From positions 1 through 36,362 of IMG/VR virus record IMGVR_UViG_3300044910_000043: a stretch of DNA of 36,362 nt. One strand, written 5' to 3'. The notes below the pieces were generated by a model that was given only the letters and a program-made list of their open reading frames with translations, did no database searches and was not told the origin of the DNA. Both the position numbers and the translations under genes were made by a program. Below are positions 1 through 36,362 of this stretch, one piece after another; position 1 is the stretch's first letter; every line of letters begins with the position of its first letter. Source of the stretch: a virus.

Positions 1-55
1 AACGCTCACGGTATTTCCGTGGCGTTCGTGCCTGCTGAGGGGATTGCACCCTCAC
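1..55 (-). CDS. Likely 5' part of the transglycosylase-like gene across the circular junction
   Basis: Read on the minus strand, bases 55-1 form an open frame (GTG 55 or GTG 49) that enters position 36362 without a break and in the frame of the transglycosylase-like gene. It would start about 26 bases after the amidoligase stop, fitting one operon. This depends on the molecule being circular or circularly permuted. Confidence 0.5.
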   Translation of the reverse strand, partial: MRVQSPQQARTPRKYRER

Positions 56-81
56 TAGCCCACTAGGGGCAGGCTGCCCTG

Positions 82-873
82 CTATCTATTAAGACCCTCT
101 GCGCGATTCTTGAGCCAATCGCCAGTGGAGGCGTTTAAACTGCCTAGACCTACCAAGGCATCCAGCAATATGTGGCACTCATTAACGCTGCGATAGATTC
201 CACGCTCATGGCTCCAAGGGCTGAGTCCAGTCATGTCTAGGGCGTTTAAACCCTTGTTAGCGGTTGCATCTATGAAGGCGCTGATGAATTGGCTCCATGC
301 GATTGCTTTTACACCGTTCAAGGTGCCTTGGTGCAGGCGTGCCTCCACGGTGCCATGGCGGTGCATAGATTCTAGGTTGAGGCTGACATAGCGATTACCG
401 TTCCATGCGCCTCTGCTGCCATTGCTGCTATAACTTGCCTGCTCCGTGGCATGTGCCTCGCCTAGAACTTTGCAGTAGCGATTGTTTAAACGGGATGGTG
501 CAACTAGCGCTGCAATCGCGTGATGCGCTGCATACCAATTCAAAACTAGATTGGCGAGATTGGTTGCAGGCGTGCGGTTAGATTCAGGTGTTGCCAAGGA
601 TTGGATTCCAATGTGGACATGGAAGCCAGTGGCACGGTCAACCCGTGCGCCATCTGCTTTGAGCGCTTTGGTTACTTTATGCGCCTCATTTAGGCGAAAA
701 ATGGTAAGTATTGGCGAGATGACCTCTGCGCCATTTTGCACGCTGCCATCATATTTTGATGACCAAGTGCCATCGCCTGCATCGCAATCAATGCCTGCCC
801 TGTTTAAACAATTTGATGCCATTTGAGGGCTTAAGCCTTGGATTTCAAACTCCATGCCAAAAGTGATGCTCAT
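82..873 (-). CDS. Amidoligase (glutamine synthetase-like COOH-NH2 ligase)
   Basis: 263 aa. The sequence shows the signature of the Amidoligase_2 family: G6-M-E8-F-E10 at the N-terminus, Y41-D42-G-S followed by E50-V-I-S-P54, G83-F-H85-V-H87, and N166 with E177-A-R179 and G183-T-L-N. Family knowledge: these glutamine-synthetase-fold enzymes use ATP to form amide bonds between a carboxyl and an amine, and are predicted to modify peptides or cell-wall components. The substrate here is unknown. Its AAGGAGG ribosome site overlaps the end of the upstream zinc-ribbon gene, two bases away, so the pair is an operon. Four GTTTAAAC palindromes (133, 244, 484, 802) lie inside, all read as x-Leu-Asn. If the window is circular, the next gene downstream is the transglycosylase-like gene. 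Confidence 0.85.
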   Translation of the reverse strand: MSITFGMEFEIQGLSPQMASNCLNRAGIDCDAGDGTWSSKYDGSVQNGAEVISPILTIFRLNEAHKVTKALKADGARVDRATGFHVHIGIQSLATPESNRTPATNLANLVLNWYAAHHAIAALVAPSRLNNRYCKVLGEAHATEQASYSSNGSRGAWNGNRYVSLNLESMHRHGTVEARLHQGTLNGVKAIAWSQFISAFIDATANKGLNALDMTGLSPWSHERGIYRSVNECHILLDALVGLGSLNASTGDWLKNRAEGLNR

Positions 874-875
874 GA

Positions 876-1049
876 TTATTTAACCTCCTTCATGGCTTGA
901 TTGCATGCAGGGCAGATTGGACTGCCATAGGTGATAAGTGTTGAGCGGGAGATTCTTGCAATGTAACCGTCTACCTCGCAAAGAACTTTGCGTAGACGGG
1001 TGGTTTGCTTTGGTTTTGCAACCTCTGCAACCGTGATGCCTTGAGTCAT
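876..1049 (-). CDS. Small zinc-ribbon-like protein
   Basis: 57 aa, starting at the ATG at 1049, which has GGAGG seven bases upstream; a longer reading to 1169 lacks such a site. The C-terminal half resembles a minimal zinc ribbon of a type common in actinophages: a knuckle at C24 and a CxxC at C46/C49. The usual second cysteine of the first knuckle appears as D27, so metal binding may be altered. It is the first gene of the minus-strand operon and stops two bases before the amidoligase start. Function is unknown. It could be a regulator, a partner or even a peptide substrate of the amidoligase; that is inference. Confidence 0.7.
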   Translation of the reverse strand: MTQGITVAEVAKPKQTTRLRKVLCEVDGYIARISRSTLITYGSPICPACNQAMKEVK

Positions 1050-1108
1050 TTTCTTGCCTCCAGTCTGTGAGTGGCGCGGTGCCACGGGCTGATTGTTGCA
1101 TCTTTGGC

Positions 1109-1543
1109 GTTTAAACTCAAGCATCTCAAAAGTCATTATTTGACGCTGCTTTTTGAGGGGTTTAAACACTTTGATTATCTGCCATGGATTGAGATGGGCT
1201 GCATGTTTAAACTATGGGCTGTAAGTTACCAGCGAGTAACCATGAGCAAAGCATTATTTTACGCTATGTTTTTGCATCTTAAGATATTGGGCATGTGAGA
1301 TGGCTTGCTATTTTAACTGCTTTTTTGAGGTTACTCATTGGTAACTTATGAGCCTCTGCCTGCCCTTTGCGATTGATGCAGTGCAGGCGGAACGGGTGCA
1401 GAGCCTGCAAAGTTTAAACACGGGGCGCGGGGCGATGTGTGCAGAGCGGGGGCGCTATCAATGCAGAGTAAGCGCCTCCACCCGCGCCAGTGCTGCTAGT
1501 GGGAGCGCGAGCAGTGCAGCATTGCAGCGTGCAGGGTTTAAAC
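1109..1543. repeat. Cluster of five GTTTAAAC palindromes
   Basis: Exact copies at 1109-1116, 1160-1167, 1205-1212, 1412-1419 and 1536-1543, all non-coding. Three read GTTTAAACAC, but flanks otherwise vary. They are part of a 30-copy set in the window; the other copies start at 133, 244, 484, 802, 9207, 9888, 12477, 17868, 19365, 20270, 27637, 28594, 32116, 32426, 32823, 33151, 33531, 34201, 34461, 34934, 35011, 35309, 35384, 35472 and 36213. Confidence 0.9.
1222..1348. repeat. Long inverted repeat (20-bp arms)
   Basis: The arm at 1222-1241 (TAAGTTACCAGCGAGTAACC) is repeated in inverse orientation at 1329-1348 with two mismatches, 87 bases apart. Each arm itself carries two related AGTTACC/AGTAACC words. 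Such paired sites in a divergent control region resemble operator or initiator-binding sites; this is inference. Confidence 0.7.
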
Positions 1544-1716
1544 ACTATGCAGAGAGCGGGTGCGCGATGCAAAATCGCACCCCAGGGTTTTTAAAAACGC
1601 GGCGTGTGTATGTGTATGTATCTACTTACATAACTTTGCTAGTCCTCGCCCCCCATAAATGTGGCTCTGACCTGCACTTTTGCTGATTTACTATAAATGT
1701 GGCGTAAATCACATAC

Positions 1717-1904
1717 CCAAAAGTGTCCGCTAAGGACCTTTTGGACACCTATAGTATAAGTGAGGAGGCAAAATTATCGGAGCCTCCGAACACTTAACTG
1801 CGACCCTATGGGTCGCCCTAGTAGAAGCCCTAACCTTCGGCTTCGTTTAGACTACGCCTTCGGTTAGGAGTTTAGCCCCAAGACTCCAAATACCCCGTCT
1901 TGGG
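1717..1904 (+). promoter_or_regulatory. Leader with five consecutive hairpins before the terminase gene
   Basis: Five inverted repeats follow each other. 1717-1744: CCAAAAG with CTTTTGG and inner GTCC/GGAC. 1764-1787: GGAGGC/GCCTCC. 1801-1815: CGACCC/GGGTCG with a 3-base loop. 1829-1868: CCTAACC/GGTTAGG. 1877-1904: CCCAAGAC/GTCTTGGG. The last stem includes part of the GGGAG ribosome site (1902-1906) of the terminase gene, so folding could limit its translation. None has a T-run typical of a terminator. A structured 5' leader, a packaging site or protein-binding sites are the main options. Confidence 0.6.
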
Positions 1905-1911
1905 AGATGCT

Positions 1912-3768
1912 ATGGAAAGAAAACGAACTACCTCTGCTTCGCATCAAAGTGATGCTATCAAGAAGCAAGTTATTGATTTTTTAATGCAGGGCTACTCTGT
2001 CCAGCGTGCTATGGATGCCGTAGGCAGGTCTGTTAAGACCTATGAGTACTACCGAAAGGTAGATACTGCCTTTGCCACTGCTGTGGACAAAGTACGCTCT
2101 ATGACCGCTCGTGGCGAAATAGGCGGTGTACGAGGGGAAGTACCACCCTTCCCTGAGTTTTCAGAAAAGTATCTAGGCACTCAGGTATTTACACACCAAC
2201 GCCATTGGATAGATTTATTAGAAGGTAGGCAGCCTACGGATATACACCCTGCCATAACCTATGAACAGGGCGCTCCAGATTTATTAATTGTTAACACCCC
2301 ACCAGAACACGCAAAGTCTACAACCATCACGGTTAACTATGCGGTCTATCGGATTTGCCAGAACCCAAACATCAGAATCATGATTGTGTCTAAGACACAG
2401 GCTATGGCGCAAAAGTTCCTGCTCTCCATTAAGAACAGACTAACACATCCTAAGTATCAGGACTTACAACTAACCTTTGGACCTCCAGGTGGTTTTGAAA
2501 AGAATTCTGATTCATGGAAGCAGGACTTAATTTACCTCTCCTCAGAGGCTCGTGACTCAGGAGAAAAAGACCCTACCGTACAGGCTGTCGGTATTAGGGG
2601 TCATATCTATGGCGCTCGTGCTGACTTAATCATCATGGATGACTGCGTGGATAACACCAATGCCCATGAGTATGAGAAACAGATTGATTGGATTCAATCC
2701 GAGGTTATGTCCCGTATTGATGATAACGGCGGCAAACTTCTTATCATAGGCACTCGCCTACGCCCTAAAGATTTATACTCCGAGGTACGCGACCCCATGC
2801 GCTACCCAGATGAGAATTCACCTTGGACTTACTTTGCACAACCTGCAGTACTTGAATTTAATGAGGACCCCTCTAAGTGGGTAACCCTCTGGGCTAAGAC
2901 CAACATGGCTCCAGTATCTGGAGTAGGTAGCCCTGATGCAGATGGCTTATATCGCAAGTGGGATGGTCATGCTTTGAATAAAAAGCGTAGCCGTCTATCA
3001 CCAAATCTTTGGGCTATGGTTTATCAACAGCAACAAGTACATGAAGATTCAGCATTTCCATCTGATGCCATCAAAGGCGTTATCAATGGCGCTAGAAATG
3101 TAGGGCGCATACCAAAAGGTAAAGCAGGCGTAAGACCTAATGGCATGGATGGACTTATTGTTATTGCTGGCTTAGACCCTGCAGGTAGCGGTTACACCGC
3201 AGCCGTATGTCTAGCCATTGATATTTCTACTCAGAAACGATACCTGATAGATGTGTCAAATAAACCAGGCATGAAGCCAGATGAGATTAGAAGTTTAATC
3301 AAAGACTGGACTGATGACTACAAAATTTCTGAGTGGCGTATTGAAAAAAATGCTTTTCAAACAATGTTAACTCAGGACCGTGAGGTACGCGAATACCTTT
3401 CGTCACGGGGTGCGACCCTAAGAGAACATCATACGGGTCAAAACAAATGGGACACGAACTTCGGAGTTGCATCCCTGACGACACTATTCCATGGTTGGGA
3501 AGATGGAGATGCACTCATTGAGTTCCCATCAACTCACGCCTCAGAAGGTATTAAAAGTTTAATTGAACAACTCATCACTTGGTATCCAGATTCTCCAAAA
3601 TCACAAAAGACCGATACCGTGATGGCGTTTTGGTTTGCTGAACTTGGCTGTCGTGACCGTGTTGCTAATGCAAGAACCTTTGCTCGTACACATAACAGTT
3701 TAAATATGTTTCATACTCCATACGACAAATCAAAGCAATACACCGTATCACTAAGCGACATCTATTAG
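1912..3768 (+). CDS. terL: Terminase large subunit
   Basis: 618 aa from ATG 1912, chosen because GGGAG lies five bases upstream; a TTG at 1900 is possible but has no site. The protein is the DNA-packaging motor. A Walker A-like PPEHAKST is near residue 130 and a Walker B LIIMDD near 238, together forming the ATPase. From about residue 419 (GLDPAGSG) a RNase H-fold nuclease begins, with a late acidic residue in KTDTVMAFW near 565. Length and order match typical large terminases. The N-terminus has a helix-turn-helix-like stretch that may replace a small subunit, since none is recognisable nearby. The portal gene follows by 14 bases. The hairpin-rich leader upstream may regulate it. Confidence 0.93.
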   Translation: MERKRTTSASHQSDAIKKQVIDFLMQGYSVQRAMDAVGRSVKTYEYYRKVDTAFATAVDKVRSMTARGEIGGVRGEVPPFPEFSEKYLGTQVFTHQRHWIDLLEGRQPTDIHPAITYEQGAPDLLIVNTPPEHAKSTTITVNYAVYRICQNPNIRIMIVSKTQAMAQKFLLSIKNRLTHPKYQDLQLTFGPPGGFEKNSDSWKQDLIYLSSEARDSGEKDPTVQAVGIRGHIYGARADLIIMDDCVDNTNAHEYEKQIDWIQSEVMSRIDDNGGKLLIIGTRLRPKDLYSEVRDPMRYPDENSPWTYFAQPAVLEFNEDPSKWVTLWAKTNMAPVSGVGSPDADGLYRKWDGHALNKKRSRLSPNLWAMVYQQQQVHEDSAFPSDAIKGVINGARNVGRIPKGKAGVRPNGMDGLIVIAGLDPAGSGYTAAVCLAIDISTQKRYLIDVSNKPGMKPDEIRSLIKDWTDDYKISEWRIEKNAFQTMLTQDREVREYLSSRGATLREHHTGQNKWDTNFGVASLTTLFHGWEDGDALIEFPSTHASEGIKSLIEQLITWYPDSPKSQKTDTVMAFWFAELGCRDRVANARTFARTHNSLNMFHTPYDKSKQYTVSLSDIY

Positions 3769-3782
3769 AACAGGAGGTGGGT

Positions 3783-5603
3783 GTGCCACTCTCGCTAGAC
3801 GAAATTAAAGATAATTATGACCGTTACCGTCAAATGTATTCTGACCGTGACACCCGCATGGAACAAGTACTTCTTGTTCGTAAGGGTCGCATGCGCGATG
3901 TTTTCCCAGATTTATTCCCAGATGGACCATTTGAGAATCCAATTGTTGCAAACATGGTGGATATATCGGCTCGTGATTTATCTGAAGTTATAGCGCCACT
4001 ACCCGCATTTAACTGTAATTCCCCATCTATGGTGTCTGACAAAGAACGCAAGAAAGCCGATAAGCGAGAAGAAATCGTTAATGGCATTATTGATTTCTCA
4101 GACATACAAACTCAAATGTTTACCGCAGCAGACCGTTATGTAACCTATGGTTTCGTACCTGCTCAAGTTGAAGTTGATTTAGAACACAACATGCCACGCA
4201 TCCGTTTCTTAGATTCTTATGGATGCTATCCAATCATTGATAGATTTGGAAAAGTACATGGCATGTACCAAAGAATTAAAAAGTCATTAGCAGAACTAAT
4301 GAGCGCATACCCAGAGTATGCCCATCTACTATATGACAAAGACTCAACTGCTTCTATGATGGAGATTGTTCGCTATCATGACAAAGACCAAGACATCATC
4401 TTTGTTCCATCAAGAAACAATATTGTTATTGACCGTGCGCCTAATCCAATTGGCGAGTGTCTTATACGCGTTGTTCAGCGACCATCCTTAGATGGTCAAG
4501 CGCGGGGTCAATTTGACGATGTTCTTGCAATTCAAGTTGCAAAGGCTCGTTACGCACTTCTATCGCTTGAGGCTGCTACTAAAGCAGTTCAAGCCCCCCT
4601 TGTAGCCCCTCAAGATGTAAATGAGTTAGCCTTTGGACCAGATGCTGTTATTAGAACTGACAGACCTGGCGATGTTCGCAGATTGCCTATTGAGATACCA
4701 GCAGGTGCTTTTGCACAACAGCAGGTACTTGAAGGAGAACTTCGTCTAGGTTCTCGCTATCCTGAATCTCGTACAGGAAACATTGATGCCTCTATCGTTA
4801 CAGGTCGTGGCGTACAAGCCCTTATGGGTGGCTTTGATACACAAATCAAAACAGCCCATGCAATGTTTGCCCGTGCCTTCGTAGAACTTCTTAGCCTTGC
4901 ACTTAAGATTGATGAAAAAGTTTTTGATACTATGGAAAAAGAACTCCGTGGTACACGCAATGGAGTTCCATACGCAATTAAATATAAACCAAAACGCGAC
5001 ATTGACGGTGACTACACTGTTGATGTTCAGTATGGTTTGATGGCAGGACTTGACCCAAACCGTGCATTGGTCTTTGGTCTACAGGCTCGTGGAGATAAAC
5101 TAATCTCTCGTGACTTCCTACGCCGTCAGATGCCTTTCTCCTTCAATGCAACCCAAGAAGAAGAAAAAGTTGATACCGAAGATTTACGCGATGCAATGAA
5201 ACAAGCAATCGCATCTTATGCACAAGCAATTCCAGCGCTTGCTTCACAGGGACAAGACCCATCAGATATTTTGTATAAATTATCTACCGTCATAAATGAA
5301 CGCCAAAAAGGTGCCTCTATTGAAAGAGCAGTATCTGATGCGTTCCAGCCTCAGAATCCCCCACCTGGTGCGATGACCCCTGAAGCAGTAAGTCCCGACA
5401 TGCTTGGGCAACCAGGTGCGGTCCCTCCAGGTGAGGGCGAACTTCCTATGGGTATGTCTGCAACAGGTCGTATGCAAGGTGTAGCACCTGGACAAATTGC
5501 TCCTGGTGGTAGACCTGATGTTCAATCGCTTTTAGCAAGTTTAACCCAAAGAGGTGAACCTAATCTTCAGGCTTCCCTCGTCAGACGACTACCAGTAGCG
5601 TAG
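3783..5603 (+). CDS. Portal protein
   Basis: 606 aa. The GTG at 3783 sits five bases after AGGAGG; an in-frame GTG at 3777 overlaps that site and is unlikely. Position directly after the terminase, size, mixed alpha/beta composition and an acidic, Gln/Pro/Gly-rich C-terminal tail (about residues 500-606) fit a phage portal, the dodecameric ring through which DNA enters and leaves the capsid. Central motifs include the GSRYPESRTG stretch near residue 325, typical of portals in related phages. I call it mainly from context and general family resemblance. No protease or head-morphogenesis fusion is visible. Confidence 0.8.
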   Translation: MPLSLDEIKDNYDRYRQMYSDRDTRMEQVLLVRKGRMRDVFPDLFPDGPFENPIVANMVDISARDLSEVIAPLPAFNCNSPSMVSDKERKKADKREEIVNGIIDFSDIQTQMFTAADRYVTYGFVPAQVEVDLEHNMPRIRFLDSYGCYPIIDRFGKVHGMYQRIKKSLAELMSAYPEYAHLLYDKDSTASMMEIVRYHDKDQDIIFVPSRNNIVIDRAPNPIGECLIRVVQRPSLDGQARGQFDDVLAIQVAKARYALLSLEAATKAVQAPLVAPQDVNELAFGPDAVIRTDRPGDVRRLPIEIPAGAFAQQQVLEGELRLGSRYPESRTGNIDASIVTGRGVQALMGGFDTQIKTAHAMFARAFVELLSLALKIDEKVFDTMEKELRGTRNGVPYAIKYKPKRDIDGDYTVDVQYGLMAGLDPNRALVFGLQARGDKLISRDFLRRQMPFSFNATQEEEKVDTEDLRDAMKQAIASYAQAIPALASQGQDPSDILYKLSTVINERQKGASIERAVSDAFQPQNPPPGAMTPEAVSPDMLGQPGAVPPGEGELPMGMSATGRMQGVAPGQIAPGGRPDVQSLLASLTQRGEPNLQASLVRRLPVA

Positions 5604-5616
5604 AGGAGGTGACGAT

Positions 5617-5781
5617 ATGAAGAAAATGAAGAAGGCAGCAGGCAAAAAGCCAGCAAACCAAGGTTCAGCAGGAAAGCCAAATGTAGCAAAGCCAATGCTT
5701 GCTAAGAAGGCATCCTCAAAGGGTGGCAAGACATATTTCTCAAGCAATCCAAGCGGAACTCGCGGTTCACGCAGCAAGTAA
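5617..5781 (+). CDS. Small lysine-rich basic protein
   Basis: 54 aa, ATG 5617 with a strong GAGGAGGTG ribosome site, directly after the portal gene. About a quarter of the residues are Lys, with Ala, Ser and Gly; no hydrophobic core is evident. Similar tiny basic proteins recur at 18621 and 18996 within this virion gene block. DNA- or capsid-interacting roles are plausible, but I do not recognise the family. Confidence 0.7.
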   Translation: MKKMKKAAGKKPANQGSAGKPNVAKPMLAKKASSKGGKTYFSSNPSGTRGSRSK

Positions 5782-5792
5782 TTTAAGAACCT

Positions 5793-5813
5793 GAGCATGT
5801 TTTAAAACTGCTC
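5793..5813 (+). other. Hairpin around a GTTTTAAAAC palindrome
   Basis: GAGCA (5793-5797) pairs with TGCTC (5809-5813). The loop is the 10-bp palindrome GTTTTAAAAC (5799-5808), an expanded form of the window's GTTTAAAC word. It lies between two structural genes. There is no T-run, so it is not a standard terminator. Confidence 0.4.
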
Positions 5814-5849
5814 AATAAAATTTAAATCCGAACTTAAGTGGGAGGGAAA

Positions 5850-6281
5850 GTGGCAAAAGAAGCAAAAAATAATTTCCAAGTATCTGGCACAGGCGGTGCT
5901 GGAACTAGCGGACAACCTGCGCGATATGCAGCAGGTATAGACAATGCGGAAGATTTTTATGAAATGCAAACTGCCGCAAAAATGCAAGGTCAAAATCCTG
6001 CATTTTCAAATGTGCCATCCCCATCCAGCCAACGCCCATTTAGAGGCGATAGCGCTCAAAAACTTGTGCCATTAAATGCTCCAACCCAAAGACCAGACGA
6101 AGATGTACGCACTGGTGGAAGTATGAATACAGAAGCCATGTATGCCAATGATGCTACAGCCACAGGAGAAGATGCTGACCGCATGCGTGCAGCGCTTCCA
6201 TATCTATCAATAATGGCAGAACTTCCACAAACTTCTAATGCTTTCCGAAACTATGTTAGGTATTTAAAAAGCGTACTATGA
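5850..6281 (+). CDS. Hypothetical virion-block protein
   Basis: 143 aa from GTG 5850, preceded at four bases by GGAGG; an earlier in-frame GTG at 5838 lies before that site. It is rich in Ala, Asn, Gln and Pro, probably disordered in the first 90 residues, with a short helical C-terminus (from about 110). It lies between the small basic gene and the giant virion gene and overlaps the latter by ATGA. Unknown function; a head-completion or ejection-accessory protein is possible from position alone. Confidence 0.75.
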   Translation: MAKEAKNNFQVSGTGGAGTSGQPARYAAGIDNAEDFYEMQTAAKMQGQNPAFSNVPSPSSQRPFRGDSAQKLVPLNAPTQRPDEDVRTGGSMNTEAMYANDATATGEDADRMRAALPYLSIMAELPQTSNAFRNYVRYLKSVL

Positions 6282-9200
6282 GTTTTAGCGAAACGCTTGG
6301 TAATGCAGCCAAGAAACTATCAGGAAATGGATTTGCCAACGAGATTGGCTTACCAACTTTATTGTTTGACCTTGCTACTGTTTCGTCAAACGATAAAAAC
6401 TGGGTTTCTGATGCGTTTAACATAGCAGGAGATACATTTCGCTCTACAGTTTTAGCAGCATCTTATCCAATTCGCAAACCAGTAGGGTTTGCTTTCAATA
6501 AAGTTTTAATGCCAACAGCAATGCTTTCTTATGAAACTGGTGGTAGATACCTTCGTGAGCCATTATCTGCAGCAGTAACAGCCCTTGCTACTGGCGATGC
6601 AAAAAAGTCATGGGAAAACCGTGACCAAATTTCTCCAGGTCAAGCAATCTCATATTTAACAGCAAAATTAACTCCAGGCACAGAATCTTTCCGTGGCGAT
6701 TTTGATATTTTTAATGCAAAAGACCGTGAGATATTCCAAACTGATTGGGCAGCACGCACACTCAGTGGTTCTATTGACACATTTTTTACCACAGTAACAG
6801 ACCCACTTGGCAAGTTTGCTAAAGGCGTTGGTCTTGCTCGTAAAGCATTAGTAACTCGCCCTATGGGAGCGCGTGATGCAAACGCTGCAACCCTTGCAAA
6901 AGATTTCTTTATGCCTCGCACTCTCCGCAATGTGCAAATTATGTCACCAGTAGCATTAGCCCGAACAATAAATGAAGGGCGCGAAGAAGGCGGAGAGATT
7001 TACAACACGCTTTCATGGATGGCTAAGAGTGACCAAACTGTAATTCGCCAACATCCACTGGTTCAAGCATCTAACGATGCAGACACTTTATCTTACTTGC
7101 TAGGTCAATCAGATACTGTAGATGATGTAGCAGATGTGCTTACAGCCACAGCGCTGGGAGATACAGAGGCTATGGCTCGCCTTGTTGCAAAGCGTAAAGA
7201 ACTAGCATTTGTTTTTGATAAAACAAAAGATGTATCTAAAGTTGACATGATGATTCTTGACGGAGTTCCTACCAATGGAATCGTAGATGATATTAATGTT
7301 CTTGATGCAGCCAGTGATTATGTTGCAAATCTTGACAACAATTCATATTTCCAAGCGTTAAATAAATTACATGTAAATGGCAATGCTTTAACTAAGCGTA
7401 CATTTGGTAAGCCAGCCTTTGAAAAGATGGCTATGAACCGCGCCGAGCGCCGTGCTGCTAAAGTCAAAGGTGTTGACTTAAACGAGCCAAGTAAGTTTCC
7501 AACCGTTGGATATTTCCAACCAACTAAGTATCACCCTCTTGTAGCAGTAGTAAATTTTGGTATGAAGAAAGTTGGCGATTCTTTCCAAGAAACTCCATCA
7601 GGTTATATCAATCTTAACGACTCTGATTCATATAATGAATTAACAGCATTTGGAACTTTATTACGCCGTATTGTTGGAGATGAAGCAAATCCTGTAGTTG
7701 AACGCCATCTTAATGATTACATACAATCTGGTGGAGTTCCAGAACTTCGCGCTCGCGTTGTTGAATCATTTGAAGATTTATCTATATCTTTAATTAATCA
7801 AAAACTTGGAATCAGCGATGAGGCTGGTCAAGTTATCTGGAGTCAATATAAGGCTCGCCGCGAAACTGCGCGACAGATGATTAAAGACCGTAAGTTCTTA
7901 ATGACTGGCGATGATGTAATTCTTAAGATTCCATACCTAGAGCGCCAAGGCGCTAACGCGCTACCTATGGTAGACCTCGCTAACTATTCTCGTGTTATTG
8001 AAAAGAATAAAGGCGTGCTTAATACCTTAAATCGCGCATCTGAAATTACTGACCCAGATTCTTGGCGATACACCACTGGTGTTCTTAATGACCTTTGGAA
8101 AGCCTCTGTCCTTCTTCGTCTTGGTTATACTGTTCGTAACCTAAGTGAAGCAAGTTTATCTATTCTTGCTAAGGGCTATGGACTTATGGCACTTAGTGAT
8201 ATTAACCGAGAAGGATTTAAAGGTTGGTACACAAATCGTGTTCGTGATATTGACCGCTTAACAGACCGCAGACTTGTAGCACAAGGATTGCGTGAGGATT
8301 CTGTAGCGTTGCGTAGCGAATTTGCAGATAAACAATCTTTGCTTATTGCATCTGAGCGAGCGCTTCAAGATTTTGATGTATTCCTAGAGTCCATTGAGCG
8401 TTTATACCGCATGGGTAGACTTACCGATGAACAGTATAAAGAAGCCATTGATGTATTCCAATACGCAACTGGTGAGTATTTATACCATGGTTCACCAGCG
8501 CCAATTAGCGCTTTAGATAATACACGCCCTATGGCGATGAACTTTACCGAGGACATGGCAGAGCGCTATGCAACCTCGGCTATGCCAGTAATCAGTGCAT
8601 CTGAAATTTACAAGCGTACTTCTGGTCGTGCTTATCCAATGCCAAAAAATTTACGCACCCGTGAAGGCAAACCTATTACCCCAAGGCGTAAACCGTCTTT
8701 GGCTATGCAAACAGTTGCTGCAGATATGCGTGATGGTTTTATTAATAGCGTTAACAATGGCAACGAAATACAAATTCTTAATCCTTCAACAGGGCGCTGG
8801 ACATCTATTGACCCAAATACAGTTTCACAAGAATTATTAACCACTGGACAGTTCCGTATTCGCAAGCCTGGTAGAGAAGGCGTAACTATTGGTCAAAAGG
8901 TATACGGCAAAACTGTAGATTTGCGCTCAATGCAGCAATACTCAGGACAAGCCAGAACTCGTCAAGTTCTTGACTTGGCTGATTATCCAGAACTTCAAAC
9001 AATTCTTGGTATTTCTAAAGGTACAATTCGCAATCGTGATGCTTGGCAAGGTAAAGAGCCAGAACTGCTTAACTGGATGCGTGCTAATGGCATAGGTAAA
9101 CTTGTATTACCTGATGTAAAAAGTCGCGGTGGTTCTACGGTGCTTGTTGACCCTGACCTAGTGGATGGATTTGGCAATAGACCAACTGTAGCCTTGGCTG

Positions 9201-12200
9201 AACAGCGTTTAAACGCAGCAAAAAATGCACAACAACTGCTTTCAGACGAAGGCAGAATCTTGCAGATTATTGAGCGTACTGTTCAAAATCAAGGCGGAAC
9301 ATTTAAATTCTCTGATATGGTTACTGGTGATGTACCTACGCAAGGTGTCGCAGTTGCTATCCGTGGGGCAACGCACGCGTTCCCACTGGAACAAGCCCGT
9401 ACTAACCCAGAGAATTGGGTTGCTTCTGTTGCAGACCACTTTGAGGCTAATTTTGATAAGTTTGGCAGTGCAGACCATTTTGGTACTTGGATTGACGATA
9501 TTGATGGTGTTCCTCATATTAAGTCCGACCCCGTAAATGTAATTGCAAATCGTGCAGAAGCCATTAGACTAGGAACAACACGCAATCAGCAAGGAGTATT
9601 TGACCTTGGTGAACTTGAATATATCGGAACGAAAGGCACAGGAGATGTCGGAGCAAGCGAAAGGTTTGCACTGGGTAAAGGCACCAAAGCCGTTAGACCA
9701 GATGAACCCACAGGAACGCCGAGCGTTCGCAGAATTGCTGGCTCGGAGAATTTTGGAAAGCGCGTTAATGAAATCTCAGAGTCCATCGCCAGTGGAAGAT
9801 ACCCAACCGAAGGCATAGTTTCACTTGTTCGTGAAATAGCAGATGGACAAGCAACAACTCGTAGAGATTTACAAGCACTTCTAAGTCGTTTAAACGCACG
9901 AGTCGTAGAAGAAGAACGCCTTGCAGCGCCAAAGGTTATTCAAGGAACTGGTCGTAGAACAGAAAAACTCTATGATGGTACAACTGTTGAATTTGATGAT
10001 GCTTACCGTGGTGAGCCTGGACAGATTCTATTAGATAGAACTGACAACACAGAATCTTATCGCAGATTTGTAGACCATCCAGCACGGATGTTTGCAGCAG
10101 AACATGGCAACTATGTAGAAAATGTTTTATCTCCAAATATGCCTGATTATTACTCAGGATATGCAAATCAATTAAACACTTTCTTTCGTAGTCCAGATGG
10201 GCGTATTGACCCACTAATTGAGCAGATGCTCAATGACACACGCCCAGAAGAAATTGTGGCTTGGTTGCGTGCTCCAGAAAATGCTGCCTATGCTCGTAAG
10301 TTTAATATTGATGTGCCAGGAAATAGAGTGGCATCAGAGCGGTTAAATGTATCTATTGATGCAGAAGATTTTGTTGGCGATTTATACAGTGCTTACAATC
10401 GTTATCTGCCAGATAGCCAAACCCAAGAAGCCTTCCGTAATGGTGAAATTACTGAGTCTTGGCTACGGAATCATTTTGCCGATAATACAGAGATGCCAGA
10501 TATTATTGGGCGCATAGTTCCAACTAGCCCACAGGCTCGTAACTGGCAAGATGGCTTGGCTAAGGTTATTGATAGAGCGTTTTATTTCTTAGGCTCATTA
10601 CCTGAAACTACCTTTGCCCGTCACCCGTTGGCTCGCCAAGTTTATCGTTCAGAAATGAAACAACGCCTTGATGTTGCCCTAGCAACTAAGCGTATGAACA
10701 TTGGTGATGATGCTCAGTTAACAACTGATGATATTAATAAGGTTCGCCGTGAGGCTGTTGAGTCAACTCGCAAAGAAGTAAATAAGACTCTATTTACGAT
10801 TATTCGTAAGTCTTATGCTGGCGAAAAAATGCGCCTTGTCATGCCGTTCTTTAACGCATGGGAAAACACTATTCGCCGTTGGTCTGGTCTTGCAACAGAG
10901 AATCCTGCGGTTATCGCTCGTGCTGGACAAATTGTGTCTACACTGCGTAATCAGCCAAATGTGGTTGATAGAGATGGCAACCCAACTACTGAGTTTTCTT
11001 ATGAAAACAAAATAGTACTGCCTATGCCTTCAAGTTTTATTAAAGGTGTAGAGAAGATTCCTGGATATGGCAAAGGCATGGCAGAAGCCTTGCGCTCATC
11101 AGGCACACAAGTTTCTATTCCAGTGCGAAGTCTTGACATCATTATGCAAGGTGAAATATTGGCAGGCTTTGGTCCTCTTGTAATAATTCCAGTTAATGAA
11201 ATTGTTAAATTAAAGCCTGACCTAGAGGATATTGTAACAAAAAGTATGCTTCCAATATTACCTTTTGGTCCACAAGAAGGAACTATTCGCAATCTATTTC
11301 CACCAGCAATGCAAAAACTTGCATCATTGGGCGGTCAAGATGAAGCGTGGAGTCGTACATTTAATACAGTTTATCGTTACGAACTAATCCGTTTTAACTT
11401 AGGCGAGCGTGATACCATGCCTGAATTAAGCGAAGTAAAGAATCTAGCAGATAGTTTATACAGAGTTAAGATTCTTTCTAATCTAGTTATGCCATTTGCT
11501 GCACAGTATGATTCACCATTAAGTTTTTATACACAACAATTCCGTAGAATACAGCAGGTCTATGGCGCAGATGCAGAAACTTTATTTTTACAGATGTACC
11601 CAGAAATGGGTCCAGCCCTTGTATCTAGTTCTTACAACCCTACTGGTGCGCAGGCTTCGCAGGCTGCTTTCCAAAATATCAAAAGGTACAAAGGCTTAAT
11701 CAGCAAGATTGGTCAAACAACACCTGAAATGATTGGCTTCTTAGTCAATGACCCAGATGGTAAGTATGACTTCTCTGAGGCTGTATATGCTTGGCAGTAT
11801 AGAAACACTCCAGTTCCTGGCTCTATTGAAAAATATCGTGAGCGTAGAAACCCTGCAGAACTTAAGAAAGATGCCAATATAAAAGTTGGCTGGGTTGAGT
11901 TCCGTAAAAAAATGACAGGTTTAGATTACCAACTTGATGCTCAAGGTTATGAGTCTTATCAGGAATCTGGCGCTGAGGAATTACTTGCCCTTAAGCAAAT
12001 GATGATTGCAGACCTAACCCGCCGTAATCAAGATTGGGCTGCTGATTATTACAATGTAGATAGAGGTAAGTGGATTTATCGTATGCAGTCTATTAAGACA
12101 ATGCTTACTGACCCACAGTGGATGCAAGAAAATGGTCGCAGACAAGTAACTAGGGATTTGGCTGTTTATCTAAATACTCGCACCCAAATTGCTCGTGAGT

Positions 12201-12364
12201 TATCAAACCGCAGGGCATACGGTGGAGCATCTACTCTTACCGCAAAAGACAATGCTGATTTAGATGCCTACTGGAATAGCACAGTAGCGCAACTTAAGAA
12301 ATCTCCAGAGTTTAATGACTTCTATAATCGCTTTTTACAAAATGACCCTGTGACACTTGGATAA
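6278..12364 (+). CDS. Giant internal virion / ejection protein with possible ADP-ribosyltransferase-like domain
   Basis: 2028 aa, the largest gene, filling a sixth of the window. It starts at an ATGA overlap with the previous gene. Its size and its position between portal and scaffold fit the large internal proteins that short-tailed phages eject into the cell (compare T7 gp16 by role only). Around residue 736 the motif Y-H-G-S is followed at 756-765 by FTEDMAERYA, resembling the N-terminal signature of ADP-ribosyltransferase-type domains in large polyvalent phage proteins. Residues about 1020-1115 form another compact domain ending in a Gly-rich TKGTGDVG stretch. Around 1510-1530, VMPFFNAWENTIRRW is a motif I associate with such large proteins. 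Two GTTTAAAC words (9207, 9888) fall in it. There is no signal peptide. The enzymatic domain is a hypothesis. Confidence 0.75.
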   Translation: MSFSETLGNAAKKLSGNGFANEIGLPTLLFDLATVSSNDKNWVSDAFNIAGDTFRSTVLAASYPIRKPVGFAFNKVLMPTAMLSYETGGRYLREPLSAAVTALATGDAKKSWENRDQISPGQAISYLTAKLTPGTESFRGDFDIFNAKDREIFQTDWAARTLSGSIDTFFTTVTDPLGKFAKGVGLARKALVTRPMGARDANAATLAKDFFMPRTLRNVQIMSPVALARTINEGREEGGEIYNTLSWMAKSDQTVIRQHPLVQASNDADTLSYLLGQSDTVDDVADVLTATALGDTEAMARLVAKRKELAFVFDKTKDVSKVDMMILDGVPTNGIVDDINVLDAASDYVANLDNNSYFQALNKLHVNGNALTKRTFGKPAFEKMAMNRAERRAAKVKGVDLNEPSKFPTVGYFQPTKYHPLVAVVNFGMKKVGDSFQETPSGYINLNDSDSYNELTAFGTLLRRIVGDEANPVVERHLNDYIQSGGVPELRARVVESFEDLSISLINQKLGISDEAGQVIWSQYKARRETARQMIKDRKFLMTGDDVILKIPYLERQGANALPMVDLANYSRVIEKNKGVLNTLNRASEITDPDSWRYTTGVLNDLWKASVLLRLGYTVRNLSEASLSILAKGYGLMALSDINREGFKGWYTNRVRDIDRLTDRRLVAQGLREDSVALRSEFADKQSLLIASERALQDFDVFLESIERLYRMGRLTDEQYKEAIDVFQYATGEYLYHGSPAPISALDNTRPMAMNFTEDMAERYATSAMPVISASEIYKRTSGRAYPMPKNLRTREGKPITPRRKPSLAMQTVAADMRDGFINSVNNGNEIQILNPSTGRWTSIDPNTVSQELLTTGQFRIRKPGREGVTIGQKVYGKTVDLRSMQQYSGQARTRQVLDLADYPELQTILGISKGTIRNRDAWQGKEPELLNWMRANGIGKLVLPDVKSRGGSTVLVDPDLVDGFGNRPTVALAEQRLNAAKNAQQLLSDEGRILQIIERTVQNQGGTFKFSDMVTGDVPTQGVAVAIRGATHAFPLEQARTNPENWVASVADHFEANFDKFGSADHFGTWIDDIDGVPHIKSDPVNVIANRAEAIRLGTTRNQQGVFDLGELEYIGTKGTGDVGASERFALGKGTKAVRPDEPTGTPSVRRIAGSENFGKRVNEISESIASGRYPTEGIVSLVREIADGQATTRRDLQALLSRLNARVVEEERLAAPKVIQGTGRRTEKLYDGTTVEFDDAYRGEPGQILLDRTDNTESYRRFVDHPARMFAAEHGNYVENVLSPNMPDYYSGYANQLNTFFRSPDGRIDPLIEQMLNDTRPEEIVAWLRAPENAAYARKFNIDVPGNRVASERLNVSIDAEDFVGDLYSAYNRYLPDSQTQEAFRNGEITESWLRNHFADNTEMPDIIGRIVPTSPQARNWQDGLAKVIDRAFYFLGSLPETTFARHPLARQVYRSEMKQRLDVALATKRMNIGDDAQLTTDDINKVRREAVESTRKEVNKTLFTIIRKSYAGEKMRLVMPFFNAWENTIRRWSGLATENPAVIARAGQIVSTLRNQPNVVDRDGNPTTEFSYENKIVLPMPSSFIKGVEKIPGYGKGMAEALRSSGTQVSIPVRSLDIIMQGEILAGFGPLVIIPVNEIVKLKPDLEDIVTKSMLPILPFGPQEGTIRNLFPPAMQKLASLGGQDEAWSRTFNTVYRYELIRFNLGERDTMPELSEVKNLADSLYRVKILSNLVMPFAAQYDSPLSFYTQQFRRIQQVYGADAETLFLQMYPEMGPALVSSSYNPTGAQASQAAFQNIKRYKGLISKIGQTTPEMIGFLVNDPDGKYDFSEAVYAWQYRNTPVPGSIEKYRERRNPAELKKDANIKVGWVEFRKKMTGLDYQLDAQGYESYQESGAEELLALKQMMIADLTRRNQDWAADYYNVDRGKWIYRMQSIKTMLTDPQWMQENGRRQVTRDLAVYLNTRTQIARELSNRRAYGGASTLTAKDNADLDAYWNSTVAQLKKSPEFNDFYNRFLQNDPVTLG
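9645..9818 (+). CDS. Possible out-of-frame overlapping small gene
   Basis: 57 aa in the +1 frame inside the giant gene. It reads like a real small helical protein: a charged core around P18-x-x-Q-M-N-P-Q-E-R-R-A-F-A-E-L-L-A-R-R, then a Pro/Ser-rich tail. The start ATG has AAAGG about seven bases upstream. The stretch is somewhat GC-richer than its neighbours. It may instead be chance, or the remnant of an inserted gene absorbed into the larger frame. Confidence 0.25.
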   Translation: MSEQAKGLHWVKAPKPLDQMNPQERRAFAELLARRILESALMKSQSPSPVEDTQPKA

Positions 12365-12369
12365 GGACT

Positions 12370-13533
12370 ATGGCAACTAGAGCAGAAATAGCAATGAGTA
12401 TTCGGGAAAACTATCCCGACATCCCAGATGATAGTCTTAATAAAGCAGTAACTTATTTCCAGAACAATGCTGATGCGTTTAAACAATACAAAAAATCTGG
12501 TGCTTTACCTGCTGGCGCAATGACAAGACTTGAGGGTGGAGTGGTATCTCCTGCCAAAGCAGGGGCTAGTGCTGTAAAAGGTTTAGTTAAAACATTAAAA
12601 CCTAAAAGCAAAAAAGGTGCATTAAAAGGCGCAGCCGCTTTAGGAGCAGTCGGACTTGGAATTAACATGTTTGAAGGTGGAGAAGATATACCAGCAACCA
12701 CCGAAAGCCAAGCAAATACAGACATGATGAACGCTTTGGCTATTGCTTCTGCTAGTGGAGTTGACATTAATGCTCTTGCAGGAACAGCAATGGGGCAACA
12801 AATTCTTGGAACAAATCCTCAATTTGATATAGGTTCTTTTACAAACAGTGCAAATATCACACCTTTAACTGGTGGAGTTTATACTGGAATTAATCAACTT
12901 GTTTCAAGCAGACCACCTGATTTCGCTGGTGGGCGACCTGTTGAAACTAGGTCTGAAACAATTTCTCTTAACCAATGGAAGAACCAATTTCCTATATCTG
13001 ACCCAAAGGCTTTGGCTGATTGGAAGGCTAAATTAGTTGCAGCAGGCGTTGTTAGTGCATCTGCTGGTCTTAAAGAACTTAAGGACCAATGGGAAACATG
13101 GGGCGAATACTCACAAGAGTCTATGCGCCAAGGACAGAAACTAAGTCCATATCAATTACTTGATATTCAGCGTGGTCTGTGGGGTGGTGGAGCAGATAAG
13201 GGTCCTTCTTACAGCACTCAACTTATCAAGAAGGCTAACTCCAGAGATTTACTTAAACAATACTTAGAAGCAGGTTCTGGTCGTGTTATTGATGATACTG
13301 AAGCCGATGAGTTTGCAGAGTTAATCCGCAAAAAACAACTTGCTAAGCCTACAAAAACTGAAGTTAAAAAAGTTGGTGGCAAGAAAGTAGTAGTAACTAC
13401 ACCTGGATTTGGTGAGGCTGAGGCTGCTGATATTGCCGAGAAGCGTGCTATGCAAGACCCATTGTATGCAGAATTTCAAACAGCAAATGTATTTGGAACT
13501 GCTCTTGAAAAAGCGTTAGGAGTTAGACCCTGA
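12370..13533 (+). CDS. Putative internal virion / ejection protein
   Basis: 387 aa. The N-terminus (1-35) looks like a small helical domain. Residues about 75-98 are an Ala/Gly/Leu-rich stretch that could insert into a membrane (KKGALKGAAALGAVGLG), preceded by Lys-rich sequence. The rest is helical, with a basic TKTEVKKVGGKK segment near 335. It begins five bases after the giant protein and overlaps the next gene by one base (TGATG), so the three are translated together. A membrane-active injected protein fits the context, but I recognise no named family. Confidence 0.6.
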   Translation: MATRAEIAMSIRENYPDIPDDSLNKAVTYFQNNADAFKQYKKSGALPAGAMTRLEGGVVSPAKAGASAVKGLVKTLKPKSKKGALKGAAALGAVGLGINMFEGGEDIPATTESQANTDMMNALAIASASGVDINALAGTAMGQQILGTNPQFDIGSFTNSANITPLTGGVYTGINQLVSSRPPDFAGGRPVETRSETISLNQWKNQFPISDPKALADWKAKLVAAGVVSASAGLKELKDQWETWGEYSQESMRQGQKLSPYQLLDIQRGLWGGGADKGPSYSTQLIKKANSRDLLKQYLEAGSGRVIDDTEADEFAELIRKKQLAKPTKTEVKKVGGKKVVVTTPGFGEAEAADIAEKRAMQDPLYAEFQTANVFGTALEKALGVRP

Positions 13534-14501
13534 TGGCAAAACCAAATATGGTAATTGATGGCGGCGGCGACCCATTTGCTAGTGCCACAGATACACCAGT
13601 ATCAATGACTACATGGATTGTTAACTTACTTAAAAATGTTCCAGAACTTAAGGCTATCTACGATACAGTACGCGACCCAGTAACTGGAAAGTATCTATAC
13701 AATGCTGCTGCTATTGTAGATATGATTACCAGTAGCAGTTGGTATTTAGAAAATGGTCCTACTGTTGCAGGAAACATAGCGGCTCGCTATAAGTTTGGTG
13801 AGAAGTATTATCAACAAAAGATAAACGAATTTAAAATATCAATCTCTGGTCTTGCTACAGCGATTGGTCTTGATATGGCAGACCCAGATACTGCTGACTA
13901 TCTTAGCAGTCTGGCAGAAACAGCCTATCTTAATAATTGGGATAATGACTATATTGAAAATACCATTATCAGCAATAAAGACATTTTTGGAAAAATCCAA
14001 GGCGGAGCCTATGCTACCGCAGTACAGGACCTAGCCTCTTATTCAAACCTTATGGGCTTTTCAATGAGTGAGCAGAGTCGTGCTGATTATCAGCGCCGTT
14101 TAATTGGTTCTACAACTAAAGAAGGCTTGCGTGTACGCGCTACGCCAGATGATATTAAGCGTGAGATTAACGCTAAGGCTGCACAGTTATATCCGTTCCT
14201 TTCTGATGACTTTACTGCAGGTCGCACCCTTTGGGATGTAACCTCTGTTCAGCGCAAGAAGTGGGCAGACCTACTAGAAGTAGATGAAGATACCCTTGAT
14301 TGGAACGACCCACTATGGAAGGATGGAAAAATCTTTAGCATGGTAGATGAGAAAACTGGCAAGATGGTTATGCGCCCATCATGGGATGCTGAGAAGTTAA
14401 TTAAGCAAGATGAACGCTGGCAATATACTGAAAATGCTACACGCCTTTATGAAGGATACGGAATTGGTATGCTCAATAAATTTGGATATGCGGCGATATA
14501 A
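13533..14501 (+). CDS. Putative internal virion protein
   Basis: 322 aa, mostly alpha-helical and acidic, with many Tyr, Asp and Trp residues. No signal peptide or catalytic motif is seen. One-base overlaps at both ends (TGATG and TAATG) place it in a tightly coupled run of four genes from the giant protein to the 469-aa protein. Gene order between portal and scaffold suggests a virion core or ejection component. The family is not recognised. Confidence 0.6.
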   Translation: MAKPNMVIDGGGDPFASATDTPVSMTTWIVNLLKNVPELKAIYDTVRDPVTGKYLYNAAAIVDMITSSSWYLENGPTVAGNIAARYKFGEKYYQQKINEFKISISGLATAIGLDMADPDTADYLSSLAETAYLNNWDNDYIENTIISNKDIFGKIQGGAYATAVQDLASYSNLMGFSMSEQSRADYQRRLIGSTTKEGLRVRATPDDIKREINAKAAQLYPFLSDDFTAGRTLWDVTSVQRKKWADLLEVDEDTLDWNDPLWKDGKIFSMVDEKTGKMVMRPSWDAEKLIKQDERWQYTENATRLYEGYGIGMLNKFGYAAI

Positions 14502-15910
14502 TGGCTAAACCTTTAACCCAAAAACAATTAAAGGCTATGCTTGCAAAAGCAGAAGCGGCTCAAAAAAAGGTTACTACACGACTTGAAGAATTAGAAAAAG
14601 TAGTAAGCACTCCTGCGCCACAAGGTGGCGACCCAAATTTAATTCGTGACCCTAAAACAGGTTTAAGTCCTGCACAAGTAGAGGCTAATAAGGCTGTTGC
14701 TGCAGCAGCACAATCGTCTACTGAAGCAGGTATACCTGCCGTAGTTGTAAAAACTCAAGGAGCATCAGATAAGGTTGTTACACCACCATCTGAAGCGCCT
14801 GCAGGAACCGAGTGGAAATGGATTGGTTCTAAAACTACTGGCATGGCAGGTTCAGGTCAGTGGAAGTTGTATAAAATCCCTGGTTATGTTGCTCCAGGTA
14901 GTACTACCATTACCACCAGTAAACCTGTTATCACTACCAGTGAACCTGTTATCACTAAAAGTGGTTTAACCCAAGAAGATATAGATGCTGCTGTAGCCAA
15001 GGCTGTAGCAGGAGCAACTGCTGCAAACAATGCCATGATTGCACAAATGAAAGCCGAAGCAGATGCAGCCAAACTTGCTACAAAACAAAAGGCTTCAGAT
15101 AAACTTACTGCTTTGTTTTCAGCCTATGGACTTGAAACACTTGCTCCTTTTATTAATACTCGTATCATGGCTGATGTTTCAGAAGAAATGTTACTTCTTG
15201 AATTATATGACCAACCAGAATATCAAAAGCGTTTTCCAGGCATGAAAGCATTGCGTGCTAAAGGTAAAGCAATTACTGAAAAAGAATATTCTGCTGACGA
15301 AAAAGCAATGATGCAAACTGCTCGTTTCTTTGATTTGCCTAAAGGTTTTTATGATGGACCTGAAGATTTTGGTGCTTTAATTGGCAATCTTGTTTCTCCT
15401 AAAGAATATCAAGACCGTTTGCAAATAGGACAGGACTTATCTCGTACCTTAAACCCATCAGTCAAACAACAATTAATTGATTTTTATGGCATAGGTGAAG
15501 GTGATTTAACAGCCTTTGTTCTTGATGCAGATAAAGCACTCCCATTGATACAGAAGCAGGCTAAGGCTGCACAGTTTGTAGGCATTGGTCGTGCTGCAGG
15601 ATTTGAACTTCGTGGTATTACCTCTGGTCAAGCAGAGAATATTGCAGGCACAGAATCCTATGCAAAACTTTCTGAGCGAGAACTTGCACAGGCTCTTGGT
15701 CAAGCAGGACAACTGCGTAGAACACAAAAGCGTTTATCAGGTATTGAAGGACAAGACTACAGCGAACAAGAAGCACTCTCTGCAGTTATAGAGGGTAGCC
15801 CACAGGCGCTACTTGCCTCACAACAAAGAGCACAAAGAGAAGGTGCTCGTTTTAGCGCAAGAGGCGGAGTCACTGGAGCATCACTTCGCTCAACCGCTAC
15901 ACCAATATAA
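14501..15910 (+). CDS. Putative internal virion protein, coiled-coil N-terminus
   Basis: 469 aa. Residues 1-33 predict as a Lys/Glu/Ala-rich coiled coil. About 130-150 is a short Thr/Ser/Val repeat (two copies of a TTSxPVIT word). Then comes an Ala-rich helix (about 160-200) and a helical C-terminal domain (about 205-440). The tail is Ser/Arg/Gly-rich. It is the last of the coupled run before the scaffold gene. Function is not recognised; position suggests a core or ejection protein, or a head-tail component. Confidence 0.6.
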   Translation: MAKPLTQKQLKAMLAKAEAAQKKVTTRLEELEKVVSTPAPQGGDPNLIRDPKTGLSPAQVEANKAVAAAAQSSTEAGIPAVVVKTQGASDKVVTPPSEAPAGTEWKWIGSKTTGMAGSGQWKLYKIPGYVAPGSTTITTSKPVITTSEPVITKSGLTQEDIDAAVAKAVAGATAANNAMIAQMKAEADAAKLATKQKASDKLTALFSAYGLETLAPFINTRIMADVSEEMLLLELYDQPEYQKRFPGMKALRAKGKAITEKEYSADEKAMMQTARFFDLPKGFYDGPEDFGALIGNLVSPKEYQDRLQIGQDLSRTLNPSVKQQLIDFYGIGEGDLTAFVLDADKALPLIQKQAKAAQFVGIGRAAGFELRGITSGQAENIAGTESYAKLSERELAQALGQAGQLRRTQKRLSGIEGQDYSEQEALSAVIEGSPQALLASQQRAQREGARFSARGGVTGASLRSTATPI

Positions 15911-16030
15911 GAATCCCCACCCTGACCAACCAGCCCAGGGGGGCGTATAAGTCTGGTAGCAATAGCCAATTTGGTTTCCCCGAACCTCATTGTGGATTGC
16001 GAATACAACTAAGAAAAGGGAGATAGGTAG

Positions 16031-16483
16031 ATGGCTACCAATTACTACGATGACGAAGAAGATGACGACACTACTACAGATGTTGTTGGTCAACTCCGCA
16101 AAGTAAACCGTGCGCTGGAAAAGCGTGCGAAAGAACTAGAACAGGAGTTGTCAGGTCTAAAAACTCAGACCCGTCAGCGTACTGTCAAGGATGTACTACA
16201 GGCTAAGGGATTAAACCCAAAGATTGCCGCATTTATACCACAAGATATTGATTCCTCTGAGGAAGAAATTATCAAATGGGTTAATGAATACGGTGATGTA
16301 TTTGGAATCCAAACTTCATCTGAAGAAAAGCCTGCAGAAAAAAGTCCAGAGGTCAAGGCTCAAGCAAGAATCAACAATCTAATCTCTACTGGCTCCGCGC
16401 CAGATGTTGATGAAGATGCGTTTGCAAAGATTGCAGGAGCAAAGACTCGTGAGGACTTAGATATACTCCTTGGTTTAAATTAA
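16031..16483 (+). CDS. Capsid scaffolding protein (putative)
   Basis: 150 aa, ATG 16031 after a GGGAG site. It begins with a run of Asp/Glu (about residues 7-13), followed by a coiled-coil helix (about 20-50) and a generally acidic, helical body. This composition, and its position immediately before the major capsid gene, is typical of scaffolding proteins, which template procapsid assembly and then leave. No protease motif is present. The 120 bases before it hold no gene that I can see. Confidence 0.75.
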   Translation: MATNYYDDEEDDDTTTDVVGQLRKVNRALEKRAKELEQELSGLKTQTRQRTVKDVLQAKGLNPKIAAFIPQDIDSSEEEIIKWVNEYGDVFGIQTSSEEKPAEKSPEVKAQARINNLISTGSAPDVDEDAFAKIAGAKTREDLDILLGLN

Positions 16484-16521
16484 ATAACTTACATCAACCA
16501 ATCACCAGGAGGTGAACCCAC

Positions 16522-17694
16522 ATGGCATTTACAGACACATCGGCAATTAGTGGTCTAGTTCAGACCGCTTATGACCGTTATGTTGAATTTGCCCTCCGCT
16601 CTCAGCCGATGATTCGTGCTGTTGCGGATAAGAAGCCTGTACAACAGGCTATGCCAGGCTCATCCGTTGTATTCTCACTTTACAACGATTTGTCGGCTGC
16701 TACTTCAACGCTCACAGAAACAACTGACCCAGATGCAGTCGCATTAAGCAATGTTGATACCGTATCTGTAACTCTTGCAGAGTACGGCAACGCTGCCCTT
16801 GTAACACGCAAACTACAGTTGTTCTCACTATCCGATGTTGACCCTGCTGTTGCAGACATCATCGCTTACAACTTGGCTGACTCTCTTGATGTTGTGGCAC
16901 AAAACACACTTCGTCAAGGCACCAATGTTATTTACGGTGGAACCCGCACATCTACTGCTACAGTCACAGCATCAGACACTATTGATTCTGCTGACCTTCG
17001 CAAGGTTGTTGCAAAACTCCGTTCCAATAAGGCTGTTCCTCGCGCAGGAAGCCTATACTGGGTCGGTATTCACCCAGAAGTATCACATGACCTCCGTGCC
17101 GAATCAGGCTCAATCGGATGGCGTGATACTCACGCACACACTGATGCATCACTTGGCAACCTGTTCGCAGGTACCATCGGAACATACGAAGGCGCTTTCT
17201 TTGTAGAAAACGCACGCATGTTCTCTGCTAAGGATGGCGCAGACCAGAGCACTCTCGCTACAACCGCAGTAACCGTTGCAGGTACATCAGCAGGCTTCAC
17301 CTTTGGTGTTGCTTCAACTGCTGTAATCGCAACACGCGCTGAGGTAGGCGACAAGATTTCTGGAACTGGCATTGCATCTTCTGCAAAAATTAGTGCAATC
17401 AGCACTTCTGGCTCAACAACTACATTTACTGTAGATGTAGCCAATACTGCTGCAGTTACCGCAACTACTGTTGTAACTGTAACCCCTGTAACACGCGTAT
17501 TCAGAACCATCGTTTGCGGTAAGCAAGCATTGGCTGAAGCCGTAGCACAGGAGCCAGGTGTTGTTATCGGTCCAGTTACCGATAAGTTAATGCGTTTCCG
17601 CCCAATCGGTTGGTACGGTGTCCTTGGATGGAGCCGTTACCGCGAGGAAGCGTTGTATCGCATTGAAACTGGTTCTTCAATCGCTGCTCTCTAG
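16522..17694 (+). CDS. Major capsid protein, N4-gp56-like, with inserted beta domain
   Basis: 390 aa, start preceded by a strong AGGAGGTGA site as expected for the most abundant virion protein. N-terminal and central sequence (QTAYDRYVEFALRSQPM, then GIHPEVSHDLR near 180-190, and a C-terminal GWSRYREEALYRIETGSS) fits the HK97-fold N4-gp56 group of capsid proteins. Residues about 236-322 look like an insertion: Thr/Ala/Val-rich, with a GDKISGTGI...ISAIS beta-sandwich motif seen in many phage surface domains. It then returns to capsid sequence at RVFRTIVCG. The insertion probably projects from the shell. A hairpin terminator follows. Confidence 0.85.
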   Translation: MAFTDTSAISGLVQTAYDRYVEFALRSQPMIRAVADKKPVQQAMPGSSVVFSLYNDLSAATSTLTETTDPDAVALSNVDTVSVTLAEYGNAALVTRKLQLFSLSDVDPAVADIIAYNLADSLDVVAQNTLRQGTNVIYGGTRTSTATVTASDTIDSADLRKVVAKLRSNKAVPRAGSLYWVGIHPEVSHDLRAESGSIGWRDTHAHTDASLGNLFAGTIGTYEGAFFVENARMFSAKDGADQSTLATTAVTVAGTSAGFTFGVASTAVIATRAEVGDKISGTGIASSAKISAISTSGSTTTFTVDVANTAAVTATTVVTVTPVTRVFRTIVCGKQALAEAVAQEPGVVIGPVTDKLMRFRPIGWYGVLGWSRYREEALYRIETGSSIAAL

Positions 17695-17708
17695 TTGATT
17701 GACTCTGA

Positions 17709-17740
17709 GGGGTAGACATATTTGAAAAGTCTGCCCCTTT
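17709..17740 (+). terminator. Terminator-like hairpin after the capsid gene
   Basis: GGGGTAGAC (17709-17717) pairs with GTCTGCCCC (17729-17737), with one G-T pair, an 11-base A/T-rich loop and only TTT after the stem. The short T-run suggests a partial terminator that lowers expression of the genes downstream of the capsid gene. Confidence 0.6.
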
Positions 17741-17764
17741 GGGGTGAGTTCATTAGGAGGACTT

Positions 17765-18025
17765 ATGTCAATGTATTACTTCACTACGCCCACCGTAGAT
17801 GAAACCCCAGCAGGGGACCATATCCTCTTTGCTCGTATTGAACTACCGCGTGGCATATCTGTCTTGCGTTTAAACGGAGTGTATAGTTCCTTTAGGTATC
17901 CAAGCCAGATTCAGACAAATCAGGCGGAGGAGTATTACTTAGGTGGAACAAAAAATCTTATTAACCAACAGACTGCTGATGCCCTTACAGCACAGGGCTA
18001 CGGAGCATACATAACACCAGCATGA
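17765..18025 (+). CDS. Hypothetical small virion-block protein
   Basis: 86 aa; ATG 17765 lies just after AGGAGG (17755-17760); ATG 17771 is an alternative with better spacing. It is a beta-rich sequence with many Tyr, Thr and Gln residues and no membrane segment. It overlaps the next gene by ATGA. Located right after the capsid gene, so a head decoration or head-completion role is possible. A GTTTAAAC word (17868) encodes R-L-N. Confidence 0.65.
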   Translation: MSMYYFTTPTVDETPAGDHILFARIELPRGISVLRLNGVYSSFRYPSQIQTNQAEEYYLGGTKNLINQQTADALTAQGYGAYITPA

Positions 18026-18273
18026 GCCTACATAGACAACAGACCCATCCTGAGTTTGTAGAAGGTTGCTTTGGTTGCAAGGTTGGAACTCTTGTAATAA
18101 ACGCAGGAGAAGCAAACTCTAACCTAAGCGTATCTGCAAAAAAATGGGATAAAGAATTACAGGCATATAGGGATGCTCGTGCTCAAGGTATCCAACCTAA
18201 CGGAACAAGTATGAAGAAGATTCAAGAGGCTGTAAAGATTTCAAACGAAACAGGCAAGGCATACGGGGCATAG
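18022..18273 (+). CDS. Hypothetical protein with HPEFVEGCFGCK motif
   Basis: 83 aa. The N-terminus has H9-P-E-F-V-E-G-C16-F-G-C19, a possible metal-binding cluster that I have the impression is recurrent in small phage proteins, then a basic helical part. It overlaps the preceding gene by ATGA and is followed closely by the next gene. Function unknown. Confidence 0.7.
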   Translation: MSLHRQQTHPEFVEGCFGCKVGTLVINAGEANSNLSVSAKKWDKELQAYRDARAQGIQPNGTSMKKIQEAVKISNETGKAYGA

Positions 18274-18281
18274 GAGGAATC

Positions 18282-18533
18282 ATGGCTGCTCGCAAACCAC
18301 GAAAGAAACCAGTAAAACGCGTGCGTACAGTCAAGGATGAGTCATATACAGAACTTGAAATGTACTGTATCTGGCTTAACGAGTACTACAACTCTTTACT
18401 CAAGTCAGGCTTTAAGTCTGAAATAGCCCTGTCATTTGTTATGGATAAAGGTTCTTATCCAAGTTGGGTGAACTACCGTTCCCCTTCTGAGGATGAGATT
18501 AAACGGATGCTGGATGAGGATGATGATGACTAG
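18282..18533 (+). CDS. Hypothetical small charged protein
   Basis: 83 aa with GGAGG before the ATG. It is polarised: Lys/Arg-rich at residues 1-18 and a run of acidic residues at the C-terminus (EDEIKRMLDEDDDD), with an aromatic helical middle (MYCIWLNEYYNSLLKSGF). It may bind DNA or bridge subunits. The family is not recognised. Confidence 0.65.
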   Translation: MAARKPRKKPVKRVRTVKDESYTELEMYCIWLNEYYNSLLKSGFKSEIALSFVMDKGSYPSWVNYRSPSEDEIKRMLDEDDDD

Positions 18534-18618
18534 CACCATTATTCCAGAGCCGTTGTGGGGACTGCCCTCTCCCACCATTGAAGATGAGGACATCTACGAA
18601 GAAGAAGATGAGGAATAA
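18526..18618 (+). CDS. Tiny acidic ORF
   Basis: 30 aa. ATG 18526 has GAGGA five bases upstream, inside the end of the preceding gene (8-base overlap). The product starts MTSTIIPEPLWGLPSP and ends in mostly Asp/Glu. The good ribosome site and tight packing support translation. Function unknown; it could neutralise the basic neighbours. Confidence 0.5.
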   Translation: MTSTIIPEPLWGLPSPTIEDEDIYEEEDEE

Positions 18619-18620
18619 CC

Positions 18621-18746
18621 ATGCCAATGGTAAACGGAAAAGAATACTCTTACTCAAAGAAGGGTATGGCTGCAGCAAAGAAAGCAGCAAAGAAGTCTGG
18701 TAAGAAAATGGTAATGAAGAAGGCTGCAAAGAAGCGTGGCAAGTAA
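18621..18746 (+). CDS. Small lysine-rich protein
   Basis: 41 aa, about 40 percent Lys, with Ala and Gly (AAAKKAAKKSGKK type repeats) and a YSYSKKGM segment. It follows the acidic ORF by two bases and overlaps the next gene by 11 bases. It resembles tiny basic virion proteins seen in other phages. A DNA-condensing or assembly role is inference. Confidence 0.65.
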   Translation: MPMVNGKEYSYSKKGMAAAKKAAKKSGKKMVMKKAAKKRGK

Positions 18747-19002
18747 AAAAGACTCACGGATTAAAAGGGCTGGCGTAGCAGGTTTTAACAAACCCAAGCG
18801 TACGCCAACCCATCCAACTAAGTCACATGTTGTGGTTGCCAAAGAAGGCAGCCAAGTAAAGACTATTCGTTTTGGTCAGCAAGGCGTTAGTGGCGATAAA
18901 AAGTCTACGCCTAGACAAAAATCATTTAAAGCACGCCATGCTAAGAACATTGCCAAAGGCAAAATGAGCGCTGCTTATTGGGCAGATAAGGTGAAATGGT
19001 GA
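18736..19002 (+). CDS. Conserved phage protein, DUF6321-like
   Basis: 88 aa from GTG 18736. The pattern RAGVAGFNKPKRTP, TKSHVVVAKEG, TIRFGQQG and C-terminal SFKARHAKNI-x-KGKMSAAYWADKVKW matches my memory of a small conserved phage protein family (DUF6321). It has no known enzymatic role; it is basic and probably virion-associated. Packed by overlap with both neighbours. Confidence 0.75.
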   Translation: MASKKDSRIKRAGVAGFNKPKRTPTHPTKSHVVVAKEGSQVKTIRFGQQGVSGDKKSTPRQKSFKARHAKNIAKGKMSAAYWADKVKW

Positions 19003-19169
19003 AGGGTAAAGCATTTTGGGACAAGAAGAATCCAAAGAAAACATCAACGAAATTAACCTCCTCACAGAAGGCTACTGCAAAAGCAAGAGCAAAGGCTGCG
19101 GGTCGGAAGTATCCGAACCTTGTGGACAATGCTGCTGTGGCACGGATGAAAAAGAAGAAGGGTAAGTAA
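18996..19169 (+). CDS. Small basic virion-block protein
   Basis: 57 aa, ATG 18996 (or GTG 18999) overlapping the previous stop; it ends with TAATG shared with the next start. The N-terminus is FWDKKNPKK, the middle Lys/Ala-rich, and KYPNLVDNAAVARMKKKKG closes it. A K-x-Y-P-N-L-V-D-N element is found in small proteins of other phages. Function unknown. Confidence 0.65.
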   Translation: MVKGKAFWDKKNPKKTSTKLTSSQKATAKARAKAAGRKYPNLVDNAAVARMKKKKGK

Positions 19170-19444
19170 TGGCAACAGGAGCAGCAGGAAGCACTTTTAC
19201 GGGAGAACTTAACCGTCTAGCCAACGGTGGTACATATCCCGTTTATACGGTCTATAAGGCATCACAGGGCGCTGCTAATGCCTATGCTGGCACATCTGGT
19301 CTAGGACTTATTGCTGCCCTTAATTACAAGGCTAGTTCCTCCCGCCAGCCTAATGACTATAAAGGTTTAAACGCTATCTGCAATGAACTTGCTGGCACCT
19401 CTGGGCTATCAGCCGTAGTTGCTTTAAGGAGTATTAACCTATGA
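19169..19444 (+). CDS. Small conserved phage structural protein (putative)
   Basis: 91 aa, rich in Gly, Ala, Ser and Asn, with two AGTSGL repeats (about 41-47 and 75-81) and GELNRLANGG near the start. This composition is typical of short phage virion proteins in the connector region. It is coupled to both neighbours by overlaps (TAATG before, ATGA after). GTTTAAAC at 19365 encodes G-L-N. Confidence 0.65.
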   Translation: MATGAAGSTFTGELNRLANGGTYPVYTVYKASQGAANAYAGTSGLGLIAALNYKASSSRQPNDYKGLNAICNELAGTSGLSAVVALRSINL

Positions 19445-20334
19445 GTACATTTGCTCAACTAGCAGACCGCGTTGAGGCTGTACTGCATGGTTATACAGAG
19501 AACACAGAGCCTGCCTCATGGCTTACTACTAGCGCTACCAGTACAACCACATCGCTGACTGTTTATGATGCCAGCGTAATTGGTCGTGGTTATGTACAGA
19601 TTGACGATGAAATTGTATTCGTTAACTCTACAGACAATGTATCAAATGTTCTTACTGTAGCCCCTTGGGGTAGAGCGCAGCGTGGCACAACTGCTGCTGC
19701 CCATGATGCTAATTCTAAAGTAACCATGGCTCCATTATTTCCAAGGCAAGAGATTAAGAACGCTATTAATAATGCTATTGATGCTATGTACCCAAGTGTA
19801 TTTGCTATTGGCTCCTATGATTTTGATTATGTAGCAGCGCGGTATTCCTATGGAATCCCTGCTACCGTAGAAAATGTTTTATCTGTAACCTACTCCATTA
19901 TTGGTCCTTCCAAGGAGTGGTTCCCTGCTCGTGCATGGCAGTTAGATAGAACTGCAGACTCAGATGCTTTTGCTACTACAAAGAGTCTATCTATTTATTC
20001 AGAGATTGTTCCTGGACAAACTGTGCATGTTACCTACAGCAAGCGCCCAACGCTGCTTACTAGCAATGAACAAGAGTATTCAACAGTTACAGGCTTTCCT
20101 TCTTATTCGGAAGATGTTGTTATTTATGGCGCAGCCTTCCGCATGATTTCTTTTCTGGACCCTTCACGCCTTGGGGCTCAGTCTGCAGCAGCAGACATAT
20201 TAGATGGCGTACGCCCAAATGGTTCAGGGCAGAACGCAGCCAGATTCTTGTTTAACATTTATCAGCAGCGTTTAAACGAAGTGGCGAATAACCAACGCCG
20301 TCAGTATCCAATCCGTTCGCACTATCAGAGATAA
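19441..20334 (+). CDS. Head-tail connector / tail adaptor (putative)
   Basis: 297 aa. The N-terminal half is a beta-rich module with a VQIDDEIVFVN strand pair and an RGTTAAAHDAN motif (about residues 80-90). The C-terminal half is helical, with aromatic and charged residues (YGAAFRMISFLDPS near 235). Size, and a position after the capsid cluster and immediately before the tail fibre, fit a neck or tail adaptor. The RG-T-A-H module is echoed in the next gene's N-terminus, so the two may bind similar partners. Confidence 0.6.
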   Translation: MSTFAQLADRVEAVLHGYTENTEPASWLTTSATSTTTSLTVYDASVIGRGYVQIDDEIVFVNSTDNVSNVLTVAPWGRAQRGTTAAAHDANSKVTMAPLFPRQEIKNAINNAIDAMYPSVFAIGSYDFDYVAARYSYGIPATVENVLSVTYSIIGPSKEWFPARAWQLDRTADSDAFATTKSLSIYSEIVPGQTVHVTYSKRPTLLTSNEQEYSTVTGFPSYSEDVVIYGAAFRMISFLDPSRLGAQSAAADILDGVRPNGSGQNAARFLFNIYQQRLNEVANNQRRQYPIRSHYQR

Positions 20335-20342
20335 GGTAGAAA

Positions 20343-22331
20343 ATGGCAGCAGGCGACCCAGGCTCCCCAGCGCGGTACTACTCATCAACCGCAGTAGAAA
20401 CTTCGCTCCAATCATCCATCCCCGCACAATCTCAGGGACAATCAAACACATCCTTTATTGTTGCATCGGTTAGCGGTTTTCCATCATCGTTGCCATACAC
20501 ACTTATTGTTGACCCCGATACATCTAAAGAAGAAGTTGTCACAGTAACTGCCGCTTCCAGCACAACCCTTACTGTAACTCGTGGTGCTGACAATACGCAG
20601 GCTGTTGCCCACTCTGCTGGTGCAGTGGTACGACATGGTGTATCTGGTCGTGACTTCCGTGAATCACAGAATCACATATCTGCTCGTGGCTATGACATTG
20701 ATGAAACAATCCTTACTGCTGCTAATCAAACACATGTTCACGGTATTGCTACTGGTGATGGTGTTATTGTAGGTACTACCAAGGCTCAGACTCTTACTAA
20801 TAAAGTTTACTCAAGCGGTACTGTAACTGGTGCATTTACTGCAACCAGCGCAACATTTACTGGCGGTACATTTACTTCAGCCACAGTAACAAGTTCAACA
20901 GTGACCTCATCTACAATTGTATCAAGCACGCTAACTGGTTCTTTTACAGCATCTGCTGCTACTTTTGTAAGCCCAACTATCTCTGGCTCACCAGTCATTA
21001 CTGGTCTATCCAGTGTTGGTATGGTTAACTCATCTGCTGTTCCAAAGATTTATGTAGATACTATTTTTGAAGATGCAACACAGGCTGCAATCTCTGCAGC
21101 ATCTGCTGCAGCCAGTGCAACTGCTGCTGCTACAAGTGCCACATCTGCAGCAAACAGCGCTACAGCATCTGCTAATAGCGCCAGCGCAGCAGCAACCAGT
21201 GCAACCTCTGCTGCAACAAGCGCAACTAACGCATCTAATTCTGCTACTGCTGCTACTACCAGCGCCACAAGCGCTGCTGCAAGCGCCACTGCTGCAGCCA
21301 CAAGCGCTACCAGTGCAGCCAACTCAGCAACAGCATCTGCTTCTTCAGCAAGCGCTGCAGCGACTAGCGCAACTAGCGCTGCTGCAAGCGTTACGGCTGC
21401 TGCTACCTCGGCTACCTCGGCTGCTGCGAGTGCAACTGCTGCTGCTACAAGTGCAACGAGCGCTGCGACATCTGCAGGCAGTTCAGAAACATCTGCAATT
21501 TCATCTGCAACTAGTGCTACGGCTGCTGCTACTTCAGCAACCTCTGCTGCTGCTTCAGCCACGGCTGCTGCTACCAGCGCCACAAGCGCAGCAGCATCTG
21601 CAACTGCAGCAGCCACTTCTGCAGCATCTGCTGCAGCCTCAACTTCTGCTGCTGCTGCTTCTGCTTCTGCTGCAGCAACTAGCGCTGCATCAGCAGCCAC
21701 ATCAGCAACCAGCGCTGCTGCTTCTTATGATTCCTTTGATGATAGATACCTTGGTGCTAAGTCAACGCCACCTACTTTAGATAATGATGGTCAAGCACTT
21801 CTTACTGGAGCCCTTTACTGGAACACAGTTGATAATCAGATGTATGTTTGGAGTGGTAGCGCTTGGGGTGGTATCTCATCTACTGCATCAATCTTCCGTT
21901 TTAGATTTACCGCAGCAGGCGGAGAAACATCTGAGTCAGGCGTAGATGACAATGGCAATACTCTTTCCTACCTAACAGGTAAGGAGCAGGTATACCTAAA
22001 CGGTGTATTGCTAGTTCGTGCTCAGGACTACACAGCAACTAACGGCACAAGCATTGACTCTTTAAGCCCTGCTCTAGCAGCCAGCGATGTGCTGGAGATT
22101 ATTACCTTTACAGCATTTGATGTTGCTACTGCAATTCCTAATAGCATCCTTGATGCAAAGGGAGATTTAATTGTAGCCAGTAGCGCAGATACTCCTGGCA
22201 AATTAACAGCAGGTACTAACGGCTACTTCTTAAAGGCTAACTCTGGTGCAGCACTTGGACTAGAGTGGGCTGAAGTACCAGCAACAGATACAACATCCAT
22301 TGAAGTAATGTCTATAATGGGAGCATACTAA
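20343..22331 (+). CDS. Tail fibre protein with long Ala-rich heptad repeat
   Basis: 662 aa. Domains in order: a beta module (about 25-100) with RGADNTQAVAHSAG; Thr/Ser/Val beta repeats (about 145-235); a repeat stem (about 244-461) of roughly 31 heptads with consensus S-A-T-x-A-A-x; a DSFDDRYLGAKSTPP linker common in phage fibres; a W/Y-rich LYWNTVDNQMYVWSGSAWG segment; a strand-rich VYLNGVLLVRAQDYTA domain like T7-type fibres; and a C-terminal DAKGDLIVASSADTPGKL module. The stem is expected to form a trimeric rod and the C-terminus to attach further fibre proteins. It ends with TAATG shared with the next gene. Confidence 0.85.
   Translation: MAAGDPGSPARYYSSTAVETSLQSSIPAQSQGQSNTSFIVASVSGFPSSLPYTLIVDPDTSKEEVVTVTAASSTTLTVTRGADNTQAVAHSAGAVVRHGVSGRDFRESQNHISARGYDIDETILTAANQTHVHGIATGDGVIVGTTKAQTLTNKVYSSGTVTGAFTATSATFTGGTFTSATVTSSTVTSSTIVSSTLTGSFTASAATFVSPTISGSPVITGLSSVGMVNSSAVPKIYVDTIFEDATQAAISAASAAASATAAATSATSAANSATASANSASAAATSATSAATSATNASNSATAATTSATSAAASATAAATSATSAANSATASASSASAAATSATSAAASVTAAATSATSAAASATAAATSATSAATSAGSSETSAISSATSATAAATSATSAAASATAAATSATSAAASATAAATSAASAAASTSAAAASASAAATSAASAATSATSAAASYDSFDDRYLGAKSTPPTLDNDGQALLTGALYWNTVDNQMYVWSGSAWGGISSTASIFRFRFTAAGGETSESGVDDNGNTLSYLTGKEQVYLNGVLLVRAQDYTATNGTSIDSLSPALAASDVLEIITFTAFDVATAIPNSILDAKGDLIVASSADTPGKLTAGTNGYFLKANSGAALGLEWAEVPATDTTSIEVMSIMGAY
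21075..21725 (+). repeat. Degenerate 21-bp coding repeat (Ala/Ser/Thr heptads)
   Basis: About 31 tandem 21-base units encode S-A-T-x-A-A-x heptads of the tail fibre stem. Synonymous Ala, Ser and Thr codons are mixed from unit to unit, so the DNA is far less repetitive than the protein, which should reduce slippage and deletion. Confidence 0.8.
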
Positions 22332-23035
22332 TGACTAAAGCAAGAACGCTTGCGGATAACTTTGCCGCAGATATAAATGCAGTTACCGCAGGTACTGGTA
22401 TCACAGGTGGTGGTACATCAGGCACGGTAACAGTTACTAACTCTATGGCTACTGCTATAGATGCCAAAGGTGATTTAGTAGTTGGAACAGGTGCAGATAC
22501 TTTCTCTAGGCTGGCAGTAGCATCTACTGCAGGCTACCTTCTTTCGGTTGACTCTGCGGAAAGCACAGGGTTGAAGTGGGCTGCGCCTAGTTCGTCTTTT
22601 AAGGGATGTAGGATTTATAACGACGGAACAATAAGCATAGCAAATAATACTACTACGGCTTTGACTTTTGACTCAGAATTTTTTGATATTGGTGGATTTC
22701 ATAGCACCGTATCAAATACGAGCAGAATTACTATTCCTACTGGTTTAGGTGGATATTATTTATTTGATGCAGGAACAGTTTGGCCAGGGAATGCTACTGG
22801 TAATAGATATATTTGGATGACGAAAAATGGAAACAGATTTGGCATTTTTTCTAATCCTGTTGCTTCAAGCGCCGCTAGTAATGGCCCAGAAGTAAATGTT
22901 CAAATAATTATAAATGCAAGCGCAGGCGATTATTTTGAACTAAATGCAGAACAAAGTTCTGGCGGAGCATTAAATCTAGGTAGTGTTTCTTTTGGGTATT
23001 ATTTATATTTCGCTTGCGCTTATTTAGGAGCATAA
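22331..23035 (+). CDS. Tail fibre tip protein, C1q/TNF-like C-terminus
   Basis: 234 aa. Residues about 1-40 carry TGTGITGGGTSGTVTVTN, a fibre beta motif. About 43-85 is a DAKGDLVVGTGADTFSRL module duplicated from the C-terminus of the preceding fibre. About 95-234 resembles a C1q/TNF-type jelly roll (TALTFDSEFFDIGGFH, RITIPTGLGGYYLFDAGTVW, MTKNGNRF, then SFGYYLYFACAYLGA at the end), a common trimeric receptor-binding head. Probably the distal host-recognition part. Start shares TAATG with the fibre gene. Confidence 0.75.
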   Translation: MTKARTLADNFAADINAVTAGTGITGGGTSGTVTVTNSMATAIDAKGDLVVGTGADTFSRLAVASTAGYLLSVDSAESTGLKWAAPSSSFKGCRIYNDGTISIANNTTTALTFDSEFFDIGGFHSTVSNTSRITIPTGLGGYYLFDAGTVWPGNATGNRYIWMTKNGNRFGIFSNPVASSAASNGPEVNVQIIINASAGDYFELNAEQSSGGALNLGSVSFGYYLYFACAYLGA

Positions 23036-23039
23036 ACTT

Positions 23040-23315
23040 ATGATTACATTTACAAAGCCTACGAATTTGAACGGCGCAGAATTGCGCGATGAATTGAATG
23101 CTGCTGGAGTTATTATATCTTATGAAAGCGGAGCAGTTGGTGTTGATGGAAATAATGATTTATGGCTAGATATTAACCCAGCAGATAAAGCCAAAGCAGA
23201 AGCAGTAGTTGCAGCGCACAACGGCACAATGGTTGCACCTGATACAACAATAGAGGATAAACTTTCTAGCGTTGGTCTTAATCTAGATGACCTTAAGGCT
23301 GCCCTAGGTCTTTAA
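23040..23315 (+). CDS. Small fibre-associated protein
   Basis: 91 aa. Beta-alpha N-terminus (FTKPTNLNGAELRDELNAAG), a WLDINPADKAKAEAVVAAHNG middle, and a helical end KLSSVGLNLDDLKAALGL. The last 15 residues resemble those of the gene at 25344 (KLAALGLTADEISALN), and such ends recur in small proteins next to phage fibre genes. It may be a chaperone or cap for a fibre; this is inference. Confidence 0.7.
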   Translation: MITFTKPTNLNGAELRDELNAAGVIISYESGAVGVDGNNDLWLDINPADKAKAEAVVAAHNGTMVAPDTTIEDKLSSVGLNLDDLKAALGL

Positions 23316-23368
23316 CACAATCCCTCAAGATAGTTCACAAACAAACAAACAGAAAGGTACAGTAACTA

Positions 23369-23683
23369 ATGGCTGTAACATCTAAAACGCTGGCTAGAAC
23401 ATCAGCAGCAACAACAAGCACAACCCTATACACACAACCTAATACTACAACTACTACAGTAATCACCAATATGTTGGTGACTAATACTACTAGCAGCACG
23501 GCTAACTTTACACTGGCTTTTGCTACTGTAACCTCAGCATCATCAGTAACTGTTGGTGCCTATGACACTACGGTAATTGATATGAAGCAGGTTATCCCAC
23601 CTACTAACCCAGCAGCAACCATTACTGGCTCTGCTTCTACTACTGGTGTAAACTTTCACATCTCTGGAGTAGAGATTTCTTGA
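23369..23683 (+). CDS. Small beta-sandwich virion protein (putative)
   Basis: 104 aa, very Thr/Ser/Ala/Val-rich, predicted all-beta (TTVITNMLVTNTTSSTANFTLAF pattern of alternating strands, ending VNFHISGVEIS). Typical of small phage surface or fibre-base proteins. Its stop overlaps the ATG of the first of three tandem paralogues. About 50 non-coding bases before it hold only AC-rich sequence and its ribosome site. Confidence 0.65.
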   Translation: MAVTSKTLARTSAATTSTTLYTQPNTTTTTVITNMLVTNTTSSTANFTLAFATVTSASSVTVGAYDTTVIDMKQVIPPTNPAATITGSASTTGVNFHISGVEIS

Positions 23684-24291
23684 TGGCACCTGTATATAAA
23701 TTATCTGCCAGTAGTATAAAAGGCAGAACTAATTACGGGAGTATGCTGGCTGGCAATACTGCTTTCGTGCTACCATATTTTGAGTCTATTGCTACTGTAA
23801 GCGTTGGTAGCGGTGGTGCTGCCAATGTGGAGTTTACTTCTATTCCTGCAACCTTTACGCATTTGCAGGTAAGGGCTATTGCTAGAACTACAAGAACAGG
23901 TAGTAGCGGCAACGATTACCTAGGAATTAAGTTCAATTCAGACAGCGGCAGTAATTATGCCTACCATCTTTTGTATGGTAATGGTTCAACTGTTACCGCA
24001 CAAGCATCAACTTCTTCAACTACCATATATAATGGTAACGCTCCCAGAGATGGAGCAACTGCATCTATATATGGGGTAAATGTTTTTGATATTTTAGATT
24101 ATGCCAATACTAATAAGTATAAAACTGTCAGAACTTTGGGCGGTGCTGACACTAATGGAGCAGGACAGATTACTTTTTCGTCGGGTCTTTGGATGAGCAC
24201 TTCTGCAATTACAAGTATTACTTTAAGTCCAGAATCTGATTCTTGGAAACAATACTCAACCTTCGCCCTCTACGGAATACGGAGCGCATAA
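23683..24291 (+). CDS. Receptor-binding-type tail protein, tandem paralogue 1
   Basis: 202 aa from ATG 23683 (TGATG overlap). After a unique N-terminal 25-30 residues comes a domain starting FESIATVSVGSGGAANVEFTS and ending ITSITLSPESDSWKQYSTFALYGIRSA. The start and end motifs recur in the next two genes, while the middle (about 70-160) differs. The all-beta composition with conserved ends suggests a fibre-tip domain whose centre varies for receptor choice. Confidence 0.65.
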   Translation: MAPVYKLSASSIKGRTNYGSMLAGNTAFVLPYFESIATVSVGSGGAANVEFTSIPATFTHLQVRAIARTTRTGSSGNDYLGIKFNSDSGSNYAYHLLYGNGSTVTAQASTSSTTIYNGNAPRDGATASIYGVNVFDILDYANTNKYKTVRTLGGADTNGAGQITFSSGLWMSTSAITSITLSPESDSWKQYSTFALYGIRSA

Positions 24292-24788
24292 TGCCAGGAA
24301 CTTACGAACCGATAGCAACGACAACGCTGGGAAGTGATACTGCATCTATTGAATTTACTTCTATTAGCGGTAGTTTTACTGATTTGGTTTTAGTTTTTAG
24401 CGGCTTTACAAATGCTACTGCTGCTGGTGTTGTTAATGTTCGCGTTGGTAATGGAACAATAGATACTGGCGCAAATTATTCTGGCACTCGTATTATTGGT
24501 TATTCGGGTGGAACTTTGTCTGATAGATATACTGGTGAAAATCAATGGCAATGGTCTGCAAGTTCAACAGACCGAAGTACATTTATTGTAAATTTTATGA
24601 ATTATTCTAATACTACAACATATAAAACAGTAATAGACCGTCAAAATGCTGCAGCAAATGGAGTTGAAGCAGATGTTTGGTTATGGCGTAGTACTTCTGC
24701 AATTAATCGTATAATATTAACGGCAAATAATTCTGGATTATTAAAATCAACAACTTCTGTAACCCTCTACGGAATTAAAAGTGCGTGA
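24291..24788 (+). CDS. Receptor-binding-type tail protein, tandem paralogue 2
   Basis: 165 aa from ATG 24291, with GGAG six bases upstream and a TAATG overlap with paralogue 1; an upstream in-frame ATG at 24243 lies inside that gene. The N-terminus (YEPIATTTLGSDTASIEFTSISGSFTDL) and C-terminus (STSAINRIILTAN, then TSVTLYGIKSA) match its neighbours. It is the most divergent of the three, with more A/T-rich codons in the middle, perhaps reflecting exchange. Confidence 0.65.
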   Translation: MPGTYEPIATTTLGSDTASIEFTSISGSFTDLVLVFSGFTNATAAGVVNVRVGNGTIDTGANYSGTRIIGYSGGTLSDRYTGENQWQWSASSTDRSTFIVNFMNYSNTTTYKTVIDRQNAAANGVEADVWLWRSTSAINRIILTANNSGLLKSTTSVTLYGIKSA

Positions 24789-24821
24789 CCTTATGACAAC
24801 TAATTTTAGAAAGGCGGCATA

Positions 24822-25331
24822 ATGGCTAACAAATTTGAGGCAATAGCCACTGTAACTGTGGGTAGTGGTGGGGCTGCTAATATAGAATTCACTAGCATAC
24901 CGCAGACCTACACAGACTTGCTAGTAAAAGCATCTGTCAGAGATGCTCGCACAGGTGATATTTTTTCTAATTTACTTATTAGATTTAATGGTAGTTCATC
25001 AAATTTATCTTCTCGTAGATTATTTGGTAACGGAACTGGCGCAAGTGCCGCAACATCAAGTTCTATTGTAACTGTATTAAATGGACCGCTATCTACATCT
25101 AATACTTTTAGTAGTGGTGAGTTTTATATTCCAAATTATACTTCTGCAAACAATAAAAGTGTTAGCACAGATATAGTAACTGAAAATAATGCTACTGAAA
25201 GTTATCAAGAATTAAATGCTGGCTTATGGTCAGACTCATCTGCAATAACAAGCATTACTTTGCTTTCTAATTATAGTGTAAACCTAGTCCAATACTCAAC
25301 AGCCACCCTATACGGAATCAAGAAAAACTAA
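24822..25331 (+). CDS. Receptor-binding-type tail protein, tandem paralogue 3
   Basis: 169 aa. Begins FEAIATVTVGSGGAANIEFT, nearly identical in the first 20 residues of the domain to paralogue 1, and ends ITSITLLSNYSVNLVQ then YSTATLYGIKKN. The middle is different and A/T-rich. Two copies sharing both ends but not the centre points to duplication followed by central diversification or recombination. Confidence 0.65.
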   Translation: MANKFEAIATVTVGSGGAANIEFTSIPQTYTDLLVKASVRDARTGDIFSNLLIRFNGSSSNLSSRRLFGNGTGASAATSSSIVTVLNGPLSTSNTFSSGEFYIPNYTSANNKSVSTDIVTENNATESYQELNAGLWSDSSAITSITLLSNYSVNLVQYSTATLYGIKKN

Positions 25332-25343
25332 GAAAGGAAAACA

Positions 25344-25565
25344 ATGCCAACCAAACTAATCGTAGACTGCTCAACTGGAGTAACTACTGAGGTAGAACTA
25401 ACTGCCGAGGAAGTTGCTCAGCGCGAAGCAGATGCAGTTGCCTTTGCAGAAATCAAGGCAGCAGAGGAAGCAGCAGCACAGGCTAAGGCAGATGCTAAGG
25501 CATCAGCACAAGCCAAACTTGCAGCACTTGGTCTGACCGCAGACGAAATCTCAGCACTTAACTAG
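25344..25565 (+). CDS. Small fibre-associated Ala/Glu-rich helical protein
   Basis: 73 aa. Short beta N-terminus (TKLIVDCSTGVTTEVELT), then a continuous Ala/Glu/Lys helix (about 25-60) and an LAALGLTADEISALN end like that of the gene at 23040. Probably a fibre chaperone or a small virion component; not a recognised enzyme. Confidence 0.65.
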   Translation: MPTKLIVDCSTGVTTEVELTAEEVAQREADAVAFAEIKAAEEAAAQAKADAKASAQAKLAALGLTADEISALN

Positions 25566-25583
25566 GTAAGAAAGTAGGGGACA

Positions 25584-25685
25584 ATGAGCCTAGTAAGCGA
25601 CATATTCCCTATCTTTAAAGACATAGATGACCATATTGACACAGCAGAAACGCTAGTATTTAAGGAGCAACATGGCAGGCAGTAG
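25584..25685 (+). CDS. Tiny ORF before the large tail protein
   Basis: 33 aa (MSLVSDIFPIFKDIDDHIDTAETLVF...). It has a modest AGGGGA site and overlaps the next start by 14 bases, so it may couple translation of the large tail gene. Function unknown. Confidence 0.4.
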   Translation: MSLVSDIFPIFKDIDDHIDTAETLVFKEQHGRQ

Positions 25686-27642
25686 ACCACCCGATATATC
25701 CGAACGCGTAATCATTGACCTATCGGGTCGCATCTCTACATACTTTGACCCCACTACCTATAAATATGATGTTGCTATCGGTGGTATGCCTTTCATCTAT
25801 GCCATTACTGATAACACTCCATACCGTAGGCAGACTGCAGAGTTTCGTACTCAGCGTGTGGACCAACTCCGTGACCCAGGCGAGCAGTCGCTTTCTGGTT
25901 CTGGCTACTGGATTAGAAGCCAATCATCATTTCATCTTGGTGCAGGCTCTACCTATCAGGAACCTATAATTGGCACGCTAGAAGAAGCACGCTTTCGTTT
26001 CTATGATTCAATAGGTATTAACCCTTGGACTCCTGGACAAATATCTTTGCTGCGTAGAACAGTATTACAAGAAGCAGCAACAGGAGATAGCCGTGTTTTT
26101 AATACGGTAATTGGTGGCGTTGAATATCTAATCTTGGTTAAGTACGCATCTACTGAGGCTGCTCGCGTGGTTCGCATTAGAGTAAGCGATTTAACAGAAA
26201 CTACAATACTAACTAACACCGACATTACTGAAAGTATTATTGCTGTAACCATGGGCGGTAATGACCTAATGATGGTTACCCCCACCAAGGTTTGGCGCTA
26301 TTCCTTTGATGCAACTTCCCCTGCTATACATCAGGATTATGCAATCAACACCGCCAATGCAGAGCAAGGCACCATTGGATATGTTAAGAATCGTTTTATA
26401 TTGGCTTACCATGATACAGCCAAAAATACATTTGTTTATGAATTAAATAAAAACACTGGCTCATCCACAAACCTAAGCACTCTTACTGCAGTTAACGGTA
26501 GTACTACACTACCTACTTCATATACTTTTAGAGCCGTTGCTGAATCAGGTGCAGCAATCTATGTAGGTGGATTTTCTGGCAATCAAGGCAGTGTATTTAA
26601 AATAACTGTTGCTAATGATGGAACGCTAAATACAATGACTACTGTCATTTCGCTTCCTAATGATGAGCAGATTACTGGACTACTTGGCTACTTAGGAACC
26701 TATGTAATCCTTGGCACTAGCCAAGGCTTGCGTGTTGCTATTGCTAATGAGGTTGGCGATTTGTCCTATGGACCGCTTGTATTTAAAACCTCACTTGGTG
26801 TATTCAAAATGAGTGCTACTGGCTCATACATATATGCTGGAGTTGACTCTGGTATTGGTGGCTACTCTGGAATTTACCGAGTTGATTTAGGTCAACCACT
26901 GCAAAATGGTGGATATGCTTATGCAACTGATGTATATGCTGAAAGCGTAACAGGTAAAGTAGAAGGTGTAGCACTTACTATTACTGGTCGCTTAGCCTTC
27001 TGTGTTAACGGTGATGGCTTATTTATTGAACATGCTACAGAATTAGTTGAATCAGGTGAGTTAATAACAGGTATTATCCGTTATGAAACTCTTGAAAACA
27101 AAGCATGGAAGCGTATAAAACTACGCACCGAAGGAACATTGCAAGGTGATATTGATATTTTCCGCGTTGATAATGGAGTGGATTCAGCCTTTCGTACTGT
27201 AACTCAAGGAAGCACAGAGGACTATGACTATGACTTATCCTCCGTTTATGAGGATGTTAATGTTGAAGCGCAATTTAAGTTCCGCCTCAATCGTAACGAT
27301 ACGACTGCCACGACTGGCGCTATTATTTACGGTTACTCTGTTAAGGCTTTGCCTACTCCTACCCGCGCTCGTGTTGTTCAGTTTCCTGTCTTTTGTTTTG
27401 ATTCCGAGCGTGACCGCCATAAAAACATTATGGGTTTCCCAGGTTATGCGCTCGGTAGACTCCAAGCCTTAGAACAAATGGAAGCACAAGGCGAAACAAT
27501 CATCATCCAAGATTTTACTGCTGGTGGAGAACCAACGGAAGCAGTGATTGAGCAGGTAACTTTTACCCGCACAAGTCCATCTGATGGCGCTTTCTCAGGC
27601 TACGGTGGAATTCTCCAGATTACTGCTCGTACTGTCGTTTAA
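25672..27642 (+). CDS. Large tail protein, propeller-like (putative)
   Basis: 656 aa from ATG 25672 with AAGGAG five bases upstream. Beta-rich throughout, with repeated blade-like segments between about 150 and 440 (for example IGGVEYLILVKYAS, VTMGGNDLMMVTPTKVWRYS, GQPLQNGGYAYATDVYAE), which suggest a propeller or repeated-sheet tail hub. The N-terminal 60 residues and a C-terminal domain (about 570-656) flank it. Position between fibres and lysis genes fits a tail tube, nozzle or hub of a short tail. It ends in GTT-TAA, with the stop inside a GTTTAAAC word (27637). Specific family not recognised. Confidence 0.65.
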   Translation: MAGSRPPDISERVIIDLSGRISTYFDPTTYKYDVAIGGMPFIYAITDNTPYRRQTAEFRTQRVDQLRDPGEQSLSGSGYWIRSQSSFHLGAGSTYQEPIIGTLEEARFRFYDSIGINPWTPGQISLLRRTVLQEAATGDSRVFNTVIGGVEYLILVKYASTEAARVVRIRVSDLTETTILTNTDITESIIAVTMGGNDLMMVTPTKVWRYSFDATSPAIHQDYAINTANAEQGTIGYVKNRFILAYHDTAKNTFVYELNKNTGSSTNLSTLTAVNGSTTLPTSYTFRAVAESGAAIYVGGFSGNQGSVFKITVANDGTLNTMTTVISLPNDEQITGLLGYLGTYVILGTSQGLRVAIANEVGDLSYGPLVFKTSLGVFKMSATGSYIYAGVDSGIGGYSGIYRVDLGQPLQNGGYAYATDVYAESVTGKVEGVALTITGRLAFCVNGDGLFIEHATELVESGELITGIIRYETLENKAWKRIKLRTEGTLQGDIDIFRVDNGVDSAFRTVTQGSTEDYDYDLSSVYEDVNVEAQFKFRLNRNDTTATTGAIIYGYSVKALPTPTRARVVQFPVFCFDSERDRHKNIMGFPGYALGRLQALEQMEAQGETIIIQDFTAGGEPTEAVIEQVTFTRTSPSDGAFSGYGGILQITARTVV

Positions 27643-27660
27643 ACATATAAGGATAAGAAC

Positions 27661-27864
27661 ATGACACCTGCTGATTGGGCTGGCTTAGCCGTAGCCATAT
27701 TAACTTTAGTTGCTGGACTTGCTGGCGCTGTGCGCTGGATGGTCAAGCATTACCTATATGAATTAAGACCCAATGGTGGTTCTAGCCTTAAAGATAAAGT
27801 TAATTTACTAGAAGATAAAGTTGACCTATTAACTGATTTAGTTAAAGAACTATTGAGGAAATGA
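27661..27864 (+). CDS. Small membrane protein with coiled coil (holin-like accessory)
   Basis: 67 aa. One transmembrane segment (about residues 6-27, LAVAILTLVAGLAGAV), then a basic patch and a C-terminal Leu/Lys/Asp coiled coil (LKDKVNLLEDKVDLLTDLVKELL). Adjacent to the endolysin, three bases before it. This design occurs among phage holins and spanin-like lysis accessories. Confidence 0.65.
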   Translation: MTPADWAGLAVAILTLVAGLAGAVRWMVKHYLYELRPNGGSSLKDKVNLLEDKVDLLTDLVKELLRK

Positions 27865-27867
27865 GCG

Positions 27868-28398
27868 ATGACCAAACCCAAAGTTGCAAAGTCTGCCAGC
27901 CCTGCTGCATTGTCCATGCTACGCCAGGCGACTGCTCTTGCCCCCCTACGCAAGAAAGCCTCAGACGGTTTACTTCCTTCCACTGCACATTTGGCACTAA
28001 ATCCTAACTCAGACCACAACACAGGTCTTGCGGTAGATTTAACCCATGACCCAAAGAACGGTATTGACTGTTCAGATATTTTTCAACGCCTCAAAGAAGA
28101 TAACAGAGTTAGTTATCTCATATTCAATAGTAAGATTTGGTCACGCCAACATGCAAAGCAAGGTGACCGAAAGTATACGGGTCAAAATCCGCATACAAAA
28201 CACCTCCATGTTTCTATCAGACCTGAGTACGCTGGCGATACCAGCCCTTGGTTTTGGTGGAAGAATCAACCAAGCCTAGCCAAGCAAATAGTGGCAGAAG
28301 CCATCGGTTCAGCACCTAAGAAAAAGCCTGCCAAGGCTGAAGTATTGGTATGTACTTGTTGCAAGGTACATGGTTTGGCAAACAAGAAAGGTAAATAA
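27868..28398 (+). CDS. Endolysin, M15-type D-Ala-D-Ala peptidase
   Basis: 176 aa. Zinc-peptidase motifs are visible: S48-D49-H50-x-x-G-x-A-x-D57 and H109-x-x-H112-x-H114-V-S, as in VanY/M15 carboxypeptidase-like endolysins that cut peptidoglycan stem peptides. A Lys-rich linker leads to a C-terminal CTCCKVHG cluster, possibly a small metal-binding or wall-binding tag. No signal peptide; release would depend on the flanking membrane proteins. Placed in the lysis cassette between two small membrane proteins. Confidence 0.88.
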   Translation: MTKPKVAKSASPAALSMLRQATALAPLRKKASDGLLPSTAHLALNPNSDHNTGLAVDLTHDPKNGIDCSDIFQRLKEDNRVSYLIFNSKIWSRQHAKQGDRKYTGQNPHTKHLHVSIRPEYAGDTSPWFWWKNQPSLAKQIVAEAIGSAPKKKPAKAEVLVCTCCKVHGLANKKGK

Positions 28399-28584
28399 AT
28401 GCTGGAACAACTAAAGCAAGTATCGCTAACCTGGTTCCGTGCTGCAGCATCTGCTGCAATCGCACTCTACCTCGCTGGTGAAACAGACATTAAAACACTA
28501 GGAGTGGCTGCCCTTGCGGGTTTCCTTGGTCCTGTGTTGAAGTGGTTGGACCCATCGGCTGCCGAATTCGGTAGAGTAAAATAA
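28399..28584 (+). CDS. Holin (putative)
   Basis: 61 aa starting directly after the endolysin stop. Two hydrophobic segments (about 13-26, FRAAASAAIALYLAG, and 33-49, LGVAALAGFLGPVLKWL) with a short charged turn and charged C-terminus, the pattern of a class II holin that permeabilises the membrane. A strong terminator follows. Confidence 0.75.
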   Translation: MLEQLKQVSLTWFRAAASAAIALYLAGETDIKTLGVAALAGFLGPVLKWLDPSAAEFGRVK

Positions 28585-28608
28585 CTTAATACTGTTTAAA
28601 CAAAAGAA

Positions 28609-28655
28609 CCCCCGCCGTCAAGAAATTTCTTGATGAGCGGGGGCTTTTTTGTTTT
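28609..28655 (+). terminator. Strong intrinsic terminator of the late block
   Basis: CCCCCGC (28609-28615) pairs with GCGGGGG (28637-28643). Between them lies a perfect 16-bp palindrome TCAAGAAATTTCTTGA (28618-28633), which extends the stem. A T-rich tract CTTTTTTGTTTTT follows. A GTTTAAAC word (28594) precedes it. Confidence 0.9.
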
Positions 28656-28697
28656 TGTCTGATAAGGAGTAGTACCACTACAACACTTCCCCAAGTG

Positions 28698-28913
28698 CTA
28701 TAGCGTTTCAACTTTATCAAGCGGAGTTGGGGCTGTCAATTCAGCACCACATAAAGCACACTCTGCCTCAGTAAACCACAATGCAATCTCGCCATCCTCA
28801 AACATGCACGCGACTTTAAAAAGTTGAGAACCGCAAGGACATACATGAGTGGGAATACCACGATAACTGTGCTTTAATTGGCTTTGCTTCCGCTTACGCT
28901 TCAGCAAACTCAT
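28698..28913 (-). CDS. Small zinc-ribbon protein
   Basis: 71 aa on the minus strand between two plus-strand blocks. Basic N-terminus (LLKRKRKQSQ), then C25-P-C27-G and C52-A-L-C55-G knuckles around a beta-rich FEDGEIALWF core: a zinc ribbon of a type common in actinophages. May bind nucleic acid or act as a regulator. A short hairpin (CACTT-CCCC-AAGTG, about 28683-28696) lies just beyond its stop. It is divergent from the replication block, sharing a 125-base promoter region with it. Confidence 0.75.
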   Translation of the reverse strand: MSLLKRKRKQSQLKHSYRGIPTHVCPCGSQLFKVACMFEDGEIALWFTEAECALCGAELTAPTPLDKVETL

Positions 28914-29038
28914 ACACTTAGCCCGTTCTGCACGAACAGGAGTATACTGATTTTTTAATTACAACCTTGTAGTTCTCTCGGCGTGTCGCCGAATAGAGGA
29001 GTGAGGTACATATACACTCGCCCCTGCAAAGGAGAAAT
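28914..29038. promoter_or_regulatory. Divergent promoter region of the replication block
   Basis: Lies between the minus-strand zinc-ribbon gene and the nuclease gene. A TATACT box (28943-28948), an inverted repeat GTTC-TGCAC-GAAC (about 28925-28937) and a hairpin TCGGCG-TGT-CGCCGA (28978-28992) are visible, then AAAGGAG before the ATG. No confident -35 element. Confidence 0.4.
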
Positions 29039-29872
29039 ATGACACTTGAAGAAAAGACTGGGAAAGGCTATATCTCCCACAGTGCCATGAGTTCATGGCT
29101 TAATTGTGGCTGGGCATATTACCTGACCCGCATACAGAAAGTTGCTGAGAACCCATCCTACTGGCTTGTAGGTGGCAAATCTTTACATGAAGCGACAGAG
29201 ATATACGACACAAATCCCGATAACTTTGACCCTACTGCAGTATTTACTGCACGATGGGAGGAGAACTATCGTCTTGCTGACAACGGCATGCCGTTCCGTG
29301 CTGGTGGCAGGGCTACTAAGGCGTATCCCAACAAAGAGGATGCATCATGGTGGTTGGAAAATGGACCCAAGATGGTGGATTTTTGGATTCAGTTCCGACA
29401 AGATAGTGGATACCAGCCATATCAATTATCAGGTGGTGAGTTCGCCATTGAAACTGAACTTAATGTAGAAATCGGTGGTGTATTAATGAAAGGATTTTTG
29501 GACCGACTTATGGTTTCACCTGCTGGTGAACTAATTGTTGTGGACATAAAGACTTCTAGTAAACCACCCGTTACCTATACACAACTAGGCACATACGCGA
29601 TTATGTGCGAGAAGGCTATGGGTATTCGCCCTGTTAAGGGTGCTTACTTCATGGCTCGTACTGGTGAGTTAACTGAGCCAGTAGACTTAACACACTACAC
29701 TGAAAAGCGTTTAGCCTCACAGGTTAAAGGCTTTAAGATTGCTGTTGACAACAACATATTCATACCGCAACCAGGATTTATGTGCGGTACATGTTCTGTT
29801 AATCATGCTTGCTATGCAGTAAATGGTTCCGAATCACATAAATACCCCGAACTAGGAGATACAGATGAGTGA
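29039..29872 (+). CDS. Cas4/RecB-like PD-(D/E)XK exonuclease
   Basis: 277 aa. N-terminal SHSAMSSWLNCGWAYYL, a core with E(~139) in ETELNVEIGG, D(~156) in KGFLDR and D-x-K in VVDIKTS (about 167-173), then a C-terminal CGTCSVNHAC (about 248-257), which with the N-terminal Cys may hold an iron-sulphur cluster. This is the Cas4/AddB-like nuclease arrangement used in phage DNA recombination and processing. First gene of the replication block; overlaps the next by eight bases. Confidence 0.85.
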   Translation: MTLEEKTGKGYISHSAMSSWLNCGWAYYLTRIQKVAENPSYWLVGGKSLHEATEIYDTNPDNFDPTAVFTARWEENYRLADNGMPFRAGGRATKAYPNKEDASWWLENGPKMVDFWIQFRQDSGYQPYQLSGGEFAIETELNVEIGGVLMKGFLDRLMVSPAGELIVVDIKTSSKPPVTYTQLGTYAIMCEKAMGIRPVKGAYFMARTGELTEPVDLTHYTEKRLASQVKGFKIAVDNNIFIPQPGFMCGTCSVNHACYAVNGSESHKYPELGDTDE

Positions 29873-30257
29873 GAACACACCAATCCAAATCAACTTCAAG
29901 ACCAAGAAAGATGGCATGTTGATTAACCTTCGTGCTCAAGATGGTGCTGAACTTGATTTATTGCTTGACCAACTTACACAGCGCATTGCTGCGTTAGTTG
30001 ACCTTGAGAAAACTGTTGAAGGTATGGCAGTTGTCAAGGATGCTTTTCCAAATTCAGTACCAATACAAGGTACCACTGCGGTACCACGCCCAACTCAAGC
30101 AGCACCTGCAGCAGGAGCGCCTGATTGTTCTTGTGGTAGTGGACCTATGCGCTTTGTACCAGCAGGTATTGCTAAGGCAACAGGTCGCCCATATAAGGCG
30201 TTCTACGCTTGCCCTAAGCCACAGGGACAGGCTTGCCAAAACAAAGTAACCGTATAG
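29865..30257 (+). CDS. Hypothetical protein with C-terminal zinc finger
   Basis: 130 aa. Residues 1-60 form a beta-alpha unit, followed by an Ala/Pro-rich linker (about 65-86) and a Cys-rich end (C88-S-C90-G, C116-P, C124) that could bind zinc in a ribbon. Placed between a nuclease and a RecA-like ATPase, it may be a single-stranded DNA-binding or loading protein. Inference from context. Confidence 0.65.
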   Translation: MSENTPIQINFKTKKDGMLINLRAQDGAELDLLLDQLTQRIAALVDLEKTVEGMAVVKDAFPNSVPIQGTTAVPRPTQAAPAAGAPDCSCGSGPMRFVPAGIAKATGRPYKAFYACPKPQGQACQNKVTV

Positions 30258-30260
30258 TTC

Positions 30261-31040
30261 ATGCGCCTCTTATCTCGCGCTATTCGTACTGCATCAGCAG
30301 GGGGTGCAACACTGCCAACAGTGTGGCGCTCTCTGCTTGAGCAGCAAATAGCGTTTAGACGGGGCGAGGTGAGCATGATTGCTGGTCCTCCAGGGGCTGG
30401 TAAATCAACACTTGCTCTGTCACTTGCAGTGCATGTGCAAGTACCAACACTTTACATCTCGGCAGATACACACTCTCATACTATGAGTTTGCGTTTGCTT
30501 GCGATGTTAACTGGTAGGTCACAAGCAGAAGTTGAACCAATGATGGAAGCAGATAGGGAGTGGGCAGCACAAATGCTCAAGCCTGCTGACCACATCATGT
30601 GGGAGTTTGATTCAGCACCTACGCTTAAAGATATTGAGGATGCAATCCTTGCATCTCGTGAGCGACTTGGGAAAGATGTTGAACTTATCGTGCTTGATAA
30701 TGCCGTAGATGTAACCCTTGATGGACAAGATGAGTGGGGCGGATTACGCACTCTCATGCGTGAACTCAAGTGGTGGGCTAGAGATACTGGCGCTGCTGTT
30801 GTTGTTTGCCACCATACAAGTGAAGGCGTTAATGGCAATCCTTGCCCACCACGCTCTGCACTGCATGGAAAAATTGCTCAGACTCCATCATTAATACTTA
30901 CAGTTCATGGACAACTTGCATCAATGGGTGTCTGTGCTGTGAAGAACCGATATGGACCAGCCGATGCCAATGGCGCAACACCAGTATGGCTTGCTTATGA
31001 CCCTGCAAGTATGCAGATTAAAGATTTAGTTGCACCGTAA
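30261..31040 (+). CDS. RecA/DnaB-like ATPase (replicative helicase candidate)
   Basis: 259 aa. Walker A GPPGAGKST at about 41-50, LYISADTHS after strand 2, Walker B LIVLDNAVD at about 142-150, and CHHTSEG with ALHGKIAQT as sensor-type motifs. This is the RecA-fold core shared by DnaB/RepA-type helicases and related phage ATPases. No N-terminal primase or DnaB helical domain is present, so it is a minimal form. An internal ATG at 30375 has a site, but the upstream WRSLLEQQIAFRRGEV segment is typical of the family, so I keep 30261. Confidence 0.85.
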   Translation: MRLLSRAIRTASAGGATLPTVWRSLLEQQIAFRRGEVSMIAGPPGAGKSTLALSLAVHVQVPTLYISADTHSHTMSLRLLAMLTGRSQAEVEPMMEADREWAAQMLKPADHIMWEFDSAPTLKDIEDAILASRERLGKDVELIVLDNAVDVTLDGQDEWGGLRTLMRELKWWARDTGAAVVVCHHTSEGVNGNPCPPRSALHGKIAQTPSLILTVHGQLASMGVCAVKNRYGPADANGATPVWLAYDPASMQIKDLVAP

Positions 31041-31053
31041 TGAAAGGAAATAA

Positions 31054-31386
31054 ATGACAAAAGATACTAACTGGGAACTACGAGTAGTTGAAAACATGGG
31101 CGAAGTAGTAGGCTCAGTGGACAGCGAGGATGTAGTCGTGCCTACTAAGACACTGATTACAGATATGAAAGCGCAGTTAATGTTTATACCTAAGAATTTT
31201 ACTTGGACAGTGGGATGGAGAACTTATGTTTGGCAGGAGAAAGAAACAGGGCGGTTCAAAGAACTCACCCAAGAACAACATGAAACACTTTTCAGTGGAG
31301 GAACTGTCAGTTACACCGAAGATGGTGGAGGAGGCGATACTCCAAGCAAAACTACCCGAAGTAATAAAGGAAGCACTGATAAATGA
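31054..31386 (+). CDS. Hypothetical replication-block protein
   Basis: 110 aa, ATG with AAAGGAAA upstream. Beta-rich N-terminal part with a Trp/Tyr-rich FTWTVGWRTYVWQEKETGRF segment. The C-terminal 30 residues are Gly/Thr/Ser/Lys-rich and overlap the next gene in another frame. Function unknown; acts in or near DNA replication by position. Confidence 0.6.
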   Translation: MTKDTNWELRVVENMGEVVGSVDSEDVVVPTKTLITDMKAQLMFIPKNFTWTVGWRTYVWQEKETGRFKELTQEQHETLFSGGTVSYTEDGGGGDTPSKTTRSNKGSTDK

Positions 31387-31642
31387 ACTCCCAAACTTTG
31401 TGGAATTTGTTGATGAAACGACAAATAAAATCTTCAACCCTTCCGCCATCTGGTTTGAGTCAATCCAGTTTGCTGACTATGTGGCGCAACTTGCTACTCA
31501 TCTCAGGGAAGAACACGGAGGAGAGTGCCGAGAAGAAATCGCAGGAAAGTTAATTATTATGTCGGAGAACTTTAAAGAGTTAGCCGAACACGCAATGAAA
31601 ATTTTAGACAATTCAGAAAAGAGTATGAAACATGGCGCATAG
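31226..31642 (+). CDS. Hypothetical helical protein
   Basis: 138 aa if started at ATG 31226, which has GGAG five bases upstream but gives a 161-base overlap with the previous gene. ATG 31280 or 31322 would shorten the overlap but have weaker sites. The body is acidic and alpha-helical (VTPKMVEEAILQAKLPEVI onward), without enzyme motifs. Overlaps the glycosyltransferase gene by 11 bases. Confidence 0.6.
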   Translation: MFGRRKKQGGSKNSPKNNMKHFSVEELSVTPKMVEEAILQAKLPEVIKEALINELPNFVEFVDETTNKIFNPSAIWFESIQFADYVAQLATHLREEHGGECREEIAGKLIIMSENFKELAEHAMKILDNSEKSMKHGA

Positions 31643-32378
31643 TAATAAAGAAATGCTTTCCATTATTTGGTGCGACAATGGCACTACCGATGGCAAGTTT
31701 ACTGAGGGCTTGGTTTATACACTGATACATGCAGCATCCGTTGGTGTGCCAGTTAACAATGCTGTTCGTGTTCAAGGTAATCAGATTGCCCGACAAAGAC
31801 AAGCAGCCATTGAGATGTGGCAGCAGGTCAATACCGATTGGGCGCTGTGGGTTGATTCAGATATTGTCTTAACCAAAGAGATGTTAAAGAGTCTATGGGA
31901 TGCTGCTGACAAGGTAGCCCGACCTATAGTAAGTGGTGTTTATTTCATCTCTAAGCAGATGGAAGGCTCACTCATGCAGCCTATGCCTTGTGTCTTTAAT
32001 GAAACTGGCAATGAGTATGAGATTAGTTATCTTCATCCTCTACCTAAGAATCAGATAGTAAAGGTTGATAATGCAGGCATGGGTTTAGTGCTGATGCATA
32101 AGAGCGTACTCAAGGGTTTAAACGATAAGTTCCCTGACCAGTTTTGGTTTGGCGAGAACAACGAACGAGGAGAGAAATTTATCGGTGAAGATATTTCTTT
32201 CTTCCGAAAGGTAAAGGCTGCAGGCATACCTGTTCATGCCCATACTGGTGTACTTGCTAAACACATGAAACGATTTGCTTTTGATGAAGCCTATTACAAC
32301 CTGTATTGGACAGCAGCAGCAGAAGCAGTAGAGAGGAGAGAACGCGATGCCAAGTCAGCAAGTAGCCAACAAGCGTAG
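31632..32378 (+). CDS. Glycosyltransferase, GT-A fold (putative)
   Basis: 248 aa. A D-x-D metal and nucleotide-sugar motif occurs in WALWVDSDIVLT (about 70-81), preceded by an RQRQAAIEMW helix and followed by ARPIVSGVYF and a late GEDISFFRKVKAAGI (about 200), the usual plan of family 2-type GT-A transferases. It sits inside the replication block, not by the fibres, so a target on DNA bases or a host surface polymer are both possible. No membrane segment. GTTTAAAC at 32116. Confidence 0.75.
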   Translation: MAHSNKEMLSIIWCDNGTTDGKFTEGLVYTLIHAASVGVPVNNAVRVQGNQIARQRQAAIEMWQQVNTDWALWVDSDIVLTKEMLKSLWDAADKVARPIVSGVYFISKQMEGSLMQPMPCVFNETGNEYEISYLHPLPKNQIVKVDNAGMGLVLMHKSVLKGLNDKFPDQFWFGENNERGEKFIGEDISFFRKVKAAGIPVHAHTGVLAKHMKRFAFDEAYYNLYWTAAAEAVERRERDAKSASSQQA

Positions 32379-32712
32379 AGGTGCTGCATGGGAAATAGAC
32401 CTTGCTGATTTCTTTATGCAACAAGGTTTAAACGCACAGCGTTTACCTCGTGCTGGTCGTAATGACATTGGCGATGTGTTTGTTCCTGGAGTCAATGGTA
32501 TCTATGTAGTGGAAGCCAAGGCTCCACGGCGGGATGGTCGCATTGATTTGAGTGGTTGGATTCGTGAGTCTGAGATTGAGGCAGAGAATTACCGTATTGC
32601 AAAGCGATTGACAGTTGCGCCTACACCATTGGTGATTATCAAGGCAAGCAACAAAGGGACAGGTGAAGCCTATGTCGTTCAGAAACTCAGTGATGTCCTC
32701 TCCAACCTCTAA
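32347..32712 (+). CDS. Holliday-junction resolvase-like PD-(D/E)XK nuclease
   Basis: 121 aa with a GAGGAGAG site. Motifs: KRRGAAWEIDLADFF (Glu near 15), G-D near 41-42 in NDIGDVFVPG, and E-A-K at about 56-58 in VVEAKAPRR, the E...D...ExK core of Hjc/VRR-type nucleases. Probably resolves branched DNA during replication and packaging. It overlaps both neighbours. GTTTAAAC at 32426 encodes G-L-N. Confidence 0.8.
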   Translation: MPSQQVANKRRGAAWEIDLADFFMQQGLNAQRLPRAGRNDIGDVFVPGVNGIYVVEAKAPRRDGRIDLSGWIRESEIEAENYRIAKRLTVAPTPLVIIKASNKGTGEAYVVQKLSDVLSNL

Positions 32713-33070
32713 ACACAGCATAGTTAAAGTACTTGAGCATTACGGATTTGTAATTCCTCAGAATCGTGGAGGGTGGCAATCAATTCGTTGCGCTTTTCAC
32801 AATGACCATGTGAAGTCGGCTCGTTTAAACATAGACAATGGTGGCTTCAGATGTTTTGCCTGCGACATGGCAGGAGATGTGTATTCATTAATCATGAAAA
32901 AAGAAGGAGTGGATTATGGCAAGGCTCTCAAAATCGCAGAGAGAATTACTGGCGAAAGCAACGGAGAACTACGCAACAAGCCTAGGAGAAGCGTTGCCTT
33001 ACCTAATGAATCGCGGTATAACGGAGCAAACGGCGCGTATGTTCCGCCTCGGATTCGTGGCGAATCCTGA
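32672..33070 (+). CDS. DNA primase, zinc-binding domain (split primase part 1)
   Basis: 132 aa from ATG 32672 (AGGTGA upstream). A CHC2-type zinc finger is visible at C40-x-x-H43 and C61-x-x-C64, followed by MAGDVYSLIMKKEG, typical of DnaG N-termini that recognise the template. The gene ends with a basic, Gly/Asn/Pro-rich tail (YVPPRIRGES). The last 155 bases also encode the start of the Toprim protein in another frame. GTTTAAAC at 32823. Confidence 0.85.
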   Translation: MSFRNSVMSSPTSKHSIVKVLEHYGFVIPQNRGGWQSIRCAFHNDHVKSARLNIDNGGFRCFACDMAGDVYSLIMKKEGVDYGKALKIAERITGESNGELRNKPRRSVALPNESRYNGANGAYVPPRIRGES

Positions 33071-33536
33071 AGCAGGACATGAACCTTACCTCGGTAAGTT
33101 GGCTATCCCATACCTCACTCCATCGGGTGTGATTGATATTCGTTTCCGTAGTTTAAACAACGATAGCGGTCCGAAGTATCTATCAAGACCTGGAGCAAGC
33201 ACACACATTTACAATGTTGATGCGCTTAGTAGTGATACAGATTTTCTTGTGATATGCGAGGGTGAATTAGACACCATCATCGCTACACAAGTTGGCTTCT
33301 CAGCAGTGGGATTGCCTGGGGCTAACAACTGGAAACCATTTTACTCTCGTGTTCTTGCAGACTGGGAAAAGATTATGTTGTTTTGTGATGGTGATAACGC
33401 AGGTAAAGAGATGGCAAAGACCCTCTCAAGAGAATTGGACAATGTATTCCCCGTGTTCATGCCTGATAACTGCGATGTTAACGATGTGTTCCTTACCGAA
33501 GGAGCAGAGGGACTACGAAAGCGAGTGGGTGTTTAA
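32916..33536 (+). CDS. DNA primase, Toprim catalytic domain (split primase part 2)
   Basis: 206 aa. ATG 32916 has a good AAGGAG six bases upstream, inside the zinc-finger gene. Toprim motifs: the Glu in VICEGELDT (about 111-116) and D-G-D in LFCDGDNAGKEMA (about 156-165), with SAVGLPGANNWK between. The N-terminus (LPYLMNRGITEQTARMF, then LAIPYLTPSGVIDIRFR) matches the DnaG catalytic-core lead-in. With part 1 it reconstitutes a primase that lacks the helicase-binding C-terminus. It ends GTT-TAA within GTTTAAAC 33531. Confidence 0.88.
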   Translation: MARLSKSQRELLAKATENYATSLGEALPYLMNRGITEQTARMFRLGFVANPEAGHEPYLGKLAIPYLTPSGVIDIRFRSLNNDSGPKYLSRPGASTHIYNVDALSSDTDFLVICEGELDTIIATQVGFSAVGLPGANNWKPFYSRVLADWEKIMLFCDGDNAGKEMAKTLSRELDNVFPVFMPDNCDVNDVFLTEGAEGLRKRVGV

Positions 33537-33540
33537 ACAA

Positions 33541-34029
33541 GTGATTGTTAAACTGAGTCAAGAAGAAGTGCGGGTGTGTACCACACTGGCAGTAGAGCGT
33601 TGGCTCACCAAGTTTGGTTCCATTGATAGACCCAACTATGCAGCAGGTAAGAAGTTTGGAAAGTTAGAGCCTGAGATTCTTGCGAATATCAGAGCCAATG
33701 TTGCTGAGTGGGCAGTGGCTAGAGAATACAACTTGTCATGGTCAGTGCCTTGGTATCCCAATGAACTGCACTCTAGGCGCAAGAACATACCTGATGTGGG
33801 TGAGTTTGAAGTTAGAACCGTAAGGACTCAAAGTGCAATTCCTTTTTGGAAGAAGGATGTAGGCAGAACAATCTTCGGCGTTAAGATTTTAGATGAGGAG
33901 TATTATTCCATAGTTGAAATCTTTGGTTCATTTAAGGCTGATGATTTTATGATAGATGAATACGCCGATGCCTCAATAGATGGCTGGCGCGTACCTATTG
34001 AATTGATTACAGGTGGCATTGATGGATAG
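33541..34029 (+). CDS. Hypothetical phage protein (possible nuclease-like fold)
   Basis: 162 aa from GTG 33541 (M-I-V-K-L-S start, as in similar proteins); GTG 33529 is an alternative. Motifs NVAEWAVAREYNL and IPDVGEFEVRT loosely recall PD-(D/E)XK enzymes, but the expected Lys is Arg, so activity is doubtful. Translation probably couples to the primase stop. Overlaps the sigma-like gene by eight bases. Confidence 0.6.
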   Translation: MIVKLSQEEVRVCTTLAVERWLTKFGSIDRPNYAAGKKFGKLEPEILANIRANVAEWAVAREYNLSWSVPWYPNELHSRRKNIPDVGEFEVRTVRTQSAIPFWKKDVGRTIFGVKILDEEYYSIVEIFGSFKADDFMIDEYADASIDGWRVPIELITGGIDG

Positions 34030-34702
34030 CCAAGACAAAGTTTGGGAAACTATTTATGGTGTGGCTAGGCAGGTTGCAACCCGTGCTAATCGCATACACC
34101 GTGGACTTGTAACTGCTGATGATTTATACCAGCACCTTTCATTGTGGGCATTAGAACACTGGCACAAGATAGAACAATGGAGTGCAGAGGAAAGTCTAAA
34201 GTTTAAACTGCGTAAGACTTTCTATAATGAAGCACAGAAGTATGTAGCCAAAGAGCGCTCGCATCTATCTCGCGCACCAATCAATGATAGTTTTTACTAC
34301 ACACATGAGGTGTTGCATGAACTATTGCGTGATGTATGGACACACCAAGGCTGGACAGATACTCCTGATATGAGCAATGAGTACATAAGTCGTAGCACTA
34401 AGCCATCCGAAGGTGGCAATCGCATTGCACTTTTGTCAGATATTGCTGCAGGCTTGGACCGTTTAAACAAGACAGACAAAGACTTACTTCGTATGCGCTA
34501 TGCCAATGGCGGTATGGAGTTTGGTGCCCTTGGTGAAACTTATGGAACTACTGAGGAAGCCATGCGTAAGCGTGTTAAACGGGCACTGAATAAGTTGCAA
34601 GACAGATTAGGTGGAGAGGCACCAGTGTGGCGTGGGCGCAGGCGCGTTCGCTCCAATGCTGAATCAAGAGCGATGATTAGAAATCAGGAGGAGCAAGAGT
34701 GA
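34022..34702 (+). CDS. Sigma-70-like RNA polymerase factor
   Basis: 226 aa from ATG 34022 (AGGTGG five bases upstream). A region 2-like segment (TADDLYQHLSLWALEHW, about 35-51) and a clear region 4 helix-turn-helix (LLRMRYANGGMEFGALGETYGTTEEAMRKRVKRALNKL split over about 152-195) flank a linker, as in ECF-size sigma factors. The tail is Arg-rich. It likely redirects host polymerase to phage promoters. Two GTTTAAAC words lie inside (34201, 34461). It ends in GTGA shared with the next gene. Confidence 0.8.
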   Translation: MDSQDKVWETIYGVARQVATRANRIHRGLVTADDLYQHLSLWALEHWHKIEQWSAEESLKFKLRKTFYNEAQKYVAKERSHLSRAPINDSFYYTHEVLHELLRDVWTHQGWTDTPDMSNEYISRSTKPSEGGNRIALLSDIAAGLDRLNKTDKDLLRMRYANGGMEFGALGETYGTTEEAMRKRVKRALNKLQDRLGGEAPVWRGRRRVRSNAESRAMIRNQEEQE

Positions 34703-34863
34703 TTTACCTTTGGTATTGGTACAACCGTTTGAAGTGTTTGTTTGGCTTTCACTTTTGGATTGGCACACTAGCAGGCGATAATTTTGACGACCCAGTTGAT
34801 TACTATTGGTGTATGAACTGTCATAAAGAGCAGAAGGAAAGTCCATATAAGGAGGATAAATGA
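34699..34863 (+). CDS. Small aromatic protein with CxxC
   Basis: 54 aa from GTG 34699, with GGAGGAG upstream and overlaps at both ends. Hydrophobic, Trp/Tyr/Phe-rich N-terminal half (IYLWYWYNRLKCLFGFHFW), then an acidic part and C38-M-N-C41-H near the C-terminus, which might bind metal. Function unknown; possibly a membrane-associated small protein. Confidence 0.65.
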   Translation: MIYLWYWYNRLKCLFGFHFWIGTLAGDNFDDPVDYYWCMNCHKEQKESPYKEDK

Positions 34864-35396
34864 TTATCGGATTGAGCGGGTACGCTCGCAGTGGTAAGGA
34901 TACAGTTGCAGAACTACTGGTACTTAACTATGGGTTTAAACGCATAGCGTTTGCTGATGGTATTCGTGAAGCATTACTTGCATTGAATCCTATTCTTCAT
35001 GATGGTATGCGTTTAAACGAGGTAGTACAAATGTATGGTTGGGATGTTGCCAAGTCTAAAGATGAGGTGCGCCGTTTGCTTCAAGTTATGGGTACCGAAG
35101 TTGGTCGCAAGTTAATTCATGAAGATGTTTGGGTGTGGCGTTTGTTGAATCAGGTTGCCACTGGTGAGCGCATTGTTATACCCGATGTTCGCTTCCCTAA
35201 CGAAGCACGCATGATTGAGAATCAAGATGGGGAAGTGTGGCGTATAAACAGACACAACCATGGCGCAGTCAATGACCATATCAGTGAACGCGCTTTGGAT
35301 AACCACATGTTTAAACGAGTCCTCTATAACGATGGAACTCTTGATGATTTATCTGATGAAGTATTCATGCTAATGCACAATGTGTTTAAACTATGA
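34860..35396 (+). CDS. Deoxynucleoside monophosphate kinase
   Basis: 178 aa. P-loop G4-L-S-G-Y-A-R-S-G-K13-D-T15, then KRIAFADGIREAL, and RIVIPDVRFPNEA (about 105-117), the pattern of phage dNMP kinases (T4 gp1-like) that supply dNDPs for DNA synthesis. The AAGGAGG site is followed by an ATGA overlap with the previous gene. Four GTTTAAAC copies (34934, 35011, 35309, 35384) lie in this one gene, read as F-K or L-N. Confidence 0.88.
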   Translation: MIIGLSGYARSGKDTVAELLVLNYGFKRIAFADGIREALLALNPILHDGMRLNEVVQMYGWDVAKSKDEVRRLLQVMGTEVGRKLIHEDVWVWRLLNQVATGERIVIPDVRFPNEARMIENQDGEVWRINRHNHGAVNDHISERALDNHMFKRVLYNDGTLDDLSDEVFMLMHNVFKL

Positions 35397-35533
35397 GCGA
35401 CCCACAGATAGATAAGTTTGTTAGCAAGATTGAAGATGCAAAGATACCTGAGAAAGATGAGTGGTGTAAAGGTTTAAACGCTGGACTTGATTGGGCTATT
35501 CGTATTATTACTGGCGATAAATCTGCTTCATAA
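35393..35533 (+). CDS. Small hypothetical protein
   Basis: 46 aa, ATGA-coupled to the kinase gene with no strong ribosome site of its own. Acidic/basic mixed N-terminus and an amphipathic C-terminal helix (LDWAIRIITGDKSA). GTTTAAAC at 35472 encodes G-L-N. Last gene before the terminator. Function unknown. Confidence 0.6.
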   Translation: MSDPQIDKFVSKIEDAKIPEKDEWCKGLNAGLDWAIRIITGDKSAS

Positions 35534-35538
35534 ATAAA

Positions 35539-35577
35539 CAAGCACCGCCTTCGGGACTGGTACCTAAGCGGTGCTTG
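35539..35577. terminator. Bidirectional terminator between converging blocks
   Basis: A perfect 10-bp stem, CAAGCACCGC (35539-35548) with GCGGTGCTTG (35568-35577), separated by 19 bases. On the minus strand it is followed by a T-rich TTTATTTAT stretch, so it should end the WhiB operon; it probably also ends the plus-strand replication block. Confidence 0.85.
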
Positions 35578-35592
35578 CTGTTCTAGTTTAAC

Positions 35593-35952
35593 TTAATTTC
35601 CTCTGTCTTTCAACTGCGGGTCAATCAATGCCCAACCTCTCCTTCTGCGTTCTTTATCACGCATCACTGGGGTCATGCCACCCCATATACCGTAGCGTTC
35701 GTGGGCTAATCCCCACTCGGCACATGCCTCAATGACTGGACAACCACCACAGATTCGCTCTCGTATGTAGCGCTCCTGTTCAGGGGTAAACTTATCCGTT
35801 AGAGGATAAAAGTTTTCCGTTGGTACGCCAGCACACTTGGCACCTTTAAAGTTGTTTGGATTGTACACAAGTGTGTAGTACCTACGCCCACGCGTTTCTA
35901 CTGCGTTGCGTATCTTATGAAATTTTGGTCGTATTTGAATAACCTGTCGCAT
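35593..35952 (-). CDS. whiB: WhiB-family transcription regulator
   Basis: 119 aa from ATG 35952, with GGAG seven bases upstream. Four cysteines (C40, C68, C71, C77) in the C...CxxC...C arrangement bind a [4Fe-4S] cluster; the GIWGG turn is at 88-92 and a basic DNA-binding tail at 100-106 (KERRRRG). Family knowledge: WhiB proteins occur only in Actinobacteria and their phages and act on sigma-factor-bound RNA polymerase; phage versions can reprogramme or down-regulate host genes. Last gene of the minus-strand operon, before a terminator. It may work with the phage sigma-like factor. Confidence 0.92.
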   Translation of the reverse strand: MRQVIQIRPKFHKIRNAVETRGRRYYTLVYNPNNFKGAKCAGVPTENFYPLTDKFTPEQERYIRERICGGCPVIEACAEWGLAHERYGIWGGMTPVMRDKERRRRGWALIDPQLKDRGN

Positions 35953-36100
35953 TTAGATACTCCATAACTGAGGCAACCAGTATGTCAACGCGTACTGGTC
36001 TAGTGATAATTGGGTCAGTGGCTATCTCTGCGTTGAAGGTAAGCCCACTGAGTATGAGATGCTTTTGTAATCCTTGTAATAGTTCTTGGTATTCTTGCAT
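35915..36100 (-). CDS. Small hypothetical protein
   Basis: 61 aa from ATG 36100, which shares TAATG with the transglycosylase-like stop and overlaps the WhiB start by 38 bases; the longer reading to 36109 lies inside the upstream gene. Mostly helical with hydrophobic residues (MQEYQELLQGLQKHLILSG; ILVASVMEYLNATG). No recognised domain. Packing shows it belongs to the WhiB operon. Confidence 0.6.
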   Translation of the reverse strand: MQEYQELLQGLQKHLILSGLTFNAEIATDPIITRPVRVDILVASVMEYLNATGYSNTTKIS

Positions 36101-36362
36101 TAGTACCAACCCCTTGAGATGTTGCTACCTAGTGCCTTGCAGATATTTCCGCCATACTTGCGCTGAATATATGCAAGTCCTGCCTCCACTTGAACGAAGC
36201 CATTGTCGGTGCGTTTAAACCCCACAAGTTTCCATGTTGATGGCATGAACTGGGCAATTCCGTATGCTCCACTCTCACGATTTAATGCTCGTGGATTCCA
36301 GTTTGATTCTCGCATCCATAGTGTGTAAAGACATGACCATTGCTCAAGTTTGCCCATCTGTG
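36100..36362 (-). CDS. Transglycosylase-like (lysozyme-fold) protein, 5' end at or beyond the window edge
   Basis: The 85-aa part starting at the ATG at 36357 contains a lysozyme-like core: W13-M-R-E17-S-N-W with E17 as the likely catalytic acid, S29-G-A-Y-G-I-A-Q36 and AGLAYIQRKYG (about 59-69), as in SLT/Rpf-like peptidoglycan-cleaving domains of actinophages. The frame is open through the window edge and, if the ends are joined, continues through bases 1-55 (GTG at 49 or 55), giving about 103-105 aa with an in-family PRKYRERSQ lead-in. No signal peptide. TAATG-coupled to the next small gene. Acts on the host cell wall or has a non-lytic wall role. Confidence 0.75.
   Translation of the reverse strand, partial: QMGKLEQWSCLYTLWMRESNWNPRALNRESGAYGIAQFMPSTWKLVGFKRTDNGFVQVEAGLAYIQRKYGGNICKALGSNISRGWY

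Follow-up and report, generated by a model that had tools for sequence, protein, structure and literature searches.

An Amidoligase_2 gene with a conserved amidotransferase partner, and an array of the palindrome GTTTAAAC, in a probable lake actinophage

Amidoligases in described phages

Genes of the Amidoligase_2 family occur together with a class II glutamine amidotransferase (GAT-II) in several described phages. Arthrobacter phages Salgado and Ottawa, like Alcaligenes phage QDWS535, have the two genes side by side. An amidoligase is annotated, and the pair reported, in the LUZ24-like phage UFV-P2 (PMC3890496), and both enzymes are reported for OM43 phages (PMC10580990). In LUZ24, the amidotransferase follows the unnamed gp18 in the equivalent cluster, which also carries a RimK-domain gene. 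The LUZ24-like and phiEco32-type amide-ligase clusters, as predicted by Iyer et al. (2009), share Amidoligase_2 and GAT-II with the locus described below; their additional COOH-NH2 ligase of type 2, ATP-grasp enzyme and UPF0131-domain gene were not found here.

Ammonia supply by GAT-II is not universal, since in Bacillus and Geobacillus phages a gamma-glutamyl cyclotransferase stands beside the amidoligase instead of the amidotransferase, and in a Porphyromonas phage with Amidoligase_2 neither partner is annotated. MurT-GatD, which performs wall amidation, consists of a Mur-ligase-type synthetase and a class I amidotransferase, whereas the locus considered here combines a glutamine-synthetase-like synthetase with a class II enzyme and falls outside that type.

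This locus belongs to a virus contig of 36,362 nucleotides (IMG/VR record IMGVR_UViG_3300044910_000043), hereafter the window. Its nearest terminase relatives in the phage collection are those of Streptomyces phages (~50%). Phages E7 and F5, isolated on 'Ca. Planktophila', have genomes of 39.1 and 38.9 kb (PMC10202952). The Planktophila phages LanE43AprE7/F5 and the G2 actinophages resemble the virus studied here in WhiB, a sigma-70 factor, a glycosyltransferase and a size of ~39 kb, a likeness taken from the text of PMC10202952 and not from sequences; that text mentions neither an amidotransferase nor the 8-bp palindrome GTTTAAAC discussed below. Because of the WhiB, sigma factor, glycosyltransferase and 39-kb size shared with E7/F5, the hosts are considered to be lake actinobacteria, probably 'Ca. 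Nanopelagicales'.

The amidoligase locus and its neighbours

The genes discussed lie close to the two ends of the window:

82..873, (-) strand: Amidoligase_2 (glutamine-synthetase-like carboxylate-amine ligase), 263 aa; Pfam, PHROG, fold model, relatives, dN/dS
876..1049, (-) strand: solo zinc ribbon, 57 aa; PHROG 6361, alignment with SprT-like C-terminus, 39/39 relatives
1..2, no strand: contig end; gap to base 36362 of 3183 bp, which in relatives holds the class II glutamine amidotransferase, DUF7249, DUF3846 and small ORFs
36100..36362, (-) strand: SLT transglycosylase, truncated; Pfam SLT, full-length orthologue at 9875-10309 of relative L002
35915..36109, (-) strand: 64-aa ORF between transglycosylase and WhiB; tblastn, conserved in many relatives
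35593..35952, (-) strand: WhiB-like transcription factor, 119 aa; Pfam Whib, E 1.4e-12
34860-35396: dNMP kinase
31632-32378: glycosyltransferase

The product of ORF 82-873 (-) matches Pfam PF12224 (Amidoligase_2) with 72.5 bits (E 6.5e-20; curated cut-off 22 bits) and PHROG 2443, 'amidoligase enzyme' (5.9e-25). Motifs FGMEFE, YDGSV..GAE..SP.L, TG(F/Y)HVH, RY.SLN and HGT.E.RLHQGT are conserved in an alignment of 18 members, and their residues ExE, E..SP, HVH, R...N and G..E.R.H.G are kept across eight diverse phages, including those of Arthrobacter, Bacillus, Porphyromonas and Geobacillus. An AlphaFold2 model built from relatives (pLDDT 85, pTM 0.85) gave, as best PDB folds in Foldseek, glutamine synthetase, YbdK, gamma-glutamylmethylamide synthetase (GmaS) and Dop/PafA, with a TM of only ~0.5; the amidoligase of phage Salgado is a viral fold match (query TM 0.75), and a PDB sequence search returned no close relative. 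There are 43 amidoligase relatives in IMG/VR (identity 53-99%), and pairwise dN/dS of 0.10-0.21 indicates purifying selection on the gene. The earlier note, made from the sequence alone, had described a glutamine-synthetase-like amidoligase with all key motifs in a freshwater actinophage and proposed an HMM search, structure prediction and comparison of the gene neighbourhood as checks; the Amidoligase_2 match, the glutamine-synthetase-like fold and the gene order kept among relatives all agree with this description.

The amidoligase fold is also matched by BFVD entry A0A2L1J0D3 of Mycobacterium phage Tesla, which is named a glutamine amidotransferase; either the name is wrong or the protein may combine both partners in one chain.

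The zinc-ribbon ORF, which the same note had recognized as a tiny gene before the amidoligase, lies 2 bp upstream of it and was found in 39/39 relatives with upstream sequence. It matches profile positions 155-201 of the 203 in PHROG 6361 and resembles the C-terminal ribbon of phage SprT-like proteins (e.g., L108 4689-5279), the protease domain being absent. Between the amidoligase operon and the divergently oriented terminase lie the following elements, recognized by sequence reading:

1222-1241 and 1329-1348, no strand: inverted elements TAAGTTACCA(GC/AT)GAGTAACC, two copies

These 20-bp elements (TAAGTTACCAGCGAGTAACC and TAAGTTACCAATGAGTAACC) are nearly identical, are also visible in L002, and could be operator-like, forming a pair of possible candidate operators. 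An Rfam search gave no match, and promoter and terminator scans stayed at chance level.

Continuity of the operon through the ends of the window was considered. The earlier note had placed the amidoligase, across the junction, before a wall hydrolase and WhiB. Mapping to L002, whose amidoligase is 98% identical to that of the window, places base 1 at L002 6863 and base 36362 at L002 10047, with 3183 bp between them. The contig breaks at 1..2 inside a GTTTAAAC site, and its other end truncates the SLT transglycosylase, of whose 144 residues the C-terminal 86 remain. A terminal repeat is absent from the window; one is present in the complete relative G006 (39,642 bp, end overlap), whose length is as expected if ~3.2 kb is missing from the window. 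In relatives, the missing segment holds at least six genes, the amidotransferase among them. The 3183-bp gap and the truncated transglycosylase led to the rejection of a circular operon through the window ends. By this mapping, the window is read as a linear, incomplete contig, although it may also be a circle with a real deletion of the segment. The direct adjacency to hydrolase and WhiB came from treating the two ends of a linear, incomplete contig as continuous, so that the claimed neighbourhood is partly an artefact.

The true conserved partner of the amidoligase is neither the wall gene nor WhiB but the class II glutamine amidotransferase. It lies downstream of the amidoligase, within its co-directional block, in 41/41 relatives long enough to include it (partial genes at contig ends counted; L009 and L037, whose contigs end too early, left out). 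The protein has ~278-294 aa, starts with MCGI (L002 copy at 7363-8247, 294 aa) and matches Pfam GATase_6 (1e-16); Cys2, Arg82, Asn108-Gly109 and Asp130 are shared without exception by 15 relatives and two Arthrobacter phages. Judging from relatives L002, L007 and L003, with amidoligases 96-98% identical, the genome of the window presumably carries this gene too.

In the clade, the terminase on the opposite strand is followed by the zinc ribbon, amidoligase, small ORFs, amidotransferase, small ORFs, DUF7249, DUF3846, transglycosylase, a small ORF and WhiB, and then, with a change of strand, by the dNMP kinase and sigma factor. About 0.35-1.3 kb with small ORFs separates the amidoligase from the amidotransferase, and in L002 the amidoligase is ~3.1 kb from the transglycosylase and ~3.7 kb from WhiB. 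The Arthrobacter phages (Salgado 98/99, Laroye, Ottawa 65/66) have the same two families in the same order, likewise in actinophages, with identities of 27-29% and 34-38%. In them the two genes are adjacent and the ligase is extended N-terminally, whereas here small ORFs intervene, no such extension is seen, and a solo zinc-ribbon gene lies ahead.

Two other proteins of the window deserve mention. A 2028-aa protein (6278-12364), encoded between the portal and capsid genes, has an unnamed PHROG (10618) as its sole strong match. A 662-aa protein (20343-22331) has 21-nt periodic Ala/Ser/Thr-rich repeats at 21070-21740 and is perhaps a tail-fibre stalk.

Possible reactions of the enzyme pair

The amidoligase is probably one of two components, the synthetase, of an amide synthetase that depends on glutamine and belongs to an actinophage likely to infect 'Ca. 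Nanopelagicales'. This reading is based on the family, fold and motifs, the conserved partner with its catalytic residues, and purifying selection. The amidotransferase of the same gene block would split glutamine by means of its N-terminal cysteine, freeing ammonia. The amidoligase would spend ATP to turn a carboxylate into an acyl phosphate, and the activated carboxylate would react with ammonia, or less likely with a small amine, so that a small molecule or peptide would acquire a carboxamide.

Wall amidation could be realized by the same two enzymes if they acted alongside the secreted transglycosylase and WhiB and amidated peptidoglycan-precursor carboxylates in the cytoplasm, altering lysin sensitivity or blocking superinfection. 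Class II amidotransferase domains are used for wall amidation in actinobacteria (LtsA), which speaks for this route. The transglycosylase and WhiB are co-directional and belong to the same block in every relative with enough sequence, and the N-terminus of the full-length transglycosylase has a hydrophobic, signal-like stretch. Among the inspected regions of other phages, cultured ones with the pair included, no wall gene or WhiB adjoins the amidoligase; the lysis genes of the Bacillus phage lie 2-4 kb upstream. The wall or superinfection role suggested for the phiEco32 amidoligase is repeated in PMC10580990 and PMC11318856 and traced to Iyer et al. (2009); it is a prediction, and no experiment was found in the literature. 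The neighbours in other phages, which are amidotransferase or cyclotransferase, support an amide synthetase and not a dedicated wall operon. Wall amidation by the pair is considered unlikely. The proposal of the earlier note, a wall-modifying system with hydrolase and WhiB serving, for example, superinfection exclusion, thus found no specific support; a wall role of the amidoligase is possible but unsupported.

Synthesis of a gamma-glutamyl amide or modified peptide directed against the host or competitors has somewhat more in its favour and is still doubtful. The fold neighbours YbdK and gamma-glutamylmethylamide synthetase form gamma-glutamyl bonds, the ligase of Bacillus and Geobacillus phages is accompanied by gamma-glutamyl cyclotransferase, and LUZ24 has its RimK-domain gene; however, a non-exhaustive search identified no precursor peptide or cyclotransferase in the clade, and the constant GAT-II partner argues for ammonia rather than an amine. 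Amidation of a modified base by the pair, with the nearby dNMP kinase and glycosyltransferase acting in the same path of DNA or nucleotide hypermodification, is very improbable: both genes are present, but dNMP kinases are common in phages and an entry enzyme modifying the base was not seen among the scanned genes.

The GTTTAAAC palindrome

Two described repeat systems are comparable with GTTTAAAC. Stoperators of Cluster A mycobacteriophages are likewise tens of copies of one short site genome-wide; these are 13-bp, asymmetric, oriented with transcription and located in promoters or short intergenic gaps (PMC9283540), whereas GTTTAAAC is its own reverse complement and often lies inside genes on either strand. 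HIP1 of cyanobacteria (GCGATCGC) is, like GTTTAAAC, a highly iterated 8-bp palindrome (PMC4390886), but it is a bacterial genome feature tied to orphan methyltransferases, whereas GTTTAAAC is a phage feature concentrated in non-structural genes. The literature search gave no earlier description of GTTTAAAC in phages, its matches being by title cloning-site or unrelated uses, which is weak evidence of absence.

The window contains 30 copies (133-36220) against 0.81 expected; the highest count among 100 shuffles was 3. Those around the operon and at the opposite end are:

133..1543, no strand: nine GTTTAAAC sites at 133, 244, 484, 802, 1109, 1160, 1205, 1412 and 1536, the first four inside the amidoligase gene
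32116..36220, no strand: thirteen further GTTTAAAC sites, spread across the region of the primase, sigma factor, dNMP kinase and transglycosylase

Six clade genomes, the window included, hold 213 copies against 6.0 expected, and each of the 43 relatives holds 6-34 (0.07-0.32 expected). Single-mismatch words are mostly unenriched in the clade, except for GTATAAAC (27 against 7.8). The flanks of the site in the six genomes favour a purine at +1 on both sides.

The distribution over genes is uneven. In eleven contigs, coding sequence holds 2.79 sites per kb in the early set and 0.16 per kb in the late set; these labels are ours and not expression-based, the late set comprising structural, endolysin-like, exonuclease and helicase genes. 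The exact GTTTAAAC is spelled by 93/125 [CRSG]-Leu-Asn triplets in early genes against 12/29 in late ones, and by 70/93 Phe-Lys pairs against 6/51, counts that pool related genomes and are not independent. Within the amidoligase, sites are gained or lost through synonymous change at fixed Leu-Asn positions. Such retention at the codon level in early genes points to a constraint on the DNA.

The minimum spacing of GTTTAAAC is 44 bp in G002, G003, G004, G006 and L002, with 35 spacings at 44-120 bp (uncorrected for relatedness); this minimum may reflect the size limit of a bound factor.

The palindrome is not restricted to the clade. When IMG/VR was scanned for stretches with three sites 20-50 bp apart, at least 120 were found for GTTTAAAC, against 30 and 36 for the control words CAAATTTG and CTTTAAAG; dense arrays made up 89 of the 118 GTTTAAAC loci among the matches listed, against 2/30 and 8/36 for the controls. 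The listed loci include clade members and contigs whose terminases are only ~22% alike. Five non-clade contigs (G045, G046, G048, G053 and G057) carry 219 copies against ~5 expected; unlike in the clade, near-miss words are enriched in them (GTGTAAAC, 98 against 8.9; ATTTAAAC, 54 against 10.6; CTTTAAAC, 44 against 10.7). WhiB was absent from all 14 non-clade contigs searched, several of which are fragments. In these unrelated WhiB-less contigs the sites are distributed more evenly, whereas in the clade they are concentrated in non-structural genes. One such contig has a terminase with 57% identity to the enzyme of a phage assigned to Gammaproteobacteria and 55% to the one of Pelagibacter phage HTVC027P; the examined parts of HTVC027P, DSL-LC04, 023Pt_psg01 and Pag-Yong1, relatives of this group, contain no arrays.

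A bacterial genome signal was considered as the source and rejected on the bacterial matches listed. These come from Firmicutes, Bacteroidota, cyanobacteria and others, with no actinobacterium among them, and many are regularly spaced and resemble CRISPR or tandem repeats (not checked singly). One beta-proteobacterial MAG has 89 copies of GTTTAAAC against 67 of the reversed word.

Among phage proteins, WhiB was rejected as the reader, since it was not found in the non-clade contigs searched. The zinc ribbon was also discarded as a binder: in the WhiB-less group it forms the C-terminal part of a SprT-like protease, a protein widespread among phages, so that its shared presence means little. No methyltransferase was seen among the scanned genes, and the scanned subset of ORFs showed no repressor or integrase.

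On balance, the operon stretch appears to be the core of a GTTTAAAC array maintained by selection on DNA, which would steer codon choice, and perhaps amino acids, in non-structural genes and would be shared with at least one unrelated, WhiB-less group. The palindrome would then be bound or recognised by a factor of the phage or host, as yet undescribed, whose role is to organise early-region expression, replication or protection.

The amidoligase is a further member of an already known phage enzyme pair, and the GTTTAAAC array is the more novel and more surprising feature. The known but uncharacterised pair now includes viruses whose hosts are probably the most abundant bacteria of lakes. Replacement of a false neighbour by the real partner makes the biochemistry testable with two proteins. 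If real, an 8-bp word at tens to more than 100 times expectation in two unrelated phage groups, inside genes as well, would imply a common, as yet unnamed reader.
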